Shown here: piece after piece, positions 1 through 64,000 of the stretch
Layout of the letters: every line of letters starts with the position of its first letter
Position numbering within the stretch: the stretch's first letter is position 1
Source of the DNA: a virus
DNA: 64,000 nucleotides
IMG/VR virus record: IMGVR_UViG_3300028800_000071
Span: 1-64,000 of that record
Direction: 5' to 3' (one strand)
Translations under genes and position numbers: made by a program
Notes under the pieces: generated by a model
Seen by the model: only the letters and a program-made list of their open reading frames with translations
Databases searched by the model: none
Told to the model about the DNA's origin: nothing

Positions 1-26
1 GCGTAGGCAGCGGACGCTGCCTACGC
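1..26. repeat. 12-bp inverted repeat at the window edge
   Basis: Bases 1-12 (GCGTAGGCAGCG) are the exact reverse complement of bases 15-26, with only GA between them. The inverted copy puts a TAG at 4-6 in the frame of the Ala-rich repeat gene that follows. A two-base loop is too tight for a natural hairpin, so an assembly foldback or chimeric read end is at least as likely as a biological palindrome. Confidence 0.6.
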
Positions 27-213
27 TGCCTACGCTGCCTACGCTGCCTCCGCTGCCTACGCTGCCTACGCTGCCGACTCTGCCTCCGCTGCCGACGCTG
101 CCGACGCTGCCTCCGCTGCCTCCGCTGCCTACGCTGCGAAAGTGCGCGAGCAATACGGCGATCTGCTGCGGCAGAAAGCCCTCGAAGCATTGGATGCCGT
201 TTTAGCGATATGA
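7..213 (+). CDS. C-terminal part of an Ala-rich repeat protein (5' end missing)
   Basis: Reading from base 7 to the TGA at 211-213 gives about a dozen copies of a three-residue unit, Ala-Ala followed by Tyr, Ser or Asp. A charged helical tail follows (AKVREQYGDLLRQKALEAL and a few more residues). At the DNA level this is a 9-bp tandem repeat, GCTGCCTAC with single-base variants. Such tracts occur in many phage proteins of unknown function. There is no start codon in the window, and the in-frame TAG at 4-6 lies inside the edge inverted repeat, so the true gene should continue upstream. Function unknown. Confidence 0.55.
   Translation, partial: AADAAYAAYAAYAASAAYAAYAADSASAADAADAASAASAAYAAKVREQYGDLLRQKALEALDAVLAI
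13..137. repeat. 9-bp tandem repeat array
   Basis: About 13 imperfect copies of GCTGCCTAC, variants GCTGCCTCC and GCTGCCGAC, all in one reading frame. The period is a multiple of three, so copy-number change would lengthen or shorten the protein without a frameshift. Confidence 0.8.
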
Positions 214-259
214 GGGCTTACATCACCCTTGCCTTTGTGGAGATAGCCTAGATGGGTGG

Positions 260-421
260 TTACGCTCTGGACGCAACAACGCGGGCCTTTGCGGCCTCGT
301 TGCAAGGCTTGCAGGTTGCCAATCCGCTTCGTGGCTTGCGCTTACCGCAGACGCAACAGAGCCCGCGCTTTATGGCACGGGCCCTGAAGGCGGCGACCTT
401 CTCGGTGCTAGAGAGGGGCAT
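260..421 (-). CDS. Small zinc-binding protein, 53 aa
   Basis: Short minus-strand gene starting at ATG 421-419, directly after the stop of the preceding minus-strand gene. It contains two Cys pairs (CVCGK and CKPC) about 11 residues apart, the spacing of a treble-clef or zinc-ribbon knuckle, inside a very basic protein. Phages often carry such small basic Cys4 proteins; some are remnants of HNH nucleases, but no H-N-H residues are present here. A nucleic-acid-binding role is inference. Confidence 0.6.
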   Translation of the reverse strand: MPLSSTEKVAAFRARAIKRGLCCVCGKRKPRSGLATCKPCNEAAKARVVASRA

Positions 422-658
422 TTATAGGCAGACCTCCTCCCAGGGCTCCAATCCACCCGCCGCGATGGTTTCACGGATCTCGGCGCGTTCCGCCATGAGC
501 TTCTGGACGAGTGGTTCCGGGGCTCCCGTTTCGCGGAGAACCGCCAAGTGATGCGCGTCGGTCTGGTTATGCTCGAAGCGGGCCTTCGTGGTGTTGGGGT
601 AGGTTTCAGGCTTTCCCGAGCAGTTACAGGTGAGGGTTGCTGGCTGTGAGTTCTTCAT
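422..658 (-). CDS. Hypothetical protein, 78 aa
   Basis: The ATG at 658-656 is preceded by a good Shine-Dalgarno (GGAGAC directly upstream on the minus strand), which argues for this strand over the overlapping plus-strand frame. The N-terminus has CNCSGKP and a His-rich stretch; the C-terminus is acidic (GLEPWEEV). It lies head to head with the methyltransferase gene, with about 30 bp between the two starts, so divergent promoters are expected there. Function unknown. Confidence 0.6.
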   Translation of the reverse strand: MKNSQPATLTCNCSGKPETYPNTTKARFEHNQTDAHHLAVLRETGAPEPLVQKLMAERAEIRETIAAGGLEPWEEVCL

Positions 659-687
659 GTCTCCATGTTACTGTAACCAGGGGCAGA

Positions 688-1755
688 ATGTCAAGCCCTG
701 TGATCCGCGTCGTGAGTTTATTTTGCGGCCTGGGCGGCTGGGATATGGGGCTATACGCCGCCGCGGATGCGCTAGGCATCGAGGTAGAGGTCGTGGCCGC
801 TTACGACTCTTGGCCGAAAGCGGTTGAGGTTTACAACGCCAACCTCCCGCATCCCGTGGCCGAGGTGCGCGACCTCAAGCAGGTGCAGCGCGAGGACTTG
901 CCGCCGCACGACCTGGTGATCGGCGGACCGCCTTGCCAACCGTTCTCGATGGCGGGGAAGCGCAAGGGCCACGATGACGAGCGCAACTGCCTGCCCGACT
1001 TCCTGCGGCTGGTGGGCGACTCTCCCTACGTCATGGAGAACGTGGTGTCGCGGCTGATTAACGCGCCCTGGAGCGAGAAGTTATGTGCGGCAGACTTTGG
1101 GGATGTCACCTCGCGCAAGCGTTGGTTCTACTCAAACTACTTGCTGCATATTCTGCCGACGCCCGGGCCTCGCCGCATCCGCGATATACGCGACCACGCC
1201 GAAGATGAGCGCGTGCTCGTAAAGCGCGGAGTCTGTAAGGCTGGAAAGCACGGACACTACGACTCCTACGACTCCCTCGACTCCCTATCCGCACACTCAT
1301 GGCACGGGCACGACATACGGGGCAGCGGGAAGCTGTTACCGATTGGGCACAAAGCGATTTGTGGCGAAGCCGGTGTGCTTGGTAGTCTAACACGCACGCA
1401 TCATCACGGGTCGAAGAACGATGGCTACGGGCAACCCACCAAGGACGTTTATTTACGGCTCGGGCTACGCGGCAACTCGGCCTCGGCCTCGGCCTCGGCC
1501 TTCGAGGATGATGAAACGCTCGGCTCGGTTTTGGCAAACTCTTTTCACGGAAACGAAGCATCAAAACTGGTCGGATGCCGCAACCCATCGCTCCTGGAGA
1601 TGGCGCGAGCGCACAGCATCCCTGATACGTTCGATTGGTGCGGCGCAACTAAGAGCGATCGCGGAAAGATGATCGCAAATTCCGTGCCCTGCGGTATGGC
1701 CGCCGGCGTATCTTCTGCGATTCTCCGCGCTCTCACCGGAAAGGTAGCCGCATGA
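688..1755 (+). CDS. DNA (cytosine-5) methyltransferase
   Basis: Transfers methyl groups from S-adenosylmethionine to carbon 5 of cytosine in DNA. Family motifs appear in order: motif I FCGLGGWD (residues 12-19), catalytic motif IV GGPPCQPFS with Cys83, motif VI ENV (117-119), motif VIII SRKRW (142-146), and a motif X variant IANSVPCGMA near the C-terminus. The roughly 180 residues between VIII and X are the target-recognition region; they include a Ser-Ala run made by four TCGGCC repeats (1477-1500). I chose ATG 688 over 637 because AGGGGC lies just upstream and motif I then sits 10 residues from the start. No partner restriction enzyme is next to it, so protection of phage DNA from host restriction is the likely role. 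Confidence 0.92.
   Translation: MSSPVIRVVSLFCGLGGWDMGLYAAADALGIEVEVVAAYDSWPKAVEVYNANLPHPVAEVRDLKQVQREDLPPHDLVIGGPPCQPFSMAGKRKGHDDERNCLPDFLRLVGDSPYVMENVVSRLINAPWSEKLCAADFGDVTSRKRWFYSNYLLHILPTPGPRRIRDIRDHAEDERVLVKRGVCKAGKHGHYDSYDSLDSLSAHSWHGHDIRGSGKLLPIGHKAICGEAGVLGSLTRTHHHGSKNDGYGQPTKDVYLRLGLRGNSASASASAFEDDETLGSVLANSFHGNEASKLVGCRNPSLLEMARAHSIPDTFDWCGATKSDRGKMIANSVPCGMAAGVSSAILRALTGKVAA
1477..1500 (+). repeat. Hexanucleotide microsatellite TCGGCC x4 inside the methyltransferase
   Basis: Four perfect in-frame TCGGCC units encode (Ser-Ala)4 at residues 264-271, within the region expected to hold the target-recognition domain. Gain or loss of a unit would keep the frame but change a linker length. 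Confidence 0.8.
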
Positions 1756-1802
1756 ACCTCGCCACCCTCTTTGCCGTCCTCATACTTGCGGGATGCCGAT
1801 GA
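1752..1802 (+). CDS. 16-residue lipobox peptide
   Basis: ATG 1752 overlaps the methyltransferase stop as ATGA, and the peptide stop overlaps ATG 1799 of the next gene in the same way. The peptide MNLATLFAVLILAGCR is a lipoprotein signal sequence (hydrophobic core, LAGC lipobox) ending one residue after the Cys. GGAAAGG lies about 8 nt upstream. It may be an actual mini-lipoprotein, or a leader whose translation couples the two methyltransferases. Confidence 0.45.
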   Translation: MNLATLFAVLILAGCR

Positions 1803-2335
1803 ACTACCGATGCGTTGTGATTGACCCGCCTTGGCCCGAGCGTGGAGCTGGGAAGGTGAAGCGTGGCGCTGACCGCCATTACGCGCTGCTCTCGGTCCAG
1901 CAAATCGTTGAACTGCTGGAAGAAGAGATCGAACCGAAACTTGCGCCGGACTGCCACTTATGGCTTTGGACGACGAACAATTATCTCGAAGCGGGGCTTC
2001 TCGTCATCAAAAAACTAGGCTTTCGGTACGTCACGAATCTTGCTTGGGTAAAAGACCGAATCGGGCTAGGTCAATACTTGCGCGGCCAGCACGAACTCTG
2101 CCTGTTCGCTGTTCGCGGCGAGGCGATGATGCCCGAGCACCGCACGACGCCGAGCGTTCTCTTTTGCCCCAAGGGGCCTCATTCGATGAAGCCTCAACTC
2201 GCGTTCGACTCGATTACGAACGTAAGCCCCGCTCCAAGGCTTGAGGTTTTCTGCCGAACGAAACGGCCCGGCTGGGATGCGTGGGGCAACGAGGTTGAGG
2301 ATACGCTGCTAACGATCGGAGAGTCCGCACGATGA
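1799..2335 (+). CDS. MT-A70-family adenine methyltransferase
   Basis: Predicted S-adenosylmethionine-dependent N6-adenine methyltransferase. The DPPW catalytic signature is at residues 9-12, followed by a compact Rossmann-type methyltransferase of 178 residues with LWLWTTNNY and the closing EVFCRTKRPGWDAWGNE typical of phage and plasmid MT-A70 proteins. I prefer ATG 1799, which overlaps the upstream peptide stop, over ATG 1793, which adds two residues. DNA is the expected substrate for phage members; RNA is not excluded by sequence. It follows the C5 methyltransferase in one operon. Confidence 0.9.
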   Translation: MNYRCVVIDPPWPERGAGKVKRGADRHYALLSVQQIVELLEEEIEPKLAPDCHLWLWTTNNYLEAGLLVIKKLGFRYVTNLAWVKDRIGLGQYLRGQHELCLFAVRGEAMMPEHRTTPSVLFCPKGPHSMKPQLAFDSITNVSPAPRLEVFCRTKRPGWDAWGNEVEDTLLTIGESAR

Positions 2336-2451
2336 CACGCCTACTCTTGGTGCTGCTCCTCACCGCCTGCCAGCCCTTTCTGCAGATTCCACCGCAATGC
2401 GGTGTGGACGTATCGCCCAGCAACTGCGCGAGCGAGAGGGGTGCGCGATGA
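2332..2451 (+). CDS. Small lipoprotein, 39 aa
   Basis: ATG 2332 overlaps the stop of the MT-A70 gene. The product begins MTRLLLVLLLTAC, a short lipoprotein signal with the lipobox LLTAC, then a Pro/Gln/Cys-containing tail. The size resembles outer-membrane spanins (Rz1-like), but there is no inner-membrane partner nearby, so that role is speculation. Its stop overlaps the next ATG as ATGA. Confidence 0.5.
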   Translation: MTRLLLVLLLTACQPFLQIPPQCGVDVSPSNCASERGAR

Positions 2452-2600
2452 GTGAGGTTTGCAAAAACTGCCACGGCGCAGGTTTCACCTGGGAGGCCGA
2501 CTGTTACGACGACGGGTCGCTCTCTCGTTCCCTCTCAGCCGAACCATGCACCGAGTGCGCCCCACCCTCCACCTCAAGCGAAAGTGAAAGCGATGAGTAA
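2448..2600 (+). CDS. Small zinc-knuckle protein (CxxCxGxG), 50 aa
   Basis: Starts at ATG 2448 after GAGAGGGG. It holds CKNCHGAGF near the N-terminus and CTEC further on, resembling half of a DnaJ-type zinc domain, and ends in a Ser/Glu tail. It overlaps both neighbours. Its start region (GAGGGGTGCGCGATGAGTGAG) is nearly repeated at 4345, so the two genes share a recombining 5' end. Confidence 0.6.
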   Translation: MSEVCKNCHGAGFTWEADCYDDGSLSRSLSAEPCTECAPPSTSSESESDE

Positions 2601-2892
2601 AGCAGACACACCGTTGACGGAACGAGTGATTGACGCGATAGAAAGCCTGGAGTGCGCTTCGGTGCGTCTACGAGAAGGCGTAGAAGGGAAGGGGCAATAC
2701 CTCGGCAGCGCAGACGCGTGCGACCGCGCCGTATCCGTTCTTCGCGCCCTCCAATCAACGCTCGATAGACTCTCTGAGCCTGGGGAGGGGTGTCGTGGGT
2801 GCGGCGGCATCATCGGACCGTATTGCGTAGAGTGTGGTGAAGCCGCCGCACAGCAACAAGCGGGTAGTCCCAAGAAGAAAAGTGAGGAATGA
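2593..2892 (+). CDS. Hypothetical protein, 99 aa, shared-ends family
   Basis: ATG 2593 overlaps the previous gene by 8 bp. The protein starts MSKADTP and ends AAQQQAGSP(K)KKSEE. The same start and end occur in the 155-aa protein at 4527-4994, while the middle differs apart from a shared LQSTLDxLSEP stretch. Near the end are two Cys pairs (CRGCG, CVECG). Function unknown; the mosaic relationship to the later gene is the informative part. Confidence 0.65.
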   Translation: MSKADTPLTERVIDAIESLECASVRLREGVEGKGQYLGSADACDRAVSVLRALQSTLDRLSEPGEGCRGCGGIIGPYCVECGEAAAQQQAGSPKKKSEE

Positions 2893-2895
2893 AAC

Positions 2896-3114
2896 GTGAG
2901 TGACTCGCGCAAGAAAACGCCGATTCACGGCATCTGCACCTACAAGCCTGGCGAAATGAAGTGGTGGCGTAATCGTGTTGCGCGTGTGCTGCGCCGTTTG
3001 GCAAAGCTCGACCCCGAGAATGCCCCGACATCAAAGAACGTCGTGGAGCGATGGAGCGCGCCAGACGACGGTAAGATTTACGACCCTGGTTGGGCGAAAG
3101 GGCTTCGCAAATGA
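2896..3114 (+). CDS. Hypothetical basic protein, 72 aa
   Basis: GTG start at 2896 with GAGGA about 7 nt upstream. Basic and Trp-containing (KWWRNRVARVLRRLAKL), with no recognised domain. Its stop overlaps the next ATG as ATGA. The spacer before the GTG (GAGGAATGAAACGTGA) is repeated almost exactly before the GTG at 4999. Confidence 0.6.
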   Translation: MSDSRKKTPIHGICTYKPGEMKWWRNRVARVLRRLAKLDPENAPTSKNVVERWSAPDDGKIYDPGWAKGLRK

Positions 3115-3326
3115 GCAGAACCAACGCCCCCTACACCTCCGAGGACCTTGCTGCGCTCCCGAAGATTGCGGAGCGGTTGCGTGAGTTGCCCCCCGTTTTC
3201 GCGACTTCCCATGTCCCGATTCTGAACTGCTTTAAGACGCGACGTTGCCGGGACTGTAAAGAACGGCTTATCGCCGCCGACGCGCTTCTCAAGGCACACG
3301 CTGAGATAGTGAGGTTGCAGGGGTGA
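3111..3326 (+). CDS. Small Cys-pair protein, 71 aa, YTSEDL family
   Basis: Begins MSRTNAPYTSEDLAALPKI and ends LLKAHAEIVRLQG. It is clearly paralogous to the gene at 5354-5659, which has the same N-terminal 20 residues and the same LLKAHAEIVRLQG followed by an extension. The start region is also shared with 5130-5357. A CRDCKER pair suggests a small zinc site. Function unknown. Confidence 0.65.
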   Translation: MSRTNAPYTSEDLAALPKIAERLRELPPVFATSHVPILNCFKTRRCRDCKERLIAADALLKAHAEIVRLQG

Positions 3327-3409
3327 AGATTATTGGAACGCCGTGCCCCTATTGCGGAGGCACTCGCGGATGCGACCGAACTTGCAACGACTGCGGGCGA
3401 ACGTCGTGA
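3323..3409 (+). CDS. 28-residue zinc-ribbon peptide
   Basis: GTG 3323 overlaps the preceding stop (GTGA). The peptide has CPYCGG and CNDCG pairs, a minimal Cys4 zinc ribbon with CDRTC between them. It is followed by a 29-bp gap and the next gene. No function is known; its coding nature rests on the two regular Cys pairs and the coupled start. Confidence 0.5.
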   Translation: MKIIGTPCPYCGGTRGCDRTCNDCGRTS

Positions 3410-3438
3410 CTAATCAAAGCCGCTTTGGAGGGCAAATA

Positions 3439-4047
3439 ATGGCTGCTGATTTAGTGGAGCAGTTCAGCGATGAAGAGATTGACGGCGACCTTCGCGTCCT
3501 GGCAAACACCTCTGCCTGCGTTGACCTCGGGGACGCGCGACCGTATCTAAAGCGTGTCCTCGCCACGATAGACGACCGCGACCGCGAGATTGCAGAGTTG
3601 CGGCATCAGCTAGACAAAACCGCCATCCTCGGCTTGCGTCTGTGTGACGAACGGGATGCGGCCATTCGCCGCGCCGAACGCTTTAAGCGAAGGTCCCACG
3701 ACGCAAACGCCACCATTGCAGAGTTGCGGCAGCGTGAGAGGGCGGTGCTCCTGAAAATGCAAACGATTCTCGCGTTTTGCGATGCGGCGGACGGAGCAGC
3801 CCCCGAAGATTGCTGGATGACCGTAGACGAAATCAGAATCAAGGCCCGCGAGGCGCTTAACCTTTTGAGCGACGCCATACTCGATAAGGCCCCAACAGAA
3901 GCGAAGGCCGAACCCAGTGGGTACCATTCGTGCGACGGTGCTTGCTGCGAGAAAGTACCAGGCAAATACTGCGCCGACGACGACTGCAACTGCGGAGCGG
4001 CTGGCAACCATGCAGCAGAAACGAAGGCCATGGAGGGAGAGCGATGA
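3439..4047 (+). CDS. Hypothetical coiled-coil protein with Cys-rich tail, 202 aa
   Basis: ATG 3439 follows GGAGGGCAAATA, a sequence reused before several genes here. The N-terminus MAADLVEQ and the repeated IAELRxQ / IAELRQRER heptads form a coiled coil, followed by a Cys-rich tail (CDGACCEKV, CADDDCNC). The 179-aa protein at 6326-6865 shares the start, the coiled-coil phrases and the DxILDxAPT ending, so the two are paralogues with different middles. Function unknown. Confidence 0.65.
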   Translation: MAADLVEQFSDEEIDGDLRVLANTSACVDLGDARPYLKRVLATIDDRDREIAELRHQLDKTAILGLRLCDERDAAIRRAERFKRRSHDANATIAELRQRERAVLLKMQTILAFCDAADGAAPEDCWMTVDEIRIKAREALNLLSDAILDKAPTEAKAEPSGYHSCDGACCEKVPGKYCADDDCNCGAAGNHAAETKAMEGER

Positions 4048-4109
4048 GTGAGATTTGCCCGCAACCGTGTATCGACATCCCCTGCGCGAACGTGAGGGCC
4101 GCGAAATGA
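4044..4109 (+). CDS. 21-residue Cys-containing peptide
   Basis: ATG 4044 overlaps the previous stop and the peptide stop overlaps ATG 4106, so it sits exactly in the coupled chain. It has CPQPC and an isolated Cys. Upstream GGAGGGAGA is a good ribosome site. It may act mainly as a coupling leader. Confidence 0.4.
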   Translation: MSEICPQPCIDIPCANVRAAK

Positions 4110-4348
4110 GTGTGAAGCCGCCGCCGCAAGATGAAGATGGGTTGGCCGCAGAACGCCATCGAACGAATAGGGCGCGTTTACCGGAGCGCCTTCGGTGCGG
4201 GATGGTCCTTCCCACCGCACAGCTAGAGCAACTGCTCAACGAAGGCGCTGACGAGATCGAACGCCTGCGCGATGCGTATTTAGAGTTGCGTCACGATACC
4301 GCTCCCTCAACCACCAGCAACTGCGCGAGCGTGAGGGGTGCGCGATGA
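4106..4348 (+). CDS. Hypothetical protein, 80 aa
   Basis: ATG 4106 with GAGGG upstream. The middle is helical (LEQLLNEGADEIERLRDAY), like many phage proteins of unknown function with an L-x-E-x-A-x-E-I-E-x-LR pattern. Its 3' end overlaps the next ATG, and the junction duplicates that at 2448. Confidence 0.6.
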   Translation: MSVKPPPQDEDGLAAERHRTNRARLPERLRCGMVLPTAQLEQLLNEGADEIERLRDAYLELRHDTAPSTTSNCASVRGAR

Positions 4349-4530
4349 GTGAGCCACGATGCGATGAGTGCGACTCACCAAACAACGTAATGACCGCGAT
4401 CTCCGACAATATTTGGATTTGCGTGGAGTGTGGCGACCGTATAGAAAGGGAGATCGAACGAATGCGGGACGGCTACCAATCTCCACCCTCCACCATAGAG
4501 AAGCCGTCTAGCGGAGGTAAAGCAGAGTGA
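4345..4530 (+). CDS. Zinc-ribbon protein, 61 aa
   Basis: Starts MSEPRCDECDSP and has a second pair CVECGD, making a Cys4 zinc ribbon with 20-odd residues between pairs, then an acidic/Arg helix. ATG 4345 overlaps the previous stop, and the next gene starts at an overlapping GTG. Possibly nucleic-acid binding; unproven. Confidence 0.6.
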   Translation: MSEPRCDECDSPNNVMTAISDNIWICVECGDRIEREIERMRDGYQSPPSTIEKPSSGGKAE

Positions 4531-4994
4531 GCAAAGCAGACACACCGCAGCCGTTGTCGCCGGAAGAAGTCGAAGCGATACACCGCTGGCCGACCCGCGT
4601 GACCGTAAGCGGCGAAGGGCGCGTGCCAGATGCCCGCTCGATAACGATGGACGAACTTTGGTGGGTGCGCATCCTCGCCACCATCGACAACCTCCAATCA
4701 ACGCTCGATGGACTCTCTGAGCCTCGGACAAGCGATATGATGGTTCGTGTACGCGGCGACAAGACCGGCGTCCGCATCGAGGAGTACGACTCAGACGGCG
4801 TTATTCAAGACTTCGTGTTTACTCCTATAGAGGGTGAGCGATTCGCGAAAGAGATGTCTAAGGCGGCGCACGTTGCCGCGCACGCCAAACAAGCGTTGAC
4901 TGACGCCGAAGCCTCGGGCGCGCATTACTACGCGCCAGCCCTAGCCGCCGCACAGCAACAAGCGGGTAGTCCCAACAAGAAAAGTGAGGAATAG
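4527..4994 (+). CDS. Hypothetical protein, 155 aa, shared-ends family
   Basis: GTG 4527 overlaps the previous stop as GTGA. The N-terminus (MSKADTP), an internal LQSTLDGLSEP and the C-terminus (AAQQQAGSPNKKSEE) match the 99-aa protein at 2593-2892. The intervening segment (MMVRVRGDKTG onward) is unique. This looks like cassette replacement between two shared ends. Function unknown. Confidence 0.65.
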   Translation: MSKADTPQPLSPEEVEAIHRWPTRVTVSGEGRVPDARSITMDELWWVRILATIDNLQSTLDGLSEPRTSDMMVRVRGDKTGVRIEEYDSDGVIQDFVFTPIEGERFAKEMSKAAHVAAHAKQALTDAEASGAHYYAPALAAAQQQAGSPNKKSEE

Positions 4995-4998
4995 AAAC

Positions 4999-5133
4999 GT
5001 GATTAGGTTTTTCGCCCGCGTGTTTTGCGGGATTTTCGGGCACCGTTACGGCCTCGCGCCGGGGTATCCATCCGCAACAGACGACCGCATTTACGAGTGC
5101 AAGACTTGGGGTTGTCGGGATTGGCACGGATGA
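4999..5133 (+). CDS. Small Cys/Trp protein, 44 aa
   Basis: GTG 4999 with GAGGA upstream. The product starts MIRFFARVFCGIFGHRYG and ends in a Cys pair with Trp (YECKTWGCRDWHG). Phages often carry short proteins of the type hydrophobic N-terminus, GH(R/K)(Y/W), then CxxxxxC. Function unknown. Its stop overlaps the next start as ATGA. Confidence 0.6.
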   Translation: MIRFFARVFCGIFGHRYGLAPGYPSATDDRIYECKTWGCRDWHG

Positions 5134-5357
5134 GCAACACCAACGCCCCCTACACCTCCAAGGCCCATTTTCATATCGTAGCGGGACCCGAGTCCCAGTT
5201 CGTTTCGTCGCCCATCGCGACGTTGCGTAAAGCAAGGAATCGTTTAGTGGCGGTAAAAAGCCCGAAACATATCGTTGAGTGTAGCGCCGCCACAAGGGCC
5301 GATTTCTGCGAAAGCGTTTTTGACGGTTCTATTCTTCGAGCGAAGGTGGTTACATGA
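5130..5357 (+). CDS. Hypothetical protein, 75 aa, YTSEDL-family 5' end
   Basis: Begins MSNTNAPYTSKAHFHIV. The first 10 residues match the gene at 3111, then it diverges completely into a basic, unrelated sequence. It looks like a recombinant of a conserved 5' cassette with a new body. The stop overlaps ATG 5354. Confidence 0.5.
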   Translation: MSNTNAPYTSKAHFHIVAGPESQFVSSPIATLRKARNRLVAVKSPKHIVECSAATRADFCESVFDGSILRAKVVT

Positions 5358-5659
5358 GCTACACCTCCGAGGACCTTACTGCGCTCCCGAAGATTGCGGA
5401 GCGGTTGCGAAACAATATGCCGCACAATCATATTGGCGACCCCGCTGGACTGGGCGACCCGATTCTCTACTGCACAAGTTGTTGCGAAAGGCGCGAAGCC
5501 GCATCCGCGCTACTCAAGGCACACGCTGAGATAGTGAGGTTGCAGGGGCGGCTAACGAGCGTTACCGCGTTCGCTGATAGATGGGACGCAGACGGCGTGA
5601 TAGGCACAGCCGAGTGGTGTGAACTGCGCCAAACCGCAAGCCGCTTGGAGGGCAAATAA
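5354..5659 (+). CDS. Small Cys-pair protein, 101 aa, YTSEDL family
   Basis: Starts MSYTSEDLTALPKIAERLR, has CTSCCERRE, then LLKAHAEIVRLQG as in 3111-3326, and an extra 35 residues ending SRLEGK. The longer paralogue may be the ancestral form. It ends in GGAGGGCAAATAATG, which supplies the ribosome site and start of the next gene. Confidence 0.65.
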   Translation: MSYTSEDLTALPKIAERLRNNMPHNHIGDPAGLGDPILYCTSCCERREAASALLKAHAEIVRLQGRLTSVTAFADRWDADGVIGTAEWCELRQTASRLEGK

Positions 5660-5844
5660 TGCATGAAATGACGCTTCGTTATATTGCGGGATTCTCGCTA
5701 TTGGTAGCGGTTCTGTTGGCGCTATTTTGCCCCGTAATAGCCCAGGCACTATGGATTTTGAAGAAACGTTTGGACGCTCATAGCCTACAAAAAAGCGCAA
5801 GGTATTCTCCACCCAAAGACGACCCGCGCTTGGAGGGCAAATAA
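5659..5844 (+). CDS. Single-pass membrane protein, 61 aa
   Basis: ATG 5659 overlaps the previous TAA (TAATG). One long hydrophobic segment (residues about 9-32) is followed by a basic cytoplasmic-type tail that ends RLEGK, the same ending as its upstream neighbour because the 3' cassette is duplicated. Function unknown. Confidence 0.6.
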   Translation: MHEMTLRYIAGFSLLVAVLLALFCPVIAQALWILKKRLDAHSLQKSARYSPPKDDPRLEGK

Positions 5845-5984
5845 TGGCTGCTGATGAGTTTTGTAATCCGAAGAAGTTTTTATGGTGGACGTACTCGGCC
5901 CACGACTGGCAAGATTTTCAAGGCATGAACTGGGATTTGCCCGGCTATTCCCGCTGTAGACTATGCGGAAAGGAGAGCCGATAA
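5844..5984 (+). CDS. Small Trp-rich protein, 46 aa
   Basis: ATG 5844 in the repeated GGAGGGCAAATAATGGCTGCTGAT context. It starts MAADEF, is rich in Trp and Phe (FLWWTYSAHDW), and ends in CRLCGKESR, a Cys pair. The only partner Cys is near the N-terminus, so a full zinc site is uncertain. The stop TAA directly abuts the next ATG. Confidence 0.55.
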   Translation: MAADEFCNPKKFLWWTYSAHDWQDFQGMNWDLPGYSRCRLCGKESR

Positions 5985-6326
5985 ATGGCTGCTGATTACG
6001 CCTACGCCTGGAAGAATGGCCCGCGATGGGCCTTTGAGTTTCTACGCTACCGCAAAGGGCGCGGCATTAGTTACGGTATGGCGGTGTTGGGATTCTTGCG
6101 AACACTTTGGCTGACGCTCGTCTGCGGTCATATCTGCGAAGCCTGTCAAGAGTGTGGGCGAGCGTACCTGCTTTGGTGGGCACCGGACGACCTTTACGCC
6201 ACGGTTACGGGACTAGAGAAGCGCGGCGGCTCTTATTCTCCTGGACTCTTTTGCCTCGACTGTTTCGACCGCAAGGCTAGGCGCAAAGGGATTCACCTTC
6301 GCTGGAAACCGGAGGCTTGCAAATAA
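5985..6326 (+). CDS. Zinc-finger protein, 113 aa
   Basis: Starts MAADYAYAW. The central CEACQECGR and the later CLDCFDRKAR make a treble-clef-like Cys4 set. The MAAD start is shared with 3439 and 5844. It sits immediately after the previous stop and shares one base with the next start (TAATG). Probably binds zinc; function unknown. Confidence 0.6.
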   Translation: MAADYAYAWKNGPRWAFEFLRYRKGRGISYGMAVLGFLRTLWLTLVCGHICEACQECGRAYLLWWAPDDLYATVTGLEKRGGSYSPGLFCLDCFDRKARRKGIHLRWKPEACK

Positions 6327-6865
6327 TGGCTGATGATTTAGTGGCGCGGCTGGAAGCCGTTGCGGAGCGTATAGACTTTATCGCGCCCGGGATGGCGGGT
6401 TGGGACGACATGACGGAAGGTAAGATATGCCGTAAAGCCGCCATCGAGATTGCAGAGTTGCGGCAGCAGCGCGACCATGCAATAGACGAAGGCAACGCAA
6501 CGTCTAAACTTTACGCAGAGTTGCGGCAGCGTGAGAGGGGCCTGCGCCGAGAGCGGATTACAGGCAAAGAATACGTCGAAGCGTCAGAAGCCATTTTGAC
6601 TGAACTTAAGTACCAGGATAGTCTTGAGCGCAGAACAGACGATGAGGCCAAAGACGTTCCGGGATTTCTCACTCTGCTCCGGCGGTACACCCGCATAGTT
6701 GAAGACTCTTGGTCTGATAATCCTGGGACCCCGCAAGAAGATGGCTCCGTACAGGTGGAGCAGGCGTTACACGGATTGCGAAAACTAGCGGCCATTTGTG
6801 TTCGAGCCATGATATATAACGGCATACGAGCCCGCGACATACTCGATGAGGCCCCAACAGCATGA
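6326..6865 (+). CDS. Hypothetical coiled-coil protein, 179 aa
   Basis: Starts MADDLVARLEAV at an overlapping TAATG. It carries IAELRQQRD and AELRQRERG heptads and ends ARDILDEAPTA, all echoing the 202-aa protein at 3439-4047 but without its Cys-rich tail. Function unknown. Confidence 0.65.
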   Translation: MADDLVARLEAVAERIDFIAPGMAGWDDMTEGKICRKAAIEIAELRQQRDHAIDEGNATSKLYAELRQRERGLRRERITGKEYVEASEAILTELKYQDSLERRTDDEAKDVPGFLTLLRRYTRIVEDSWSDNPGTPQEDGSVQVEQALHGLRKLAAICVRAMIYNGIRARDILDEAPTA

Positions 6866-6966
6866 GTAACACCTTTCTCCGCGCTCTCGACCACGGTGGC
6901 GAACCGAGCGATGCGGAAGTGGAAGCCTTCATTGTCGTCGCAAAGCGACGGGAGAACATTGCATGA
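6862..6966 (+). CDS. 34-residue hypothetical protein
   Basis: ATG 6862 overlaps the previous stop and the stop overlaps ATG 6963. An acidic/helical peptide without motifs. Kept because it fills a coupled position exactly, with no gap on either side. Confidence 0.45.
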   Translation: MSNTFLRALDHGGEPSDAEVEAFIVVAKRRENIA

Positions 6967-7277
6967 CCGACGGCCATAAGATCGGCGCCGAGATCGAAGC
7001 CATACTCAAGAAGCACGTCGGAAAGTTAATCAGCGCGAGCGAGCACGACGTTCTCAAAGCACGCATCCGCGACGAAGTGCTCGACTATCTTCGCGGGCAT
7101 TACACGCCGATCAACTTCGGCGCCAAAACCCTCGACGACGTGGACGTAACGTTCAATAACGATCCGGCGGTACTCGCGGCGGGCGTGCTCGATCTCCGGT
7201 TCGTGCCGGCGACCGAACGCGGCCGCCAATGGCTCGCGTCGTTAATGGCGCAGGAGGGCGGCAAGACGACCGAGTAA
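6963..7277 (+). CDS. Hypothetical protein, 104 aa
   Basis: Last gene of the overlapping chain. A helical N-terminal half (IEAILKKHV, ARIRDEVLDYLR) precedes a mixed C-terminal half. No domain recognised. A gap of 54 bp separates it from the next gene. Confidence 0.65.
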   Translation: MTDGHKIGAEIEAILKKHVGKLISASEHDVLKARIRDEVLDYLRGHYTPINFGAKTLDDVDVTFNNDPAVLAAGVLDLRFVPATERGRQWLASLMAQEGGKTTE

Positions 7278-7331
7278 ATCCACGGAAATCAGTAGTGCCG
7301 CCCGAAAGGGTGTGAGCCAAGGGAGACCGAC

Positions 7332-8285
7332 GTGGACGGCGACGATCAACCGACGAGCAATCGTTCATCATTGGACGACGCGAGCTCGTTTTACGACCTA
7401 GACCATTCGTGGAAAGGCACCAAGCTCCCAAGCGGCGGCGGCATCGACGCCTTCTTCGCCCCCCTGGTCAAACAGCACAACGACGCCCTGGCCGACGAAA
7501 TGAAGCGCCAGGGCGTTTCGCGTCCCGAGGATATCCGCACCACCAACCGGGGCGCCTACGAGAACGTCGAAGCCCGGCAGCGCCAGCTGCAAGCCGAAGG
7601 CTACACCATGGCCGAGGCCCGCCAGATCGCCCGGGACGAAAACCCGCAGGCCATCGCCGATACCGAGAAGGCGACCGATCCGATCGGCGACCGAATCGAA
7701 AACATTATGGGCGTCAACCGGCGCGTCCATGCCGGCGGCGGGGGCGGCAACGTCACGAAGATCAAGCAAGAGCCGATCTTCGAGCCCTGCAAGACCTGCG
7801 GCGGCCACGGCGTCGATCTCAAAGCCGCAGCGGCCATGCCGAAAGATCGGCGCTTCGCCCTCGAATCGTTGCCGGTCTGCATCAAATGCAAAGGCGAAGG
7901 CAAGGTCAAGGTCGGGAGCCGCACCGTCATGGTGCAGTTGCTCGGGGCCAAGTCGGCCGGCGGCGGGGGCGGCAGCGGCGGCGGCAAGATGAAGCGCGAC
8001 AAGAAAGGCGGCGCAGCCTACGGCGAGGGGTACATTCTCGCCTCCTACGGCGGCCGCTACGAAACGATCGAAGAAGAACCCCGCACCGAATTCCGAACGG
8101 CACGCGTCACGCAATCGACCGACGAAGTGCTCGACGAGCTCGAACAGGAGACCGGCGTCAACACCGCCGGCCTTTTAGCTGCGGTCGCGACGTTGCGCAA
8201 GAAGTGCCACGATCCCAACGCTCAGATCGCGCTCGCTATGCTGCTCGGCGTCGCGCCGGCGCCCAAGCAGCGCCGCGCCTCGTGA
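7332..8285 (+). CDS. DnaJ-type zinc-finger / Gly-rich protein, 317 aa
   Basis: GTG start with AAGGGAG upstream. The middle has two DnaJ-like half-fingers, CKTCGGHG and CIKCKGEG, about 30 residues apart, then a Gly-rich linker and a helical C-terminal part that ends with a short repeat-like helix (ALAMLLGV). There is no J domain. DnaJ-like fingers of this type occur in phage regulators and antitermination-type proteins. A nucleic-acid or protein-binding role upstream of the packaging genes is plausible, not shown. Confidence 0.65.
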   Translation: MDGDDQPTSNRSSLDDASSFYDLDHSWKGTKLPSGGGIDAFFAPLVKQHNDALADEMKRQGVSRPEDIRTTNRGAYENVEARQRQLQAEGYTMAEARQIARDENPQAIADTEKATDPIGDRIENIMGVNRRVHAGGGGGNVTKIKQEPIFEPCKTCGGHGVDLKAAAAMPKDRRFALESLPVCIKCKGEGKVKVGSRTVMVQLLGAKSAGGGGGSGGGKMKRDKKGGAAYGEGYILASYGGRYETIEEEPRTEFRTARVTQSTDEVLDELEQETGVNTAGLLAAVATLRKKCHDPNAQIALAMLLGVAPAPKQRRAS

Positions 8286-8498
8286 ATGCCGCCGCCTGAT
8301 CGGAAGATCTTTGGGATACCGGATGGGCGACACAATAGCGATTGGTGGGACGCCGATCATATCGTGCCGATCATCGAGGGCGGCAAGAACGAGCTCGCCA
8401 ACCTGCGCACGCTCTGCCTCGCGTGCCACCGAGGCCACACCGCAGCGCTCGCGCGACGCCGAGCCGACGCGCGCAAGGGAAAGATCGCGTTACTGTGA
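8286..8498 (+). CDS. Small HNH endonuclease, 70 aa
   Basis: Contains the HNH core: WDADHIVPI (first His and Asp), GGKNELANLRTLC (Asn, first Cys) and CHRGH (second Cys and His). The start abuts the previous stop. Phages often carry small HNH proteins near the terminase genes, where in HK97-like systems the HNH protein assists terminase cleavage. The N-terminal Cys pair found in longer homologues is missing, so it is a minimal version. Confidence 0.8.
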   Translation: MPPPDRKIFGIPDGRHNSDWWDADHIVPIIEGGKNELANLRTLCLACHRGHTAALARRRADARKGKIALL

Positions 8499-8593
8499 TC
8501 GCCTGGCCGTGGTTGGTCTTTGCCTTTTACGTCGGCGTCGTGGTTGGCGCTTGCGTTGTCGATGAATTGAAAATCCGTAACGATCGCCACTAA
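8495..8593 (+). CDS. Single-pass membrane peptide, 32 aa
   Basis: GTG 8495 overlaps the HNH stop as GTGA. Begins MIAWPWLVFAFYVGVVVGAC, one transmembrane helix, with a charged tail (VDELKIRNDRH). Small phage membrane peptides of this kind have unknown roles. Confidence 0.5.
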   Translation: MIAWPWLVFAFYVGVVVGACVVDELKIRNDRH

Positions 8594-8648
8594 AGGAAGC
8601 GCGTCTCGGAAAACGCCGGGCTGAGACTTTCGATCGGCAATCGAATGC

Positions 8649-8678
8649 TTGACAGACACGCCAGCGCCAGGTTAGTAT
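8649..8678 (+). promoter_or_regulatory. Sigma-70-like promoter candidate
   Basis: TTGACA at 8649-8654 and TAGTAT at 8673-8678, an 18-bp spacer, in one of the few longer plus-strand non-coding gaps. A palindrome and a hairpin with a T-run follow within 80 bp. Confidence 0.5.
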
Positions 8679-8702
8679 CAGCGCCAGAGGCCGAGCCCTC
8701 GA

Positions 8703-8717
8703 CCGTGTGTCACACGG
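8703..8717. promoter_or_regulatory. Operator-like palindrome CCGTGTGTCACACGG
   Basis: Perfect 7-bp arms around one base, about 25 bp downstream of the promoter candidate. The size and symmetry suit a dimeric repressor, or the base of a short RNA stem. Confidence 0.45.
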
Positions 8718-8725
8718 AACTCACG

Positions 8726-8755
8726 AACGGAACTGCGTAGCGGGTCCGTTTTTTG
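8726..8755 (+). terminator. Intrinsic terminator or attenuator
   Basis: AACGGA at 8726-8731 pairs with TCCGTT at 8745-8750, followed by a T-run. Because it lies between a promoter candidate and the next gene, it would end a transcript of about 70 nt or attenuate the operon. Confidence 0.5.
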
Positions 8756-8806
8756 TTTAACGTTGAACGCAGGGAGCAAGCGGCGTTTCACGGTAACAGC
8801 GTTGAT

Positions 8807-9103
8807 ATGCGTGCGTGTAGCCGTTGCCAAGGGCCTCACGATCGAAACGGTCGATATTGTCGCGCTTGCCATGCGGAATATATGCGTACGTGGCGCCTTT
8901 CTCACCCATTAAAAGGCGAGCAGCGACGTAAAGATATCGCGCGAGCGTATGCAAACGTTTATCAGCGGCGCGGTCATTTGAAGCCGCGGCCGTGCGTCGA
9001 TTGCGGCGACCCGAAGTCGCAAAAGCATCACGAAGATTACAGCAAGCCGCTCGACGTGATCTGGCTCTGCCGATCTTGTCATCTAAATCGACACAAAGTT
9101 TGA
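8807..9103 (+). CDS. HNH-like zinc-finger protein, 98 aa
   Basis: The N-terminal knuckle CSRCQGP...CRACHAEYMR and the C-terminal CVDCGDPKSQKHHEDYSKP followed by CRSCH are typical of a widespread phage family annotated as HNH or recombination-endonuclease-VII-like. The paired His (KHHEDY) and the closing Cys pair are the probable metal site. I chose ATG 8807 over the frame opening at 8753, so the product begins MRACSRC. Possibly a homing-type nuclease; activity unproven. Confidence 0.7.
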   Translation: MRACSRCQGPHDRNGRYCRACHAEYMRTWRLSHPLKGEQRRKDIARAYANVYQRRGHLKPRPCVDCGDPKSQKHHEDYSKPLDVIWLCRSCHLNRHKV

Positions 9104-9177
9104 ACTATTTTCCGCCAGATGGCGGGGCCAATCCCCGTCCAGGTTGGTTCCCGCTTACATGAAAGGCCAACCGCCTG

Positions 9178-9357
9178 TTGATCGCGCCCGGCCTCATCGA
9201 GCACGCCTTCTCCGATCGCAAAGTCGCGGTCGTGATTACGTGCGAGCTCGAGCGTAGGGTCCCGCTTCGCTTGATCTTCGGCAGCGGTGCGCCGCATGAC
9301 GTGTTCCTTACGGTCCGAGTGCCGTATGCGAACGGTTGGACGCTCTCGCTCAACTAG
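9178..9357 (+). CDS. Possible small protein, 59 aa, TTG start
   Basis: An open frame from TTG 9178 to TAG 9355-9357 fills most of the 262-bp gap between two genes. It reads like a small beta-rich protein (VAVVITCELE, HDVFLTVRVPYANGW). AAAGG lies upstream but rather far from the TTG. In-frame TGA at 9160 bounds the frame. The start is uncertain; the gap has nothing else recognisable. Confidence 0.4.
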   Translation: MIAPGLIEHAFSDRKVAVVITCELERRVPLRLIFGSGAPHDVFLTVRVPYANGWTLSLN

Positions 9358-9365
9358 GAGGACGG

Positions 9366-9866
9366 ATGCCCGACGCTCGCGCGTGCAAAAACCCCGAGGT
9401 GTGGTGCAAAGTTTGCGGCCGCGGTTACACCGAATCGTCGCTCAAGTTCCACGCCTATGAGAAGCACCCCGGCGTCAAGCGCGCCGATTGGTACTCGGCC
9501 CTGCCCGTGCGTCTCGCCGATCTGCCGGACGCCATCGGTGCCGAAACGGATCTCGCGCCGGAACAAGCGGTCGGCATCATCAACGAGCTCGACGTCGATG
9601 GACCGCCGCTCTCTGCCGTCCCTGATCTGCCGAAGGTCCATTCGGCCGTTGTGGGTAGAAAGTCGGTGGAGAAAGATACCGTCACGTCGATCTACGCAAA
9701 CTTGCCGTGGCTCACGTATCCGAAATCGGTTGCCGAATGCGACGACGCCTTGAACTTGCTCGCCGTGGCGATCGAACAAGCCGACCGCGCTCTCCCGTTC
9801 TTCTTGAGCTTGCGAGCCATCGCAACGGCGCTCCGTAAGCGCCTCGCCGAAGGAAAGGCTGCCTAA
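9366..9866 (+). CDS. C2H2-like zinc-finger protein, 166 aa
   Basis: ATG 9366 follows AGGAGG. An N-terminal single finger (CKVCGRGYTESSLKFHAYEKH) has the C-x2-C...H-x4-H pattern of a classical finger; the rest is helical with no recognised domain. May be a DNA-binding regulator; unproven. Confidence 0.6.
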   Translation: MPDARACKNPEVWCKVCGRGYTESSLKFHAYEKHPGVKRADWYSALPVRLADLPDAIGAETDLAPEQAVGIINELDVDGPPLSAVPDLPKVHSAVVGRKSVEKDTVTSIYANLPWLTYPKSVAECDDALNLLAVAIEQADRALPFFLSLRAIATALRKRLAEGKAA

Positions 9867-9867
9867 A

Positions 9868-10083
9868 ATGCTATCCGTCCTACTCGCCCTCGCATCCGTA
9901 CCGTTGCTCCAGATCATCGTTTCGATCATCGTCGTCGGCGTGCTCTTGTGGCTCGTCAACGCCTACATACCCATGGAAGCCGGCATCAAGCGGCTGCTCA
10001 ATATCGTCGTCATCTGCTTGCTCGTGATCTGGCTGCTCGATATCTTCGGCCTGCTCGCCTTCTTGAAAACCATGCGCGTCTAA
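9868..10083 (+). CDS. Thivi_2564-like membrane protein, 71 aa
   Basis: Two hydrophobic helices separated by a short loop containing NAYIPMEAGIKRLLNIVV, the signature of a small membrane-protein family common in phages and prophages. The cellular role of the family is not known; a holin-like role has been guessed because of size and topology, but this copy is far from the lysis genes. Confidence 0.7.
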   Translation: MLSVLLALASVPLLQIIVSIIVVGVLLWLVNAYIPMEAGIKRLLNIVVICLLVIWLLDIFGLLAFLKTMRV

Positions 10084-10084
10084 C

Positions 10085-10396
10085 GTGCCTGGTCACGATG
10101 GCGTGGCGCACCCGGTCATCAAGCGCCCCAAAGGCGCGCAGCCGCTCCCGTTCTGGATCGCCGACGCCTGGGTGCTCGGACACGATCCCGACGGGCGCAA
10201 CTACCGCAGCACCATCATCGCTCGATCGCGAGCCGAGCGCCGTGAAGGCCTCGTAGTCAAAATCTACGACGACGAGCTCGCCGGCAAAACGGAAAAAGAA
10301 GCCAATGCCTACGTCGGCCAAAAACTTGCACGCGCGCTCATCAATCTCGGGTTCGGTTGGTTCGTTCTGAAGCACAAACTCTCCGCAAAGGAATAA
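10085..10396 (+). CDS. Hypothetical protein, 103 aa
   Basis: GTG start one base after the previous stop. A small mixed alpha/beta protein with PLPFWIADAWVLG and GLVVKIYDDELAG. No domain recognised. Confidence 0.6.
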   Translation: MPGHDGVAHPVIKRPKGAQPLPFWIADAWVLGHDPDGRNYRSTIIARSRAERREGLVVKIYDDELAGKTEKEANAYVGQKLARALINLGFGWFVLKHKLSAKE

Positions 10397-10399
10397 ATC

Positions 10400-11020
10400 A
10401 TGTCCGTCCAAAGTCCGCTCGGCGTCGGCCCCCTCATCGTGAAAGCGATCGGGTACGTCAAAGGCACGCTCGGAACGTATGCCGGCCTCACCGTCATTAG
10501 CGTCAGCGGGGGCAATCGGTTCCCGATCTCCCAACTCATCGCTACCGCCGTCAACCAATTCGCAAAAGCAACCGGCGAAGCCGGCGGCACCTGGGCGCTC
10601 AACGACACCGCCACGGCCACCATCAACGGGCACGCCACCGTCTACACCGCCGGCGCATCGCCAACGCCGACGAGTGTCATCGCCGGTCTTGCCGCCGCGA
10701 TCAACGCCGACAGCACCTCCAAGCTCATCGTCAAAGCCACCGCGCTCGGCAACGTGCTCACGGTCCGATCGCTCAACGCAGGCGCCACCGGCGAATACAC
10801 CTTCGTCCTCACCAAGAGCAGCAGCGGCACCCTCGTCGCCTCCAACGACGAGCTTCAAGTCGGCCAAGGCGAGCCGGGCGCCGGCCTCCCGGCCGATCTC
10901 TCGCTCGTGCGCCACATGACCCGCAATGCCGTAGCGCTCGGGTCCGGCGGCGGATCCGGCGTCACCTACGACCAAACGGTCGACAACGCCGTCATTGACT
11001 ACGTAACGCAATACGGATAA
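10400..11020 (+). CDS. Structural-type hypothetical protein, 206 aa
   Basis: Contains an ATATINGHATVYTAG / AAAINAD / LTVRSL pattern. This is a beta-rich insert seen in many phage tail, neck and sheath-like proteins (TINGTxVTYT...AAAIN). It lies upstream of the terminase genes, away from the tail cluster. Probably a minor virion component; unproven. Confidence 0.5.
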   Translation: MSVQSPLGVGPLIVKAIGYVKGTLGTYAGLTVISVSGGNRFPISQLIATAVNQFAKATGEAGGTWALNDTATATINGHATVYTAGASPTPTSVIAGLAAAINADSTSKLIVKATALGNVLTVRSLNAGATGEYTFVLTKSSSGTLVASNDELQVGQGEPGAGLPADLSLVRHMTRNAVALGSGGGSGVTYDQTVDNAVIDYVTQYG

Positions 11021-11472
11021 TGTCCGACGGCATCAAAGCGGCCGAAGCTATCGTCCGCGATCACGCCCGCGAAAGCGGAGCAATCTCAGCCTTCCTCGAC
11101 AACTACACACCGGGCGAAAAGGCCGCCGCGCACGTCATGGTCTGGGACCATCGCGTCATCGTCGTCGGCCACAGCCACAATCAAGCCGCCTGCGTAGCTA
11201 TGAGCTCGGCCATCCAAACCACCGCCGCGATCGCACGAGCGCTCAGAACGGCCGAGAGCGTCGAGCTCTACAAAACCGTCCACGGCGAGCCCGTGTACGA
11301 TATCATCTTCAAACAAGGCAAGCGATCACGCCTCATCGTCGCCGCCCTACTTTCATCGTTCGCCGGCATTGCCAAAACGGCCGACAAAACCCCAGGCGAT
11401 GCCATGGTGCTCACCGATCACCGCAAACTGATCCCCGATACCAAAGATGCCGCGACAAACGCCGCTTCTTGA
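11020..11472 (+). CDS. Hypothetical protein, 150 aa; distant Prp-protease-like pattern
   Basis: The central segment VVGHSHNQAACVAMSSAIQT recalls the Prp (YsxB) cysteine-protease signature, in which GHA is followed by VCAAVSAL, with His and Cys as the catalytic pair. The spacing between His and Cys is shorter than in Prp, so this is a weak resemblance. Prp proteins mature ribosomal L27 and phage proheads in some Firmicutes. Treat as unknown otherwise. Start ATG 11020 overlaps the previous TAA. Confidence 0.5.
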   Translation: MSDGIKAAEAIVRDHARESGAISAFLDNYTPGEKAAAHVMVWDHRVIVVGHSHNQAACVAMSSAIQTTAAIARALRTAESVELYKTVHGEPVYDIIFKQGKRSRLIVAALLSSFAGIAKTADKTPGDAMVLTDHRKLIPDTKDAATNAAS

Positions 11473-11851
11473 GGCGCACGAAGATAATCTCGATGAAGCC
11501 TACAAGCTCGCCGTAGCAGAACGGTTCCTTCACCAAGATTATATCTACCTCGTCGTCGAGCCCAAAGGCAAAATCGGCAAGCATATCAACCTCTGGGAAG
11601 ATTCGATCGGCGAGGTCGTCGGCCGCAAGTTCTACGACGACCCCGACTTCGGCGACACGGACTACGAAGAAAAAACGGTTCAACCCGATCTCATCCAGCG
11701 CCGCACAACCCAAGCCCTCATCGTGCGAATGCGCATCGCCGACGTCATGGAAGCCGTACGGCGCCGTGCCCGAAACGAAATCCGAGAAGAACAGGCGCCG
11801 ATAACAGCAAACCAAATGCGCGGCAACGGCCGCGCCAATCTCGCGCGCTGA
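11447..11851 (+). CDS. Hypothetical protein, 134 aa
   Basis: Overlaps the preceding gene by 26 bp. An acidic N-terminal half is followed by a basic helical C-terminus (IVRMRIADVMEAVRRRARNE). No domain seen. It precedes the small terminase by 37 bp. Confidence 0.55.
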   Translation: MPRQTPLLEAHEDNLDEAYKLAVAERFLHQDYIYLVVEPKGKIGKHINLWEDSIGEVVGRKFYDDPDFGDTDYEEKTVQPDLIQRRTTQALIVRMRIADVMEAVRRRARNEIREEQAPITANQMRGNGRANLAR

Positions 11852-11888
11852 CGCGCAAACGAAAGGGCGGCGATGATGCCGTAAATAC

Positions 11889-12425
11889 ATGGCTGGACGC
11901 TCAAAGGTCAATTGGCTTGCCATCCGTACCGCCTACGTGGTGCAACAATGGACAGCCGAGCGCTGCGCCAAAGAATTCGGCCTCGATCCCACCACTATCA
12001 GAAAACGCGCCTCTAAAGAAGGCTGGACCCAAGAACGCCATCGTCTCAACACGCACGCGGAGGACGTTGCTGACGAAGCCGTCCAGAAAGCCGTCAATGA
12101 TGCCGCTCGCAAGCAGCAAATGGTGCTCGATGGTTTGATCTTGTGGTCGGCGCAGTTCATCCGTGATTCGAACAACGATCTCGGGTTAATCAAGAATCCG
12201 TACTCACGGGTTCGAGCTCGCCGCGACGTGATTGAAATGATCGGCACGTTTGCCAAGACGCATCAGATCGCCAATATCGATAGGCCGCAAGAGCGTGATG
12301 ACACGTTGACGATCGTGCAGCAGCGCGTGGAGCCCTATAAGATCGCCGTTGGCGAAGATGGCCGTGCGATACCGGAGCTCATGCCGCCAGACGATGACGA
12401 CGGAGAACCCGACGACGATGACTAA
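11889..12425 (+). CDS. Terminase small subunit
   Basis: Recognises phage DNA and loads the packaging motor. The N-terminal helix-turn-helix (YVVQQWTAERCAKEFGLD followed by TIRKRASKEGW, residues about 14-48) is the usual DNA-binding part, then a long helical middle for oligomerisation and a very acidic tail (DDDDGEPDDDD). The 178-residue length fits the family, and it lies one small gene upstream of the large terminase. Confidence 0.85.
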   Translation: MAGRSKVNWLAIRTAYVVQQWTAERCAKEFGLDPTTIRKRASKEGWTQERHRLNTHAEDVADEAVQKAVNDAARKQQMVLDGLILWSAQFIRDSNNDLGLIKNPYSRVRARRDVIEMIGTFAKTHQIANIDRPQERDDTLTIVQQRVEPYKIAVGEDGRAIPELMPPDDDDGEPDDDD

Positions 12426-12702
12426 CGTGATCGGCCGGCACGTTGCCGCCTATGCCGATGCCGAGAACCCGGGCGACTTTTGGTTTCGACCTGGCTACAG
12501 CGATCGGGTCATCATGATGCTCTCGTACTTGTGTCCGCAATGCGGCGAGCTTCGGTGCGTGCCGATCTCGCTCTCGCCGGCGACGAATCGGTGGGATTGG
12601 GATGGCGAGTACGATCGCCCAACGCTCAAGCCGTCGATCCGTCAAATGGACGGGTGCCAATGGCACGGATGGCTCACGAAAGGCATCTGGGTAACGGCGT
12701 GA
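12418..12702 (+). CDS. DUF6527-like zinc protein, 94 aa
   Basis: Contains CPQCGE, then WDWDGEYDRPTLKPSI and GCQWHGWL, which match a small family (DUF6527) found near phage DNA genes. It overlaps the small terminase by 8 bp and the large terminase by 4 bp, so it is coupled between the two packaging subunits. Its role is unknown; a packaging accessory is inferred from position. Confidence 0.65.
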   Translation: MTNVIGRHVAAYADAENPGDFWFRPGYSDRVIMMLSYLCPQCGELRCVPISLSPATNRWDWDGEYDRPTLKPSIRQMDGCQWHGWLTKGIWVTA

Positions 12703-14135
12703 TCGTTCGCCTGCAACACCTGCCGGCGCAAGACGACTTCTACAACGCGCAAGAAGATCAGATCTCATTCATCGGTGGCCTCGGCTGCGGCAAGACGCGC
12801 GTGGCATCCGACGACGTACTGCGCACCGCTGCAATGTATCCGCATTGCGGTAAAGGCGAGCGCACACCCGGCATTGCGATCTGCTCGAACACCTTTCAGC
12901 AGCTGATCGACGGTACGATGGCCACCTTCTTCGAGCGATGCGAGGAGAATTGGAAGGTCCATTATGTCGACCGCATCCGCGCCGAGCACAAGATCTACAT
13001 AAAAGAGTTTGACGCCTGGATCGGCGTCTATTCGGTTGACGAACCCGACAAGTTCAAATCGTACGAGTTCTGCTACATTTGGATTGACGAAGCGCAAGCC
13101 GACACGTGGAACAAGCCGGCCTACGACAAACTGATCGGCCGTCTGCGTGGCACCGTACGCCAACGCAAACTCTATCCAGACATGGAACTCCGCGTACGCA
13201 TCACGGCTAACCCGCCGTGGACAATGGATCATTGGCTCGTTGATCTCAACACCAAGAAGAATGCCGAGACCGGCCGCGCGCCGTCACGGCTGATCACCGC
13301 GAGCACGTACGACAACCCGTTCTTGCCGGCGCAATACATTCAGCGCCTCAAAGAGAACTTCGACCCCGAGCTCGCCGAGATCGAAATGGGCGGCAAGTTC
13401 GGCGATATCGGCTTCGGCCGCATCTTCCGCCGCTTCTCCCGCAGCAAGCACGTCTTTGATGCCGAGCGCGCCGAGAAGTATGGCCTGCCGCCGATCGTCG
13501 CCGACCCGAACCTGCCGATCTGCTGGTCGCACGACTTCAACGTCGATCCGCTCTGCTCGGTGATCTTCCAATGGCGCCGTATCAGAGTGAACGGCTTCCA
13601 ACGCGTGGTCATGTACGTGCTGGACGTGATGCAAATCCGTAACTCGCTCGTGGAAGAAGCCGTCAAAGAGTTTCTCAATCGCCGGCCGTACGTCAAGATC
13701 GCACGGCGCCGTGGTTTGATTCTGTACGGTGACGCCACCGGCAATACGCAAACCAACCGGCAGACCGGCCTTACGGACTTCGAGGCGCTCACGCAAGAGC
13801 TCGAACGCAACGATCTCTGGGGTTCGATCGGGCAGAAGCAAGTCGGCATAGCGAACCCCGAGCGCATCGCTCGGTACGCCGCCGGCAATCGGATGCTCGA
13901 AGATTCAACCGGCAAGATCGGTGTCGTGATGAACGAAGGCACGACCGAACCGCTGGTCATCGACCTGGAACGAATGTTCTACAAACCTGGAACTCGCAAC
14001 GTCGAGATTCCCAAATACAAAGATGGCAGACCCACGAAGCTCTTTACTCACTTGGCAGACGCGTTCTCGTATCCGATCGCACAGGACTTTCCGGTGCGCG
14101 TAATCGAGAGCGCCGAGCCTACAACGTCGAGGTAA
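12699..14135 (+). CDS. terL: Terminase large subunit
   Basis: ATP-driven DNA packaging motor and headful or site-specific nuclease. Walker A is GGLGCGKT (residues 26-33), Walker B YIWIDEA (126-132) with the catalytic Asp-Glu, the coupling motif is ITANP (about 168-172), and the C-terminal RNase-H-like nuclease has DFNVD and GDATGN acidic patches. GTG 12699 is chosen because it overlaps the upstream stop and places Walker A about 25 residues from the start, as usual. The product is 478 residues, normal for the family. Confidence 0.93.
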   Translation: MIVRLQHLPAQDDFYNAQEDQISFIGGLGCGKTRVASDDVLRTAAMYPHCGKGERTPGIAICSNTFQQLIDGTMATFFERCEENWKVHYVDRIRAEHKIYIKEFDAWIGVYSVDEPDKFKSYEFCYIWIDEAQADTWNKPAYDKLIGRLRGTVRQRKLYPDMELRVRITANPPWTMDHWLVDLNTKKNAETGRAPSRLITASTYDNPFLPAQYIQRLKENFDPELAEIEMGGKFGDIGFGRIFRRFSRSKHVFDAERAEKYGLPPIVADPNLPICWSHDFNVDPLCSVIFQWRRIRVNGFQRVVMYVLDVMQIRNSLVEEAVKEFLNRRPYVKIARRRGLILYGDATGNTQTNRQTGLTDFEALTQELERNDLWGSIGQKQVGIANPERIARYAAGNRMLEDSTGKIGVVMNEGTTEPLVIDLERMFYKPGTRNVEIPKYKDGRPTKLFTHLADAFSYPIAQDFPVRVIESAEPTTSR

Positions 14136-14142
14136 AACAATC

Positions 14143-15042
14143 ATGGACGGCAATATCGGCAACGATTTCAACGAGCAGATCAAGGAAGGGCTCGAGGATC
14201 AAGAAGGCGTCGGCGACAATCAGGTCACGGACGGCACCGGCGTTGAGAGTGCCGATCAGACGCAAGACCGGCTTCGTGGCGAAGGCCCCGGCGCGCAAGG
14301 CGACGGTCCCCAGGAAGATGACCCGATCACCGGCCGGCAGGGCATCGATCGGCCTTCTGCCGGTGCCAAGAGCGGTGCAGAGACCGAGTACGATCCCAAC
14401 CGCGCCAACGCGGCCGGAATGGGCGAAGGCGCCGGCCATGCGCCGGTCCCGCACGAGCAGGACCGCACCCGCGACAAGGTGATCGAGCTCAATCCCGACG
14501 AGACCGAGCGCACCGATGCCGACACCGGCTTCGACGAGATCGACAACGTGCGACCGGGTGACGCCGCCGCCGACGAGCTCGGCGAGCGTAGCGGCTATCT
14601 CGGCCAGGATCGCACCGAGGATGCCCCGGGTGGTCCGCTCGTCGATCACACCGCCTTCGGCGAGAAGCTCATGCAGATCGCCAAGTTGTTCGTCACGCAG
14701 TATTCGGTCAATGCCTTCGGTTGCAAAGCGGCGATCGACAAATACATGGCCGAGCATCACCTCGCCGGCAGCACGCTCATCACCGAAAACACCAACACCA
14801 ACGCAACGGCGCCGGTGATCAACGTCACGGTCATTCTCGACGACGAGCAGCACCTGTTCTACGTGTCGCTCAAGCGCGGCGATCAAAACCTCGTCGGCGA
14901 AGCCGTCGTGTTGCACGACAACACCGAAGGCAAAGACGGCGTAGTGGTCGACAAAAGCGGAGATCCGTTGCATCGGTACGTTGACCGCCCGGTGACTACG
15001 AGCCCCGGCGGCCCGCACGAGCACCCGCCGTACGATCGGTAA
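14143..15042 (+). CDS. Hypothetical acidic protein, 299 aa
   Basis: The first 165 residues are low-complexity and strongly acidic, rich in Asp, Glu, Gly and Gln, and probably disordered. The last part is folded (VINVTVILDDEQHLFYVSL), a small beta-rich domain. It lies between terminase and portal, where phages often keep head accessory genes. Function unknown. Confidence 0.6.
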   Translation: MDGNIGNDFNEQIKEGLEDQEGVGDNQVTDGTGVESADQTQDRLRGEGPGAQGDGPQEDDPITGRQGIDRPSAGAKSGAETEYDPNRANAAGMGEGAGHAPVPHEQDRTRDKVIELNPDETERTDADTGFDEIDNVRPGDAAADELGERSGYLGQDRTEDAPGGPLVDHTAFGEKLMQIAKLFVTQYSVNAFGCKAAIDKYMAEHHLAGSTLITENTNTNATAPVINVTVILDDEQHLFYVSLKRGDQNLVGEAVVLHDNTEGKDGVVVDKSGDPLHRYVDRPVTTSPGGPHEHPPYDR

Positions 15043-15070
15043 TCCTTAACCCCCGAAAGGGGAACCCAAA

Positions 15071-15340
15071 ATGAACACACTTGAGCAACTTGGTCTCGCG
15101 CTCGCATTCGTCCAACTGTGCATCGGCGTTGGTGTAGTTGTCAGCGGAAGTGAGATCGTTAAACGTCTTGATACGATCAAGAAAAACACAGACGGCACGC
15201 TGACAGAGTTGCGGAAAAGGAACATAGTCTTGCAAGACGGCAAGGACGTTCTACGGGACGAGAAAGAGGTGCTCGTGGATAAGGTTCACCTCGCTTCGAC
15301 TACTGCTGCCACACGGAAGCGCAAGACACGACGACGTTAG
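15071..15340 (+). CDS. Membrane protein with coiled coil, 89 aa
   Basis: One N-terminal transmembrane helix (LGLALAFVQLCIGVGVVVSG), then a charged coiled coil and a very basic tail (TRKRKTRRR). AAAGGGG lies upstream of ATG 15071. The layout recalls small inner-membrane lysis or superinfection proteins, but its place in the head operon gives no support for either. Confidence 0.6.
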   Translation: MNTLEQLGLALAFVQLCIGVGVVVSGSEIVKRLDTIKKNTDGTLTELRKRNIVLQDGKDVLRDEKEVLVDKVHLASTTAATRKRKTRRR

Positions 15341-15353
15341 CCAAAGAGGAACA

Positions 15354-15830
15354 ATGATCGAGCTCAAGCAGCTGGCAGAACTCGCCAGCAAGTTCCCGAT
15401 GCTTCGCCTAGAGATCGCCACCGGCACGGCGATCACGATCGAAAACGGTTCGGTCGGCGAGCATCCGTACCAACGTGCCGTCATGCACGTGAGCGATGGC
15501 GACGAAAAAGGTCAATCGTTCGAGTTCTCCGGTGTTGGCGATGGCGTAACGGCGTTGCGCCTCTGTCTTGCGCTGCTCGGTCAACCGAATACCGATCACG
15601 CCAAGGTTGCCCCGGCGGTAGAGATCGCCGGCAGAGCAATGCCGCCGGTCGAGATCGAGGAAATCAGCGAAGGCGAGCAAGACCCGCCGGCCGTCGCGCC
15701 GCCGCCGCCACCCGCGACGGCATCGCGCTTTGCCGATCGGCAGCAACAGCCCGAGCAAAAGAAGTCGCGATCGGCAAACGGCAAACAGCCGGTCGTCGCC
15801 GGCGCAAGCTCAACACTACTGCGCCTCTAG
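15354..15830 (+). CDS. Hypothetical protein, 158 aa
   Basis: A folded N-terminal half (about 90 residues) is followed by a Pro-rich, then Gln/Lys-rich disordered tail. GAGGAAC lies upstream. No domain recognised. Confidence 0.6.
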   Translation: MIELKQLAELASKFPMLRLEIATGTAITIENGSVGEHPYQRAVMHVSDGDEKGQSFEFSGVGDGVTALRLCLALLGQPNTDHAKVAPAVEIAGRAMPPVEIEEISEGEQDPPAVAPPPPPATASRFADRQQQPEQKKSRSANGKQPVVAGASSTLLRL

Positions 15831-15842
15831 GAGATCCCGAAC

Positions 15843-16190
15843 GTGCATGAATCCGTAGAGAACTACGCCATTGGCGCAGGCGGCAACTATGACTTCCTCG
15901 ATAGCGGCACACCGAATGTTGCAAGTCTCGGTAGTCCGCGCCTCGGCCAACCGAACCGGCTAACGTTGGCCGTGTGGTCGGTCGATAACGCGAGCACGTT
16001 CACGGTCTTTGTTTCGTACGACAAAACGATCTGGGTGCCGGCGACACTTCGCGGCACCGCCACGAAGGTGAGCATCGTAGCGGCCGGTAGCGGCGACGGG
16101 CTTGCCGTTGAGATCACGCCGGCGCCATACGTGCGCATCCATTCGAGCGCGGCGTGCAAAATGTTCGCCTGGGCTTATATCTCCAACTAA
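15843..16190 (+). CDS. Small beta-rich structural-type protein, 115 aa
   Basis: GTG start with AGGAG upstream. A beta-sandwich-like composition (LTLAVWSVDNASTFTVFVS, PAPYVRIHS) resembles head decoration or fibre-attachment proteins. It immediately precedes the portal gene. Function inferred only from position and composition. Confidence 0.5.
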   Translation: MHESVENYAIGAGGNYDFLDSGTPNVASLGSPRLGQPNRLTLAVWSVDNASTFTVFVSYDKTIWVPATLRGTATKVSIVAAGSGDGLAVEITPAPYVRIHSSAACKMFAWAYISN

Positions 16191-16193
16191 CGA

Positions 16194-17945
16194 ATGGACT
16201 TACTCGCTTACCGAGCGTCGATTGCGAGGCTGCAATCGTCGCGCTGGACGCCGCGTCAGAAGCGCCTCAACGCGCTCTCTCTCATTCTGCGCGGCGCCCA
16301 ATACTCGCATATCCGAGCGGCTTTCTCACAAGAGCGTAAGGGCGACCCCTTCACAGGCCAACGCCTCCTGCTCGACGATCGCCGCCCGGCCGTGCAAGCT
16401 CGGTTGCCGAAGGAGGCCGTGCGTGATCTGTGCGGCCTCATCTTCGGCGAAGATCGCCGGCCGCTCGTGCTCGTCAAAGACGACGAACAGCAAGACAACA
16501 AGCAAAAGAAGGCGACGGCCGACGGCGAAGGCGCAGCGCCAAGCCCGCCGCCGTCCGATCCCACCGAGGATTGGATCACCGCCTTCATCCACGACACCAA
16601 GTTTTGGCTCACGCTGCTCGATGCGCTCTGGAAGGGCTCCGTCGGATCGGCCGCGATCGTGCTGCGCGTACTCGGCAAAGAGAAAGCCGTCAACGCGGAA
16701 GTCGATGGCGAAGTCGTGCAGACGTACGAAGCCGATGGCGCCGGTCATTATTATTTTGAAGTGTGGCGCGGCGAGGAATGCTCGCCGATCTTCCGCACCG
16801 ACGATCCCGATATGCTCCAAACGCTCGAACGGCGGTACTTCATCGCCGACGATGCGTTGCGTGCGCAAGGCTACGACGTTGATGCGCTCAAAGAGAAGTG
16901 GAAGAAGAAAGCCAAGCGCAACCGATCGCCATTAGTCGGCGACGAGTGGGCGGTTCGCATTGTGCTCACGGCCACCGAGGAGCAATGGTATCTGCCGGTT
17001 CCGCGGCACGTGTACGAGCGCACCGATTGGAAAGATACCGATTGGGCGCTCGATAACGGACGCTCGTTCATGCACGAGCTCGATGAAGTGCCGGCCGAGT
17101 GGGTTGTGCCGCTTCCGATCGACGCCGACGAGCTCTATCCCGACGGCGCGTGTCTGTTCGAGGATTGCATCGATCCCGAGTTTCGCCTCAATCGCACGTA
17201 CTCGCAGGTCGGCCGTGCATTCGACTACAGCGGCGATCCGCAAATGTCACGGCTGCGTGACGAGAAGGGCGGCGTCCCGCGCTCGCAGTTCGGCACCGCA
17301 ACGGCGCTCGGCGGCACCGCATCCGACGTTCTTGAAGGCGATGCCAAGTTTGTCGAGATCACCGGCCAAGGTTTAGAGATTGCGATCGGCACGTACGCCG
17401 AAGCCGTGGTCGATCTCGGGAAACGCGCCGCGGCCATGAGCAGAGTGACGCCGAACTCTAAGACCGGCGCTTCGCTCGAGCTTTCGTCGGCGGCGATGAA
17501 GTTTCTCAACAGTTCGCAACTGACGCTCGCCGGCATCCTGCGCGAAACCGCAGCGGAGAAGCCCGGCGATCGGATGCTGCGGCTTGCCATGCGTATGTGG
17601 GATAAGGTCACGGTGGCGTTGCCGTCGCTGCAAAAGCCGGTCAAGCCAGATCCCGAAGCTCGCTTTGAGTGGCAATGGCCGGCGTACTACGAGCCACACG
17701 GCCAAGAGAAAGTCTTTGAGGTACAGGCGATCAACACGGCCAAAGAAGGCCAACTGATCTCAAGCCAAACGTCTGTCGGCAATGCCGCACCGTTGTTCGA
17801 CGTAACGGACCCCGATCGCGAAGCCGAACTCATCCAAGGCGACACCGAACAGGCGAACGCCGATGAAGTGATGCAAGCCGATGCGCTCGGCGAAGTGCAA
17901 GCCAAACACGCAGTAAAGCCTGGCGCCGGTGATGGCGCCAAATAG
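16194..17945 (+). CDS. Portal protein
   Basis: Forms the dodecameric DNA entry channel at one head vertex. A 583-residue protein between terminase and scaffold/capsid genes, with the helical N-terminal region, stem and wing-type Trp/Asp-rich central portion, and the long amphipathic C-terminal helices (ELSSAAMKFLNSSQLTLAGI, FEVQAINTAKEGQLISSQT) seen in SPP1 gp6-like portals. A low-complexity Lys/Pro insertion is near residues 95-120. Assignment rests on position, size and these features. Confidence 0.8.
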   Translation: MDLLAYRASIARLQSSRWTPRQKRLNALSLILRGAQYSHIRAAFSQERKGDPFTGQRLLLDDRRPAVQARLPKEAVRDLCGLIFGEDRRPLVLVKDDEQQDNKQKKATADGEGAAPSPPPSDPTEDWITAFIHDTKFWLTLLDALWKGSVGSAAIVLRVLGKEKAVNAEVDGEVVQTYEADGAGHYYFEVWRGEECSPIFRTDDPDMLQTLERRYFIADDALRAQGYDVDALKEKWKKKAKRNRSPLVGDEWAVRIVLTATEEQWYLPVPRHVYERTDWKDTDWALDNGRSFMHELDEVPAEWVVPLPIDADELYPDGACLFEDCIDPEFRLNRTYSQVGRAFDYSGDPQMSRLRDEKGGVPRSQFGTATALGGTASDVLEGDAKFVEITGQGLEIAIGTYAEAVVDLGKRAAAMSRVTPNSKTGASLELSSAAMKFLNSSQLTLAGILRETAAEKPGDRMLRLAMRMWDKVTVALPSLQKPVKPDPEARFEWQWPAYYEPHGQEKVFEVQAINTAKEGQLISSQTSVGNAAPLFDVTDPDREAELIQGDTEQANADEVMQADALGEVQAKHAVKPGAGDGAK

Positions 17946-17947
17946 GA

Positions 17948-18928
17948 GTGATTCCTTTGTTCCACGATCTGCAAGCAATGTTTAGCAAATGTTTTATCCG
18001 ACCGTCGATTATCAAACGTCTCAACGACCGCTTCTTAGGACCGACGTTGCCTCCGTGGCAGTTGGCGATCTTCGACGGTGAAGGTGGGGACGGCGGTGGC
18101 AATGGCGGCGACGGTGGCGCCGGTGACGGCGGCGCTGGTGCTGGTGATGGCGGCGCAGGGGCCGGTGCCGGTGATGCCGGTGCGGGCGCTGGTGCTGGTG
18201 CAGGCGACGGTGGCGCAGCCAGCGGTGCAGCCGCAACGCGTTCTAAGGAGCGCACCAATAACGGCGATGACCGCGGCCGCGATCGCAACGATCGAGGCAA
18301 TGGTGGCGGCACAGCCCGCGACAACGACGGCCGATTCACCAACGAAGAAGTGCAACGCGCCAATCAGCGCATCGCCGAGCTCAACGAAGAAAACAAAAAC
18401 CGGCGCATCGAAGCGCGCGAGCTCAAAACCGAAAATGGTCTCTTGCGTACGCGCGCCATCCACGAAGATGCCAGCCGCGCCGTTATGGCCGCAGGAGCGG
18501 TGAGCGAACGCATCGTCGATATGTTCCTCGAAGATATGGGCGAGGCGATAACGCTCGACAAGAAAACCGGCCGGACCGTCGGGCTCGAGAAACTCGGCGA
18601 TTGGAAGAAGGCCAACGCGGCCTTATTCAAACCCGAAACCGAAGGCGGCGACGGTGCCGGCGACGGCAACAACGGTGGTGCCGCAGCTGGTGCTGGTGAC
18701 GGCGGCAACAACAACCAGCAACGAACCAATCGCACGTCCAACGGTGCCTCTCGCGGCGCCGGCGCGGGCGATCAAGGTGGCGGCGGCCGCGAAGGCCTCC
18801 CCGATCTCACAAAACTTGGTACTCCCGCCGAACGTAAGCAGGCTCTCCGCGATTGGAAGCGCGGCTTGCGTGGCGGTGGTGGCGGCGGCTACGGTGGTGG
18901 TCGCGCTTCATCCAACAAAGCCTCGTAG
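17948..18928 (+). CDS. Capsid scaffolding protein
   Basis: Guides capsid assembly and is then lost. A GTG start lies three bases after the portal stop. The N-terminal part is a Gly/Ala/Asp repeat tract, the centre (about residues 130-180) is a strong coiled coil (RIAELNEENKNRRIEARELK), and a second Gly/Asn-rich tract precedes a basic C-terminus (QALRDWKRGLRGG) of the kind that binds capsid protein. It precedes the major capsid gene, as expected. No protease domain is visible here. Confidence 0.75.
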   Translation: MIPLFHDLQAMFSKCFIRPSIIKRLNDRFLGPTLPPWQLAIFDGEGGDGGGNGGDGGAGDGGAGAGDGGAGAGAGDAGAGAGAGAGDGGAASGAAATRSKERTNNGDDRGRDRNDRGNGGGTARDNDGRFTNEEVQRANQRIAELNEENKNRRIEARELKTENGLLRTRAIHEDASRAVMAAGAVSERIVDMFLEDMGEAITLDKKTGRTVGLEKLGDWKKANAALFKPETEGGDGAGDGNNGGAAAGAGDGGNNNQQRTNRTSNGASRGAGAGDQGGGGREGLPDLTKLGTPAERKQALRDWKRGLRGGGGGGYGGGRASSNKAS

Positions 18929-19071
18929 CTTTTCCCGTAGGCGTTGACGCCTGCCATCGGTCCCTTAGTCCCGAAACCGCGTGACGCGAGTGTGAAGGGG
19001 CATTTCGATCGGCACCGCGCGATGCGGAGTACGCCGGTTCTGCTTCTCCCCCATAAGGAAACGCGACAATC
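18929..19071 (+). other. Capsid-gene leader with short hairpins
   Basis: The 143 bp between scaffold and capsid genes contain AGGCGTTGACGCCT (18942-18955), a perfect small hairpin, and CGCGTGACGCG (18980-18990), then AAGGAAA before the capsid start. Such leaders often hold a strong extra promoter or RNA-processing site for capsid overexpression. TTGACG is present but I see no convincing -10. Confidence 0.4.
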
Positions 19072-20577
19072 ATGCGCGGACAGAATCAACGCAACGTCGT
19101 CGTGCTGCCCGATTACCGCTTGGCGATCTTCGATATCGCGGATCTGCCCTCGCAGTTGCAGCCGATGCTTCAGGCGGGCTTTCTCGCCACGTCGTTCGAA
19201 GATTATCTGGAAGCACACAACGGTTATTGGGAAGGCGTCGATGACGAATCGTTCGCCGAATCCATCTTCGAAAAGAACCGTGGTGTGACGATCACCCGCA
19301 CCCGCCCCGGCCTCAAAGCGCCGGTCGTGGTTGCGGCCGACCCCGTTCAGGCGCAAACGCCGCCAAACGATGGCGTTACGCCGTCGGACTTCTACGTTGA
19401 GCAATACACCTTCGCGCCGTTCGAGCTCACGGACGGCATCGATCTCGATCTCATCGGTACGAACTTCGCTATCGTCGATCGCTTCGAGCACGACGTGCGC
19501 GTGTCGTATCACCAGGGCGTGCAATCGGTCGATCTGCTCGCTCGCGACACGTACCTGGCTGCCTACGGCGCCGCGTACACCGTCCTCACCGGCAATATCT
19601 CCGGTGCCATCATCCCGGTTGACGATATCCGTGGCTTCACCACGGTCATCACCGTCGGCCCGGGCGGCACCAACGGCGTATTGACGGCCGTTTCCAGCGG
19701 CGTCCCGCTGCCGTGCTTCATCTACGTCGGCGGCGATCCGACCAACGTCAAGACGTGCAACGTCACGCTTGCCGCTGCGGACGTGACCAACGTTTCCAAC
19801 TACGTGCCCTACGGTGCGCCGTACGGTACGCCGGGAGCGCCGACGGCCGCACGCGGCAACGGCGTCTCGGGTCACCTTACGCTCGCGAGCATCCAGGGCG
19901 GCTACTCGCCGGTCACGGGTGACGTGATCGTTGCGGGTGACGCGCCGATCCAACTGTTCGCAGGCGGCAGCACCCACTTCTCGCAAGTGACCGGCGGCAT
20001 TTCGCAGAGCAACGTGCTCGATGCAACCGGCTACTTGGAGAACAACGCGGTGCCGCATTCGCGCAACGCCGGCGGTGACGACGAAGGCACGTACGTCTGC
20101 CATGTCGCGCCGTCGATCAATCGGCAACTGTTTGCCGATCCCGACTTCAAGCAGGCGAATCAGACGCTCGGGAAATCGGATATCTACCAGCAGGGTGTGG
20201 TATCGCGGTATTGCGGCGTCACGTTCCTCAAGAACACGAACGCTCCGCGTATCGCTCTTGCGCCGTACGGTGGCAAGGGCTACGCCTACGCAACGGTCAT
20301 CGCCGGTCAAGGCGCCCTGATCGATGCGTGGTACGAGGGCCTCGTCGATTGGGTGGAATCCGCATTCCAGCCTGGTCTCGTCGAGCTCAATCGTGGCATC
20401 GCTCAGATCCTCATGCCGGCATACGCCGATCGTCAGGGTCGCCGGATGCACATCGATTGGCTCACGATCCGCGATATGGTCGCGCCGACCGACGTCACCC
20501 GCTCGTCCGTGATTCTCACGGGCACCGGCGGCCGTCGCGCTCGTGCGGTCATCATCTGGAGCTGGTCGGCAACCTAA
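19072..20577 (+). CDS. Major capsid protein
   Basis: Main shell protein, 501 residues. Position after the scaffold gene, and the sequence HVAPSINRQLFADPDFKQAN followed by a GVTFLKNTNAPR segment and a VIAGQGALIDAWYEG segment, match the P-domain of HK97-fold capsid proteins in large myophages. It is followed by the clearest plus-strand terminator of the head operon, consistent with a highly expressed gene. Confidence 0.85.
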   Translation: MRGQNQRNVVVLPDYRLAIFDIADLPSQLQPMLQAGFLATSFEDYLEAHNGYWEGVDDESFAESIFEKNRGVTITRTRPGLKAPVVVAADPVQAQTPPNDGVTPSDFYVEQYTFAPFELTDGIDLDLIGTNFAIVDRFEHDVRVSYHQGVQSVDLLARDTYLAAYGAAYTVLTGNISGAIIPVDDIRGFTTVITVGPGGTNGVLTAVSSGVPLPCFIYVGGDPTNVKTCNVTLAAADVTNVSNYVPYGAPYGTPGAPTAARGNGVSGHLTLASIQGGYSPVTGDVIVAGDAPIQLFAGGSTHFSQVTGGISQSNVLDATGYLENNAVPHSRNAGGDDEGTYVCHVAPSINRQLFADPDFKQANQTLGKSDIYQQGVVSRYCGVTFLKNTNAPRIALAPYGGKGYAYATVIAGQGALIDAWYEGLVDWVESAFQPGLVELNRGIAQILMPAYADRQGRRMHIDWLTIRDMVAPTDVTRSSVILTGTGGRRARAVIIWSWSAT

Positions 20578-20594
20578 ACCCTGCGATTAACCTA

Positions 20595-20628
20595 AAAGGG
20601 CGGGGCGAGTGATTCGCTCCGCCCTTTA
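20595..20628 (+). terminator. Hairpin terminator after the capsid gene
   Basis: AAAGGGCGGGGCGA pairs with TCGCTCCGCCCTTT (one G-T wobble) around a short GTGAT-type loop, giving a 14-bp GC-rich stem 18 bp past the capsid stop. There is only a short T-run, so it may be partial. Confidence 0.7.
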
Positions 20629-20644
20629 GTTCAGGAGAGATTCC

Positions 20645-21001
20645 TTGACGACCAAACAAAACTTCGGCAAGCAGCCGAAGCTGGACGACCGGCAAGATTC
20701 GCCGCCAGCCGCCGATCAGCGGCCGCAAGAAGGCCGTGGCGATGAGATTGAAAAGCGCGCAGCGCAGACCGATCGAACGGCCAAGACTGCCGTGCAGGTC
20801 GCAAACGGTTCCAACGTACGGCGCGATCGCATTGCGCCACGGGAAAAAGTCTACATTGTCGACGAACTCGTCGAGCGATCGGTGATGGCCGGCTACACCA
20901 CGGTGGTCTTTCGGCCGAACCAAGTGCTTCAAGAGGTCAGGGACAAACGCCAGATCTCCTTGGCGCAAGCCAATAACATTCGGTTACGCGAAAGGGACTA
21001 G
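20645..21001 (+). CDS. Hypothetical head/neck protein, 118 aa
   Basis: TTG start with AGGAGAG upstream. The N-terminal half is polar and probably disordered; the C-terminal half (KVYIVDELVERSVMAGYTTV, RQISLAQANNIRLRER) is ordered. It sits where head-completion genes lie. No family recognised. Confidence 0.55.
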   Translation: MTTKQNFGKQPKLDDRQDSPPAADQRPQEGRGDEIEKRAAQTDRTAKTAVQVANGSNVRRDRIAPREKVYIVDELVERSVMAGYTTVVFRPNQVLQEVRDKRQISLAQANNIRLRERD

Positions 21002-21007
21002 CGCACG

Positions 21008-21853
21008 ATGGCGATCTCGCAAACGCAAATGGCCGAGGTCGCACGCATACTCGGTTTCCCGAACCTTTCACCGCAAACGTCGCTCAACATGGAATACCCG
21101 ACGTTCTCGTCGCAGTTCGCCGTGTTTCAGCCGTACGCGCAACTGCTCAACCGTCTAGCAGGAGCATCCGACGCCGATGAAGTTCAGTATTTCGGGGCCG
21201 AATCTACGAAGTTCGCTTCCTTCTTCACACCGTCTCAGATCGTCCTCACGTTTAGCGGCCCCGGCCCAACGACCGGCGTTATCATCCGCATCAACCTTGG
21301 CGGCAACCAATACGAATATACGGTCAACGATAGCGATACATACGCTTCTATCGCCGCCGCCTTTTCGGCTTCGTTAGCGGACGATCCGCAAGGCTCGGCG
21401 CTCTTTCTTCCCAACGCCGTTGGCCCCGCGCTCGGCCTCTACAACGTCGCCGCCGTCGGAACGGACGGCAATGGCGTGCAATGTATGGCCGGCTCGACCG
21501 ATACGAGCGTCCTGGTATCGTTCGGCGGCGCGGCAGCGCAGTTCGCGGCCGGCGCCACGTCCGGTGGCCAGGTGCCGCCCGGTCCGCAGTTCACGGCGAT
21601 CACCGGCGCACAAAAAGGCCAGGTCGTCTTTGGCTTCGTGCCGATCATTCATTTGCTCGAATCCGATCTCGTCAACGCTCGCGCAAACCTTGATACGCTA
21701 AGTGCCGAAGCCTGGCACCCGCGCCAGGACGAGCTCGACGTGCGCAAGGCGCTGCTCGACAAGTACCGGATCGATCTCGCCAACGGCCTCGCCGTGCCGA
21801 TCGACCCCGATATCATGGGTAACAACAGCCGCGGCTCGCAGCGCATCGTATGA
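21008..21853 (+). CDS. Head-tail connector region protein, 281 aa
   Basis: Contains a beta-rich insert (IIRINLGGNQYEYTVNDSD...ASIAAAFSASL) like those of phage neck and tail proteins, flanked by helical ends (QPYAQLLNRLAG, WHPRQDELDVRKALLDKYR). It follows the capsid gene in the connector position. The precise role is unresolved. Confidence 0.6.
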   Translation: MAISQTQMAEVARILGFPNLSPQTSLNMEYPTFSSQFAVFQPYAQLLNRLAGASDADEVQYFGAESTKFASFFTPSQIVLTFSGPGPTTGVIIRINLGGNQYEYTVNDSDTYASIAAAFSASLADDPQGSALFLPNAVGPALGLYNVAAVGTDGNGVQCMAGSTDTSVLVSFGGAAAQFAAGATSGGQVPPGPQFTAITGAQKGQVVFGFVPIIHLLESDLVNARANLDTLSAEAWHPRQDELDVRKALLDKYRIDLANGLAVPIDPDIMGNNSRGSQRIV

Positions 21854-22647
21854 GCTCGACGCGGATCGAGTATCTCGACAGCAAGATTCAATACGGGCGC
21901 GGCAAGGCCGCAACCGTTTACGGCCAGACGTTCAATATCTACCGGCTCACCAATCAGAGCGGCTCGATACTCGATGGCCATCCGATCTTTGCCGACTTTC
22001 CGCTCTCGCCGATCAAGACCGGCAAAGGTAAGGTCGAGAACCAAGTTTACGACCTGCAAATCTTCGACGCGGCGTTCGACAACACGCTACTCAAGCTCGG
22101 CGACTACTTCGTCGAGGTCGGGCAGTTTGACGATCGCGAACCCGATCACCTGATCTTTGCGCAACGCCGACCTTTCCGTGGCCGCTCGCTCATGATTCGG
22201 TGTGAATCGAACGTTACGATCACGCGACCGCAGCCGCTCGGCGGTGGCTCTGGCCAACAGCCGCGTTCTGGCGGCATTCGTGCCCCCGGCTATATCGGCA
22301 TCACGAAAAAGAACGAGCGCGGGATGCTGCTCGCCAACGGAATGTACTTTTTCAGCAACTCGCTCGTCACGACGCCGATCGCCAACTCCGAAGCGTCGGG
22401 GTTGGCGGCGGTGCCGGCGGCGCTGTTGCAACTCAATCGCATTCGCGATGCTACGATCCCGAAGTTGCCCGTGTCGCTCTTTCGCGAGCATTTTGTCATC
22501 TATATCCCGCCGCTCAATGGCATCATGCTACAGGAGCTCGATCGGTTGAACTTCCAGAACTCGGACCGCTACGAGATCGGCTCGCTCTTTCTGAGCGAAG
22601 AAGGCTTCGTCGGCAACATTGCGATCTGCGAGAAGCTCGGCACGTGA
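21850..22647 (+). CDS. Neck/head-closure-type protein, 265 aa
   Basis: ATG 21850 overlaps the previous stop. A beta-rich protein with YGQTFNIYRLTNQSGSI, DYFVEVGQFDDREPDHLIFA and a helical C-terminus, the pattern of head-closure proteins in large myophages. It is translationally coupled to the receiver-domain gene that follows (GTG 22644 overlaps its stop). Confidence 0.55.
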   Translation: MSSTRIEYLDSKIQYGRGKAATVYGQTFNIYRLTNQSGSILDGHPIFADFPLSPIKTGKGKVENQVYDLQIFDAAFDNTLLKLGDYFVEVGQFDDREPDHLIFAQRRPFRGRSLMIRCESNVTITRPQPLGGGSGQQPRSGGIRAPGYIGITKKNERGMLLANGMYFFSNSLVTTPIANSEASGLAAVPAALLQLNRIRDATIPKLPVSLFREHFVIYIPPLNGIMLQELDRLNFQNSDRYEIGSLFLSEEGFVGNIAICEKLGT

Positions 22648-23105
22648 CGGAGTTTAAGTACGTGCAGCGCGCCGGCGGTGATGCGCCGGCGCCAGCACAG
22701 AAGCCGCCAACGAGCAAGGTGATTGCACCCGGCCCGCGGCCGACGGCGATCATCGCTGACGATTCGGGGCCGACGCGCCGTCGCTTCCTTAGTCTGCTCA
22801 CGCTCTGCGGCGTACAAGTGATCGACCAAGCAACGTCGGGGCAAGAGGCGCTCTGGAAGTGCCGTAAGATGAAACCGCAGATCGCCGTGCTCGACGTAGC
22901 GATGCCGCCTGGCAGCGGGTACGACACGGCGTTGAAGTTGGCCGATAGCCAGATCGTGCCGCATATCATCGTGGTTTCGTCCAACTCGCAAGGGATGGTT
23001 TTCGAACCGTTACGCAAGGCCGGCGTCATGCTGCTCACCAAGCCGGTCAACGACGATCAGTTCATCAAAGAGATAAAGGCGATGATAGCCGATGGCAACG
23101 CTTGA
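22644..23105 (+). CDS. CheY-like receiver-domain protein, 153 aa
   Basis: A stand-alone response-regulator receiver domain after a 30-residue Ala/Pro tail. All key positions are present: acidic pair Asp39-Asp40, phospho-acceptor Asp84 in VLDVAMPPGSG, Ser112 in place of the switch Thr, and Lys133 in TKP. No output domain follows. In bacteria such domains accept phosphate from a histidine kinase. Here the gene overlaps both neighbours (4 bp upstream, 14 bp downstream) in the head-tail connector operon, and no kinase is visible in the window. It could sense host signalling, sequester phosphoryl groups, or be a repurposed structural fold. The family call is firm; the role is open. Confidence 0.9.
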   Translation: MTEFKYVQRAGGDAPAPAQKPPTSKVIAPGPRPTAIIADDSGPTRRRFLSLLTLCGVQVIDQATSGQEALWKCRKMKPQIAVLDVAMPPGSGYDTALKLADSQIVPHIIVVSSNSQGMVFEPLRKAGVMLLTKPVNDDQFIKEIKAMIADGNA

Positions 23106-23991
23106 CGAAGTAGTCGAACAAACCGTTGACACCGTGCTTGCCACGCTCAACGCAGCTGGCGGCGCCAACATACTCGGCGCCGATCCTGCGAACCCGACCG
23201 GGCCGGCGATCTATCGGTGGGTTGCCAATCCGCCGTTTCAATGCGGCTACGGTTGGCCGTACGGACAAGCGTTATCGGAGATCCTCGGGCAGTACCAAGC
23301 GCAAGTGACGGTGTGGCCGCTCGCCGACGCCATGCGCAACGTCACCGATCGAATGCTCTCCTGGAAGTTCGCCGGCGCGGCGCCGGTGGGGCTCAACGTA
23401 AGCTATTCGTGGCTCGACAACGGCAACGTGATTCTCACGTTCGTCGGCAGCGGCGGCGGCTTGAACGTCCATACGATCTTCGGCGAACCCGAGGTCGATG
23501 CGTACTACCTTACGCAAACAGCCGACGATACGAATGCGATCGCAACGGCGGTGATGACGCAGATCAACGCAACGGCGTTGGCCAACGGTCTCGGCGTAAC
23601 AGCGACGGCGGCGAACAATCAGGTTTTCGTCAACGGCGCGAGCAAGATCGTCGTCAATATCGGCGGCGCGATCACGATGAAGCAAGAATCGCGGCGCATG
23701 ATGTGCCCGATTCAAGTGACGGTGTGGGCCGAGGACCCCGACGTGCGCAACGCGATGGCCAAGCAGATCGAGGCAGGGCTCGGGCTTGGCAGCCAACCGT
23801 TCTTGCCGCCGGTCAACGGCGAGCTCATTCGGTTCCGGTTGCAGCGCGGCCCGATTCCGAATGATCTGTCGCAATCGTCGTACTCGCTCTACATAGCGAA
23901 CATAATCTTTGAGGCCACGTACCCGACGTTCGACGTTGCGATGGGCGCAACGATCGGGGCCGTCGAAACTACAATCTCTCAAGAGGTCTGA
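23092..23991 (+). CDS. Tail-completion/terminator-type protein, 299 aa
   Basis: The N-terminus (QVTVWPLADAMRNVTDRML), a beta insert (LNVSYSWLDNGNVILTFVG), and a C-terminal MCPIQVTVWAEDPDVRNAMA helix-strand pattern match a phage family found just before the tail sheath gene, often called tail completion or gateway protein. It probably caps the tail tube or joins it to the neck. Confidence 0.6.
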   Translation: MATLDEVVEQTVDTVLATLNAAGGANILGADPANPTGPAIYRWVANPPFQCGYGWPYGQALSEILGQYQAQVTVWPLADAMRNVTDRMLSWKFAGAAPVGLNVSYSWLDNGNVILTFVGSGGGLNVHTIFGEPEVDAYYLTQTADDTNAIATAVMTQINATALANGLGVTATAANNQVFVNGASKIVVNIGGAITMKQESRRMMCPIQVTVWAEDPDVRNAMAKQIEAGLGLGSQPFLPPVNGELIRFRLQRGPIPNDLSQSSYSLYIANIIFEATYPTFDVAMGATIGAVETTISQEV

Positions 23992-23994
23992 TCA

Positions 23995-25521
23995 ATGGCC
24001 ATGAATTGGCTTGGGACTTTTCTCACCGGCGGCGCAGGCAAGAACGTCATTCAGACGGTTGATCCGAACGTCGATATGGCTTCGATCGGCATCTTCAACG
24101 TTGCGCGCTACGGCATGAACCCGACGGCGGCGCCAGCCGCGAACCGCCTGGCGCTGCTACAAGCCGTCCAGGATGCGCTCTCGGTTGGCGGTAAGGTGTA
24201 TGTCCCAGGCGCGCTCAAGTTCTACCACACGAGCGGCGCCCCGATCGTGATCAGTTCCGGCCAGCCGATTCAGTTGGTTGGCGACGGTGCCGGTTCGGTC
24301 ATCACCAAAGACGACGGTGGCGATCTCTTTCAGTTCGAGAACTACTCGGGCTCTCCGAGCGGCGCGACGATCTCCGATCTCGTGCTGCGCTATACGAACG
24401 TCGAGAGCGGCGGCGGCAACGCCATCTATGCGGCCGGCGCGCAGTTGGTGATCGCCGAACGCGTGTGGTTTCTCAACTGCCCGAGCGCGTACTTCATGGA
24501 CAACCGCTCGTTGCAATGCGGCATGGACAAATGCACGGTCGAGAACACCAAACAAAACAACAGCATTCAGATCGTGCTCAACGGCCCGCAAAACTTCTTG
24601 CGCCAGACGGTGATGCGCCAGCAGCCGATCGGCAGCGGTGGCCCCACCGGCACCACGGCTGTGCAACTGCTCGGCAACGCCTCGACGCTCGACGCCGTGC
24701 AAATGTCGGACTTCAACGTTGGTCTGGCGATCGGTCAAGGCGCCTTCCGTAACTACATATCGAAGATCTTCTCCGAGGCGTGGACGACGGCGCTGCTGAT
24801 CATGCCCGCCGGCAACAGCGGTCAAATCTTTAAGATCTACATTGCGCAATGCGACTTCGCGCAAACCAATAACTCGAACGTCACGACGGCCGGCGTCATT
24901 GTCGACCCGAACGGCGGTCCCGACACGAACCTCGAGGAAATCGAGTTCACGGCTTGCACGAGCGATGGCTGGATCGGCCCTGGCTGGCAACTCAACGGCG
25001 GCAAGATCAAGTTGATCGGCGGCGCGGGGCGCGGCAATGGCGGCGGCGGCTTCCTAGCAGCTGGCGGCTTCGCCAAGCTCCGAGGCTTCGATGCGCTCGG
25101 TGCGCAGGTCGGCGCATCCGCAACGCAACCGTACGGCTTGATGGCGTCCGGCGCAGGCGCAATCGACGCCGCAGCGTGCGATCTGCGCGGCAATCTCACG
25201 GGCGCGCTGCACAACACGTCGAGCGGCTCGGTGTTGCTCGACAACTGCCCAGGCTACACCGATCAGAATCTCGCTGTCGATCTTACGGGCTCGCCACCGG
25301 CATCCGGCAGCGCCTTCAAGGCGTCGCAGTTCGGCTACTTCGGCAAGAAGGCGGTGTTTGAGATCGCCGGCGGCACCGTCACGGCGATCAAGCGCGGTCC
25401 CAATCCGTCAACGCTCAAAGCCACCGGCAGAACGCTCGGTGATCTCGTGCTCGGCGAAAACGAGTATGGCGAGCTCGAGTATTCGGTGGCGCCGACAACT
25501 CTTTTCTTCGTCGGCCACTAA
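23995..25521 (+). CDS. Right-handed beta-helix (pectate-lyase-like) protein
   Basis: 508 residues. The opening motif (FNVARYGMNPTAAPAANRLA, then GGKVYVPGALKFYHTS) is that of the pectate-lyase-3 / tailspike superfamily, followed by many strand-turn repeats (ISDLVLRYTN, VERVWFLNCPS-type rungs). Such proteins are usually sugar-binding or sugar-cleaving spikes. It lies between the tail-completion gene and the sheath gene, not with the fibres, so it may be a capsid or neck appendage. No catalytic residues can be assigned by eye. Confidence 0.7.
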   Translation: MAMNWLGTFLTGGAGKNVIQTVDPNVDMASIGIFNVARYGMNPTAAPAANRLALLQAVQDALSVGGKVYVPGALKFYHTSGAPIVISSGQPIQLVGDGAGSVITKDDGGDLFQFENYSGSPSGATISDLVLRYTNVESGGGNAIYAAGAQLVIAERVWFLNCPSAYFMDNRSLQCGMDKCTVENTKQNNSIQIVLNGPQNFLRQTVMRQQPIGSGGPTGTTAVQLLGNASTLDAVQMSDFNVGLAIGQGAFRNYISKIFSEAWTTALLIMPAGNSGQIFKIYIAQCDFAQTNNSNVTTAGVIVDPNGGPDTNLEEIEFTACTSDGWIGPGWQLNGGKIKLIGGAGRGNGGGGFLAAGGFAKLRGFDALGAQVGASATQPYGLMASGAGAIDAAACDLRGNLTGALHNTSSGSVLLDNCPGYTDQNLAVDLTGSPPASGSAFKASQFGYFGKKAVFEIAGGTVTAIKRGPNPSTLKATGRTLGDLVLGENEYGELEYSVAPTTLFFVGH

Positions 25522-25539
25522 CCAACGAAAGGTTGAACA

Positions 25540-25752
25540 ATGCCCGTAGACTACAGCTATCGCGTGCTCACCGTCGGCGTCCATATTCCAGAGAGTGGAA
25601 AGAGTTACGAACCTGGCGACGTGATTACGGGCGACGATGCTCGTGCCGTCGAGGCCGATGGAACGCTCTTAAAGCGTTGCGGCCGCATTGCGCCAACCGC
25701 GACGGCGGCGCCGGCCCCAGATCAGAAACCCGCCGATCCCGGCAGCAAGTAA
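25540..25752 (+). CDS. Hypothetical protein, 70 aa
   Basis: GAAAGG upstream. The short sequence (YRVLTVGVHIPESGKSYEPGD) resembles the small beta-rich protein often encoded just before the tail sheath in myophages, with an Ala/Pro-rich tail. Function unknown. Confidence 0.55.
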   Translation: MPVDYSYRVLTVGVHIPESGKSYEPGDVITGDDARAVEADGTLLKRCGRIAPTATAAPAPDQKPADPGSK

Positions 25753-25780
25753 CAACACCCGGCTTTAGGGAGTTCTCGCA

Positions 25781-27439
25781 ATGCCTATCACCAATCAAGG
25801 CCCGACGCAACAGGTAGTGCCGAACGTTTACGTTCAGGTCCTCCCGCCGTTGCAGGCGCTTAATCCGTACATTGCAACGTCGCTCAACGGCTTCGTTGGC
25901 GTCGGCAATTGGGGTCCGGTCAATACGCCCGTGTTTTGCGGCGATTCCGCGTCGATCACTTACGCGTTCGGCAATGATTCGGTAGGTTTGACGACCAGCG
26001 GCCTCAACGCTTCGCTCATTCAGGAAATGCTCACGGCGCTCAACGAGGACGGCAACTCCGTCGGCGTTCGCGTCACGGACGGCACCGATACGCCGGCCAC
26101 GATCAAACTCATCGACACCGCCGGTTCGCCCGGTACGCTCGTTACGCTCACGGCGCGCTACTCGGGTTCGCTCCCGATGGGCAACGTCGCGACCAACACG
26201 CCGGCTGCCGGCGCTCGCGTTGATTCGGTCGGCACCAACCTCTTTCGCGTCACGATCTTCTTCCCCAATCAAGCGCCGCAGGTGTATAACAACATTTCCG
26301 GCGGCATCGGCTTTGGCGGCGGCGGTGGCAGTTACTCTGCCTCTGTATTTAAGAACAACGTCATTGCGGCGATCAACGGCACCGCGCCGAACACCACGCC
26401 GAACCCGTTCTTCTTCGCCTCCACCGGCGCGTCCACGGTCGCACCGAAACTCGCGACGGTGTTTGCGCCGGATACGAACAGCGGCACGGACGGCACGCTC
26501 GGCGTCGTTACGGCCACCCTGATCGGAACCGACAGCGCCACCGGCGCACGCACGGGCATCTATGCGTTGCGCGGCACCGGCGCCTTCCACATGGCGATCT
26601 GCGGTTGCACCGATCTCGCCCAGGCTGCAACGCTCTCGGCGTTCTGTACCACGGAGAATATCGCGCTCGCCTTCCTCACCGTGCCGAAGGGCACGAGCGA
26701 TAGCGGCGCGGTCGGTCTGCGCGTGACCAACAGCGTCGCGCTCAGTAACGTGGTGCTCGTCAAGGACTTCATCTACGTCTACGACGCGATCTTGCAGACG
26801 TACCGTTACGTGTCGCCGATCGGCAAAGCCATGGGCATCGTCGGTCTGCTCGCACCGTACGCCTCGCCGATCAATCAGCCGTACGAGATCACCGGGCTCT
26901 CAGCGGCCGGCGTGTACTCGACCGAGCAGACGCCGCTCGGACCGCGCTCGCAGGACGAGCTCGGCTATCTGCTCACCAACGGTTTCGTGTCGATCACGAA
27001 TCAGATTCCGCTCAATAACGGCGCATACGGCTTCTTCGACGACGTTTGCTCCAATGGCGATCCCGCGACGAACAACGGGGCCGGCACGTACATTCCGGTG
27101 ACGCGCATGACGTCGTTCCTGTCGCAGGCCTTCGAGGATATCGGCGCTCAGTACGTCGGCAAGCCGCAAAGTACGGCCGCCAACGATCCGACGCGGTTGG
27201 CGATCGAAGGTGCGTTCAATAACTTCCTCTCCTCGCTCAAGCCGAACGGCGGTCAGTCGCAGATTGATTCGTATAACGTTACGTGCGATCTCACGAACAA
27301 CTCACCGGCGAGTATCGCGGCCGGGTATTGCTACGTGAAGATCCTCGTTCGGTATCTCGGCATCGTGCGTATCCTGTGGATCACGCTGCAAGGCGGCACG
27401 AACGTCACGATCAGCAACCAGCCGCCTTCGGCTGGCTAG
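25781..27439 (+). CDS. Contractile tail sheath protein
   Basis: 552 residues. The N-terminus (VPNVYVQVLPPLQALNPYIA, SLNGFVGVGNWGPVNTPVF) and the conserved C-terminal core (RTSFLSQAFEDIGAQYVGKP-type region, NFLSSLKPNGGQ, YCYVKILVRYLGIVRILWI) identify the sheath family. Together with the tube gene downstream it shows that the phage is a myovirus. Confidence 0.9.
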   Translation: MPITNQGPTQQVVPNVYVQVLPPLQALNPYIATSLNGFVGVGNWGPVNTPVFCGDSASITYAFGNDSVGLTTSGLNASLIQEMLTALNEDGNSVGVRVTDGTDTPATIKLIDTAGSPGTLVTLTARYSGSLPMGNVATNTPAAGARVDSVGTNLFRVTIFFPNQAPQVYNNISGGIGFGGGGGSYSASVFKNNVIAAINGTAPNTTPNPFFFASTGASTVAPKLATVFAPDTNSGTDGTLGVVTATLIGTDSATGARTGIYALRGTGAFHMAICGCTDLAQAATLSAFCTTENIALAFLTVPKGTSDSGAVGLRVTNSVALSNVVLVKDFIYVYDAILQTYRYVSPIGKAMGIVGLLAPYASPINQPYEITGLSAAGVYSTEQTPLGPRSQDELGYLLTNGFVSITNQIPLNNGAYGFFDDVCSNGDPATNNGAGTYIPVTRMTSFLSQAFEDIGAQYVGKPQSTAANDPTRLAIEGAFNNFLSSLKPNGGQSQIDSYNVTCDLTNNSPASIAAGYCYVKILVRYLGIVRILWITLQGGTNVTISNQPPSAG

Positions 27440-27441
27440 TC

Positions 27442-27476
27442 ACTATACTTAGGATAGTTACTATACTTAGTATAGT
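27442..27476. promoter_or_regulatory. Two tandem palindromes between sheath and tube genes
   Basis: Copy 1 (27442-27458) is ACTATACTTAGGATAGT and copy 2 (27460-27476) is ACTATACTTAGTATAGT, 18 bp apart; copy 2 is a perfect 7-3-7 palindrome. They begin two bases after the sheath stop. The AT-rich TATACT/TATAGT cores look like -10 elements, so this may be a promoter or a twin operator. Confidence 0.6.
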
Positions 27477-27483
27477 TCGCATC

Positions 27484-27519
27484 TTTGGCGCGGTTGCCGT
27501 AACAGGGCGCCGCGCCAAA
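27484..27519. other. 10-bp stem-loop between sheath and tube genes
   Basis: TTTGGCGCGG (27484-27493) pairs perfectly with CCGCGCCAAA (27510-27519) around a 16-base loop. There is no T-run after it on the plus strand, so RNA processing or stability is more likely than termination. Sheath and tube usually need different amounts, which such an element could set. Confidence 0.6.
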
Positions 27520-27553
27520 CCAAACCTCTCTCCTCTCTTGGGAGTAATAGAAC

Positions 27554-28009
27554 ATGACGGCCCCTCTACTCGGCGGGTTCAATATCGGCATTCAGCGCTC
27601 GTGGGTTGTAATCGACAACGTAACGCAAGAGCAAATGCCGTGGGGCGGCGATATCATCGACCTGCAATCATCGCCGATCACCAAGGAGATCACCATCGAC
27701 CCGATCTCCACGCAAGGGTACAGCAAATTCAAGACCGATCGCTCGGGCTGGCAGGGCAGCATCACCGTCGCGCGTGTCAACGGTGACGCCGATCAGTTCG
27801 AGGCTATCCAGGAATCGCTGTATCACCAAGGCGGCACGCAGCGGTACTTCTCCATCTACGAAACCACAATCAACGACGACGGCACCATCGACAAAATGCA
27901 GTACACCGGCTGCGAAATCAAAATGACCGACGCCGGTATGGCTCGCAAGGATTCGTCGATGGATATCAAGTTGGCGTTCCGTGGCCAAGCACGTCAAGCA
28001 CCACAATAA
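27554..28009 (+). CDS. Tail tube protein
   Basis: 151 residues directly after the sheath gene. It has the compact beta-barrel pattern of tube proteins (FNIGIQRSWVVIDNVTQEQ, GWQGSITVARVNGDADQF, IKLAFRGQARQ). It forms the inner channel around which the sheath contracts. GGGAG lies upstream of the start. Confidence 0.8.
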   Translation: MTAPLLGGFNIGIQRSWVVIDNVTQEQMPWGGDIIDLQSSPITKEITIDPISTQGYSKFKTDRSGWQGSITVARVNGDADQFEAIQESLYHQGGTQRYFSIYETTINDDGTIDKMQYTGCEIKMTDAGMARKDSSMDIKLAFRGQARQAPQ

Positions 28010-28028
28010 TCCATAACGAAAGGTTGCC

Positions 28029-28481
28029 ATGAACGAATCGCCGACCGTGAAGATCACGGTCGATCCCGACGAAATCGATCGCCTGCGCAAAAAGGTCGAG
28101 GGTGGCGAGGATCTAACGCTCACAGAGTTTCGCTCGCTCATGCCGGCTCGCATCAACGATGAAGGCCAGCTGGAGATTCAACTGAGCGATCGCGCCTTTG
28201 CGATTGTGAGACGCCTCAACGGCCAAGAGTCGATGAAGTGTGACGCGCTCATCGGCGATTCGACGAACGCCGATCTCAAGTTCAAAACCTACGCGCTCTA
28301 CGGCCTCACGAAGCTCATCATCGACGGTAAAGAGAAAATGCTGGCGCCGGTCGATCGAGCGGGTATGAACGTCGGCGTGCGCGGTACGCTAATGGACGCG
28401 CTCGAAGCCAAGTCGCTCGGCGAAGCCTTCGCTATGTTCTTTATGACGCCAATGGAGGCGAGCGCCCTAAAAAACGCCTGA
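28029..28481 (+). CDS. Tail assembly chaperone, short form (gpG-like)
   Basis: 150 residues ending at TGA 28479-28481. Its C-terminal part (VRGTLMDALEAKSLGEAFAM) is helical. It is followed by a -1 frameshift signal, as in most long-tailed phages, where G and G-T forms bind the tape measure during tail assembly. Confidence 0.8.
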   Translation: MNESPTVKITVDPDEIDRLRKKVEGGEDLTLTEFRSLMPARINDEGQLEIQLSDRAFAIVRRLNGQESMKCDALIGDSTNADLKFKTYALYGLTKLIIDGKEKMLAPVDRAGMNVGVRGTLMDALEAKSLGEAFAMFFMTPMEASALKNA

Positions 28482-28510
28482 GGTCCCCCTTCCTACAGGA
28501 AGTTGGGGAC
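28469..28510 (+). promoter_or_regulatory. Programmed -1 frameshift site with stem-loop
   Basis: The slippery heptamer A-AAA-AAC lies at 28469-28475 in the correct phase of the chaperone frame (CTA AAA AAC). Seven bases later GTCCCC (28483-28488) pairs with GGGGAC (28505-28510), enclosing a further CTTCC/GGAAG stem with a TACA loop. This is a textbook -1 frameshift stimulator. Confidence 0.9.
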
Positions 28511-28657
28511 TTTATTCTTTTTGGCGGGAGCTACGGCGACGGAATGGCCATGGACTTCGCGGAGCTCAAGGCGATGAACGTCTATCTCGGGACGCGTCGT
28601 GGCGGCCTCTACGATCCCGTCAAAGGCATTTGGATCAAACAACCCGTCGTATTCTAA
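28475..28657 (+). CDS. Frameshift extension of the tail chaperone (gpT-like)
   Basis: After slipping at the AAC codon, translation continues in the -1 frame from CGC at 28475 to TAA 28655-28657, adding 60 residues to the first 149 for a fusion of about 209 residues. The extension (FGGSYGDGMAMDFAELKAMN...VKGIWIKQPVVF) reads as real protein, has no start of its own close to its 5' end, and exactly fills the gap before the next gene. Confidence 0.85.
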   Translation, partial: RLRSPFLQEVGDFILFGGSYGDGMAMDFAELKAMNVYLGTRRGGLYDPVKGIWIKQPVVF

Positions 28658-28670
28658 AAGGGGAACGTGC

Positions 28671-29327
28671 GTGCCAACGATCGGGGTAAACACCGCCGCG
28701 TCGTTCATGAATCTCAAAGCCGGCCGGCCTCGAGTTTTTGGCGGTCTGCGAGAGTTTAGCGCGTTCCTCAAGGCGGAAGCCGTAGAGGAGCCATTGCGGC
28801 TGCTCGCAGCAGCCGGCGTTGCCGGTTCGATCTTCAAGTGGAAGATTCAAGCCGAGTTCGGTGACGATAGCAAACTCGCGCCGAACACGCCGACGACGCA
28901 AGATCTGCGATCGGACGGCGGTGCCGGCGGCCCGCTGCTCGTCTCTGGCGCGTTGCGCGATTCGATTGAAGCTATGGCCGAACCGTTCGGCGACGGCGCG
29001 ATCATGGGCGTCGGCTCGGCGTCGCAGATCCTCGTATGGCAAGAGCACGGCTTTACCACGGCGCCCGATTCGATGATCCCAAACAAGATCGTGCCGCCGC
29101 GTCCGGCCTTCGCGCTCGGCGTGTACGAAGCGGCACCGCTGGTGCAGCAGGCGATCATGCGGTTCGTATTGCCTGGAACCGAATGGCGCAACGTCAATAA
29201 CACCTTCGGCAACTTCATGAATCCCGAATCGTATATGCGCGGCGCCGGCGATATCCGAGCGATCGGTCGCGGTCAAATGCCGTACCAGCGCGCGAGCGAC
29301 TTCAAAACCGGCGTCTTTCTAGGATAA
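28671..29327 (+). CDS. HK97 gp10 / Mu gpG-like tail-completion protein, 218 aa
   Basis: GTG 28671 preceded by AAAAGGGGAAC. The sequence LLVSGALRDSIEAMA...IMGVGSASQILVWQEHGF and VPPRPAFALGV is the pattern of the gp10/morphogenesis family, which usually binds at the head-tail interface. Its place between chaperone and tape measure is later than normal for this family. Confidence 0.65.
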   Translation: MPTIGVNTAASFMNLKAGRPRVFGGLREFSAFLKAEAVEEPLRLLAAAGVAGSIFKWKIQAEFGDDSKLAPNTPTTQDLRSDGGAGGPLLVSGALRDSIEAMAEPFGDGAIMGVGSASQILVWQEHGFTTAPDSMIPNKIVPPRPAFALGVYEAAPLVQQAIMRFVLPGTEWRNVNNTFGNFMNPESYMRGAGDIRAIGRGQMPYQRASDFKTGVFLG

Positions 29328-29342
29328 AGGAGAACTACTAGC

Positions 29343-31433
29343 GTGGCCTTTGGAGAGTCGTGGCTGATCTCAGTCATGATGCGATTTACGAGCAACGGCT
29401 CGCGCATTATGAACGAGCTCGGAAACTCGGCGAGCAAGGCTAATGCTATCCTCGATACGCACACCAAGAAGGTCAACGCCGCGACGGCTGCATGGGAGCG
29501 CTTTAGTGTCGCGAGCGTGAAGGCCGGCACCATGTTTGCCGGCGGCTTCGCGGCCACCGGCGCTGCGGCGATCGTCTACGGTATCAATCAGGCGGCGAAG
29601 CTGGAGCTCGCCATGACGGGCGTGTATGCCGCTACGGGCGCCAACCTGCGGCAGCAGTCGCAACTGCGCAACATGGTGATGCAGATCTCGGGCGTGACGG
29701 CGCAATCGGCTACCACGATCGCCAACGAGCTCTTTATGGTTGGCTCGTCTGGCTTGAACGATCCCAAGCAACTAATGGCGGCGTTCCCGCAGATCGCCAA
29801 AGCCGCCGACGTGCTCTGGCTCTCGACGATGGGCACGCCGAAAGCCGTCGATCCCGTACACGCCTCGATGCAAATGATGAAGCTCTCGCATCTGTTCGGC
29901 GCGTATCAAGGCAAACCGTTAGCCGATATGGTCGATGCTATCGTGCGCCTGCAAATGGTGCAACCCGACGCGCTCGCGAAGGTCGTCACGCAGGCGAGGT
30001 ATTTTGTCCCGGCGGCGCTCGGCGCTGGCGTGAGTATCAAGAATCTGCCGCAATCCGATCTCATGGTTCTGATGGCGTCGATGGGCCAGCAGGGCTTCAT
30101 GCAAGGCAAAGGCGGTACGGGCCTCGCGGCGTTCATTCAATACATGGATAAGGCGCCGACGTTGACGGCGCATCTGTCGAAGATTCAGCGCGCCTCAATG
30201 ATCGATCTCGGGCTATTCGACAGCAGCGGCAGAAATAAGTTCCTCGATAGTCACCAAAACCTAAAGCTCGGTGAGGCGGTCCATTATCTCGGCGAAAAGT
30301 TCGACAGCATGGTCAAAGAGGGTCGGCGCGGCGACTTTATGGCCGATCTCTACGGCGCGTTCTTGCGGCAGGGCGGGGCGTTCACCGCGGCGATGCTGCT
30401 TCCGCAAGTCCGTGCGCAACGCCAACGCAACATTCTCGGCATGGAACGGATCGCGCCGCCTGGCACCGCCGTCGAACGGTTGTGGGACAAGTATATGCAC
30501 ACCACGATTGGCGCGTGGAAATACTTCGTCACGAACTTCGAAAACGTGTGGATCTACGGCTTCACGCCGATGCTGCCCACCGTCACCGCCTTCTTGCGCG
30601 GCCTCGGCTACGAGTTCGGGCGCTTCGGCAATACGCTCAAAGATCACCCCGGCATGGCGCAGGCGCTCGCTAATATCCTGATCGGCCTTACGGCGCTCTC
30701 GACCGCGCGCTTCTTGCTCGGTGGCGGCACGTGGCTCTTTACCGTTGCGAGCGGCTTCGGTAAACTCGCGCCGGAACTGAGCCTCACGAGCAAAGCGCTC
30801 ATGACGCTAGACAACTTCGTGCTGGCCGGCATGGGCGCGCGCCTTCTCAAGCTCACGAAGTATTGGTTTGATCTCGATACGGCAGCATTAGCGTCGGCCG
30901 CGCCGATCAATAACGTGGCTGGTGCATTGCGCGCGCTCGCGGCAGCTGGCGGCGCGTTCTTGCTCTCACCGCTCGGCCGACTGATCTCAGCCGGCGGCGG
31001 CATCCTCACCGGCGCGTACATTTCGATGCAGCAACATAGCTCGGCGAAAGCCACGTACGATGCGGTTGCACACAAGTACGGCGCGCACTACGCGAACACG
31101 CTGTTGCACGGCGCACCGGGTTGGAACCTCGATTGGCACGGCCTCCACAAAGGCGGCGGCTCTTACGGCGGTTGGCCGTACAACTATGGTCCGAACGATA
31201 TCCCCGCTGGTGCGCCGCGGCCGCACAACGGGCCGACGCACGTAAGCATGACGAACCATATCGAGATCAAGGTGCCGAAAGGCACGTCCGCCGAGCAGGC
31301 CAAGGAGATCATCAAGATGGCCATGGCCGGTATCCGATCCGAAATGGCGTCTAGCGGAATGCACTTCACCAGCCGCAACGCGCCGCCGGTACTCAATCTC
31401 GATCTCGCTAGTCCGAGCCTCGGCCTTTCGTAA
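29343..31433 (+). CDS. Tape measure protein
   Basis: 696 residues with long helices, an N-terminal SNGSRIMNELGNSASKANAI stretch and hydrophobic segments in the second half (VTAFLRGLGYEFGRFGNTLK, GALRALAAAGGAFLLSPLG). It sets tail length and is ejected ahead of the DNA. With the usual rule of about 1.5 angstrom per residue the tail would be near 100 nm. GTG start with AAAGGAG upstream; it overlaps the next gene by one base. Confidence 0.85.
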   Translation: MAFGESWLISVMMRFTSNGSRIMNELGNSASKANAILDTHTKKVNAATAAWERFSVASVKAGTMFAGGFAATGAAAIVYGINQAAKLELAMTGVYAATGANLRQQSQLRNMVMQISGVTAQSATTIANELFMVGSSGLNDPKQLMAAFPQIAKAADVLWLSTMGTPKAVDPVHASMQMMKLSHLFGAYQGKPLADMVDAIVRLQMVQPDALAKVVTQARYFVPAALGAGVSIKNLPQSDLMVLMASMGQQGFMQGKGGTGLAAFIQYMDKAPTLTAHLSKIQRASMIDLGLFDSSGRNKFLDSHQNLKLGEAVHYLGEKFDSMVKEGRRGDFMADLYGAFLRQGGAFTAAMLLPQVRAQRQRNILGMERIAPPGTAVERLWDKYMHTTIGAWKYFVTNFENVWIYGFTPMLPTVTAFLRGLGYEFGRFGNTLKDHPGMAQALANILIGLTALSTARFLLGGGTWLFTVASGFGKLAPELSLTSKALMTLDNFVLAGMGARLLKLTKYWFDLDTAALASAAPINNVAGALRALAAAGGAFLLSPLGRLISAGGGILTGAYISMQQHSSAKATYDAVAHKYGAHYANTLLHGAPGWNLDWHGLHKGGGSYGGWPYNYGPNDIPAGAPRPHNGPTHVSMTNHIEIKVPKGTSAEQAKEIIKMAMAGIRSEMASSGMHFTSRNAPPVLNLDLASPSLGLS

Positions 31434-32359
31434 TGGCAACGCTGCACCGTCCGCAACAGCAGACACCCTCGGGGCCATCGGATAGTCTGACGATCGGCAG
31501 CACCGTTCTGCTCGACGAGGAAACGCCGGACGAACTTATTATCGAGATCAAACGCGTCTGGGCGATCGTCACCTATATCGGCGGCGCTCGCGTCGCGCAA
31601 GATATGGGGCCGTCACCGGCCGATATCACGTGGAAGGGCCGGCTGTTCGCCGGCAACGTCGCCGAACGGTTCGCCGCGCTGCAATCCATGGAGAATGCCG
31701 CGCAGTTGGTGCCGCTCACGTATCTCGATCAGGCGTTCAACGTCGTCATCAAGACGGTGCGCAAGGTGTACGAGCACCGTTGGCAGGGCGGCTACGAGAT
31801 CACGGTCACGATCATCGAGGACGTTTCCGGCCAATACCAAGTTGGTTCCGGCCCGAGCGCCGAGCAGCAAGTTGATGCGCTGTGGCAGCGCGCGCTCGAT
31901 ACGCTCGAACAACTCGTGCAAGCCGATCCGTTCGAAACGCCGGGCATACAAACCGAATTCACGATTCTGTTCGCCGCGCTCGAACTCGCCGGGATGCTCT
32001 CTGAGCTCACCTCGGGATCGTTGCAGAACCTCGTGACGCTCGCCGGTCAAGCCGCCGGCGCTGCGGCTGCGTACATTGCGAATCACGGCGGGGCGAACGG
32101 TAGTTCGCAACTATTCTTGCTCGCCTCCGATCTTGAAACGTCGGCGCTGTTGATCGCCAAGAACCTACAGAGCGGCAACGCGCCAAACGTCGTGGTGATT
32201 CACGGTGCCGATCAGAGCGATCTGTTTGGGCTCGCCGCGCAGGCGTACGGTGACGCCTCGCTGGCCTTTGCGCTCGCGAGCATCAACGGTCTGTCGTCGC
32301 CGCTGCTGGCCTCGACGAAAGTCTATACGCTCACGTTGCCGACAACGCTGGTGGCATGA
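31433..32359 (+). CDS. Tail/baseplate protein with LysM-like C-terminus, 308 aa
   Basis: ATG 31433 overlaps the tape-measure stop (TAATG). The N-terminal ADITWKGRLFAGNVAERFAAL region is a baseplate-hub-associated domain common after tape-measure genes. The last 55 residues (NVVVIHGADQSDLFGLAAQA, then YGDASLAFALASING) follow the pattern of LysM/gp53-like domains that bind glycans or link tail to hub. Confidence 0.7.
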   Translation: MATLHRPQQQTPSGPSDSLTIGSTVLLDEETPDELIIEIKRVWAIVTYIGGARVAQDMGPSPADITWKGRLFAGNVAERFAALQSMENAAQLVPLTYLDQAFNVVIKTVRKVYEHRWQGGYEITVTIIEDVSGQYQVGSGPSAEQQVDALWQRALDTLEQLVQADPFETPGIQTEFTILFAALELAGMLSELTSGSLQNLVTLAGQAAGAAAAYIANHGGANGSSQLFLLASDLETSALLIAKNLQSGNAPNVVVIHGADQSDLFGLAAQAYGDASLAFALASINGLSSPLLASTKVYTLTLPTTLVA

Positions 32360-33660
32360 CGAACGGTCTCGGGCCGCTTACGTTTACTCAGCCGGGCGAC
32401 GTATCGTCGCCGCGTGCGTGCGCCAAGATCGCCGGCAAACTCTACCCGGTATCGAGCTATCGACTGAGCAAGAACTCGCACGGCGCCACGAACACGGGCA
32501 GCATGGCGTTGGCGATCGCGGGGAATCCCGATTGGACGCGCGAGCTTACCTCGGTGATCAAAACCGGCCAGACGGACCCGTCGCCGATCTATCTCGAACT
32601 CTGGGCCGGCTTCCCGCCCGCTCCGAGCTCGGTGCCGTCGCTCGCCGGCCTACAGCGCCGCTTCTACGGCGTGCTCGATACGTACGAGCCAGATAATCTC
32701 TCAACGACGGAGTTTCGGCTGCGCTCGATCGCCGCGCCGCTCACGACGGACGCCATCACGACGGCGGTGCAAAACGTCACGACCGTTGACTTCATCCGCA
32801 AAATCTGCGCCTCGTACAATATCAAAGTGTCGATCGACCCGACGCTCACTAATCCGTTCACGCTCGCGCGCGTCTACGCTCAAGACTTCGTGGTCGGCCT
32901 GAAGAACCTCAAGAAGTGGGATATCTTCCTGCGCTCGTCGATCGCCGACGATTGCGATCTCTGGGAAGATGACGGCACCGTCTACTACTATCATCCGTGG
33001 AACGTGCAGCGCCAGACCGTCAAGCTCGTCTACGGCACGAGCATCAAAGACTTTCACCCGAGCCATTCGCCGCAGTTCTCGCGCACGATCCGCGTGCAGG
33101 TGCATTCGTATTCGCAGAAGATCCGTACCGCGACGACCGTGAGGGTGCAATCCGTGGTCGGCGGCATCGAAGTGTCGCGCAACACCAAGACGCTCACGTC
33201 GCAACCGAATTGGGGAACGAACAGCGGCCAGACGACGACCTACCTCAACGACGGCTCGATAAAATACGGCTCGTGGTCATCGTCCGGCGGATCGACCGGC
33301 TCGAGCAACGTCGCGATCGCCGAGAGCGGCATCGAGCTCTACAACTTCTATCTGCCGAATCTGTCGTACGACGAATGTAACAAGTTGACGACGGCGATCT
33401 GGCGGCAAATCTCCATGCACGAGTATCAGGGCACGATCGAATATCAAATGACGCCGGCCTTGCTCAAGCTGACGGCTATGGCTTCGCTGCTCGACGTGAG
33501 CGGTTATCCGATGAGCAAGTTCAACACGCAGTATTGGCCGCGCACGATGGAGGAAGTATTCGAGGGCGCTCAGACCGACGAAAACTCCGGTGAAGCTCCC
33601 GGTTGGTACGTGACCTATCACGGCGTGAACCACACGCTGCCGCTCGGGGGAGGCGTCTAA
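32356..33660 (+). CDS. Baseplate hub protein (gpD-like)
   Basis: 434 residues, coupled to the previous gene by a 4-bp overlap. Strand-rich with the hub pattern FIRKICASYNIKVSIDP and GLKNLKKWDIFLRSSIADD, which fits the T4 gp27/P2 gpD class forming the tube-to-spike adaptor. A Ser/Gly-rich loop (SSSGGSTGSS) interrupts it. It precedes the spike gene, the usual order. Confidence 0.75.
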   Translation: MTNGLGPLTFTQPGDVSSPRACAKIAGKLYPVSSYRLSKNSHGATNTGSMALAIAGNPDWTRELTSVIKTGQTDPSPIYLELWAGFPPAPSSVPSLAGLQRRFYGVLDTYEPDNLSTTEFRLRSIAAPLTTDAITTAVQNVTTVDFIRKICASYNIKVSIDPTLTNPFTLARVYAQDFVVGLKNLKKWDIFLRSSIADDCDLWEDDGTVYYYHPWNVQRQTVKLVYGTSIKDFHPSHSPQFSRTIRVQVHSYSQKIRTATTVRVQSVVGGIEVSRNTKTLTSQPNWGTNSGQTTTYLNDGSIKYGSWSSSGGSTGSSNVAIAESGIELYNFYLPNLSYDECNKLTTAIWRQISMHEYQGTIEYQMTPALLKLTAMASLLDVSGYPMSKFNTQYWPRTMEEVFEGAQTDENSGEAPGWYVTYHGVNHTLPLGGGV

Positions 33661-34712
33661 TGGCCTTTGCCGAGCTCTTTGCGTTCATGCAGGCGCACGC
33701 GCGCGGCCAACTGCACCTTGGCTTCGAAGGCACGATCGTCAAAGATACGTACAATCAGACGGACGGCACCGTGCAGGTCGTGATCGGCGAAGCGTTCGCC
33801 AACTTCGACGACCCCGATCAGCAGCCGTATGCGATGACCGGCAAGCTCATGACGCCGATGCTCGGTCTCATGGGCGGTCCGCAGGGCGGCGAACGTGCGC
33901 TCCTGATTGCCATGCGCGGCTCGTATCGCGTGCTGCTCGAACACGACTTCGACGATGCGCCTGGCGTGCCGCCTGGCGAGCTACAGTACAAACACTACAA
34001 GCTCGGCACGACCGGACAGGGCAATACGCCTGTTGCCGACACGGGCTTCCACTTCACGAACGACGGTCCGACGGCCGCCGATGGCCTCGGTGGCGCGCAC
34101 GTCGGCGCAGATGGCGCGCACAGTACGCTCGACACGGCCAGCGGTCATCAAGTCGAACTCAACGACACCGCGAAGCAGGTCGCGATCAAGACGGCCGGTG
34201 GCGTTGGCGGCGGTGCCTCGCTTACCGAAACGTTCGACGATACGTCGCAGACGATCGTACGCACCGTATCGGCTACCGTCCAAGATAAACTCGACGCGAT
34301 CAATAAGATCGCGCAATCGCAGGTTGCGGCCAACGTATTCCACCAACTGATCGGTGGCGCTACGCCGACGGCCACGACGCAAGTCTCCAGCGGTGTCAAG
34401 ACGATATGGGATTCGGCCGGCAACGCGATCTCGCACGTCGTGCCCGGTGGTGGCACCGTTGCTCTCGGTGATCTTGCTTCAAACCTTTCAGCCGCCGGCA
34501 AAGGCGCGATCAATAACGATATCCTTACGACGTTCGGCGGCAACTCCGATACGGTAGCGCTCACGAATCTGCAAGCCTTCGCGACCGCGCTGCACACCGC
34601 CGGCGCGATCACGGGCGCCCAACTCACGGCGATGCTCGGGATTCTGATTACGTCGTGGCTCACGAAAGTCGGCATACCGGCCGGTTCATCACTTGTCAAG
34701 ATCGCCGTATAG
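33660..34712 (+). CDS. Baseplate spike protein (gpV/gp45-like)
   Basis: 350 residues. ATG 33660 overlaps the hub stop. The N-terminal OB-fold region (GTIVKDTYNQTDGTVQVVIG) is followed by repeats containing GADGAHSTLDTASGHQVELND and KQVAIKTAGG, typical of the beta-helical spike that pierces the outer membrane. The helical and Gly-rich C-terminus is longer than in simple spikes. Confidence 0.8.
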   Translation: MAFAELFAFMQAHARGQLHLGFEGTIVKDTYNQTDGTVQVVIGEAFANFDDPDQQPYAMTGKLMTPMLGLMGGPQGGERALLIAMRGSYRVLLEHDFDDAPGVPPGELQYKHYKLGTTGQGNTPVADTGFHFTNDGPTAADGLGGAHVGADGAHSTLDTASGHQVELNDTAKQVAIKTAGGVGGGASLTETFDDTSQTIVRTVSATVQDKLDAINKIAQSQVAANVFHQLIGGATPTATTQVSSGVKTIWDSAGNAISHVVPGGGTVALGDLASNLSAAGKGAINNDILTTFGGNSDTVALTNLQAFATALHTAGAITGAQLTAMLGILITSWLTKVGIPAGSSLVKIAV

Positions 34713-34721
34713 GAGAACGTT

Positions 34722-35180
34722 GTGGCTGGCCTTCCGCAGACGACGAGTAACCCGTTGGCGGCGGTGGAGGTCCTTTTGCCCTACGGCGGCGACTATTCAC
34801 TAACGTCAACCGGCGATCTGCAACTCGTCAAAGACCAACCCGGCAATCCGGCCGCCACGACGCAGCGCATCATCTTCTTGCTGCTCACCAATCCCGGCGA
34901 CGATCTCTTTAACCTCGATTACGGCGCCGGCTGCCGCGCGACCGTTGGCCGACCGAACGTTATGGCGAACGTCGATGCCATCCGGCGCACGATCTCAAGC
35001 GCTCTTGCCAACGACCCGTTCGTCGCGGTGTCGCCGGGACCGACGATCGGCATAACGCTTTCGCCGGATAATCAGAGCGCCATTATTGCGATCTCGTTCT
35101 TTTCGGTGATCGGCCAATACGTATCGTTGCCCGATATATCTCTTTCGCCGAATAGCATCCAAATCGGAGCGGCAGCGTGA
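34722..35180 (+). CDS. Baseplate wedge protein (GPW/gp25-like)
   Basis: 152 residues. It carries the gp25 features TQRIIFLLLTNPGDDLFNLD followed by YGAG, and a second helix with DAIRRTISSALANDPF. It initiates sheath assembly on the baseplate. GTG start, then a 4-bp overlap with the gpJ gene. Confidence 0.85.
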   Translation: MAGLPQTTSNPLAAVEVLLPYGGDYSLTSTGDLQLVKDQPGNPAATTQRIIFLLLTNPGDDLFNLDYGAGCRATVGRPNVMANVDAIRRTISSALANDPFVAVSPGPTIGITLSPDNQSAIIAISFFSVIGQYVSLPDISLSPNSIQIGAAA

Positions 35181-36382
35181 GCATTCAGAAGTACGGCCTC
35201 CAAGATCTCATCCAACTCATGCTGACGGCGTATGCCGCCAAAGCAAAACAGGAAGCCGACGTCGGCACGGGCTCGCAGTTCGGCCCCATGTATCGCGCGA
35301 TGGCGCTCGCCGAGCAGCTGCTCCAAAACGAAAACGTTTACGTCGAGACCATCCTGCGCCTCGCGGCGATTCAAGATCCTCTGCCGGACGGCACGCCAAA
35401 CCCCGACGTGGATTCATTCGTCAACCCGTTCAACTTCTTTCGCAACGGACCGGGCTATGCGGTCGGCGGCGTCACGGTTTCGATTCCCGCCTCGCTGCCA
35501 ACCGATAAGACGATTCCGGTCGGCTATCTGTTTGGTGCCAATGCCGGCCCGACGTACACCGTCGCGGCTAACGGCCCCGGCTACAACTCCGGCGCGGGCG
35601 GTTACGTCATCCCGGCCGGTCAAACCAGCGTCATCGCGTACGTGCAATGCAACGTGTCGGGGTCGCAAGGCAACGCGCTGCCGAACACGATCACGCAGGT
35701 GCTTTCGGGGCCGAACGGATCGCCTCCCGATCCGACGCTCGCGATCAGCAACGCTTTATTGCTCACCGGCGGCGTCGATTCCGAAGTTGGCCAGCCGCTA
35801 AAGACGCGCTTCGCGCAGTATATTGCCGGCGGCGGCGAAGGCACGCCGACGAGCATCATGGCGGCCGTCGGCCAATCAATGACGGGGATCACGTACAGTT
35901 ACGGCGACTTCGTGATGGGCACCGAAGTGTCGAACGTCTGGACCTTTACGCCGAACACCGACGGATGGTTTACGGTCTGCGTCGATATCATGGGCGCGCC
36001 GGGAACGATCACGCAGGACCAACTCAATACGATCGCCGCGCTGATTCTCAACGATTATCGCGCCGGCGGCATCCATTACGCCGTCGCACCGCCGACGCCG
36101 CTCGACGTGGCTGGTGCCGGTACGGTCGTGCTCGTGCCTGGTGCCGATCCCGGCATCGTCGTGCCGGCGGTCAATGCCGCCTTCATCACGTTCGTCAACA
36201 ACCTCGGGCTCGATCCGCTCGGCGGTCCGATGATCTGCTCGATCATGGCGGCGTACATTGCGCTCTCGCAAGTCCCCGGCGTGCTGCGAATCGACAATCT
36301 CACGCTCAACAGCGGCAACGCCGATATCACCGCCGACTTCGGACAAATCCTGCGGGCCGGCACACCCGGCTTCGCCGCGTAA
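35177..36382 (+). CDS. Baseplate J-like protein
   Basis: 401 residues. The order gp25-like then gpJ, and the sequences AGPTYTVAANGPGYNSGAGG, TGGVDSEVGQPLKTRFAQYI and AVGQSMTGITYSYGDFV, identify the gpJ family of the baseplate wedge periphery. It connects hub to fibres. Confidence 0.85.
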   Translation: MSIQKYGLQDLIQLMLTAYAAKAKQEADVGTGSQFGPMYRAMALAEQLLQNENVYVETILRLAAIQDPLPDGTPNPDVDSFVNPFNFFRNGPGYAVGGVTVSIPASLPTDKTIPVGYLFGANAGPTYTVAANGPGYNSGAGGYVIPAGQTSVIAYVQCNVSGSQGNALPNTITQVLSGPNGSPPDPTLAISNALLLTGGVDSEVGQPLKTRFAQYIAGGGEGTPTSIMAAVGQSMTGITYSYGDFVMGTEVSNVWTFTPNTDGWFTVCVDIMGAPGTITQDQLNTIAALILNDYRAGGIHYAVAPPTPLDVAGAGTVVLVPGADPGIVVPAVNAAFITFVNNLGLDPLGGPMICSIMAAYIALSQVPGVLRIDNLTLNSGNADITADFGQILRAGTPGFAA

Positions 36383-36394
36383 AGGAGAACCTCG

Positions 36395-39046
36395 ATGCTG
36401 CGATTGCTCAAGGCGATCGGACCGGTCGTCGTGTGCGCCGCATTCTTCGCCATGCCGCACGTCGCACGCGCGAACCAAAGCGCGGCGATTACGTACTGCG
36501 CACCGCCGGTCATATTCACGCAAGGCCAAACGATCAACGCCGACCCGTTTAATCAAAACTTCGGCACCGCCTCGACGTGCCCGGCACAGTATGGCGATAT
36601 GTTTAGCGACGGGCCGTTCTACGACCCGACCGTGCCTTTCAGCGGCTCGTCCTTCAACTTCACGATCCCCGCCAATACGTGGGTTGCGCTCGGAGCTCGC
36701 GTGCCGACCAGCGCGTCGGCGCTCGTGGCACCAGCAAGCGCGACGAGCTATTGGTGGCTCTCGCGCACCGGCCTCTGGACGTGTACGCTCGACACCGGCC
36801 CGCCGACGAATGCGTGCCCCGGCTTCAATCTTCCCGATACGACCTACGTTTCCGAATACACCATTGCGGCCAACGGCAGCGGCATCACGGCGATTACGCT
36901 CCCGACGATCGCCGGAATCAAGTTCAACGGCACCGTCGCGCTCACGAGCTTCCCGTCGGGATCTTGCTTGCAAACCACGACAGGCGGCGTCCTTACGGCG
37001 ACCGGCCTGCCGTGCGGCAGCGGCGGCAGCGGCATCGCGAGCGTTACGGGCAGCGGCAATATCAACGCCGTCACGGTCTCGGGCGCCGTCATGGTAAGCG
37101 AAGCGAGCTCGCCGACCTGGACCGGCACGCCGACGACGGCGAGCGCCACGCAGGCCGGTTCGTTCAACTTCGGCAGCGATGGCGCGGCCTCGCTCGCGCG
37201 CACCGGCGCGAGCGCCTTCGCGTTCACGGCGGTCGGCCCGGCAACGCTCTCGGTGCCCGGCGGCGTACTGAGCGGCTCGTCGATCTACGGACCCACCTCC
37301 GCTTTCCTCAACGGCGGCCTCACAGCGAGCGCCGTGACCGATTCCGGGCTCTCGGTCGGCCAATGCGTCCAGACGACGACAGGCGGCCTTCTGGCCACCA
37401 CGGGCGCAGCCTGCGCGGGGCTCGGGAACGTGCTCTCGGTGGCGGCCGGCGGCAGCGGCAACGTGACGTGCTCGCCCACGACCGGCAACGTGATCTGCGA
37501 TACGGTCAATAACCCAACGTTTTCGGGCGCCGTCGTGGCCTCGTCGTTCACCGGCTCGGGCGCCGGCCTCACGTCGGGCACGGTGCCGAACGTCGCGCTC
37601 GTAACGCCTGCGGTCACGAGCGTCACCGGGACTTCGCCGATCGCCAGCAGCGGCGGCACGACCCCGGCGATCTCGATCGCGAGCAACCCCGCGCTCTCAG
37701 GCACCGTAACGGGCACGTCGTTCCGCGCCACCGCGGCGATCGTCGCCGGGTCGGCCTCGGCCTTCTTGCCCTCCAATAACGATCTCTCGGCCTCAGAAAC
37801 CACGACCTGCGGCGCGATCTACCTCGGCGGCTCGAGCGATAAGGGCAAACTCGACTACGGCTGCACGAGCGGATCGACGTTCACGTTTGGCACGAATACG
37901 ACCGTCGGCGGCACGCTCGCCGCGACGACGCTCAAAGGCACGACCCTTACCTCGGGCAACTGTGTGCAAGCGACGACCGGCGGCGTTCTGATCACGACCA
38001 GCAGCGCGTGCGGCTCGGCAACCTCCGTGACGTCCGTGGTCGGCACGTCGCCCGTCGGCGTCACGACTTCGGTTGGCGTTGCGACCGTAACGTGTACGAC
38101 GTGCCTCACCGGCTTGACGGCCGGCTCGAATATCTCCGTCGGTAGCGGCACGACGCCATCGGTTGCAGTCGCCTCGTCGCCCACGTTCTCGGGACAGATC
38201 GGCGCGGACGGCAACGCAGCGCCTGCTGCGGGCATTGCGCTCGGCGCGACGACGACGCCGGCAACGATCACCTCTGGCGTAAGTCTGTCGGCAGCGTTCG
38301 CCTTCAAAGATATCTCGGCGAATTGCGGCACGGGATTCATCGAGTTCGTCAAAGGCGCCTCAACGGTGATCTCGCGCATTGATTGCACCGGCAACTATCT
38401 CATGGGATCGTCATCGTACGGTACGAACGCCACGATCGCAGGTTCCTTGAGCGCAGGCACGACGATCTCGGGCGGCAACATTCAAGATAGCGGCTTGGGA
38501 TCGACCGTCACGCCGATCTGCGGAAACAATGCGGCAGCGATCGCGCCGTGCGGCCAACTGACGCCTATGTTTGCGACGACCGGCAACGCAACGAAAGCCA
38601 GCGGCACGTCGGCCAATACGTTGCAGCAACTCGGCGCGTCGGCCCCGTCGTTGACGCTCGGCACAAGCGCCGGCCCCAACGGGCAATGGCTCGTCAAGGC
38701 GCATCTGCTCATTCGTGGCGCATCGGGTTCGACTAGCGAATATCTGTACGGTTGCCTTTCGAATACGATTAGCGGCGGATCAATCACGCCTCAGCAGAAT
38801 TCCGCCGACGAGATCGGCACGACGTGTTGGGCAACGCCGGGAACGGGCTCCGTTCTCGCCGGCACCGTCGGCTTCGGTCAAACGTCGTCGGCCGGCAATC
38901 AGCAATACGGGTTAGACGCGACCGCCGAGGCGATCTTCCTCGCACCGAATGGAGCAACGATCACGATCTATCCGTGGATCGGCGCATCGACCAACGCGAG
39001 CGTGAACGTGAGTGGAGCGCTCTCGGTCGAGGCTGATCCCTACTAA
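36395..39046 (+). CDS. Large fibre-like protein with a Sec signal peptide, 883 aa
   Basis: Starts MLRLLKAIGPVVVCAAFFAM with a predicted cleavage after HVARA, a Sec signal peptide, although it lies between gpJ and gpI-like genes. The body is Ser/Thr/Gly-rich with at least three copies of a Cys-bounded unit (SCLQTTTGGVLTATGLPCG, QCVQTTTGGLLATTGAACAG, NCVQATTGGVLITTSSACG), plus beta-helix-like stretches and a C-terminal lectin-like end. It resembles trimeric tail fibres. The signal peptide and paired Cys suggest passage through the periplasm, which is unusual for a virion protein. GGAGA precedes the start. Confidence 0.65.
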   Translation: MLRLLKAIGPVVVCAAFFAMPHVARANQSAAITYCAPPVIFTQGQTINADPFNQNFGTASTCPAQYGDMFSDGPFYDPTVPFSGSSFNFTIPANTWVALGARVPTSASALVAPASATSYWWLSRTGLWTCTLDTGPPTNACPGFNLPDTTYVSEYTIAANGSGITAITLPTIAGIKFNGTVALTSFPSGSCLQTTTGGVLTATGLPCGSGGSGIASVTGSGNINAVTVSGAVMVSEASSPTWTGTPTTASATQAGSFNFGSDGAASLARTGASAFAFTAVGPATLSVPGGVLSGSSIYGPTSAFLNGGLTASAVTDSGLSVGQCVQTTTGGLLATTGAACAGLGNVLSVAAGGSGNVTCSPTTGNVICDTVNNPTFSGAVVASSFTGSGAGLTSGTVPNVALVTPAVTSVTGTSPIASSGGTTPAISIASNPALSGTVTGTSFRATAAIVAGSASAFLPSNNDLSASETTTCGAIYLGGSSDKGKLDYGCTSGSTFTFGTNTTVGGTLAATTLKGTTLTSGNCVQATTGGVLITTSSACGSATSVTSVVGTSPVGVTTSVGVATVTCTTCLTGLTAGSNISVGSGTTPSVAVASSPTFSGQIGADGNAAPAAGIALGATTTPATITSGVSLSAAFAFKDISANCGTGFIEFVKGASTVISRIDCTGNYLMGSSSYGTNATIAGSLSAGTTISGGNIQDSGLGSTVTPICGNNAAAIAPCGQLTPMFATTGNATKASGTSANTLQQLGASAPSLTLGTSAGPNGQWLVKAHLLIRGASGSTSEYLYGCLSNTISGGSITPQQNSADEIGTTCWATPGTGSVLAGTVGFGQTSSAGNQQYGLDATAEAIFLAPNGATITIYPWIGASTNASVNVSGALSVEADPY

Positions 39047-40206
39047 TGACGATCGGAACGTCGCAACTTGGCGGCGGCACCTTTGGTGGTGGCGGTATCT
39101 TTGGCGGCACCGCTGCGCAACTGCTCGCATTCCTGGACGAAACGGGCTCCAATCCGTTACCGGCCGGGATCTACGTGCAAATATACGCCGGGTCGATCGA
39201 CGGGCTGCTCGGTGCGCCGCCGATCGCCGCTGGCTGGACGCAGCCAGGCGGGCTTTGCAATGTTCCCGTACAGCCCGGCAATCTGATCACGTGCGTCTTT
39301 TCATTGTCGTCGCAAGCGCCCCCGAATCCCGTAGAGATTACGCCCGACGGGAACGGTCCGGTTTACACCGTGACGGTGGCACCCTACCGATCTCCGTCGC
39401 TGTCGGACAGCGGATACGCGGCGCTGCTTACTTCGAAACTGCCCAGAGGGTGGTTTAGCGGCGCGGCATTAGCCGATGAACCAGGCGACGGTTCCCCGAG
39501 CGGCATTGCGTACGCGATCGCCTACGCGATCGGTGCGGCGCTTGCGGCGCTTGATCAAGGACAGACGCAGGTCAACCTTGGTCGAGCGCGTCTTGGTCCG
39601 AGCGTCGGCGCCGATATCGACAGTTGGTCGACGGATATGGTCGGCCCGACGTTCGGCCGATATCCTCAAGAATCTGATGCGCTGTTTATCTCGCGCAATA
39701 TGCTCATGGTTTCGCGGCCGCGCTGCTCAATCAACGCGTTGCAAAAGTTCGTGACGCAGTTCTATGCGTCGATCTTGGCAGGTTGGAACGTAACGGGCTC
39801 CGAAGCGCTCGGCTTCGATACGGCGGGCGGCTTCGAAGTATCGGGCGCATTCAATAATCCGCCGGCCCCATCCGTTCCTAAAAATCCGCCGCCCGTAACG
39901 GTGTGGGACGGCATGACGCAACCGGCTCTGGCTGCGGCGCTCGGCGTCACGCCGTTGCAGTTCGTCATTATGGTCGGCCTATTCAGTACGAGTCTCGTCG
40001 AACAACTCGGCTTCAACGTCGCTGGTGCCCTCGGTGGCGGCCCGCACGGCGCGTCGCCCGGCTCGGGCGGATTCAGTAATGAAGTCACAAACGACACGCT
40101 GCCAAGCCCGACGCGCCAGGCGCCAGACCCGCGACTCGGCACGATGATCAATCTCATCACCAAAGGCACCGGCACCGTACCCCTATATCTCATCGGTCAA
40201 CTCTGA
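39046..40206 (+). CDS. Tail protein I / DUF2612-like baseplate protein, 386 aa
   Basis: ATG overlaps the preceding TAA. The middle section (LPRGWFSGAALADEPGDGS, LGRARLGPSVGADIDSWSTD, ESDALFISRNMLM) follows the gpI-like plan that joins baseplate to fibre. The Gly-rich N-terminus (GGGTFGGGGIFGG) and C-terminus are extra. Confidence 0.65.
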   Translation: MTIGTSQLGGGTFGGGGIFGGTAAQLLAFLDETGSNPLPAGIYVQIYAGSIDGLLGAPPIAAGWTQPGGLCNVPVQPGNLITCVFSLSSQAPPNPVEITPDGNGPVYTVTVAPYRSPSLSDSGYAALLTSKLPRGWFSGAALADEPGDGSPSGIAYAIAYAIGAALAALDQGQTQVNLGRARLGPSVGADIDSWSTDMVGPTFGRYPQESDALFISRNMLMVSRPRCSINALQKFVTQFYASILAGWNVTGSEALGFDTAGGFEVSGAFNNPPAPSVPKNPPPVTVWDGMTQPALAAALGVTPLQFVIMVGLFSTSLVEQLGFNVAGALGGGPHGASPGSGGFSNEVTNDTLPSPTRQAPDPRLGTMINLITKGTGTVPLYLIGQL

Positions 40207-40216
40207 GGAGCTCAAC

Positions 40217-41560
40217 GTGAAGAAGTTTGCATCTGCGATCGCCGCGCTCGCGCTCGCGCTCTCGCCGTTCGTGGCGCAAGCGACGCAAGTCACCGTGCAG
40301 CCTGCGCCGACGGCGCGCGTCATGGTGTACGCCGGCCAAAACCCCGACACCAACGAAACCAACCTGATCCCGCGCTTTCAGCGGCTTGCCGACGGCACGA
40401 TGCTGCGCGATATTCTCTCGACGCTCGGCACGTCTGGCGCGTGGTCGAACATTGCGATTCGGCCAGGCTCGGGCCTCAACGTCACGATCAACCCGTATCC
40501 GAATACGTCGCAACTCGGCGCGGTCTATCAGATCGGTCAGAACGACGTGACGGCGCTGCCGCCGCCGCCAGGTCAATCTCCGAATCAGATCCCGGCAGAT
40601 TCGACCAATATCATCATTCAGGCAACGCAGAACGTGCAGAGCAATCCGCTCGGCCCGTTAAGCGCGCCTAGTGGCGCGGGCAACGGCATCTATTACATGG
40701 TCGAGGCGCAACTGAGTTCGATCGACACACAGAACCAATCCATGCTCTTTGTGTCGTCGAGCGGCATCACGAACTATCAGAACGTCAATACGCAACGCCA
40801 AGACATCATCACCTATAAGCTAAACCCGGGCGGGCCAGGCACGGCCGATTGCAGCACGACGTTCCCGACGCCGCCTGCGGTGGATAGCGGTTGGATTGAG
40901 ATCGGCTTGGTCTGCATCCCGCACGCCTTGACGCAGATCACCACGGCCAATATCGCCATGTTCCTCGGGACGAACTTCAACGGTTCGTCCTTTGCGCAAT
41001 TGAACTTCGGCGGCGCCTACGTAACGGGCGGTTGCCAAGGTACGGCGACCAACTGCGGCCCTTCGACGCTCTCCACGTCGCAGAACAGCGGGTGCGATCT
41101 CAATAACGAGCTCGGGTTCGTGATCAATAACAACGCGAATACGAATAACGGGAACCACGTGCTCGTGGCCGATCTGGCCGGCGATCTGGGCGTCTGCGGC
41201 AGCGAGCTCCATATCTTCAATCAGAACTCGAACTCGACGGCCGCCAAGATCATCGTCAATACGTCCGTCGATAAAGGCACGGCCACGGACGAAACGCTGT
41301 ATCCGGCCAATAACACCGCGACCTTGGTGACGAATTCCAACTGCGCCAACGCCACGATCTGCCAAAGCGCAGCGGAAAAGGATATCTGCGCTCAGTCCGG
41401 CGCGGCGTCAACGGCGATGATTACGCCGAATGGCGATTCCGCGATGGCGGTGACGAGCGCGCCCACGTCGGGGACCGGCGTACGTGTAGAGTTTTACAAC
41501 GTGAGCGGTAGCTCGATCTCGAGCCCGCACACGTTTAACTTTACCTATACGTGCTTCTGA
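40217..41560 (+). CDS. Exported Cys-rich protein, 447 aa
   Basis: Clear Sec signal peptide (MKKFASAIAALALALSPFVA, cleavage after QA). The mature part is Asn/Thr-rich, beta-type, with about 13 Cys, ending HTFNFTYTCF. It directly follows the gpI-like gene. It may be a fibre or adhesin-type component secreted before assembly, or a protein acting on the host envelope. Function unknown. GAGGAG precedes the GTG start. Confidence 0.65.
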   Translation: MKKFASAIAALALALSPFVAQATQVTVQPAPTARVMVYAGQNPDTNETNLIPRFQRLADGTMLRDILSTLGTSGAWSNIAIRPGSGLNVTINPYPNTSQLGAVYQIGQNDVTALPPPPGQSPNQIPADSTNIIIQATQNVQSNPLGPLSAPSGAGNGIYYMVEAQLSSIDTQNQSMLFVSSSGITNYQNVNTQRQDIITYKLNPGGPGTADCSTTFPTPPAVDSGWIEIGLVCIPHALTQITTANIAMFLGTNFNGSSFAQLNFGGAYVTGGCQGTATNCGPSTLSTSQNSGCDLNNELGFVINNNANTNNGNHVLVADLAGDLGVCGSELHIFNQNSNSTAAKIIVNTSVDKGTATDETLYPANNTATLVTNSNCANATICQSAAEKDICAQSGAASTAMITPNGDSAMAVTSAPTSGTGVRVEFYNVSGSSISSPHTFNFTYTCF

Positions 41561-41877
41561 GGTTCAAACGCGTCGATCATTCGCCGCGCCGATAGAACGA
41601 AGAAGCAGGCAGCGGCCAAGCCAAACTCGGGCGCCCATGAGGCGAGCACCACGCAGATCCCCGCCATCGCGGAGTTACGAATGACGCCGGTCAATCGCTC
41701 CGCGAGCTCGTAGAACGCGGCGTTCGGCTGCTCGATGATCGGAGTGACGTTGCGGAGATCCCGGGCCGGCAGCGCGTCGGCGAACTCGGGGTGCTCGATC
41801 GCGATCATCACCTGTACGTGAGGCGGAAGATCAAGGAAGTGGATGCTGCGCCGCATTTGAGGGGGCAAGTATAGCAC
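41545..41877 (-). CDS. Minus-strand membrane protein, 110 aa
   Basis: Fills the only large plus-strand gap between 41560 and 41880. The N-terminal half is soluble (HFLDLPPHVQVMIAIEHPEF); the C-terminal half has one or two membrane helices (AMAGICVVLASW, LAAACFFVLSA). GTG 41877 or ATG 41853 could start it. Its 3' end overlaps the plus-strand gene by 16 bp. A lone opposite-strand gene inside a late operon is typical of a moron. Confidence 0.5.
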   Translation of the reverse strand: MLYLPPQMRRSIHFLDLPPHVQVMIAIEHPEFADALPARDLRNVTPIIEQPNAAFYELAERLTGVIRNSAMAGICVVLASWAPEFGLAAACFFVLSARRMIDAFEPQKHV

Positions 41878-41879
41878 GA

Positions 41880-42140
41880 ATGACCCCGCAGGGCTATCGG
41901 AACCGGCTCGCGTGCATAGAGTGGCACGTGAACTTCTGGCTGCAATCGGGAACCGATTACGACCAATGCCAGCGTACCTTACACCACCTTCAAGAATGCC
42001 TCGACGCGGACTTCTACGGCGAAGCGCGCCCAGAGGCGCCCGATTCCATTACACTAGTATTAATTGACTATTTGGACCGGGAGTTTTCCGGCCCGACCGT
42101 CGAACGGGATGGTTGGGGAGCGCTCGTTTCGTTTGAATGA
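41880..42140 (+). CDS. Hypothetical protein, 86 aa
   Basis: Helical N-terminal part (RLACIEWHVNFWLQSGTDYD) and an acidic C-terminus. It starts 3 bp from the start of the opposite-strand gene, so divergent transcription is likely here. Function unknown. Confidence 0.6.
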   Translation: MTPQGYRNRLACIEWHVNFWLQSGTDYDQCQRTLHHLQECLDADFYGEARPEAPDSITLVLIDYLDREFSGPTVERDGWGALVSFE

Positions 42141-42191
42141 GGAGCGAGTTACCGAGGCGAACCCACAACGTCGTGCGCAAGGATTCTGACC

Positions 42192-42512
42192 GTGCCATCT
42201 TGGGAACGCGAGATCTCGGACTTGTGGGCGGCGTTATTCGTCCCCGCGAGCGCCGTCATCGGCACGATCGGCGTCATTCTGCTCGCCCTCACCCGCTTCA
42301 AGGACAAGCGGATGGAAGGGGCGCTCGAAGCGAGCACGACCTGGCGCGAGCTCGCACAAAGCCGCGAGGCCACCAATGTCGATCTCGAACGCAAGGCCGT
42401 GTCGAGAGATCGGTACATTCAGCGGCTCGAACGGCAAAACTCATTCCTTTGGGATCAACTTGCGCCCGAGAAGCGAGAGGAGGTTTCTCGCAAATGGAAC
42501 TTACGCGAATAG
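42192..42512 (+). CDS. Membrane protein with coiled coil, 106 aa (lysis candidate)
   Basis: GTG start. One transmembrane helix (FVPASAVIGTIGVILLALT) after a short N-terminus, then a charged coiled coil (TWRELAQSREATNVDLERK). This plan, one N-terminal anchor plus coiled coil, is shared by inner-membrane spanins and some holin-associated proteins. Being next to a multi-pass membrane protein and about 1.5 kb before the endolysin supports a lysis role. Confidence 0.55.
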   Translation: MPSWEREISDLWAALFVPASAVIGTIGVILLALTRFKDKRMEGALEASTTWRELAQSREATNVDLERKAVSRDRYIQRLERQNSFLWDQLAPEKREEVSRKWNLRE

Positions 42513-42519
42513 GTGCCGT

Positions 42520-42921
42520 ATGATTAACACGCTTCCGAACACCCTGTGGGCTCTCTCTGTTTGTAGCTTCATTGCGATCTATGCGATCGTGCTCGGCTTT
42601 GCGTGGGGGAAAATCAGCCGGCGGTTTTTGTTCCGCCGATTCGCCGATCACTATACGCAGTTCGACGTGACGTGCGTCGGCATCGGAACATTACTCACCC
42701 TCATTCTTTTTGAGTGGGGCGTTCGCGCGCCGTTCGTATTTTTCGTTTTCGGTCACGTGACGATCGGCGGGTGGTGGGTTCAAATCTGGATCGTCTGCTT
42801 CGCTGCCGGCACAATGTTTGGCTACAGTAAACGCAAGCGCGAGGACAACAACCTCCTCAACGACGGCGCCATTACGTTCTGCCCCCATCCTAACTGTCCA
42901 GCACTAAAAGGAGATCACTAG
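42520..42921 (+). CDS. Multi-pass membrane protein, 133 aa (holin candidate)
   Basis: ATG 42520 chosen because it follows the previous stop by 7 bp and starts with a hydrophobic helix (LWALSVCSFIAIYAIVLGF). Two or three further helices follow, with a Lys/Arg-rich C-terminus (YSKRKRED) and a terminal CPHPNCP. Size and topology fit a class I holin; unproven. Confidence 0.55.
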   Translation: MINTLPNTLWALSVCSFIAIYAIVLGFAWGKISRRFLFRRFADHYTQFDVTCVGIGTLLTLILFEWGVRAPFVFFVFGHVTIGGWWVQIWIVCFAAGTMFGYSKRKREDNNLLNDGAITFCPHPNCPALKGDH

Positions 42922-43301
42922 TGAAGCAAATCCTCGCCGTTGCGATGCTCATGCTCGCGGCGGCACCCGTGTCTGCGGCAACGCCGCCACCGAATGCCGC
43001 GCCGGCGAGCGCGCCAATCCAAAATGCACCGAACGGTGTCAAGCCAAGTCCGCAGCCGTTATGGGCGCTCGTGAAAACCGTGCAAGACAACGACGCCGCC
43101 GTAACGCGCGACTACAATCTTTTTGTCATGCACTATCAGACGTTCGGCGCCTCGGTCTATGCACCGTGGTGCGTCAACGCGGGCGGCGTCCTCACCGTGA
43201 AGCTCGCCAAAGCGTGGGCTGCATGGCCGGCAACCGTGTGGTGCCATAAGGACGATCCGAAAGGGCCAGGGCGTTCCGCCACGGCGCCGGTGGTCAAATG
43301 A
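42921..43301 (+). CDS. Secreted protein, 126 aa
   Basis: GTG start overlapping the previous stop. Signal peptide (MKQILAVAMLMLAAAPVSA), a Pro/Ala-rich linker, then a small domain with two Cys (WCVNAGG, WCHKDD) that could form a disulphide. It lies in the lysis region, coupled to the next gene. A periplasmic role is inferred from the signal only. Confidence 0.6.
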   Translation: MKQILAVAMLMLAAAPVSAATPPPNAAPASAPIQNAPNGVKPSPQPLWALVKTVQDNDAAVTRDYNLFVMHYQTFGASVYAPWCVNAGGVLTVKLAKAWAAWPATVWCHKDDPKGPGRSATAPVVK

Positions 43302-44029
43302 TCGCCACCCATCATTGGTCCGGCTCGCGCGCCGTTCGCGGCCGCAACTATCATATCGAGAACGCGCGTACGGGCATCATCGACGACGCCTATCGCCATC
43401 TGCTGCGCGCCGCATGGATCACCGACGACGGCGCCAAGTCGGTAGACTTCCATAAACTCAAATCGCTGTTCATCGTCTACAAGAACGATTCGCTCACGGA
43501 AACGACCGAGTTCGGGACCTGGGATCTCAATAGCGATCCGCGCAACGGCACGCCGAATATCGAGATCGCCTCGCTCTGTATGCCGGGCGGCGCGACGGAC
43601 TTCGAGGGCGTCGAACCATTCACGATCGCGCACGCATGGGTTCACGCCTACGAAACCGCGGCGATCTGCCTGCTCAAAGGTCAAGACCCGCAGGAGTTCT
43701 TCAACGCAAACGTCGCGCCGCAACTGCAAAACGGACCGATCTTCGTTTTTAGTACGCACGGCGAGCGTGCGATTCAGACCAAGAACTACAACGTGCCTGG
43801 CGCCGGCGCATCGTCGGAAGCCGTGTCTGAGGAATATGGCTACTTCTTCGGCAGCGGTGATTCTGATTCGCGCGCCGATCTATTCTGCCTCGACGGCGCG
43901 TGGTACAACGGCAAAGTCACCGAGGACCAATGCCGATCGAGCGCGGCAGCGATCCGCCATCACGCGCTCATGATCATCCAGCACGGGCTCGTGAAAGACT
44001 TCTGGGGGCTCGACGGCCCCGAGAGCTAA
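43298..44029 (+). CDS. Hypothetical protein, 243 aa; possible envelope hydrolase
   Basis: ATG overlaps the previous stop. THHWSGSRAVRG at the N-terminus and GTPNIEIASLCMPGG in the centre recall the His and IGIEI patterns of amidase-2 enzymes, and AHAWVHAYE adds a His-rich helix. The match is weak and the metal ligands are not all identifiable. Its position between a secreted protein and a transglycosylase favours an envelope role. No export signal. Confidence 0.45.
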   Translation: MIATHHWSGSRAVRGRNYHIENARTGIIDDAYRHLLRAAWITDDGAKSVDFHKLKSLFIVYKNDSLTETTEFGTWDLNSDPRNGTPNIEIASLCMPGGATDFEGVEPFTIAHAWVHAYETAAICLLKGQDPQEFFNANVAPQLQNGPIFVFSTHGERAIQTKNYNVPGAGASSEAVSEEYGYFFGSGDSDSRADLFCLDGAWYNGKVTEDQCRSSAAAIRHHALMIIQHGLVKDFWGLDGPES

Positions 44030-44036
44030 AGCGCAA

Positions 44037-44067
44037 CGAGGGCGAGCAATCGCCCTCGCTTCTTTCC
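44037..44067 (+). terminator. Hairpin terminator before the endolysin gene
   Basis: CGAGGGCGA pairs with TCGCCCTCG (44037-44058) around a GCAA tetraloop, followed by CTTCTTT. It starts 8 bp after a stop codon. It could terminate, or partly attenuate, transcription into the endolysin gene. Confidence 0.7.
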
Positions 44068-44078
44068 CCGAAGGTGTC

Positions 44079-44891
44079 ATGGACAATCACGTCGTCGATA
44101 TCTGCCTCGCGATCTTCGCTTTGTCGATGGTCGCGCTTGCCGTTATTCCGCACCCCGAAGGTACGCCGATCCCATCGGCGCCGCTCACGAAGCCGCTCTC
44201 AAAGACGGCCGCGGTCGTGCTCAAATACAATAACGAGCATCCATTCTTCAGTAAGGCGCCCGTGTGGACCGAACCGGCGCCCGGCGTAACGATTCACAAG
44301 ATCCCGCCGAGCACGGCGCAAGAAGAAGCCGACGTCGCCGAAGCCGCGAGCGTGCGCGAGAAGTATCCGCTCACGATGATCTTCGCTGCGCTCGGCGTCG
44401 AGAGCGTGCTCGATCCGCTTTGCGAAAACCACAACGCCGCGCCGGGCGAAAGCAACGAAGGCAATAAGTTCGGGCCGGCCGGTTGGGATATGGGGCTTGG
44501 ACAGTTCAAACTCGGAATTCTGGCCAAGGCGCTCGGCATCACGCTCGCGCAGGCACAGGAGCTCGCGTTCACGATCAAATGGGCGATCGACTATCACGTC
44601 GCCGTGATGAAGAAGGAAGTCGCCTGGGCCAATACGGTCATTGCGCAAAACCAAGGCAACTCGAACGTCGATTATCGCTTTCGCGATCCGTATCTACTCG
44701 CGACGTGCTCGTACAACTACGGCCGCAACGGCGTGCTCGAACAGTATTATTACAAAGGCACGTTTCCCGACGGCGGCAAGAACCCCGATGGTACTCCGCG
44801 CAAGAATCACGGCGCGTCGGTCATGAGTGACGAAGCCTACTTTGCCAAGCAACTCGGCGTAACGTCGATCTTCGCCTATCTCAAGGCGTAG
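44079..44891 (+). CDS. Transglycosylase-like endolysin with N-terminal anchor, 270 aa
   Basis: Cleaves peptidoglycan. The catalytic Glu lies in AALGVESVLDPL, followed by GWDMGLGQFKLGIL (GLxQF motif) and YNYGRNGV, the order of SLT/lysozyme-fold enzymes. The N-terminus has a hydrophobic helix (CLAIFALSMVALAVIP) that could act as a signal-anchor-release segment, so export may use the Sec system. Start ATG 44079 has GAAGGTG upstream. No separate cell-wall-binding domain. Confidence 0.75.
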   Translation: MDNHVVDICLAIFALSMVALAVIPHPEGTPIPSAPLTKPLSKTAAVVLKYNNEHPFFSKAPVWTEPAPGVTIHKIPPSTAQEEADVAEAASVREKYPLTMIFAALGVESVLDPLCENHNAAPGESNEGNKFGPAGWDMGLGQFKLGILAKALGITLAQAQELAFTIKWAIDYHVAVMKKEVAWANTVIAQNQGNSNVDYRFRDPYLLATCSYNYGRNGVLEQYYYKGTFPDGGKNPDGTPRKNHGASVMSDEAYFAKQLGVTSIFAYLKA

Positions 44892-44903
44892 GAGGATCAT
44901 TGC

Positions 44904-45059
44904 ATGGATTCCGATTCTGGCGGTGGCGCAAAAGGGTCCGTCGCCGCTTCAGACAGCCTCGATGCCGTCGTGATTCACAAAGACGGCAGCACGACCCAAA
45001 CTCAGCTAACGGGCGTTAAAAAAATCATCGCCTGGTTCAAAGGATGGTTCACGTCATGA
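44904..45059 (+). CDS. 51-residue protein with amphipathic C-terminus
   Basis: Excellent ribosome site (GGAGG, 44890-44895). The N-terminal half is Ser/Gly/Asp-rich and soluble; the C-terminus GVKKIIAWFKGWFTS is a short basic amphipathic helix with Trp and Phe, like membrane-active peptides. The stop overlaps the lipoprotein start. A link to lysis is plausible from position between endolysin and lipoprotein. Confidence 0.5.
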   Translation: MDSDSGGGAKGSVAASDSLDAVVIHKDGSTTQTQLTGVKKIIAWFKGWFTS

Positions 45060-45991
45060 AAAAACTGCTCGGTGCAGTTCTGCTCACGGCGCTCGCGCTC
45101 GCAGGCTGCTCTCACGGAACAACGCATCACCCGGGCCTCGCGCCGGGAAAGATGCGTGCGCACAGTTCGCTCGTTCACAAGGTTGACCTTAAGGCCGGCA
45201 AGCCGCAAGAGCACGCCGTAATCGATCTGCGCAAACACCAGCCGACGGTATTCCTCGGTAGCGGCGTCAACTTCGGCCATATCATGGCCTATCACTATCG
45301 TCACCATCGTCTGATCGGCGTTCACGATCTCGGGTTCGGGACCGTGACGAACGTCGGCGTAATGGCCATGGCCAACGACTTTGCGTGGGCCGGCCCGTCG
45401 GGTGCGCCGATCAATACGCTCGCGCTCTGCAAGTTCATGGCGACAGGTACGGGCACAACCGCCTCGGCCTCAACGGATATCGCGTTGCAGACCGCCGACG
45501 GTGTTGCCTCAGTCACCGGCACGCAGTCGCTCGTGAGCGCGGCCAACTCCCAAGCCTATAAGGTCGTCGGAACCCAAAACTATACGGGCACCGAGGCCGT
45601 CACGGAATGGGGACTCTTTGCGAACGGCACGCTTTCGGCGAGCACAGGCACGCCGTTTACCGCCGGATCGGCGACGAGCGGAACCGTAACAGGCACACCG
45701 CTTACGGCATCGTCGACGACGGCTCAAGGCGAGCAACAGTTCATCTTCCAAGATACGACCAAATCGCCGAAGATCTACGGCTTGGTGACGAGCAACACCA
45801 CGTCGGTCGTGACCGTTCCGGCGTGGTACAAATCCACCGACGGCACCGCTGCCGGCACAACGCCGGCCAACGCCGATGCGTTGACGATTCTCCCGGTGAT
45901 GCTCGACCATATCGTCTTTTCGGCGATCAACGTCATCAATGGCGACTCGATTCAGTTTACGTTCACGTTGACGTTGCCTTCGGGCTCGTAA
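45056..45991 (+). CDS. Lipoprotein, 311 aa
   Basis: Starts MKKLLGAVLLTALALAGCSH, a lipoprotein signal with the lipobox LALAGC, Cys18 being the anchor. ATG 45056 is chosen over the GTG four codons upstream because it overlaps the preceding stop. The mature part has a His-rich region (KHQPTVFLGS, HYRHHRLIG) and then a beta-rich domain with tandem Thr/Ser/Gly segments, like a fibre tip. The domain is shared in style with the repeat protein that follows. Function unknown. Confidence 0.65.
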   Translation: MKKLLGAVLLTALALAGCSHGTTHHPGLAPGKMRAHSSLVHKVDLKAGKPQEHAVIDLRKHQPTVFLGSGVNFGHIMAYHYRHHRLIGVHDLGFGTVTNVGVMAMANDFAWAGPSGAPINTLALCKFMATGTGTTASASTDIALQTADGVASVTGTQSLVSAANSQAYKVVGTQNYTGTEAVTEWGLFANGTLSASTGTPFTAGSATSGTVTGTPLTASSTTAQGEQQFIFQDTTKSPKIYGLVTSNTTSVVTVPAWYKSTDGTAAGTTPANADALTILPVMLDHIVFSAINVINGDSIQFTFTLTLPSGS

Positions 45992-46015
45992 GTAACTCGC
46001 ACGGGAGTCTAGCCG

Positions 46016-49000
46016 ATGGCGATCTCGTTCGTCCAAGCCGCTCAAGGCGCGGGGTTCGGCGTCGTTCTCGGTGCGGCTCCCGTGAAAGGCAACCTCTTAC
46101 TCGCCGTTGCGGTCAATAACGGCTCGACGCCGACAGCCAATACGGGCTGGACGAGCATCGACACCCTCAACCTCACGCAAGACGGCATTTCGCTCTATAA
46201 GATCGCTGGTGCGGCCGAACTCTCGACGCAGACGCCGATCGCCGGCACGTCGAGCAACGTTTCGGTCTACGAGTTCCACGCCGATCGCGGCTTTGCGGCC
46301 AATCCGGTCGATGACCATTCCGTGCGCCAAGGCGCACCGGCTACGCCGCCGACGTGCGTTTCTAACGGCGTAAACCCGACCAAGCCGATCAACGGAATGC
46401 TGGCGGTGTTTTACTCTACGTCGAGCGCCGATACGGCGCCGACGGCTGTTTCGGGCATGACCGTGCAACTCACGTTGAGCGGCGGCGCGACCGGCAACGG
46501 CGTCGGCTGTTATCAGATCGGCGTCAACGGCGAACACGTCACAAAAACAGCGACGTGGACCGGCTCAACGAGCGCATCATCGTGCGCCTTTATCATCGTC
46601 TTTTACGAGCAGACGGAAGTCACGCTCGTGCAAGCCGCGACGGCCGTCGGCACCGGCGTCACGTTCGGATCTGCGCCGACGCAAGGCAATCTGCTCGTCG
46701 CCGTCTGCTTCAATAGCGGCACGCCGGCGCTCGGCACAGGCTGGACGAATATCGACAATCAGGCGAGTTCGCCCAATAGTCGATCTATGTATAAGATCGC
46801 CGGGGCCGGCGAATCGACGACACAAAGTCCGACAAGTACGGCGACGAGTACGCTCATGGTCGCCGAGTTCAACGCCGTGAGCGGACCATTTACGGCAGCG
46901 AATCTCGACGTACATGGCGTGACGCGCGTTGCGACGGCAAATCCACCGAGCGTCACGTCCGGTGCTCTTACGCCATCGAAGGTCAACGACTTCGCCATCG
47001 TTGTCGCGTGCGATGCCGGTACGGCCGACGCTGCGCCGACGGCGATCACCGGCATGGTCACGCTCGTTGATATGCCAGGCACCGGCGGCAACGTCGGTAT
47101 CGGCTTTGCGGCGTGGACGGTCAATACGGGCACGGGTTCGTTTACGAAAACCGTCACGTGGGGTAGCGGCACAACGTCGGCGAGCGCCGTTCACGTCATG
47201 ATCTTTACGGTGCCGGGCTATACTTCAACGCCGTCGGGATCTGTGACGGGCGCGGGGGCCGCCAATCGCGCCGATAAGGCGGTGCGCACCGGCAGCATCA
47301 CGGGAGCCAGCGCGCTCTCGCGGGCGATCGCTCATGGTCTGACGGCCTCGATCACGGCCGTGAGCTCCGCGCTCCGATTCGTCGCAAAGATATTGCCCGG
47401 CGCGTCGATGACGCCGACCGGCACGGCGACAAAGCAGGCGCAACTGCCGGTTGCAGGCAGCGTCACGGGTGCAAGCTCGTTCGTGCGCGCAACCTTTGCA
47501 CAACTCGCTGGAAGCGAAACGCCGGCCGGAACGTTCGTGCGTTTCATTCAGCGCGTGCTCACGACGGGCTCGATCACGGGTGCCGGCGCCGCTTCAAAGC
47601 AGACGCAGGTGCCGGTGGCCGGGTCCGTCACGGGCTCGACTTCGATGCTGCACGCCATCGGCGCGCTACTCAGCGGCAGCGTCACGGGCGCGACCGGATT
47701 CGTTCGCTCGACGTTCCGTAAACTCACCGGCAGCGAGACCCCCGCCGGCGCGGCTACGCGTGCGATCGCGCGCGCCTTTACTGCGGCGAGCATCACGGCA
47801 AGCTCGGCTCTGGCCACCGGCAAAGCCTTCGTGCGATCCTTGACGAGTTCGATCACGGGCACGACCGGCTTCGTTCGCTCGACGTTCCGCAAGCTCACCG
47901 GCAGCGAAACGCCAGCCGGCGCGGCTGCGCGTGCGATCGCGCGCGCGTTCACGGCAGCGAGCATTACAGCCACGTCGGCGCTGGCCACCAGCAAGTCTTT
48001 CCTCCGATCATTCACGGGTTCGATCACGGGCTCGAGTTCGATGCTACACGCCATCGGTGCGCTTCTCAGCGGCAGCGTCACGGGCACGAGCTCGATGAAC
48101 CGCTCGATCGGCGCGAAGCTCACCGGAAGCATCACGGATGCCGGGACGTTCATCCGATCGACCGTCGCGAAACTTACGGGCAGCGAAACTCCCGCCGGTG
48201 TCGTCGCGCGCGCGATCGCCCGCACCTTCGCCGCGGCGAGCATCACGGCGAGCTCGGCTCTGGCCACCGGCAAGGCGTTCGTTCGATCGTTCACCGGCTC
48301 GATCACCCCGGCCGGCTCGATCAATCGGTTCACGACGGCGCTGATCTCGGGCAGCGAGGCCGCTACGTCGTCGCTCAACCGCTTCACGGCGCGTCTTGAG
48401 GCCGGGAGCATTACCGGGGCCGGCACGGCTCACAAATCGACCGGAACGGTCGAAAGCGGCAGCATCACGGATGCCGGGGCGATCGGCAAGCAGACGAAGG
48501 TGCCCGTGGCGGGCAGCGTCACGAGCTCGGGAACGCTCAGGCGCTCGATCTTCGCCTTGCTCGCGGCCAGCATCACGGCGGCCAGCGCGATCCGGCGCGC
48601 GTCGACCAGGGCGCTCGTCGCCCAGGTTACGCCGCAGGGCGGGCTCGCCCGGGCGATCGGCGCGGCGCTCGCGAGTGCCAGCATTACGGCACAGTCGCTG
48701 CTTACGTCCAATCGTGCCATCATCCGCAACTTCACGGCGTCGATCGCGCCGAGCGGGACGATCGGCAAAGCCGTCAGCGCGCTACTGAGCGGCAACGTGG
48801 CGCCGGCGACACACCTCCTTCGCTCGACGGTCGTACAGTTCGGCGGCCAGATCACCGCAACGGCCGGCATCGTCCGTACGACGGTGCTCAATATCGCCGG
48901 CAGCATCGCGGCCGCTGGCACCATTGCTCGTGGCCGTATCAAGAACTTCACCGGCTCAATCACCGGGCAAGGCGTGCTCGCCGACCGCAAGGCGATCAAC

Positions 49001-49300
49001 GTCATCTTCAACGCCGTGCTTGCGCCGCAGGGCACGATACGTCGGTCGATCCGCAAGGCGTTCGCGGCCGTCATTGCGGCCGTCGGGTCGCTTCGCAATC
49101 TGTTCTATCACGCGCCGCCGGCCATCGTGCTCGATATTGCGATCATCGCGCCGACGGAGATCAGCGCCTCGATTCTCGCGCCGACGGTGATCGGCGCACC
49201 GATTCTCGCGCCGACGACAATCAGCGCACCGATTCTCGCGCCGACGATGCTTGAGCTCGATATTCCCGGCGCCATCATTCTGTCGGTTTCGGGGGACTAA
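46016..49300 (+). CDS. Giant repeat protein with fibre-like architecture, 1094 aa
   Basis: Three parts. Residues 1-400 hold two similar beta domains (FVQAAQGAGFGVVLGAAP and LVQAATAVGTGVTFGSAPTQ, each followed by GNLLxAV). Residues about 405-1020 are tandem repeats of roughly 20 residues built on GSITGxSxxxRxIxxxLx. The end has four 11-residue copies of APTxIxAxILA. Such Gly-Ser-Ile-Thr repeats are known from phage fibres and other surface proteins. It has no signal peptide. Probably a long tail fibre or decoration. Confidence 0.65.
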   Translation: MAISFVQAAQGAGFGVVLGAAPVKGNLLLAVAVNNGSTPTANTGWTSIDTLNLTQDGISLYKIAGAAELSTQTPIAGTSSNVSVYEFHADRGFAANPVDDHSVRQGAPATPPTCVSNGVNPTKPINGMLAVFYSTSSADTAPTAVSGMTVQLTLSGGATGNGVGCYQIGVNGEHVTKTATWTGSTSASSCAFIIVFYEQTEVTLVQAATAVGTGVTFGSAPTQGNLLVAVCFNSGTPALGTGWTNIDNQASSPNSRSMYKIAGAGESTTQSPTSTATSTLMVAEFNAVSGPFTAANLDVHGVTRVATANPPSVTSGALTPSKVNDFAIVVACDAGTADAAPTAITGMVTLVDMPGTGGNVGIGFAAWTVNTGTGSFTKTVTWGSGTTSASAVHVMIFTVPGYTSTPSGSVTGAGAANRADKAVRTGSITGASALSRAIAHGLTASITAVSSALRFVAKILPGASMTPTGTATKQAQLPVAGSVTGASSFVRATFAQLAGSETPAGTFVRFIQRVLTTGSITGAGAASKQTQVPVAGSVTGSTSMLHAIGALLSGSVTGATGFVRSTFRKLTGSETPAGAATRAIARAFTAASITASSALATGKAFVRSLTSSITGTTGFVRSTFRKLTGSETPAGAAARAIARAFTAASITATSALATSKSFLRSFTGSITGSSSMLHAIGALLSGSVTGTSSMNRSIGAKLTGSITDAGTFIRSTVAKLTGSETPAGVVARAIARTFAAASITASSALATGKAFVRSFTGSITPAGSINRFTTALISGSEAATSSLNRFTARLEAGSITGAGTAHKSTGTVESGSITDAGAIGKQTKVPVAGSVTSSGTLRRSIFALLAASITAASAIRRASTRALVAQVTPQGGLARAIGAALASASITAQSLLTSNRAIIRNFTASIAPSGTIGKAVSALLSGNVAPATHLLRSTVVQFGGQITATAGIVRTTVLNIAGSIAAAGTIARGRIKNFTGSITGQGVLADRKAINVIFNAVLAPQGTIRRSIRKAFAAVIAAVGSLRNLFYHAPPAIVLDIAIIAPTEISASILAPTVIGAPILAPTTISAPILAPTMLELDIPGAIILSVSGD
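47230..49080 (+). repeat. Tandem about 60-bp repeat array in the fibre-like gene
   Basis: Roughly 30 imperfect copies encoding [L/F]xGSITGxxxxxRxxxx-type units of about 20 residues, alternating GSxTG and GSETPAG versions. Longer higher-order blocks recur (GFVRSTFRKLTGSETPAGAA occurs twice), showing recent duplication and making the array prone to recombination and misassembly. Confidence 0.8.
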
Positions 49301-49633
49301 ATGAATAGCGACCAGCAGCCGGTCATCATTCCGCAAAAGACGATCGGCCGAACGATCAAAGTCAATACCAACGGCGAAGGCTACGTAATCACTTCGGGCC
49401 TCACGGCCGTCCTGATCTTCCGCCAAGTGAGCGGCACGGGCGTTCGCAACGAAAAACAACTCACGTGCGCGATCGCCGCCGACGGCCTGTCGGTATCCTA
49501 TACGACGGTCGGCGGCGAGTTCGACGCGATCCCCGGTCTGTGCGATGCGCAGGTCAAAGTCTTTGCCTCTGGCGTGCTCGACTACAGCTACGTCATGCCA
49601 CGCCTCGTCAACATTCAGCCGCCTTTAGGATGA
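49301..49633 (+). CDS. Small beta-type tail protein, 110 aa
   Basis: ATG directly after the repeat-gene stop. IKVNTNGEGYVITSGLTAVL and CDAQVKVFASGVLDYSYVM suggest a small beta-sandwich of the BppU-like or fibre-accessory type. Function unknown. Confidence 0.5.
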   Translation: MNSDQQPVIIPQKTIGRTIKVNTNGEGYVITSGLTAVLIFRQVSGTGVRNEKQLTCAIAADGLSVSYTTVGGEFDAIPGLCDAQVKVFASGVLDYSYVMPRLVNIQPPLG

Positions 49634-49941
49634 ACACTATGGCGATCAAGTTTTCGAACCCATGGATGGCGGCGCTCTACGCGGCGCTCTATTCGTGCTT
49701 CATTAGTGCGTTCACGATCGTCTCGACGGCCGTCGGCGTCGGCTTGACGCTCGGCCCCAAAAACGGCGGCTTCGACGATCTGACGACCTTCATTACGTTT
49801 ATGAGCCACGCATGGTTCGGCTGCGTACTCGGCTTCGTCTTTCAGGTCGGGCCGTACGTGCGCGCCAAGCAAGGCTTTACGGCCTCGAAGAACGGCGGCG
49901 CAACAGCTCCCCCGCCGGAACAAAACCAGCCAGACAAATAG
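49630..49941 (+). CDS. Two-helix membrane protein, 103 aa (holin-like)
   Basis: Two membrane helices (WMAALYAALYSCFISAFTIV and TFMSHAWFGCVLGFVFQV) with a Pro/Gln-rich hydrophilic tail. ATG 49630 overlaps the previous stop; ATG 49639, with AGGA at better spacing, would remove three residues. The topology fits a class II/III holin, so the phage has more than one holin candidate. Confidence 0.5.
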   Translation: MNTMAIKFSNPWMAALYAALYSCFISAFTIVSTAVGVGLTLGPKNGGFDDLTTFITFMSHAWFGCVLGFVFQVGPYVRAKQGFTASKNGGATAPPPEQNQPDK

Positions 49942-50003
49942 GAAGCCGCCGTCGAGCGGCCAATCTCCTCCCCCACACCCTCGAAAACGTTAGGAGAACA
50001 AAG

Positions 50004-50306
50004 ATGGATCTTCAAGATATCCTCAAGCCGCTCGAAAAGGAAATGATCGAAGCGGTCGCCGCGGGTCTCGATAACGAAAAGACCGCGATCGAGCAAGTCA
50101 CCGGACCGGCGGTTTTGGTCGTCGTCAACGGTGCCGTCAAGGTCGCCGATGGCGTGTTTGCGCAGTTCCCGTGGGGCACCGGCGCGATCGTCGATGCCGC
50201 GCTGCATAAGTACGTGCAGCAATACGAAGGCGATATCAGCAAGTACGAAGGCGCCGGGATCGACGATCTCGTGCAGCTGCTCGAAAACGCCGCAGCGAAA
50301 CTCTAA
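50004..50306 (+). CDS. Hypothetical protein, 100 aa
   Basis: AGGAGAAC upstream of ATG 50004. Helical protein (DILKPLEKEMIEAVAAGLDN, KYVQQYEGDISKYEGA) with a hydrophobic middle (GPAVLVVVNGAVKV). It ends at a strong terminator, closing the late operon. Function unknown. Confidence 0.6.
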   Translation: MDLQDILKPLEKEMIEAVAAGLDNEKTAIEQVTGPAVLVVVNGAVKVADGVFAQFPWGTGAIVDAALHKYVQQYEGDISKYEGAGIDDLVQLLENAAAKL

Positions 50307-50327
50307 CCCCTATCGCACGTTGCAACG

Positions 50328-50364
50328 AAGCACCCTCGCCGTAATGGCGGGGGTGCTTTTTTCT
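50328..50364 (+). terminator. Strong intrinsic terminator
   Basis: AAGCACCCTCGCC (50328-50340) pairs with GGCGGGGGTGCTT (50346-50358) around GTAAT, with six further T residues, one G-T wobble only. It ends the transcript through 50306. Confidence 0.9.
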
Positions 50365-50380
50365 TTTGTCCCGAGGAGGC

Positions 50381-50548
50381 ATGAAGAAGCGAACAGATGA
50401 CGACGACGATCTCGTCGAATACGATCCCCCCGAGCCAGAGCCCGAGCGAGAGCGCGTCAAGCTGCCGCCGCTCAAACCCGTCGATCAACTCGAACGAACG
50501 CGTCTGCGGCCGGCGCCGACGCACGTGACGCACAAGATTCCAAAATGA
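50381..50548 (+). CDS. Small charged protein, 55 aa
   Basis: AGGAGG just upstream of ATG 50381. Mixed-charge and Pro-rich (KKRTDDDDDLVEYDPPEPEP...LERTRLRPAP); probably disordered. It is the first gene after the terminator and must have its own promoter or read-through. Function unknown. Confidence 0.55.
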   Translation: MKKRTDDDDDLVEYDPPEPEPERERVKLPPLKPVDQLERTRLRPAPTHVTHKIPK

Positions 50549-50567
50549 AAGGACGGCATCTAACGCC

Positions 50568-51140
50568 ATGACAACCGCAAAGCGGACCCTCAACGGTCTG
50601 CGCATCGAAACCAAGAACCTTGCCGATCTCAAGGCGGCGCCCTACAACCCGCGCACGATCTCGCAAGAAGCGCTCAACGGGCTTGCGAAAAGCCTCGAAC
50701 GATTCGGCATCGTCGAACCGATCATCTTCAACGAACGTACCGGGCACGTCGTCGGCGGCCACCAGCGGCTCAAGGTCCTGGAGCATCAAAAGAAGCAGCA
50801 GACCGACGTGATCGTCGTCGATCTTGAGCTCAAGGAAGAAAAGGCGCTCAACGTCGCGCTCAACAGCGAGCATATTCAGGGCGAGTTCGACGACGAAAAA
50901 CTCGAGGCGCTGCTCAAAGAGATTCACGTGAGCGACAAAGAGCTATTCGACGGCCTGCGCTTCGAGGAGTTCGGCTTCAACATTGAAGCGCCGAATATCG
51001 ACGACGTGGTAGGCACGCCGAACATGGCCTTCGCCTCGAAGTTCGAGTGTATCGTCACGTGCAAAGACGAAGCCGAGCAGCGCGATCTCTACGAACGCCT
51101 GCAAGCCGAGGGCTACAAGGTCAAGGTTCTGCAACTGTGA
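50568..51140 (+). CDS. ParB-like nuclease-fold protein, 190 aa
   Basis: The ParB/sulfiredoxin fold is shown by LKAAPYNPRTISQEALNGLA, IVEPIIFN and the GGHQR motif (residues 63-67). Phage members of this family are commonly paired with DNA-modifying enzymes; they may target or nick DNA or act as CTP-type switches. It is coupled by a 4-bp overlap (GTGA) to the ABC-ATPase/GNAT gene. The C-terminal half has no recognised domain. Confidence 0.8.
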   Translation: MTTAKRTLNGLRIETKNLADLKAAPYNPRTISQEALNGLAKSLERFGIVEPIIFNERTGHVVGGHQRLKVLEHQKKQQTDVIVVDLELKEEKALNVALNSEHIQGEFDDEKLEALLKEIHVSDKELFDGLRFEEFGFNIEAPNIDDVVGTPNMAFASKFECIVTCKDEAEQRDLYERLQAEGYKVKVLQL

Positions 51141-52360
51141 TCGTCGAGCTCGAACTCAAATCGCCCGTATCGGATACGTTTCGCGTGCAGACGCTCGCGT
51201 CGCGCATGGATTACGAGCCTTCGGAGAGCACGACGTTTCGGCTCACGGCCGAGCTCCCGTCGCTCGACGAGAAGTGGAACGTCGGCCTGATCGTCGGACC
51301 GTCGGGCAGCGGCAAGACGCGGCTGCTCGAAAAGGCCTACCCGTCGTTCACAGACGCCGCCAAGTATCATTGGAAAGCCAAGTCGTTCATCGACGATCTG
51401 GCCGAGAAGGCGAGCGTCGAACAGATCTCGCTCGCGCTCACGTCAGCCGGCTTATCGTCCGTGCCGACGTGGATGCTGCCGTATCATCGCCTTTCCAACG
51501 GTCAACAGCAACGCGCTGCGATGACGCGCGCTCTGCTCGAAACCGATGAGATCGCCTTTGACGAGTTTTCGTCGATGCTCGATCGTGTGGTTGCTCGTAC
51601 GACGGCGATGGCCGTCGCGAAAACGATCCGTCGTGCCAACAAGCGGCTCGTTGTCGCCACCTGTCACTATGATATCGCTGAGTGGTTGGAAGCCGATTGG
51701 GTTTTCGATACTGCGACGGCGACGTTGGCAAGGGGGAAACTTCAGCGACCAAAGCTCGACATTACAGTCCATCCTGCACCGCGTTCTCTCTGGCCCCTCT
51801 TTGCGCCGTATCATTATATGAATCCGCGCCAAGCGCCGGCGGCGCGCTGCTTCATCGCCACGCTCAACGTCAAAGGCGAGGAGGCGATCTGCGGGTGGGT
51901 CAGCTTCGTGCCGGTGGCCGGCTACAAACACTATTGGCGCGGCCATCGCGCCGTGGTGCTGCCCGACTTTCAGGGGATCGGGATCGGCGCGCGGTTTCCG
52001 AGCGCGTGCTTCGATATTCTGAGCAAGGAAGATCCCAAGCGTCGTATCAGTACGATCACGGGTTCGATCGCGCTCAACGTTGCGAAGCAGCGGCAGAAGT
52101 GGTGGATTCTCACGCGCGCCCCGTCACGCATCACGGGTCGTGACGTGGGGACGTTGAAAGCGACGGCGCACCGATCGTTCGAACGTTTGACGACGACGTG
52201 GGTATTCGACGCGCCGAAGTACGACGCGAAAGCGAACGGCGAAGTGCCGCTTGATTACGACGCGTCTGCGTCTGATCAGACGAAGCGCGAAAGCGCGAAA
52301 GCGCAGACGCGAGGGCGCGTCAAGGGGGCGTCTGTGACGCGTTCAAAAGACGACGGGTGA
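51137..52360 (+). CDS. ABC-type ATPase fused to a GNAT acyltransferase domain, 407 aa
   Basis: GTG 51137 overlaps the ParB-like stop. Residues about 1-200 are an ABC ATPase: Walker A GPSGSGKT (54-61), signature LSNGQQQR (119-126), Walker B IAFDE (139-143), H-loop His177. Residues about 220-330 are GNAT-like, with CGWVSFVPVAGYKHYWRGHR leading to VVLPDFQGIGIGARF, the acetyl-CoA loop. The tail is low complexity and rich in charged residues. No membrane parts, so it is not a transporter. The GNAT part resembles the acyltransferase class that includes the Mu Mom DNA-modification protein; that role is inference. See findings. Confidence 0.8.
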   Translation: MIVELELKSPVSDTFRVQTLASRMDYEPSESTTFRLTAELPSLDEKWNVGLIVGPSGSGKTRLLEKAYPSFTDAAKYHWKAKSFIDDLAEKASVEQISLALTSAGLSSVPTWMLPYHRLSNGQQQRAAMTRALLETDEIAFDEFSSMLDRVVARTTAMAVAKTIRRANKRLVVATCHYDIAEWLEADWVFDTATATLARGKLQRPKLDITVHPAPRSLWPLFAPYHYMNPRQAPAARCFIATLNVKGEEAICGWVSFVPVAGYKHYWRGHRAVVLPDFQGIGIGARFPSACFDILSKEDPKRRISTITGSIALNVAKQRQKWWILTRAPSRITGRDVGTLKATAHRSFERLTTTWVFDAPKYDAKANGEVPLDYDASASDQTKRESAKAQTRGRVKGASVTRSKDDG

Positions 52361-52689
52361 CGTATCAGACGCGGGGGCGCGTTCAGACGCGTCAGGGGGC
52401 AGGGAAACGTCATATCCCGTCAGTCTTTCAGACGCGTTCAGAACGCGTCAGATCAGCATCGAACACCTGTTCGATACTTTCACGAATGGCAGCTTGCCCT
52501 GGTGGGCGGGCAAGCGTCGTTTTAAGCGTTTCCCTGCGTCCCTAGACCCCCCTAGCCCCCCGCAGCAGTATCAGACGCAGACGATTCTCAGACGCAGCAG
52601 GGGGCAGGGAAAGCGAGCCCCACGCGATTCTGTACGAAGCGCGTCTGAGAAGCGTCGGGGGGCGACGTTCAGATGTTCAGACGCGTCTG
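52262..52689. repeat. CAGACGC repeat and palindrome cluster
   Basis: Twelve copies of CAGACGC in either orientation, at 52262, 52268, 52304, 52328, 52366, 52384, 52429, 52572, 52589, 52641, 52678 and 52683. Perfect palindromes lie at 52269-52282 (CGTCTGATCAGACG), 52431-52449 (GACGCGTTC-A-GAACGCGTC) and 52677-52690 (TCAGACGCGTCTGA), plus ATCGAACA-CC-TGTTCGAT at 52458-52475. AGGGGGCAGGGAAA occurs twice. The cluster begins in the last 100 bp of the ATPase gene and fills the non-coding junction; no gene is called between 52361 and 52790. Confidence 0.8.
52492..52522 (+). terminator. Terminator for the plus-strand operon
   Basis: GCTTGCCC (52492-52499) pairs exactly with GGGCAAGC (52508-52515) around an 8-base loop, followed by GTCGTTTT. 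It would end the ParB/ATPase transcript. Confidence 0.65.
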
Positions 52690-52750
52690 ATCAGTACGTT
52701 CGGAAAGTGCTCACTTTTGGAACGCCGCGCGGCAGATCGCCGGATGCAAA

Positions 52751-52788
52751 AAAGAAAAGAGGGTCGCCTGATCGGCGGCCCTCTTTTT
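52751..52788. terminator. Bidirectional terminator at the convergent junction
   Basis: AGAGGGTCGCC (52758-52768) pairs with GGCGGCCCTCT (52774-52784) with one G-T wobble. A T-run follows on the plus strand and an A-run precedes it, which is a T-run for the minus strand. It lies 7 bp from the stop of the last minus-strand gene. Confidence 0.85.
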
Positions 52789-52790
52789 CG

Positions 52791-53198
52791 TTATCCGACG
52801 AGCGCGCTTATTCGCCGTCGAACGTGATCGGGTGGCGTCCACAGTCCTTGACGCCCGCTGGTTTTGATCGGCTCGATGCGTCGAACGTTGCGCAGCATCC
52901 AGCAGTAGGGTCCCGCTGCCCATGGCGGCAGATCGTCACCGAACTCGCGAACGTGAATCACGTCGACGAGCTCGGCGATCGCGACGATGCTGCTTCGCTG
53001 CGCCATCGCCTCGGCGCGCAGGCGATCGGACAGACGCCCGACGTTCGCCTCAACGGCGGCGAGATCGTCGAACGCTTTGCTGCCGGCGTGAATCAAGATC
53101 GTGCCGCGATACGGGGTCGGCCATGTACGATTCTCGATTCGTTTCCCGGCGTGCGTGATCGCCCACGCCCACGGCTGCCGCAGCGTGAGTGCTCTCAA
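52791..53198 (-). CDS. ASCH-domain protein, 135 aa
   Basis: MRALTLRQPWAWAITHAGKR, IENRTWPTPYRG and ILIHAG are the signature of the ASCH/PUA-like fold, a small RNA- or modified-base-binding domain. The TTG start overlaps the preceding stop (TTGA). In phages these proteins have been linked to modified nucleotides or RNA, but the substrate here is unknown. It is the last gene of the minus-strand block. Confidence 0.8.
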   Translation of the reverse strand: MRALTLRQPWAWAITHAGKRIENRTWPTPYRGTILIHAGSKAFDDLAAVEANVGRLSDRLRAEAMAQRSSIVAIAELVDVIHVREFGDDLPPWAAGPYCWMLRNVRRIEPIKTSGRQGLWTPPDHVRRRISALVG

Positions 53199-53461
53199 CC
53201 TTGCCTCTCTTTCCGATGCGCGCGATTGCGCCGTTGTGCCTGGCGCCGGCGATGCACGGCGTCCACGTACAGCGGTTCCTTGCCGCGTGATCTGGCATCC
53301 TGAACGACCCTAGTCGGGATTCGCTCGCCGCAGTTGCAGCCGCAGAGCGGATTCGCTTTGCATCCCGGGCAGTAGTCCTCCGTATGCCAGCCGTGATCGG
53401 GGCATTTGTCTGCGCCGCAGACGCAGGTCGTGCCCTGATCTTTTTTGTGGCGATGATTCAT
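53195..53461 (-). CDS. Cys/His-rich protein, 88 aa
   Basis: CVCGADKCPDHGW, CPGCKANPLCGCNCG: at least nine Cys in the first half, able to bind two zinc ions. The second half is basic (HRRRQAQRRNRAHRKERQG), a likely nucleic-acid-binding tail. Overlaps both neighbours. Confidence 0.6.
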   Translation of the reverse strand: MNHRHKKDQGTTCVCGADKCPDHGWHTEDYCPGCKANPLCGCNCGERIPTRVVQDARSRGKEPLYVDAVHRRRQAQRRNRAHRKERQG

Positions 53462-53706
53462 TCGTCGCCGTCCTCGTCCGTGACTTCTTCGATATCGTCG
53501 GCGAGCTTGTATTCGCTCTCGACGACGGGTCCGAAGAATACGGTGATATGCCCGACCCGTTCGTCGTCAACTTCGACTTCGACGTGCTCGGGTAGAACGG
53601 CGCTGAGAATCTCGGCGGCCGACGCTTCATCTTCCGCCTTGATCTCGGCGCAGAACCCGATTGGTCCGGTGCTGCTATTGCCGCAGCTGAAATGTACCAC
53701 TTTCAT
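53458..53706 (-). CDS. Acidic hypothetical protein, 82 aa
   Basis: Starts MKVVHFSCGNSSTGPIGFCA, then an acidic beta/alpha body ending in Glu/Asp. ATG 53706 overlaps the upstream gene's stop. A DNA-mimic character is conceivable from its charge. Function unknown. Confidence 0.6.
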   Translation of the reverse strand: MKVVHFSCGNSSTGPIGFCAEIKAEDEASAAEILSAVLPEHVEVEVDDERVGHITVFFGPVVESEYKLADDIEEVTDEDGDE

Positions 53707-54164
53707 TTGATGCCGTATCCTTTCAGCGCTTCGCCGATTTTGATGCCGAGGTTCTGTGCGTACCCAACCGAATCGCGGCATTCGGGCGCGTCGGTGTAGA
53801 TATCGTCGTGCGTCGTCGCCATCAGCGATCTCACGACTTCAAGGAACGAGCGCTTTACCGGCACGTCATCGCGCTCGATGTCGGCGGCGAGGTCGTTGCG
53901 AAGCGATTCAAGAACCGAGCGCGATACCATCATGCAGTTGAACTTGCCGGGGTCCGGCTCGCCGCGCAGCATTTGCCGAACGCGATGCAGATCGTCGATC
54001 AACGTATCGAGGCGATCATCGACTTGGCCGGCTTCCGGCTCGCGATTTTCGCCGTCGAGGCATTCGATGCGAATCGCCTCGAACAGCGGACTGTCGGGAT
54101 CGTGAAAGCCCTCGCTCATCGTTTCCCAGGCTTTCTCGAATTGTTTGGCGGTGATTCTCGGCAT
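53703..54164 (-). CDS. Helical hypothetical protein, 153 aa
   Basis: MPRITAKQFEKAWETMSEGF and a helical, acidic middle (RLDTLIDDLHRVRQML) with a Cys-containing end. TAAAGGAGAATCACTA precedes the start. Function unknown. Confidence 0.6.
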   Translation of the reverse strand: MPRITAKQFEKAWETMSEGFHDPDSPLFEAIRIECLDGENREPEAGQVDDRLDTLIDDLHRVRQMLRGEPDPGKFNCMMVSRSVLESLRNDLAADIERDDVPVKRSFLEVVRSLMATTHDDIYTDAPECRDSVGYAQNLGIKIGEALKGYGIK

Positions 54165-54622
54165 TAGTGATTCTCCTTTATCGCGAGAAAGTTGTTCGCG
54201 GCTTCTTTGTGCTTACACCACTTCTCGGCGTGACCGTCGGCGCAGGTGCAGGACGGACGCGACGAATCGGTCGTCCACGTTCCGTGCAGACGCTGACGCC
54301 GATGCTCTTGCATCCCTTGGACGTGAAACGCGTTCTCGATGCCGTCATCCCATACGGATATGAACCCGTTGGCGTTCTCTTGAACGGCGAGGTTCTCGCT
54401 CGGCGTGAGGCAGCGGCCTTCATGGCCGATGCCGACTTGCTCGATCTCGCGCCAATGCTCGTCGAGCAGTTGATTGGCGACGGTGATGATCTCAACGCCG
54501 GCGCCGTCCGTGTACGTGTTTTGGATGACGCCTTCTTGGCTCACGATGCCGACCGTGATCTCCGGCTCGATCTGCTCACCGCAGGCGAGGCAGGCGAGAT
54601 TCTCGTGTTTGCAATCGCTCAT
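54164..54622 (-). CDS. SWIM-type zinc protein, 152 aa
   Basis: The C-terminal CTCADGHAEKWCKHKEAA is a CxCx8CxH SWIM motif, used for DNA or protein contact. The N-terminus has a second pair (CLACGEQ). ATG 54622 overlaps the stop of the upstream gene. Shares the SWIM pattern with 59621-60286. Confidence 0.65.
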   Translation of the reverse strand: MSDCKHENLACLACGEQIEPEITVGIVSQEGVIQNTYTDGAGVEIITVANQLLDEHWREIEQVGIGHEGRCLTPSENLAVQENANGFISVWDDGIENAFHVQGMQEHRRQRLHGTWTTDSSRPSCTCADGHAEKWCKHKEAANNFLAIKENH

Positions 54623-55605
54623 AGAAAGTTCTCCACGGTTTCGACTTTGCCGGTGGCATAGTCGATATGACAGCCTCTGATCGGCGCGTTATAGCGGCGC
54701 CGCGCCGTCACGGCTTTCGCCATGGCGTTATCAAACGAGACGCTATCGCCGCGATGATAGGGGAAATAGTCGAATGCGACCGTCAGCGCGTGCTGTTCCT
54801 CTGGCGTCCACCAACACGGCATCACGTGTCCTGGGATATTGTGCGGCCAATAATCGGCGATGAAGCCGATCGCCTGGGGCGTTGACTTAAAAACGTACCA
54901 TTGAACCGGCGAGGCTTGCAGGTCTGGCGCGGCGTAGTACCGTTCTGCCTGCGGTCCGCTCTGGGTGAGGTCAATGGCGCCGACCATCTTGAGATATCGG
55001 CAACTGAGGCATTCGCCTTTGACGTTCTTGTCGAGCGGCTGATCGTGAATGCAGAGCACGTCGCGGACGTTCTGTTGATACGCATCATCGCGGTCGTAAG
55101 TCACCGTGTCGAGCATCCATTCGCTTACAGGGTCCGTGCCGTCGCCGATCTGCTCGGGTTCGTACATGGTGCCGTCGGCGTTGTAGTAGATAATCCGGTC
55201 GCCAGACAGAATCTCGCGCAGGCGCTTCTCGGCGATCTCGGCGTCGGCGGCGCGAACCCAGAAGGCTTCGTAAACGACGCGATTGATCTTGATCAGATAT
55301 TCGCGCGCGCCGTCGGCGACGGGGCGCTTCGGTGCGGCTTCTTCACGATTCGGTCCCCATTGTTTGGGAAACGATTGGAACTCGTGATGCGGAAATGGAC
55401 AGTTGCCGACGACGCAGTACGGCTTCGGGTCCTCGCATTCGGCCGTATGCTCGTGATCGACCAAGCATTGCTCGGCCGCAGCGGGGAACTCGTGATCGCG
55501 AAACGTGTCGCCGCAGACGAAGCAGGGTTCATCTTCGGTGCCACGGAGCTCGGCGATGCCGTCGGTGATCACTTTCAATAGATCGGTGATGGTCTGAATA
55601 CTCAT
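54619..55605 (-). CDS. Cys/His-cluster protein, 328 aa
   Basis: Starts MSIQTITDLLKVITDGIAEL after GGAGATTCCAA. The N-terminal part repeats a Cys/His unit (CFVCGDTFRDHEF, CVVGNCPFPHHEF), and a further CIHDQPLDKN...CLSCRYL lies in the middle, so two or three zinc sites are likely. The C-terminal half is an unknown alpha/beta domain. Function unknown. Confidence 0.6.
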   Translation of the reverse strand: MSIQTITDLLKVITDGIAELRGTEDEPCFVCGDTFRDHEFPAAAEQCLVDHEHTAECEDPKPYCVVGNCPFPHHEFQSFPKQWGPNREEAAPKRPVADGAREYLIKINRVVYEAFWVRAADAEIAEKRLREILSGDRIIYYNADGTMYEPEQIGDGTDPVSEWMLDTVTYDRDDAYQQNVRDVLCIHDQPLDKNVKGECLSCRYLKMVGAIDLTQSGPQAERYYAAPDLQASPVQWYVFKSTPQAIGFIADYWPHNIPGHVMPCWWTPEEQHALTVAFDYFPYHRGDSVSFDNAMAKAVTARRRYNAPIRGCHIDYATGKVETVENFL

Positions 55606-55700
55606 TTGGAATCTCCTACGGATTTGATGCGTTTTGAATGTTGACGCCGCCAATCAAACAACTTCTTGATTCGCGGGTCGCGTTGTCGTAGACGCCTCAT
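55602..55700 (-). CDS. 32-residue basic peptide
   Basis: ATG 55700-55698 overlaps the stop of the upstream gene, and its own stop overlaps the ATG at 55605, so it links the two. Very basic (MRRLRQRDPRIKKLFDWRRQ). Likely nucleic-acid binding or a coupling leader. The recurring CGTAGGAGA ribosome site of the next gene lies inside its 3' end. Confidence 0.5.
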   Translation of the reverse strand: MRRLRQRDPRIKKLFDWRRQHSKRIKSVGDSK

Positions 55701-56299
55701 TGCTGACGAGCCTCGACGACGCCGCAGAACTTGCATGACGCGGCATGACTGAGACGATAGCGCCAGACGAGAAGCGCCGCGCAGCAGAAGCAATCGCGGC
55801 ATTCATGCCGATTGTCCGTACTTACGGCCGCCTGGCGCTTGAGCTCCTTGTCGTCGAGCGGCCACGCATTCGCCAACTGCTCGTTGAACGATACGCCGTC
55901 GTCGATGATTCGCTCGACCCCCAGGATGACGTTCGTTCGGCGAGCGATATCGTTCGCGTACGTGAGCGCTTCTGCTTCGGTCGGACAGACCGTGCCGTCG
56001 CCGACTTTCCAGATGCCATACCCGGCGTCGAACCCGATCACCGTGCCGACGGCATCGCCGTGATCGTAGCAGAGAATCGGCGAGACGCGGACGGATTCGA
56101 GATCGTACTTCTCATAGACTTGCGCGAGCTTGTCGCCGGGGTTATTGGCGAAGATCGCGTGCGCCCATTCGGCGGCATCCTCGAACTTGTCGAAGTGCGC
56201 GCCGCCTTGGTTCTCGCGCAGCAGTACGCGAAGCCCGCTTTTCTTTTCGCGGATCGTCGGCGCGAATCGCAGACGAGTCGAGAGCGGATAGTCTGGCAT
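55697..56299 (-). CDS. Hypothetical protein with C-terminal zinc ribbon, 200 aa
   Basis: MPDYPLSTRLRFAPTIREKK at the start, an alpha/beta body with FEDAAEWAHAIFANNPGDKL, and a Cys-rich end (HECRDCFCCAALL, CKFCGV). The frame opens much further upstream, but ATG 56299 overlaps the preceding stop. Function unknown. Confidence 0.6.
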   Translation of the reverse strand: MPDYPLSTRLRFAPTIREKKSGLRVLLRENQGGAHFDKFEDAAEWAHAIFANNPGDKLAQVYEKYDLESVRVSPILCYDHGDAVGTVIGFDAGYGIWKVGDGTVCPTEAEALTYANDIARRTNVILGVERIIDDGVSFNEQLANAWPLDDKELKRQAAVSTDNRHECRDCFCCAALLVWRYRLSHAASCKFCGVVEARQQ

Positions 56300-57126
56300 T
56301 AGTTGTTCTCCCACAGGAAGCCCGCGCCGACGATCAAGCGTTTGAACGCCTTCATGAGCGACGGGTGTCGTGCTTCGAGCGCGGCGCGTAATGCGTCTGG
56401 CTCTTGCATGAGATCTGCGTCGGTCGCCTCTGGCCAAATGGCGGTGCGGCGCGCGTGATCGAGTTGGCGTTCCTTGCCCTCTCCGATGCGCTCTGACTGA
56501 ACCCATTTCAGGACCGGCGTCGTTGGCAGATCATCGCCGTCGTGCCGTTCCTTGAGGATGAAAAGCGGGACCGTTTCGAGGCCAGCATACTTGAGGCCGG
56601 TCGGCGTATCGCTCAGTTTCACGCCAACGCCGAGTGGGGCGCCGGTGATGGCGTGCAGTTCCCACATTTTCAATCCGCTTCGCGTCGTCAACGGTTGGCG
56701 TTCGCCTTTGCGTAGCCCCCAACAGTCACGATCGCCGGCGTGATAGATCGTATTGGCGACGTAATGCATCGGCGCGTCGCTGCTCGTCAAGTGCCATGGA
56801 ATGAACGGCGCGAGCTCGGGGAATACGCTAGCGATCTCGTCGTGCATACAGCCGCCGGCCTCAATGTCATGGCGGCGCCTGCTGGCGGCGGTCGTCACGC
56901 CGGCCGTAATCGCGAACGTGTTGTGCCCGTTGCGGCATTCGTCGTCGAATCGAAGGTTGACGGTCATGCGGCCGCCGGGGCCGTAGTCGTCGATCGGCCG
57001 GCTGGACTTCCATTCTTGCTTGCAGAAGCAGCCTGGCTTTTCGTCCTCTCGCGCCGTGACGGCGAACATTCGGCCTTCGACGCCGTTGATCGTGTGCTCG
57101 TGTTCTTGCTTGATGATCGGGTTCAC
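56299..57126 (-). CDS. Hypothetical protein, 275 aa
   Basis: Contains a Cys/Trp-rich first half (CFCKQEWKSSRPIDDY, CRNGHNTFAITAG) and a central HAGDRDCWGLRKGERQPL region. Tight overlaps on both sides. No family recognised; enzymatic activity cannot be judged. Confidence 0.6.
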   Translation of the reverse strand: MNPIIKQEHEHTINGVEGRMFAVTAREDEKPGCFCKQEWKSSRPIDDYGPGGRMTVNLRFDDECRNGHNTFAITAGVTTAASRRRHDIEAGGCMHDEIASVFPELAPFIPWHLTSSDAPMHYVANTIYHAGDRDCWGLRKGERQPLTTRSGLKMWELHAITGAPLGVGVKLSDTPTGLKYAGLETVPLFILKERHDGDDLPTTPVLKWVQSERIGEGKERQLDHARRTAIWPEATDADLMQEPDALRAALEARHPSLMKAFKRLIVGAGFLWENN

Positions 57127-57503
57127 TTGATGATCTCCTCGGTGAGTTCAATCTCGACGACGAAGGGATGCTGACAGCAGCGGAAGCGATTGCCGCTCCC
57201 GTCAACGTCGATCAGCGGCGCATAGCATCCCATGCTCGGGCAGACGACGATGCCGGTGCCGGCGGCGTTGATGCGCTTCTCGGCCACGTCAACGAGAACG
57301 GCGAGCGCCTCTTGGCTCCCCATTGTGAGCCCTTCGCGCGCATCGGTGATCGAGATCGGCTTGAGGCCGCGCTCGACGCAGGTCTGGCACGTGTCGCCGT
57401 AACAGCCGCCGTGCCGAATGCAGGCGAAGCTCGGCCCTTTGACGGTCACGTACTCGTACTCTGGCTCCCGGGCTTGCGCCGGTGTGATATGATCGTTTTG
57501 CAT
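57123..57503 (-). CDS. Cys-rich hypothetical protein, 126 aa
   Basis: ATG 57503 follows CGTAGGAGAATCCCTA. Three Cys groups (CIRHGGCYGDTCQTC, CPSMGCY, RCCQHPF) suggest a zinc-binding fold. It lies downstream of the clamp gene, separated by a hairpin at 57533-57560. Confidence 0.6.
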   Translation of the reverse strand: MQNDHITPAQAREPEYEYVTVKGPSFACIRHGGCYGDTCQTCVERGLKPISITDAREGLTMGSQEALAVLVDVAEKRINAAGTGIVVCPSMGCYAPLIDVDGSGNRFRCCQHPFVVEIELTEEIIK

Positions 57504-57532
57504 TAGGGATTCTCCTACGGGTTCTGAGTGCA

Positions 57533-57560
57533 GGGGCGACGGGGTAAAACCCGCCGCCCC
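57533..57560. other. GC-rich hairpin between the clamp gene and the next minus-strand gene
   Basis: GGGGCG-A-CGGG pairs with CCCG-C-CGCCCC with one mismatch around a GTAAAA loop. The T-run (CTTTTTGTTTT) lies on its plus-strand side, the wrong side for minus-strand termination, so it may be an RNA-processing or antisense-termination element. Confidence 0.6.
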
Positions 57561-57579
57561 CTTTTTGTTTTCCAGCCGC

Positions 57580-58815
57580 TTACTGCCGAAGCGGCATGAT
57601 GATGCAGTAATCGCCGGTCCGATTCGCCAGGACGAGCGGCGAGAGCGGGTTGTGCAGGTCGGCTTCGATCTGCTCGTAATCGTCGAACGACGACAGGCAG
57701 CTGGCGAGATACTCGGCATTGAAGGCAATGCTCATATCGTTCGCGAGCGGCTTGGGCGCCGGTTCGGTGAACGCGACGAGACGCGTGAACTTTCCTTTCG
57801 TCTCGCTCTCGGCGTTGATCTCGACGGCGTTGCCCTTGGCAAGGAACAGGAGTTTGATCAACGATGCGCGGTCGCTGGCCACTTTGCCGGCGGCCGTCAC
57901 GGCGGCGATCATTTCATCCACGGGGATACTGACTGTGCCGCTGATCATAGCCTTCGCCGGATAGACGGCTTCGTAGTTCGGGTACTGACCGTCCACGCAG
58001 CGGCAGATCACGGTGATGCCGTCGCTCACGGCGATGGCGTACGTGGTGTTGGCCTTGACGGTGATCGAGACTTCGACTTCGCTGGCCTTCGGCAGAACTT
58101 TCATCATCGCTCTAGCGAATACGGGAACGACGATGGCCTTGCCGCCGGTGCCCTTCTTCTCTTGATCGCCGGTGAACGAATCACGAACGACGGCATCCTC
58201 GATCTGGAAGTGTCCCATTTTGTAGCCGTCCGTTGCGGTGATCGCTGCGCCGGCGTTGCCTTTGATTTCGAGCAGCGTGCTCATGAGCGTGGCGCCGCGC
58301 GCTTGTTCGTCGCTCGCGTGCTTACTGCATTTGAGGAACGCCACGCGTACGTTGTCCGTCGGCGCGAGGAAGGCCGCGATGCGTTCGCCGTCGGTTGGCG
58401 GATAGGCGGGGAGGTCCTCGGCCGGCAGAGTGGGCAGCGTGACGCTGCCAATTCCCCACCCGAGATCGTCGGCGCTGGCGAGGGAGAGTTTATCTGCCTC
58501 GAACGTCAAGCGAACGTTCCCGTGAACGCCCTTGAGCATTTCCTTGAGCGCCTTGGGGCTAACGGTCGTTTCACCGGCGGTGATGCCGACGGCCGGGACT
58601 TCGGCGATGATGCGCGTTTCGAGATCGGTTCCCGTGATCGAGAGTTTGCCGGTGCGGTGATCGGCGCTCAGTTTCACGTTCGCCAAGATCGGCGTATGCG
58701 AATGCGTGTTGACGGCGAGCAAGACTTGCGTGAGTGCCTTGACGAGATTCTTGGCGTCGGTGACGACGACGGCGGGTTCGAGTTTGGTTTGTGCTTGTGC
58801 CATGTTGATATTCAT
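57580..58815 (-). CDS. dnaN: DNA polymerase III beta sliding clamp homologue
   Basis: 411 residues. Three-domain clamp pattern: NLVKALTQVLLAVNTHSHTP (domain 1 opening), ITGTDLETRI, a central ATDGYKMGHFQIEDAV, and a C-terminal KLLFLAKGNAVEINAES, ANDMSIAFNAEYL and CIIMPLRQ, the PMRL-like end that forms the partner-binding pocket. It encircles DNA and tethers polymerases. ATG 58815 overlaps the upstream stop (ATGA); ATG 58803 is an alternative. It is the only recognisable replication protein here; it probably replaces or competes with the host clamp. Confidence 0.85.
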   Translation of the reverse strand: MNINMAQAQTKLEPAVVVTDAKNLVKALTQVLLAVNTHSHTPILANVKLSADHRTGKLSITGTDLETRIIAEVPAVGITAGETTVSPKALKEMLKGVHGNVRLTFEADKLSLASADDLGWGIGSVTLPTLPAEDLPAYPPTDGERIAAFLAPTDNVRVAFLKCSKHASDEQARGATLMSTLLEIKGNAGAAITATDGYKMGHFQIEDAVVRDSFTGDQEKKGTGGKAIVVPVFARAMMKVLPKASEVEVSITVKANTTYAIAVSDGITVICRCVDGQYPNYEAVYPAKAMISGTVSIPVDEMIAAVTAAGKVASDRASLIKLLFLAKGNAVEINAESETKGKFTRLVAFTEPAPKPLANDMSIAFNAEYLASCLSSFDDYEQIEADLHNPLSPLVLANRTGDYCIIMPLRQ

Positions 58816-59333
58816 TCTCCTACGGGTGCGTTGTGTGTATTGTAGAACGCCGCGACGGCGAGATTCTTGAGCATTGATTCGATGGCGCGGCATTCGGCAG
58901 CGGCGTCAACTTCGATCGCATCGAAGGCCACGTCGCCGCATTCGTCCCAAAGAATCCTGCCGCGTGTATCTATGGGACAGGTGATGAGGGTGTCGCCCTC
59001 TAGCCAATAGACCTGCGCGTCGTCAAGGATGACGAGTTGCGTGCCGGTCGGCGGCGAACTTGTATCGACTTTCTTCTCGAACTTGAGGCGGTCCGTGAGA
59101 TCGACTTGTGCATCCGCCAACTTCTCGGCGTAGTTCTCCAAGTCGAGGCAGACCTGATTGAAGTCCGGCAGATAGCGCGGGTAATCCACTTGCGCGTCGA
59201 GATCGTGATCCCACGCTCGTTGCAGTTGGCGCGCGGCCTGTGCAAAGAGCATCGCGGCCTCTGGCATATCGGGGCAGGCGGAACAGAACTCGTTGGCGGC
59301 TTTGCCGTGGATGCAGTCGTAGGCGCGCTTCAT
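58812..59333 (-). CDS. Hypothetical protein, 173 aa
   Basis: An N-terminal CIHGKAANEFCSACPDM Cys/His group, then a helical middle (MLFAQAARQLQRAW) and acidic C-terminus. It shares its stop with the clamp start and overlaps the upstream gene. Function unknown. Confidence 0.6.
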   Translation of the reverse strand: MKRAYDCIHGKAANEFCSACPDMPEAAMLFAQAARQLQRAWDHDLDAQVDYPRYLPDFNQVCLDLENYAEKLADAQVDLTDRLKFEKKVDTSSPPTGTQLVILDDAQVYWLEGDTLITCPIDTRGRILWDECGDVAFDAIEVDAAAECRAIESMLKNLAVAAFYNTHNAPVGE

Positions 59334-59596
59334 ACCGGCGGTCCCTCAAAGCCGCTGACCATGATGGCGTCAAACTTACTGCTGACGTGCATACGCAGTA
59401 TCGCTCGGCGAAAGCGCCCTTGATGAAAGAGGCGCTCGCGGAACGGCAGTTTGCTCATGCTGTCGAACAGCGCTCGCTGGTTCTGTGTCATGAGCGAATC
59501 GGCTACTCGGTCGGCCATTTGCGCCGCGCCGAGATCGGAGAACGGGGCTTCGAGGATGGCCAGCGCATCGGCCGGCGTCATGGTGATCTGTTGCAT
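59330..59596 (-). CDS. Hypothetical protein, 88 aa
   Basis: ATAGGAGAAAGT precedes ATG 59596, a variant of the shared leader. Helical N-terminal half (MTPADALAILEAPFSDLGAA) and a basic C-terminal half. Function unknown. Confidence 0.6.
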   Translation of the reverse strand: MQQITMTPADALAILEAPFSDLGAAQMADRVADSLMTQNQRALFDSMSKLPFRERLFHQGRFRRAILRMHVSSKFDAIMVSGFEGPPV

Positions 59597-59620
59597 ACTT
59601 TCTCCTATGGTTCGAGTGAT

Positions 59621-60286
59621 TTAGAGGTCGGTGATGCCGAGCACGTTTCGGACTTCTGTGTGCGAGCCAACCCATCCGTCGGCGTACAGCCCGACGCCGT
59701 GTTGGAAGTCGCGGTCCATCCGCAGCCGTTCGGCGTGCCCGAGCTCGTCGAGCGCCACGATCTTGTGCGGGCACCACGGCTTGTCTTGCGCGCCGTCGGG
59801 ACAGGAACAGACGGGCTGCGAATCCGGCTCGATATCATTGGCGATGATCGCCTTGCGATACGCGATCATGCCTTCGACGTACGCCGACCCGAGCTCGGGT
59901 TCGATCTCCTCGGGCAGCGCCGAGTTCCAGACTTCCATTTTGTCGATGGCGCTTGGCGGGTCGCCTTTGTACCCCTGATTGACGCAGTAGTACGCTCCCC
60001 ATTCGAGGCGCGGCAGAATCGGCTTCTTGCAGCCGTCGCAGAAGTCGATGCAGCCGTTGTCGTACTCTTGCTGCGCCGTCATTGGCTCATCGGGGTCGTT
60101 CTCGAAGCGCGTCGACTTGCCGTTCTCGACGGGGCATTCGTGCTTCGGATTACATGACGGGCAGAAGATGAACGAGGGGAACCAAACGGGTGCGGCGCCG
60201 TTCGCGATCGCCTCGGGCGATGACGTGTGACGTTCGCCGTGACAGTAGGCGACGATGGTCTTGGGAAGAACGAGAATCGTTTGCAT
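59621..60286 (-). CDS. SWIM-type zinc protein, 221 aa
   Basis: CPSCNPKHECPVE and CDGCKKPILP pairs in the first half and a SWIM-like CSCPDGAQDKPWCPHK in the second, giving several zinc sites. It is a relative in style of 54164-54622. A regulatory or nucleic-acid-binding role is likely; unproven. Confidence 0.65.
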   Translation of the reverse strand: MQTILVLPKTIVAYCHGERHTSSPEAIANGAAPVWFPSFIFCPSCNPKHECPVENGKSTRFENDPDEPMTAQQEYDNGCIDFCDGCKKPILPRLEWGAYYCVNQGYKGDPPSAIDKMEVWNSALPEEIEPELGSAYVEGMIAYRKAIIANDIEPDSQPVCSCPDGAQDKPWCPHKIVALDELGHAERLRMDRDFQHGVGLYADGWVGSHTEVRNVLGITDL

Positions 60287-60621
60287 TAGTGGTCCTCCAT
60301 TGGCGGAAGTGCGAAGTAGAGATCGGTGAGATCGTTGACGCCAAGAACCTCGAACGTGAGGGCATTGAGCGTTGCGATCAGAACGAGTTGACTATGCTTG
60401 CCGTGCGGACGATCGGCGGCGTACGCGCGGCGGTACAGGGCTTGCAAAGCGACGGCGACTTCGTAGTCGGTGGGGCCGGTTGCCGGGCCGGCCCCTTTGG
60501 TCGAACAGTTGACGCAGACGAACGCCGTGCGGTCGCAGGTCGTGAAACGATGGCGGCAGGTGTGACAGTCTTTCGTCACCGTCAAGCCGCCATCGTTCAC
60601 GTCATGATCGACGTAGATCAC
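60286..60621 (-). CDS. Cys-rich hypothetical protein, 111 aa
   Basis: GTG 60621 overlaps the stop of the tiny upstream membrane gene (GTGA) with GTGAGG just before it, so it is preferred to the ATG at 60720, whose first 33 residues would overlap other coding sequence. CHTCRHRFTTCDRTAF...CVNC forms a Cys4 site; the rest is helical. Function unknown. Confidence 0.55.
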   Translation of the reverse strand: MIYVDHDVNDGGLTVTKDCHTCRHRFTTCDRTAFVCVNCSTKGAGPATGPTDYEVAVALQALYRRAYAADRPHGKHSQLVLIATLNALTFEVLGVNDLTDLYFALPPMEDH

Positions 60622-60707
60622 CACGGCCTCACGACGGCAAACATGAGGATGATAAACAGAACGACGCCGACGACGATGCGCCAATCTTCGTGTTGCTTCG
60701 TCATCAT
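60618..60707 (-). CDS. 29-residue single-pass membrane peptide
   Basis: ATG 60707 overlaps the preceding stop; ATG 60704 is the next codon. MMTKQHEDWRIVVGVVLFII and a few more residues: one membrane helix with charged N-terminus. Its stop overlaps the following GTG. Tiny, but it fits the coupled chain exactly. Confidence 0.5.
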   Translation of the reverse strand: MMTKQHEDWRIVVGVVLFIILMFAVVRPW

Positions 60708-61018
60708 CAGAATTGCTCAAACTCTAGCTTGAGGCGTTCGGCGAGCATCGCCGCGCCGCCGACGAATCCCCATCCGAGATCGGCGATTTGATCGGGGTGC
60801 GGCTCGCCGAACGGAACCATCTTCAAGCCCGAATCTTCGCCGCCGCGCCAGATACCGATGGGGCCGATAGGGAACTCTTTGATATAGTCCTTGCATTTGA
60901 ACGTGACTTTGGCGCCGCTCGGGATCACGACGTTCGTGAGTTTCTTGAGCGATTCGACCAACTGTTGCTCGCAGGCTTCGCCATACGATGCTTTGGTGAC
61001 GACGGGCTTCTTGGCCAT
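60707..61018 (-). CDS. Hypothetical protein, 103 aa
   Basis: GGAGGACACCGCTA precedes ATG 61018. Starts MAKKPVVTKASYGEACEQQL, a helix, then a beta-rich part (VTFKCKDYIKEFPIGPIGIW). Function unknown. Confidence 0.6.
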   Translation of the reverse strand: MAKKPVVTKASYGEACEQQLVESLKKLTNVVIPSGAKVTFKCKDYIKEFPIGPIGIWRGGEDSGLKMVPFGEPHPDQIADLGWGFVGGAAMLAERLKLEFEQF

Positions 61019-61197
61019 TAGCGGTGTCCTCCGAAGTCCCACGACGCGACTTCAAGTTGGCGCATGATGCGGTCGGCGTTGGTTTCTCCGAGCGTCTTGA
61101 CGAGATAGCCATAGCGGCTGTCGTTGCCGCGTAACCGATCTATATCGGCAACGGTCGTGATGCCGAGATCGGCGAGCGCGGTTTTCAGGTCGGCCAT
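61018..61197 (-). CDS. Hypothetical protein, 59 aa
   Basis: MADLKTALADLGITTVADID and a helical remainder. The 5' context (GGAGGACACCGCTA) is identical to that of the next gene, a duplicated leader. It ends FGGHR, as the upstream gene ends LGGHR, because the 3' end also carries this element. Confidence 0.6.
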   Translation of the reverse strand: MADLKTALADLGITTVADIDRLRGNDSRYGYLVKTLGETNADRIMRQLEVASWDFGGHR

Positions 61198-61403
61198 TAG
61201 CGGTGTCCTCCAAGTGGTGAGAGCGGTGCATTGCGGAGTGCTTGACGCAGCCGGCCGATCGCCGCAAGCCGGTTGCCGAGCAGGGTGACGGCGTGGAACT
61301 GTTGGTTGTGCCGCTTCACGGCGCCACGTGAGAACGCGGCGTCGGTGATGACCATGCGGCAGGCCGGGCAGAAAGCCCGGCCCTCGGTGATCAGTTTCAT
61401 CAT
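61197..61403 (-). CDS. C2H2-like finger protein, 68 aa
   Basis: CPACRMVITDAAFSRGAVKRHNQQFH has a Cys pair and two His with C2H2-like spacing. Starts at tandem ATGs (MMKL). Ends LGGHR. Possible regulator; unproven. Confidence 0.6.
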   Translation of the reverse strand: MMKLITEGRAFCPACRMVITDAAFSRGAVKRHNQQFHAVTLLGNRLAAIGRLRQALRNAPLSPLGGHR

Positions 61404-61405
61404 GA

Positions 61406-61675
61406 TCAGGCCCTCGCGTATCCGTGCTGTTCGAGTTGCGTGACGACGAGCGCCGCGCCGCGATCAACGTCGCGCAGACGCTTGACGCGCTTCCACGTTC
61501 CGCCGAACGGCTTTTCGCCGTGCGGCTTCCAGCTGGACTTTTTGAGAACCCATCCGTTGCTTCGGATGCTGTACGTCGTAACGATCTCGGTCGGGACGCC
61601 GGTGACGCTATCGGGTTGCGTGCGGCGCTTGGTGAGACGAGCGACTTCCTCGCCGTTCTTGAATAGACTTGCCAT
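61406..61675 (-). CDS. Basic hypothetical protein, 89 aa
   Basis: CGTAGGAGAAGAACCAAC precedes ATG 61675. A basic beta-rich sequence (TTYSIRSNGWVLKKSSWKPH) of unknown function. Confidence 0.6.
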   Translation of the reverse strand: MASLFKNGEEVARLTKRRTQPDSVTGVPTEIVTTYSIRSNGWVLKKSSWKPHGEKPFGGTWKRVKRLRDVDRGAALVVTQLEQHGYARA

Positions 61676-61706
61676 GTTGGTTCTTCTCCTACGGGATTTT
61701 GGTGTG

Positions 61707-62264
61707 CTACAGGATGGCGTATGCCAGAACATCGTCGGTGCCGGTGAACGTGTTGAGGCGCTCTTGCTCGGCGCGGCTATGCTGAACGTGGCGGCCTTGG
61801 TTCTTGCAGTAGTCCTCCACGTCCATGATGCGATAGAGTTCGCTTTCGCGGCGGCGCGCTTCTTCGATCATCGACGTATGCCCGACGACCGTATAGGCGT
61901 ACGCGTGATGCGCGTCGGCGGCGATGCAGGGCACGACGTACAGGAACTTTGGGTCGAGCGTCTCGGCGACGAGCGCGCCGACCTGCCGGGTCCTTTCGGC
62001 CGATTCGGCTTCCAGGCGATCGGCGAGGATATCGAGGCCACGTGCCAACAGCCGCGCGCCGAGGACGACGCGTTCTTGCGGCTTGAGGTGCGCTTCGCGC
62101 GGCAGTAGCGCGTTCGTGATCGCCGTTGCGGCTTGGTCGAGGATATGGGAAAGTTCCACCGCGCCGGCGCCGTCGTCGCGTTCTTGCGCGGTGAGCGATT
62201 CGGTAATGAGAGAGCGGAGATCGGCGCGGCGCCGGGCGTGAGCGGACGGGGTGATCTTGGTCAT
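61707..62264 (-). CDS. Hypothetical helical protein, 185 aa
   Basis: CGTAGGAGAATAAACAAC precedes ATG 62264. Long helices (LDQAATAITNALLPREAHLK, ARLLARGLDILADRLEAESA) and a His/Tyr-rich middle (ADAHHAYAYTVVGH). Function unknown. Confidence 0.6.
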   Translation of the reverse strand: MTKITPSAHARRRADLRSLITESLTAQERDDGAGAVELSHILDQAATAITNALLPREAHLKPQERVVLGARLLARGLDILADRLEAESAERTRQVGALVAETLDPKFLYVVPCIAADAHHAYAYTVVGHTSMIEEARRRESELYRIMDVEDYCKNQGRHVQHSRAEQERLNTFTGTDDVLAYAIL

Positions 62265-62293
62265 GTTGTTTATTCTCCTACGGTTGTGAGTGA

Positions 62294-62479
62294 TTAAAGG
62301 GGAACGTTTTGGACGGTGGTCGTGCTATCGCCGTCATCTTCGTCGTAGCGCCAGCGCCAGCCGCCGTTGCCGTCGGAAGTATAGAGCTTGCGGCGTTCTT
62401 GCGTATTGACCTTACGGCTGATCTCCGCGCCCTTCTCGTCCAGCATAATGAACGTGCGCGTGACGGTTTGCTCGTTCAC
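62294..62479 (-). CDS. Hypothetical protein, 61 aa
   Basis: Small beta-type sequence (VTRTFIMLDEKGAEISRKVN) with an acidic end. ATG overlaps the upstream stop. Function unknown. Confidence 0.55.
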   Translation of the reverse strand: MNEQTVTRTFIMLDEKGAEISRKVNTQERRKLYTSDGNGGWRWRYDEDDGDSTTTVQNVPL

Positions 62480-62877
62480 AGTAGATGCCCCCGACCGGCG
62501 TTGATAATGTTCTCGCGGTCGATTGCGCTGAAGCCGCCGTCATCGTAATCGCGGCCATGCGAATCGCGGGGTTCGCCGTCGTCATCGGTTTCTTCGGCGT
62601 CGTCGGCGACGCTGACGGCGGCGGGCTTCGGCATCCGGTAATATGCGGCGGCGCATTCGGGGCAGATGGCGATCAGGACTTTCATATCGCCGATTGTCCA
62701 GCCGTCGTCGGTGACGTAGATATCCCAAACGCCGCCGGGATCGTGAACGACGCCTTTGCGAACCATGGCGCTCGTTCCGAGTTTGCGGTCGGGGTGCGCC
62801 TCGCAGGCGAGCATGAAACCGTGATCGGTGAACTCAAAGAGTTCGCCGCTGGTGGTGATTTCGAAACGGTCTGTCAT
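62476..62877 (-). CDS. Hypothetical protein, 133 aa
   Basis: Beta-rich first half (GELFEFTDHGFMLACEAHPD, VWDIYVTDDGWTIGDMKVL) with CPEC, then an acidic, disordered tail. Function unknown. Confidence 0.6.
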   Translation of the reverse strand: MTDRFEITTSGELFEFTDHGFMLACEAHPDRKLGTSAMVRKGVVHDPGGVWDIYVTDDGWTIGDMKVLIAICPECAAAYYRMPKPAAVSVADDAEETDDDGEPRDSHGRDYDDGGFSAIDRENIINAGRGHLL

Positions 62878-62878
62878 G

Positions 62879-63121
62879 TTACTTTACCTCGAAGGCGTTG
62901 GTGAGTGGAACAAGATGGCCGTCAACGTCGCCGTAAACGCGCTTGACGCGGAGCCAGATGCCGTTGTCGGGGTCGTGCGAGATTTCCGTGACCGTGCTCT
63001 TGAAGCGTCGGCCAGATACGCCGCAGGCGCGGGCATATTTGCCAGCGGCTTTGAATTGAATACGGCTTCCCGGTTTGATCGTGAAGCCTCGGTGGGATTG
63101 GACGGATTGCAGTTGCTTCAT
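62879..63121 (-). CDS. Small beta-barrel-like protein, 80 aa
   Basis: GTAGGAGAAAAACCGCAAAC precedes ATG 63121. FTIKPGSRIQFKAAGKYARA and VTEISHDPDNGIWLRVKRVY fit an SH3/KOW-like barrel, as does the gene at 63156. RNA or protein binding is possible. Function unknown. Confidence 0.55.
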   Translation of the reverse strand: MKQLQSVQSHRGFTIKPGSRIQFKAAGKYARACGVSGRRFKSTVTEISHDPDNGIWLRVKRVYGDVDGHLVPLTNAFEVK

Positions 63122-63155
63122 GTTTGCGGTTTTTCTCCTACGGGTGTGTGAGTGA

Positions 63156-63452
63156 TTAAACGGTCGGGTTTACGATTTTGCAGTACGACGCGGCCACGCG
63201 CTTCATTTGCTTCGTCGTGCGATCAAGAACGTTGAGCGACGTGCGGTTTACTTTCTTGACGGTGCCGATGAAGTGTGAGCCATGGCGGCTGTTTACTTGG
63301 ACGAGATCGCCTTTTGAGAAGTCGCCTGCCGTCCAGAACGATTCGTTGCGATAGGCGGCTTTGAGAATCGCCATGGCTTCTTCGAGCGTGGACTTGTTTT
63401 GATCGGCAACGTTTTCGCGGATGAAGTTGAGGAAGTTGTGGTTGTATCGCAT
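63156..63452 (-). CDS. Hypothetical protein with SH3-like C-terminus, 98 aa
   Basis: The N-terminal half is helical (FLNFIRENVADQNKSTLEEA); the second half (FSKGDLVQVNSRHGSHFIGT, VKKVNRTSLNVLD) resembles a small SH3-like barrel of the KOW type. ATG 63452 overlaps the stop of the previous gene. Confidence 0.6.
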   Translation of the reverse strand: MRYNHNFLNFIRENVADQNKSTLEEAMAILKAAYRNESFWTAGDFSKGDLVQVNSRHGSHFIGTVKKVNRTSLNVLDRTTKQMKRVAASYCKIVNPTV

Positions 63453-63775
63453 TACTTGCCACCGGCCGGGATGAACGCGGCGATATCGGCGGCGTCGGCG
63501 ACGACCCATTCGCTGAACGTTGCGCGACGGACGAACTTGACGTATTCGTATTTGACGGTCATGAAGTAATCGTTGCAGTAATCGGCGACGGTCGAGCGCG
63601 AGACGGCGCCAACGTTGTCGATGAGCTCGTGCATTGCTTGCAGTACGGGGTTTGACGAATCGGAATCTTCGGGGTTCACGATGGCGAGAACGTCGTCGTG
63701 ATCGTCGTAGATCACCGGCCAGAGCGGGAAGTTGGCTCTGGCAGCGGCGGCGGCGGCGATTTGCTCGTTGTGCAT
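63452..63775 (-). CDS. First gene of the minus-strand block, hypothetical, 107 aa
   Basis: CGTAGGAGAACAAA precedes ATG 63775. An Ala-rich N-terminus, acidic middle (YDDHDDVLAIVNPEDSDSSN) and mixed C-terminus. As the most promoter-proximal gene it should be made early and abundantly. Function unknown. Confidence 0.65.
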   Translation of the reverse strand: MHNEQIAAAAAARANFPLWPVIYDDHDDVLAIVNPEDSDSSNPVLQAMHELIDNVGAVSRSTVADYCNDYFMTVKYEYVKFVRRATFSEWVVADAADIAAFIPAGGK

Positions 63776-64000
63776 TTTGTTCTCCTACGGTTTCGAGTGC
63801 TTCGTGATCGGCGCTTTCGGGGGGTTCTCGTTCGCGCCAATTAGAAGATGACAGAAGTATAACATACGTCCCGATCATGCGAAAGCGAACGTCTGTTCGT
63901 CGGTTTCTGAGCGAAACTAATCAAGCCAGGCCTGTAGTTTTACGCTCCCCTGCCCCTCAGAGTGGGCTGTCCGAAAATGACGATCTCGACGCTCGCTCCC
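63776..64000. other. Non-coding leader and control region upstream of the minus-strand genes
   Basis: 225 bp without a convincing gene. It holds the promoter candidate at 63856-63864, the CGAAC-GTCT-GTTCG palindrome at 63886-63899 just upstream of it, and a GC-rich leader ending in the CGTAGGAGAA ribosome site. A promoter for plus-strand genes beyond the window may also lie here. Confidence 0.6.
63856..63864 (-). promoter_or_regulatory. Extended -10 promoter for the minus-strand genes
   Basis: On the minus strand this reads TGTTATACT, an extended -10 (TGnTATACT), about 80 bp before the first start codon. No good -35 is visible, as is usual with an extended -10. The palindrome at 63886-63899 overlaps the -35 region and could be an operator. 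Confidence 0.6.

Follow-up and report, generated by a model that had tools for sequence, protein, structure and literature searches.

Lone CheY-like proteins have already been reported from the late modules of phages, and the idea of such a gene therefore has precedent: gp30 of V22 and gp11 of A5, both Alteromonas phages, are CheY-like late proteins that were suggested to be auxiliary metabolic genes (PMC7289586, PMC10579305). In H4/4, the product gp44 carries a response-regulator annotation, and its gene is flanked by a holin-like gene and the terminase genes. Phage-encoded receiver folds also include the cREC domains of jumbo phages, divergent receivers linked to NAD/ADP-ribose enzymes (PMC7824862). 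No description of a receiver (REC) domain in a neck or head-tail module was found in the open-access literature; judged by the literature searched, such a conserved REC appears to be undescribed.

The DNA analyzed here (the window) is a stretch of 64,000 nucleotides belonging to an 80,795-base IMG/VR virus record, and carries the markers of a contractile-tailed phage: terminase (PF04466), capsid (phrog_1357), sheath (phrog_23), tape measure, gp25-like and baseplate J proteins. Its lone receiver gene, located between a stopper-like and a terminator gene (hereafter, slot REC), shares with V22 gp30, A5 gp11 and H4/4 gp44 the absence of any other domain, a place in a late module (host recognition or lysis in the known cases) and the lack of an adjacent annotated kinase; a complete phosphorylation site like that of the slot REC was also read in V22 gp30 and H4/4 gp44. 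Nevertheless, the receivers of V22, A5 and H4/4 follow tail fibre/chaperone or holin genes, whereas the slot REC was found between the stopper and the terminator in 14/14 phages. In a tree built without A5 gp11, V22 gp30 and H4/4 gp44 fell outside the clade of the slot RECs (support 93/82), and the V22 and H4/4 receivers reached 41–56 bits against the slot-family profile, compared with 94–137 bits for left-out slot RECs. Unlike the cREC domains, the slot REC is a canonical PF00072 domain without NAD/ADP-ribose enzymes as neighbors.

Among bacterial proteins, the best solved relatives by profile were Thermotoga maritima CheY (1tmy, E 3.8e-27) and similar single-domain receivers, which have the same length. 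Many slot RECs carry, as T. maritima CheY does, the motif Ser/Thr-x-x-x-Gln after beta4 (SSNSQ vs SAMGQ). The slot REC is a single-domain protein like CheY, but the aromatic residue at the Tyr106 position is mostly absent, and the gene lies in a phage neck operon with no chemotaxis or flagellar genes seen nearby. The nearest cultured relatives of the phage were the Komagataeibacter phages phiKX1 and phiKX2 (LC644975, LC644976), at about 24–30% identity for portal, capsid and sheath (about 30% for the latter two). Both have the gene order of the window (portal, capsid, stopper-like, terminator, sheath), but in phiKX1 the stopper-like gene 520 adjoins the terminator gene 530, without a receiver.

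Results

A Stand-Alone Receiver Gene in the Neck Operon

The first-pass annotation had described a CheY-like receiver with every landmark residue in place, no output domain and short overlaps with both neighboring genes. The encoded protein of 153 aa matched PF00072 (Response_reg) over residues 36–144, with E 4.8e-14 and 52.9 bits against a gathering cut-off of 30.2, and the match spanned profile positions 2–110 of 111. The landmarks listed in Table 1 were present at the positions claimed, and the Pfam profile search of the 153-aa product bore out that an output domain is absent. As for the overlaps, the 14 bp shared with the downstream gene were confirmed, whereas the 4 bp shared with the upstream gene hold only if GTG 22644 is the start. 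The alternative start GTG 22662, with GGAG nine bases upstream, was better supported, and the receiver proteins of most relatives start directly, or almost so, at the REC domain; the Pro/Ala-rich first ~33 residues are therefore uncertain.

Table 1. Features of the head-tail joining region, in window coordinates.
Feature	Position	Strand	Evidence
Major capsid protein	19072..20577	+	phrog_1357 E 1e-8; 30% identity to phiKX1 coat protein
Stopper-like neck (head-completion) protein, phrog_14605-like (working label)	21850..22647	+	phrog_14605 E 2.8e-6
Stand-alone receiver (CheY-like) gene	22644..23105	+	PF00072; orthologues in the same slot in 13 other phages
Asp39-Asp40, acidic (Mg2+) pocket	22758..22763	+	unvaried in 14/14 slot RECs
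Asp84, phospho-acceptor	22893..22895	+	unvaried in 14/14 slot RECs
Ser112, conserved Ser/Thr	22977..22979	+	Ser or Thr in 14/14 slot RECs
Lys133, conserved Lys	23040..23042	+	unvaried in 14/14 slot RECs
Predicted tail terminator/tail sheath completion protein	23092..23991	+	phrog_13532 E 6.4e-19
Fibre/spike-like insert between terminator and sheath genes	23995..25521	+	phrog_3449 tail collar E 0.0011
Tail sheath	25781..27439	+	phrog_23 E 6.9e-26

The names first given to the two neighbors, a neck and a tail-completion protein, were guesses, and they fared differently. An AlphaFold2 model of the downstream protein, based on an 8-sequence alignment (pLDDT 72), matched in Foldseek, among others, the phage 812 neck protein (8qkh_G, E 4.1e-6) and the Pa193 gateway/terminator (9b42_G), as well as "tail sheath stabilizer and completion" proteins among the BFVD viral models; these structural matches support its identification as a tail terminator/sheath-completion protein. 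The AF2 model of the upstream protein (pTM 0.69) gave only weak matches, the best among phages being the stopper-type neck proteins of Pam3 (8hdr_A, prob 0.97), R4C (8gtf_M, prob 0.93) and Chi, with E of 0.09–0.25. Its assignment as the head-completion stopper is thus weakly supported, and "stopper-like" is used as a working label. From these identities, the receiver would sit between the last head-side and the first tail-side gene.

The stretch from capsid to sheath was an insertion hotspot, holding long fibre/spike-like inserts among others, with junctions that differed among relatives (window 23995–25521; L171:10622–12658; L099:12166–16439; L086 12683–20482). The insert of the window had no same-size counterpart at that place in phiKX1; it lies outside the receiver unit and shows that the stretch accepts cargo genes. 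Elsewhere, two C5-cytosine methylases and an MT-A70 adenine methylase were encoded (window 637–1755 and 1793–2335, L002:12375–13904), pointing to heavy DNA modification, and the phage encodes its own DNA polymerase III beta (sliding clamp) at window 57580–58893 (-). An IS110-family transposase-like ORF was located at L002:15493–16341 (about 76492–77340 of the record). A further IMG/VR contig of 9,784 bases (L089) encoded proteins identical to those of the window from terminase to capsid.

The Receiver Occupies the Same Slot in 14 Phages

The same gene was then sought between the neck and tail-completion genes of related phages, and was present there in 14 distinct IMG/VR phages (the window and 13 others), a recurrence far in excess of chance. 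A scan of viral contigs with the single receiver protein gave no match. The capsid scan, in which an alignment of the window and phiKX1 capsids was used, yielded 80 loci; all of the near relatives spanning the slot (L084, L085 and L090, 69–83% capsid identity) carried the receiver there, as did the record behind L086 (58% capsid identity), seen as L177. Scans with the stopper gene added L170, L171 and L167 (as L220), all with a slot REC. Scans with a receiver alignment found L167 again and added L221, L222/L223 (near-identical), L225, L227, L229 and L230, and the gene order stopper-like, receiver, terminator was observed in all of the relatives obtained in this way. Since some of the 14 were found with the receiver as bait, unbiased counts are given separately: the slot REC was present in 6/7 phages from the stopper bait and in 4/4 MCP relatives of >50% identity whose record spans the slot. 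An identical arrangement in 14 records from different samples rules out a misassembly or a contig junction.

Partial REC sequences in L124, L113, L121 and L127, lying beside host-like genes at contig ends and outside the slot, were dropped as degenerate receivers. Four distant relatives (L182, L183, L184 and L185) also had a partial receiver-like protein (about 160–170 aa) next to a host-like gene at their contig ends, where it is probably part of flanking host DNA. The stopper family itself had no match in 399 Pseudomonadota genomes.

The receiver was restricted to this group. When 47 records were searched with PF00072, a match in the slot was obtained only in this clade, with five weak partial matches elsewhere. 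Capsid and sheath were on one contig in 51 of the capsid-bait loci, and in the 48 of these that are not close relatives no receiver was detected by tblastn or with the family profile. The terminator gene followed the stopper-like gene, with no receiver between them, in L093, L098, L099, L147 and phiKX1. The nearest phage lacking the receiver was L173, which came from the stopper-gene scans, has adjacent stopper and terminator genes and branches just outside the clade on the stopper tree.

The Phosphorylation Site Is Conserved and the Output Face Is Not

Pairwise identity among the slot RECs ranged from 22 to 65%, and only 10 of the 116 alignable columns of the 14 sequences were invariant (A38, D39, D40, A69, P78, L83, D84, M87, G92 and K133). 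The chance that the quartet D39/D40/D84/K133 falls entirely within these columns is 3e-5, a value that treats columns as exchangeable and serves as a guide only. For the closest pair, L090 and L167, dN/dS of the receiver was about 0.17, similar to that of the stopper and terminator genes, with dS near saturation. Beyond generic REC positions, C73 was found in 12/14 sequences and a Gln four residues after the Ser/Thr was frequent; no other family-specific residues stood out. The position of CheY Tyr106 (K-3) was mostly non-aromatic (Leu130 in the window; L,W,A,A,A,F,F,V,T,T,L,V,V,L in the 14 members), and the alpha4-beta5-alpha5 side was not conserved. Judged from these alignments, the phosphorylation chemistry is constrained in the slot RECs and the usual output face is not. 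The retention of both Asp84 and Lys133 in every member, together with the presence of the gene in the slot of 14 phages, agreed with the initial view that an unusual signaling-type gene lies inside the head-tail joining module, and also with the view that this is not mere structural reuse of the fold.

Regarding the source of phosphate, no HATPase_c kinase was detected in the nine phage records searched (that of the window included), which are partly incomplete, while the controls were positive in 14/14 genomes. Pfam scans, which covered part of the small ORFs, found no kinase or Hpt among 40 proteins of the window and its flanks. A phage-encoded kinase partner forming a two-component pair was rejected on the basis of the nine records, which may be fragments; on the same basis, any phosphorylation must rely on host donors.

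A Probable Single Acquisition Followed by Vertical Descent

The slot RECs formed one clade when compared with 46 cellular and other viral receivers, in a tree of moderate support and mostly proteobacterial cellular sampling. Cellular RECs scored at most 92 bits against the family profile, the narrowest margin being that of L177 (94 vs 92 bits). The identity matrices agreed between receiver and stopper (Mantel r 0.805) and between receiver and terminator (r 0.72; P 1e-4 each), and the presence of the receiver on the stopper tree was explained by one change, a single gain. Because the slot RECs form one clade whose divergence follows that of the stopper and terminator genes, the simplest account is that the receiver was probably gained once by an ancestor of this phage clade and then descended vertically in place. 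A recent one-off capture from a host was ruled out, as the family was recovered by capsid, stopper and REC-alignment scans, forms one clade and outscores cellular RECs.

The gene starts on which the linkage distances depend are mostly predictions. With these starts, the receiver and terminator genes abut or overlap in 12/14 phages (receiver stop to terminator start, −26 to +1 bp), whereas the distance from stopper to receiver ranged from −1 bp to 3.9 kb. On the stopper side, L084 carried an HNH-type (homing-endonuclease-like) gene (L084:12080–12889) together with a 74-aa ORF, L177 a 151-aa ORF, and L171 an insert of 3.9 kb that included a fibre gene. A receiver-terminator gap of about 250 bp, which could hold a small gene, was seen only in two related phages (L225:6358–6615 and L229:6361–6601).

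Discussion

The phages of this clade probably sense a chemical signal from the host during the late phase of infection. As to what the signal controls, we lean slightly towards an assembly or virion factor gated by phosphorylation, rather than an effector acting late on host signaling; this preference for a phospho-switch that gates head-tail joining, as an assembly factor or minor particle component, is a tentative one, held at somewhat less than an even chance. The receiver would be made late and, through the overlapping frames, in a fixed ratio with the tail terminator. It would take its phosphate from a host histidine kinase, a phosphotransfer protein or acetyl phosphate, a host donor being required since the phages have no recognizable kinase. 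A phosphorylation-dependent change might then gate a protein contact in head-tail joining, for example by holding or releasing the terminator or the stopper, and completion of the particle would thereby depend on the signaling or energy state of the host via a CheY-like phospho-switch.

Stable retention, a fixed slot, the frame overlap with the terminator and a congruent history fit a morphogenesis gene, and such retention is more typical of morphogenesis genes than of accessory ones. The finding that the larger foreign inserts are on the stopper side of the receiver, with the terminator link kept, also favors the assembly role. Against it, we know of no receiver domain that serves as an assembly or virion protein, and relatives without the receiver (phiKX1, L173 and about 48 others) evidently build the same neck and sheath. 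Furthermore, apart from C73 the conserved columns are those shared by receivers in general, which leaves no family-specific docking face apparent, and location in the slot is by itself no proof of a structural role, as the slot takes unrelated cargo (HNH, fibres).

It is also quite possible, if short of probable, that the receiver is phosphorylated by the host and acts on host signaling late in infection, draining a phosphorelay or replacing a host CheY or response regulator. Its targets might be motility, the envelope, polysaccharide or dormancy, and the neck operon would merely provide late, abundant expression. The lack of a phage HATPase_c kinase in the nine records agrees with this role, as does a complete phosphorylation site without an output domain, the layout of single-domain regulators such as CheY and Spo0F; the nearest solved relatives are Thermotoga CheY and similar proteins, and V22 gp30, A5 gp11 (PMC10579305, PMC7289586) and H4/4 gp44 provide late-module precedents. 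Variation in the alpha4-beta5-alpha5 side and at the Tyr106 position would be expected if the partner varies by host. However, accessory effectors usually come and go, whereas this receiver was probably gained once, has been kept in place down to 22% identity and has diverged in step with the neck genes.

An internal regulatory role, in which the phosphorylated receiver binds a transcription or lysis factor of the phage or the host and times late events while leaving the neck untouched, would suit the late-operon position and the place of H4/4 gp44 beside lysis and packaging genes, but it is improbable given that the protein has no DNA-binding output domain, that no promoter-like sites were found in 20400–25900 and that the link is specifically to the terminator gene. 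Neutral cargo, or reuse of the fold with phosphorylation irrelevant, is very improbable: although the region is prone to insertions (HNH, fibres, large inserts), the quartet D39/D40/D84/K133 (beyond chance by the guide value above) and Ser/Thr112 are kept in all members, and dN/dS is low in the closest pair.

Returning to head-tail joining, the full proposal, in which a genuine phospho-switch fed by host donors serves these phages as a checkpoint in the process or as one of its components, is less likely than not; if true, it would be the first two-component-type signaling protein in virion morphogenesis. Lone phage receivers have so far been treated as occasional auxiliary genes. In the present case, an old and conserved receiver belongs to the head-tail joining module of a whole phage clade. 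With its 14 members and a sister phage lacking the receiver, the family makes the question of function directly testable. If the protein acts on host signaling, the family, with its conserved active-site residues, would be a defined one in which to study how two-component networks are tapped by phages; a role in assembly would represent a new way for a virus to couple completion of its particle to host physiology.

Follow-up and report, generated by a model that had tools for sequence, protein, structure and literature searches.

The tail-fibre and lysis region of the uncultured tailed phage studied here encodes several proteins marked for export, including two in fibre positions and a lipoprotein whose body belongs to a tail-cassette family. 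The window that was analysed is a stretch of 64,000 nucleotides, bases 1-64000 of the 80,795-base IMG/VR virus record IMGVR_UViG_3300028800_000071 (G000). By the usual view, tailed-phage virions are built entirely in the cytoplasm. Since the products of these tail genes bear export signals, their site of action is probably the cell surface or beyond it, and they are probably not ordinary cytoplasm-built parts of the particle. We read proteins A, B and C and the product of a fifth gene (each putatively disulfide-folded), together with the putatively lipid-anchored protein D, as late-made, exported proteins that act at the envelope or outside it, most likely in receptor masking, and we consider this reading about an even call.

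The window carries a myophage-type gene run of terminase, scaffold, capsid, sheath, tape measure, hub, a W-like (gp25) gene and baseplate J. Downstream of J follow, in order, A, the 386 aa gene 39046, B, small membrane genes, C, genes 43298 and 44079, D and E (Table 1). The description of the first neighbour as gpJ-like in the earlier note is borne out by PHROG 6 and Baseplate_J matches, while its gpI-like label for 39046 holds as a matter of position, to which one uncharacterised homologue can be added. A and B flank this gpI-position gene directly downstream of J, which is where fibres normally sit.

Table 1 Features of the exported set and its surroundings; positions are those of the window unless marked as record.
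Feature	Position	Strand	Basis or remarks
Baseplate J-like wedge protein	35177..36382	+	PHROG 6, E 4e-24; Pfam Baseplate_J; 37% identical homologue in G025
A, 883 aa, repetitive fibre-like body, 22 mature Cys	36395..39046	+	Sec signal peptide 1-26; C-terminal domain (about 725-883) common to exported G024 protein
Signal peptide of A	36395..36472	+	Score 3.9, cleavage after residue 26
386 aa tail protein, gpI position, signal-less	39046..40206	+	31% identical homologue directly behind J in G025
B, 447 aa, 10 mature Cys	40217..41560	+	Sec signal peptide 1-22; G025 homologue
Signal peptide of B	40217..40282	+	Sec/lipobox rule
106 aa, one TM and charged tail, lysis-region candidate	42192..42512	+	Hydropathy
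Multi-TM holin-like protein, about 133 aa; ORF opens at 42376	42520..42921	+	Hydropathy
C, 126 aa, Pro-rich, 2 Cys, no lipobox, in lysis region	42921..43301	+	Sec signal peptide 1-19
Candidate intrinsic terminator closing the A-I-B-C run	44037..44058	+	9 bp stem, top of scan
D, 311 aa, lipobox LALAG/C18	45056..45991	+	Conserved tail-region domain at residues about 91-311; HMM match to 'tail collar fiber' gene of MW202796
E, 1094 aa repeat protein, signal-less, downstream partner of D	46016..49300	+	33-42% identical to a G024 protein encoded downstream of D
110 aa protein behind E	49301..49633	+	No family match; similar-sized gene, same place, in G024, G036, MW202796
Pro/Thr-linker exported protein, 402 aa, 12 mature Cys	Record 69872-71080 (L113:5872-7080), outside window		Domain common to exported G024 and G025 proteins and a partial L121 ORF

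Export signals were called with a home-made Sec/lipobox rule applied to 37 genes of the window, and exactly four were flagged, with scores of 3.4-4.1: A, B, C and the lipoprotein D. The signals on the first three, the lipobox at 45056 and all four starts are as the earlier note had described them. Of shuffled N-termini, 0.17% reach a score of 3.5 and 0.39% one of 3.2. In a calibration with lambda, P2 and Mu, the rule flagged none of the virion proteins (head, tail or fibre) and detected Lom, Bor and Rz1; its false positives were the membrane proteins RexB, Rz, LysA and LysB. In control contigs of unrelated phages, retrieved through phrog_11143 (gene 51047), the rule flagged 7 of 521 genes of at least 120 aa. 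Gene 51047-52360 of the window itself belongs to PHROG 11143 (E 2e-81), which has no assigned function and occurs in many unrelated phage contigs.

Each of the four genes has its own ribosome-binding site (Shine-Dalgarno, SD). A starts at the ATG at 36395 behind AAAGGAG, with cleavage between MLRLLKAIGPVVVCAAFFAMPHVARA and NQS; B at the GTG at 40217 behind GAGGAG, with cleavage between MKKFASAIAALALALSPFVAQA and TQV; and C at the GTG at 42921 behind AAAGGAG, with cleavage between MKQILAVAMLMLAAAPVSA and ATP, its site being of the signal peptidase I type only. D starts at the ATG at 45056 behind AAAGGATGG, and MKKLLGAVLLTALALAG precedes C18. Start codons within or beyond the signals have a poor SD or none in all four genes. 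As counter-evidence to export, the earlier note had named a conserved start downstream of the signal in homologues. The relative of B aligns from residue 1, and A, C and D have no good downstream start; the point does apply in part to D, whose domain is kept without a lipobox in nearly all relatives.

Cysteine content gives a separate view of export, as exported DsbA-type substrates are generally recognised by a preference for even Cys numbers (PMC7678975). The 'many paired Cys' noted earlier for the two largest proteins were confirmed for A and B (counts in Table 1), and A also contains three loops of 17 residues each, of the form C(L/V)Q..TTGG.L......C, at 191, 324 and 523. Among Cys-containing signal-peptidase-I proteins of this phage and its relatives G024 and G025, the mature Cys count is even in 12/12 (p 2.4e-4), compared with 44/105 non-exported proteins. 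The parity tests are partly dependent; counted by family, about eight in our own grouping, they give p = 0.5^8 = 0.004. Median Cys density in the same three genomes is 2.6 per 100 aa for exported proteins and 1.1 for the others. A further relative, L123, was fetched after the first count, and all three of its exported proteins are even as well (8, 10 and 6 Cys), giving 15/15 complete signal-peptidase-I proteins in four phages. These even counts indicate that selection sees the exported proteins as oxidised, and hence outside the cytoplasm. Cys parity is silent on whether they later join particles.

Single-sequence IMG/VR searches with A, B and J found no relatives. Relatives were instead found through the C-terminal domain of D (20 loci) and the capsid (seven loci), and two are clear: G025 (capsid 71% and J 37% identical) and G024 (sheath 46-63%). 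The homologue of B in G025 is 35% identical, has a signal peptide of its own and lies in the same place behind the gpI-position gene. Two additional Cys-rich proteins of G025 (395 and 465 aa) bear signals, and its D has a lipobox. In G024, four consecutive genes bear signals (613, 143, 293 and 661 aa), and the 293 aa protein contains the C-terminal domain of A. The capsid search led to L123 (58%), where three proteins, of 393, 714 and 464 aa, bear signals. The exported genes of G024 and L123 adjoin portal or capsid genes, not J.

One exported family, with a signal peptide and a Pro/Thr-rich linker, occurs in the present phage, G024 and G025, and its C-terminal part in L121. The member in the present record lies beyond the window, and the exported set of this phage is therefore larger than four, with at least one further family. 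At record positions 66116-66496 (L113:2116-2496), a 126 aa protein with 2 Cys has a weaker signal-peptide score. Such exported genes are mostly absent from more distant contigs of the D family, with some beside D in G034 and G036. Among distantly related phages, signal-bearing genes lie beside D-family genes at L105:12853-15084 (743 aa, with a Pro/Thr linker) and L109:17683-18411 (242 aa), which suggests that the pattern is wider than this clade.

The exported proteins have no matches in Pfam, PHROGs, NCBIfam or PDB sequence searches, and for A and B phage tblastn was likewise negative, which leaves both with no sequence match to known fibre families. No full-length homologue of A and no homologue of C was found, and a tail-attachment domain could be demonstrated in neither A nor B. 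The AlphaFold model of B has a pLDDT of 29, and PDB profile searches with B, the Pro/Thr-linker family and an L123 pair were uninformative. The members of this pair (L123:18338-20482 and the next gene, 464 aa) are related exported proteins, 40% identical, that look like TIM-barrel glycosidases by eye. Glycoside hydrolases were suspected among the exported proteins of the relatives and dropped, as Pfam, NCBIfam and PDB gave no support.

D is a different case. Its domain (residues about 91-311, DLGSGLVTNVGV ... INVxNGDSIQFTY) is 40-74% identical across 13 aligned relatives. A lipobox precedes it only in the present phage and G025, with quite different N-terminal sequences; the G024 protein, 78% identical to D (74% over the alignment), begins without any signal. 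As the domain mostly lacks a lipobox in the family, the lipid anchor appears to be a lineage-specific addition, and from its sequence D looks like a tail-cassette protein turned into a lipoprotein in this lineage. The D-family profile matches a 121 aa 'tail collar fiber protein' gene, UOF82002.1, in MW202796 (E 2e-5); behind this gene come a repeat protein, a small gene and tail fibres. Judged by gene order, a repeat protein and a small gene come after D in the present phage, G024, G036 and MW202796; sequence homology of E holds for G024, with weaker repeat-region matches elsewhere. E, a candidate for an ordinary fibre, begins with a beta-rich N-terminus, behind which hydrophobic repeats of roughly 15 residues (SITGSSS...RSF) form a long array. 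The AlphaFold model of D is of medium to low confidence (pLDDT 54), and its structural matches are uncharacterised viral proteins only, none of them in the PDB. The only Cor match (PHROG 1119, E 0.28) falls on the signal peptide of the relative in G025.

The genomic setting bears on the timing of expression. The stop of A overlaps the next start (TAATG at 39044), which embeds A in the tail operon. A scan of the region turned up no sigma-70-like promoter, and the exported genes are interleaved with tail genes there and have no promoter matches of their own. The run from A to C would be closed by the candidate terminator of Table 1, the best hit of a scan in which terminator-like matches are near chance in total number. 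The absence of a promoter and the position of this candidate suggest that the exported genes are expressed late, with the tail genes. Between B and the lysis genes, the opposite strand holds a 110 aa ORF at 41545-41877 (-); its C-terminal segment is hydrophobic and its GC3 phage-like, and it could be a real antisense-oriented gene. The 270 aa product of 44079-44891 has an N-terminal TM without basic residues and ESVLDP...GLGQ motifs recalling lytic transglycosylase; with no family match, it is possibly an anchored (SAR-type) endolysin.

These observations are consistent with the following sequence of events. A, B and C would be made late from the tail and lysis gene run, and the fifth protein from its gene elsewhere in the record; all four would leave via Sec, lose their signal peptides, and form disulfides in the periplasm or outside. 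D would be exported and lipid-anchored in a membrane. The exported fibre-like proteins, surface-bound or secreted, might then have the envelope or surface glycans as their target, on the dying cell and around it. Receptors would be masked or blocked in this way, and released progeny would not adsorb to debris or to already infected cells, with D serving as a membrane-tethered copy of a tail-cassette protein that fills the phage's own binding site. The fibre-like nature of A and the tail-cassette domain of D on a lipid anchor are the reasons why masking of the phage's own receptors is rated highest among possible roles. The earlier note had offered envelope remodelling, superinfection decoys or fibres added after export; export and oxidation outside the cytoplasm are upheld by conservation in relatives and by Cys parity, and any of the three roles may be the right one.

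The placement of A between J and the gpI-position gene, and of B directly behind it, would also be expected of particle fibres. It is hardly credible that these are ordinary cytoplasmic fibres whose N-termini are merely signal-like or whose starts are annotated too early. Signal-like N-termini do arise by chance in 0.2-0.8% of shuffles, but the signals recur in at least four related phages and Cys counts are even, and a start annotated too early was rejected, as the good SD stands at the upstream start only. Alternatively, A and B could be particle fibres matured outside the cytoplasm, exported, oxidatively folded in the periplasm and attached to virions during or after lysis. The fibre-like repeats with Cys loops in A and the origin of the D body in a tail-cassette family agree with this as well. 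However, the missing tail-attachment domain, the exported genes that lie beside portal or capsid genes in G024 and L123, and the presence of signal-less fibre candidates (E, and a 469 aa gene of G025) make it unlikely; with such non-exported candidates retained, the phages need not depend on A and B alone for fibres. We know of no precedent in tailed phages for fibres that are exported and then mounted from outside, and A and B would be categorically new if they were virion parts. A fuller version, two-compartment assembly, in which Sec-exported, periplasm-folded receptor-binding fibres would be mounted at lysis and D would be a membrane-side tether or assembly platform, is in our judgement quite unlikely.

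Two further explanations leave the particle aside. C, and perhaps D, might aid envelope disruption in the manner of spanins, since C is Pro-rich, exported and adjoins the TM genes 42192 and 42520, and Pro-rich regions are a feature of outer-membrane spanins, which are lipoproteins (PMC3556154). Yet C has no lipobox, D greatly exceeds a spanin in size and contains a domain of a tail-region family, and A and B are left unexplained; a lysis or envelope accessory is thus an improbable account. The exported genes could also be of the moron type, benefiting the host or manipulating the environment, for example as secreted glycan-active enzymes. Lambda has an exported moron, Lom, at the same location, and the exported proteins of the relatives include large ones, some of which contain the sort of Pro/Thr linker that is typical of secreted modular proteins. 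On the other hand, Pfam, NCBIfam and PDB searches detect no enzyme family, and the exported genes lie among tail genes without their own promoter matches. An integrase or resolvase was not found in the 80.8 kb record (possibly incomplete), which makes lysogenic conversion or benefit unlikely, and we consider this explanation doubtful. Receptor masking by late-made exported proteins is the reading that we prefer.

A clade with several conserved, export-tagged, disulfide-rich tail-region proteins would imply either a sizeable secreted arm of phage infection or a break with the cytoplasm-only rule. A signal peptide together with an even Cys number inside the structural region provides a genomic signature for finding such sets in other phages. 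In the open-access literature, we found no report of Sec signals on a set of tailed-phage fibre-region proteins. A close comparison is lambda Lom, a Sec-exported protein whose gene lies in the tail-fibre region, between J and the gene for the side tail fibre, and which was found by the same rule; Lom, however, is a single outer-membrane protein of 206 aa, whereas several larger Cys-rich proteins per genome are found here, with no sequence similarity shown. T5 Llp resembles D in being a phage lipoprotein whose gene adjoins receptor-binding genes, and it blocks the phage receptor (PMC9586334). Known exclusion lipoproteins, Llp among them, are small, and early expression is described for exclusion proteins (PMC9586334), whereas D sits among late genes, is unrelated to Llp, and at 311 aa carries a conserved tail-region domain behind its lipobox. 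Of the features of Llp/Cor-type proteins, D has the lipobox (LALAGC, with the same type in G025) and lacks small size and kinship to known members. The P2 tail module V-W-J-I-H shares with the present phage the order spike, W, J, gpI position and fibre positions, but no gene of the P2 module has a signal peptide, whereas both fibre-position genes bear one here. In the 'tail collar fiber' cassette of MW202796 (UOF82002.1), as here, a repeat protein and a small gene come after the conserved C-terminal domain, although most members of the family lack the lipobox present in this phage and G025. Single exported tail-region proteins (Lom, Llp) are already known, and what differs here is a conserved, multi-gene, disulfide-rich exported set in fibre positions, together with a lipidated tail-cassette protein.
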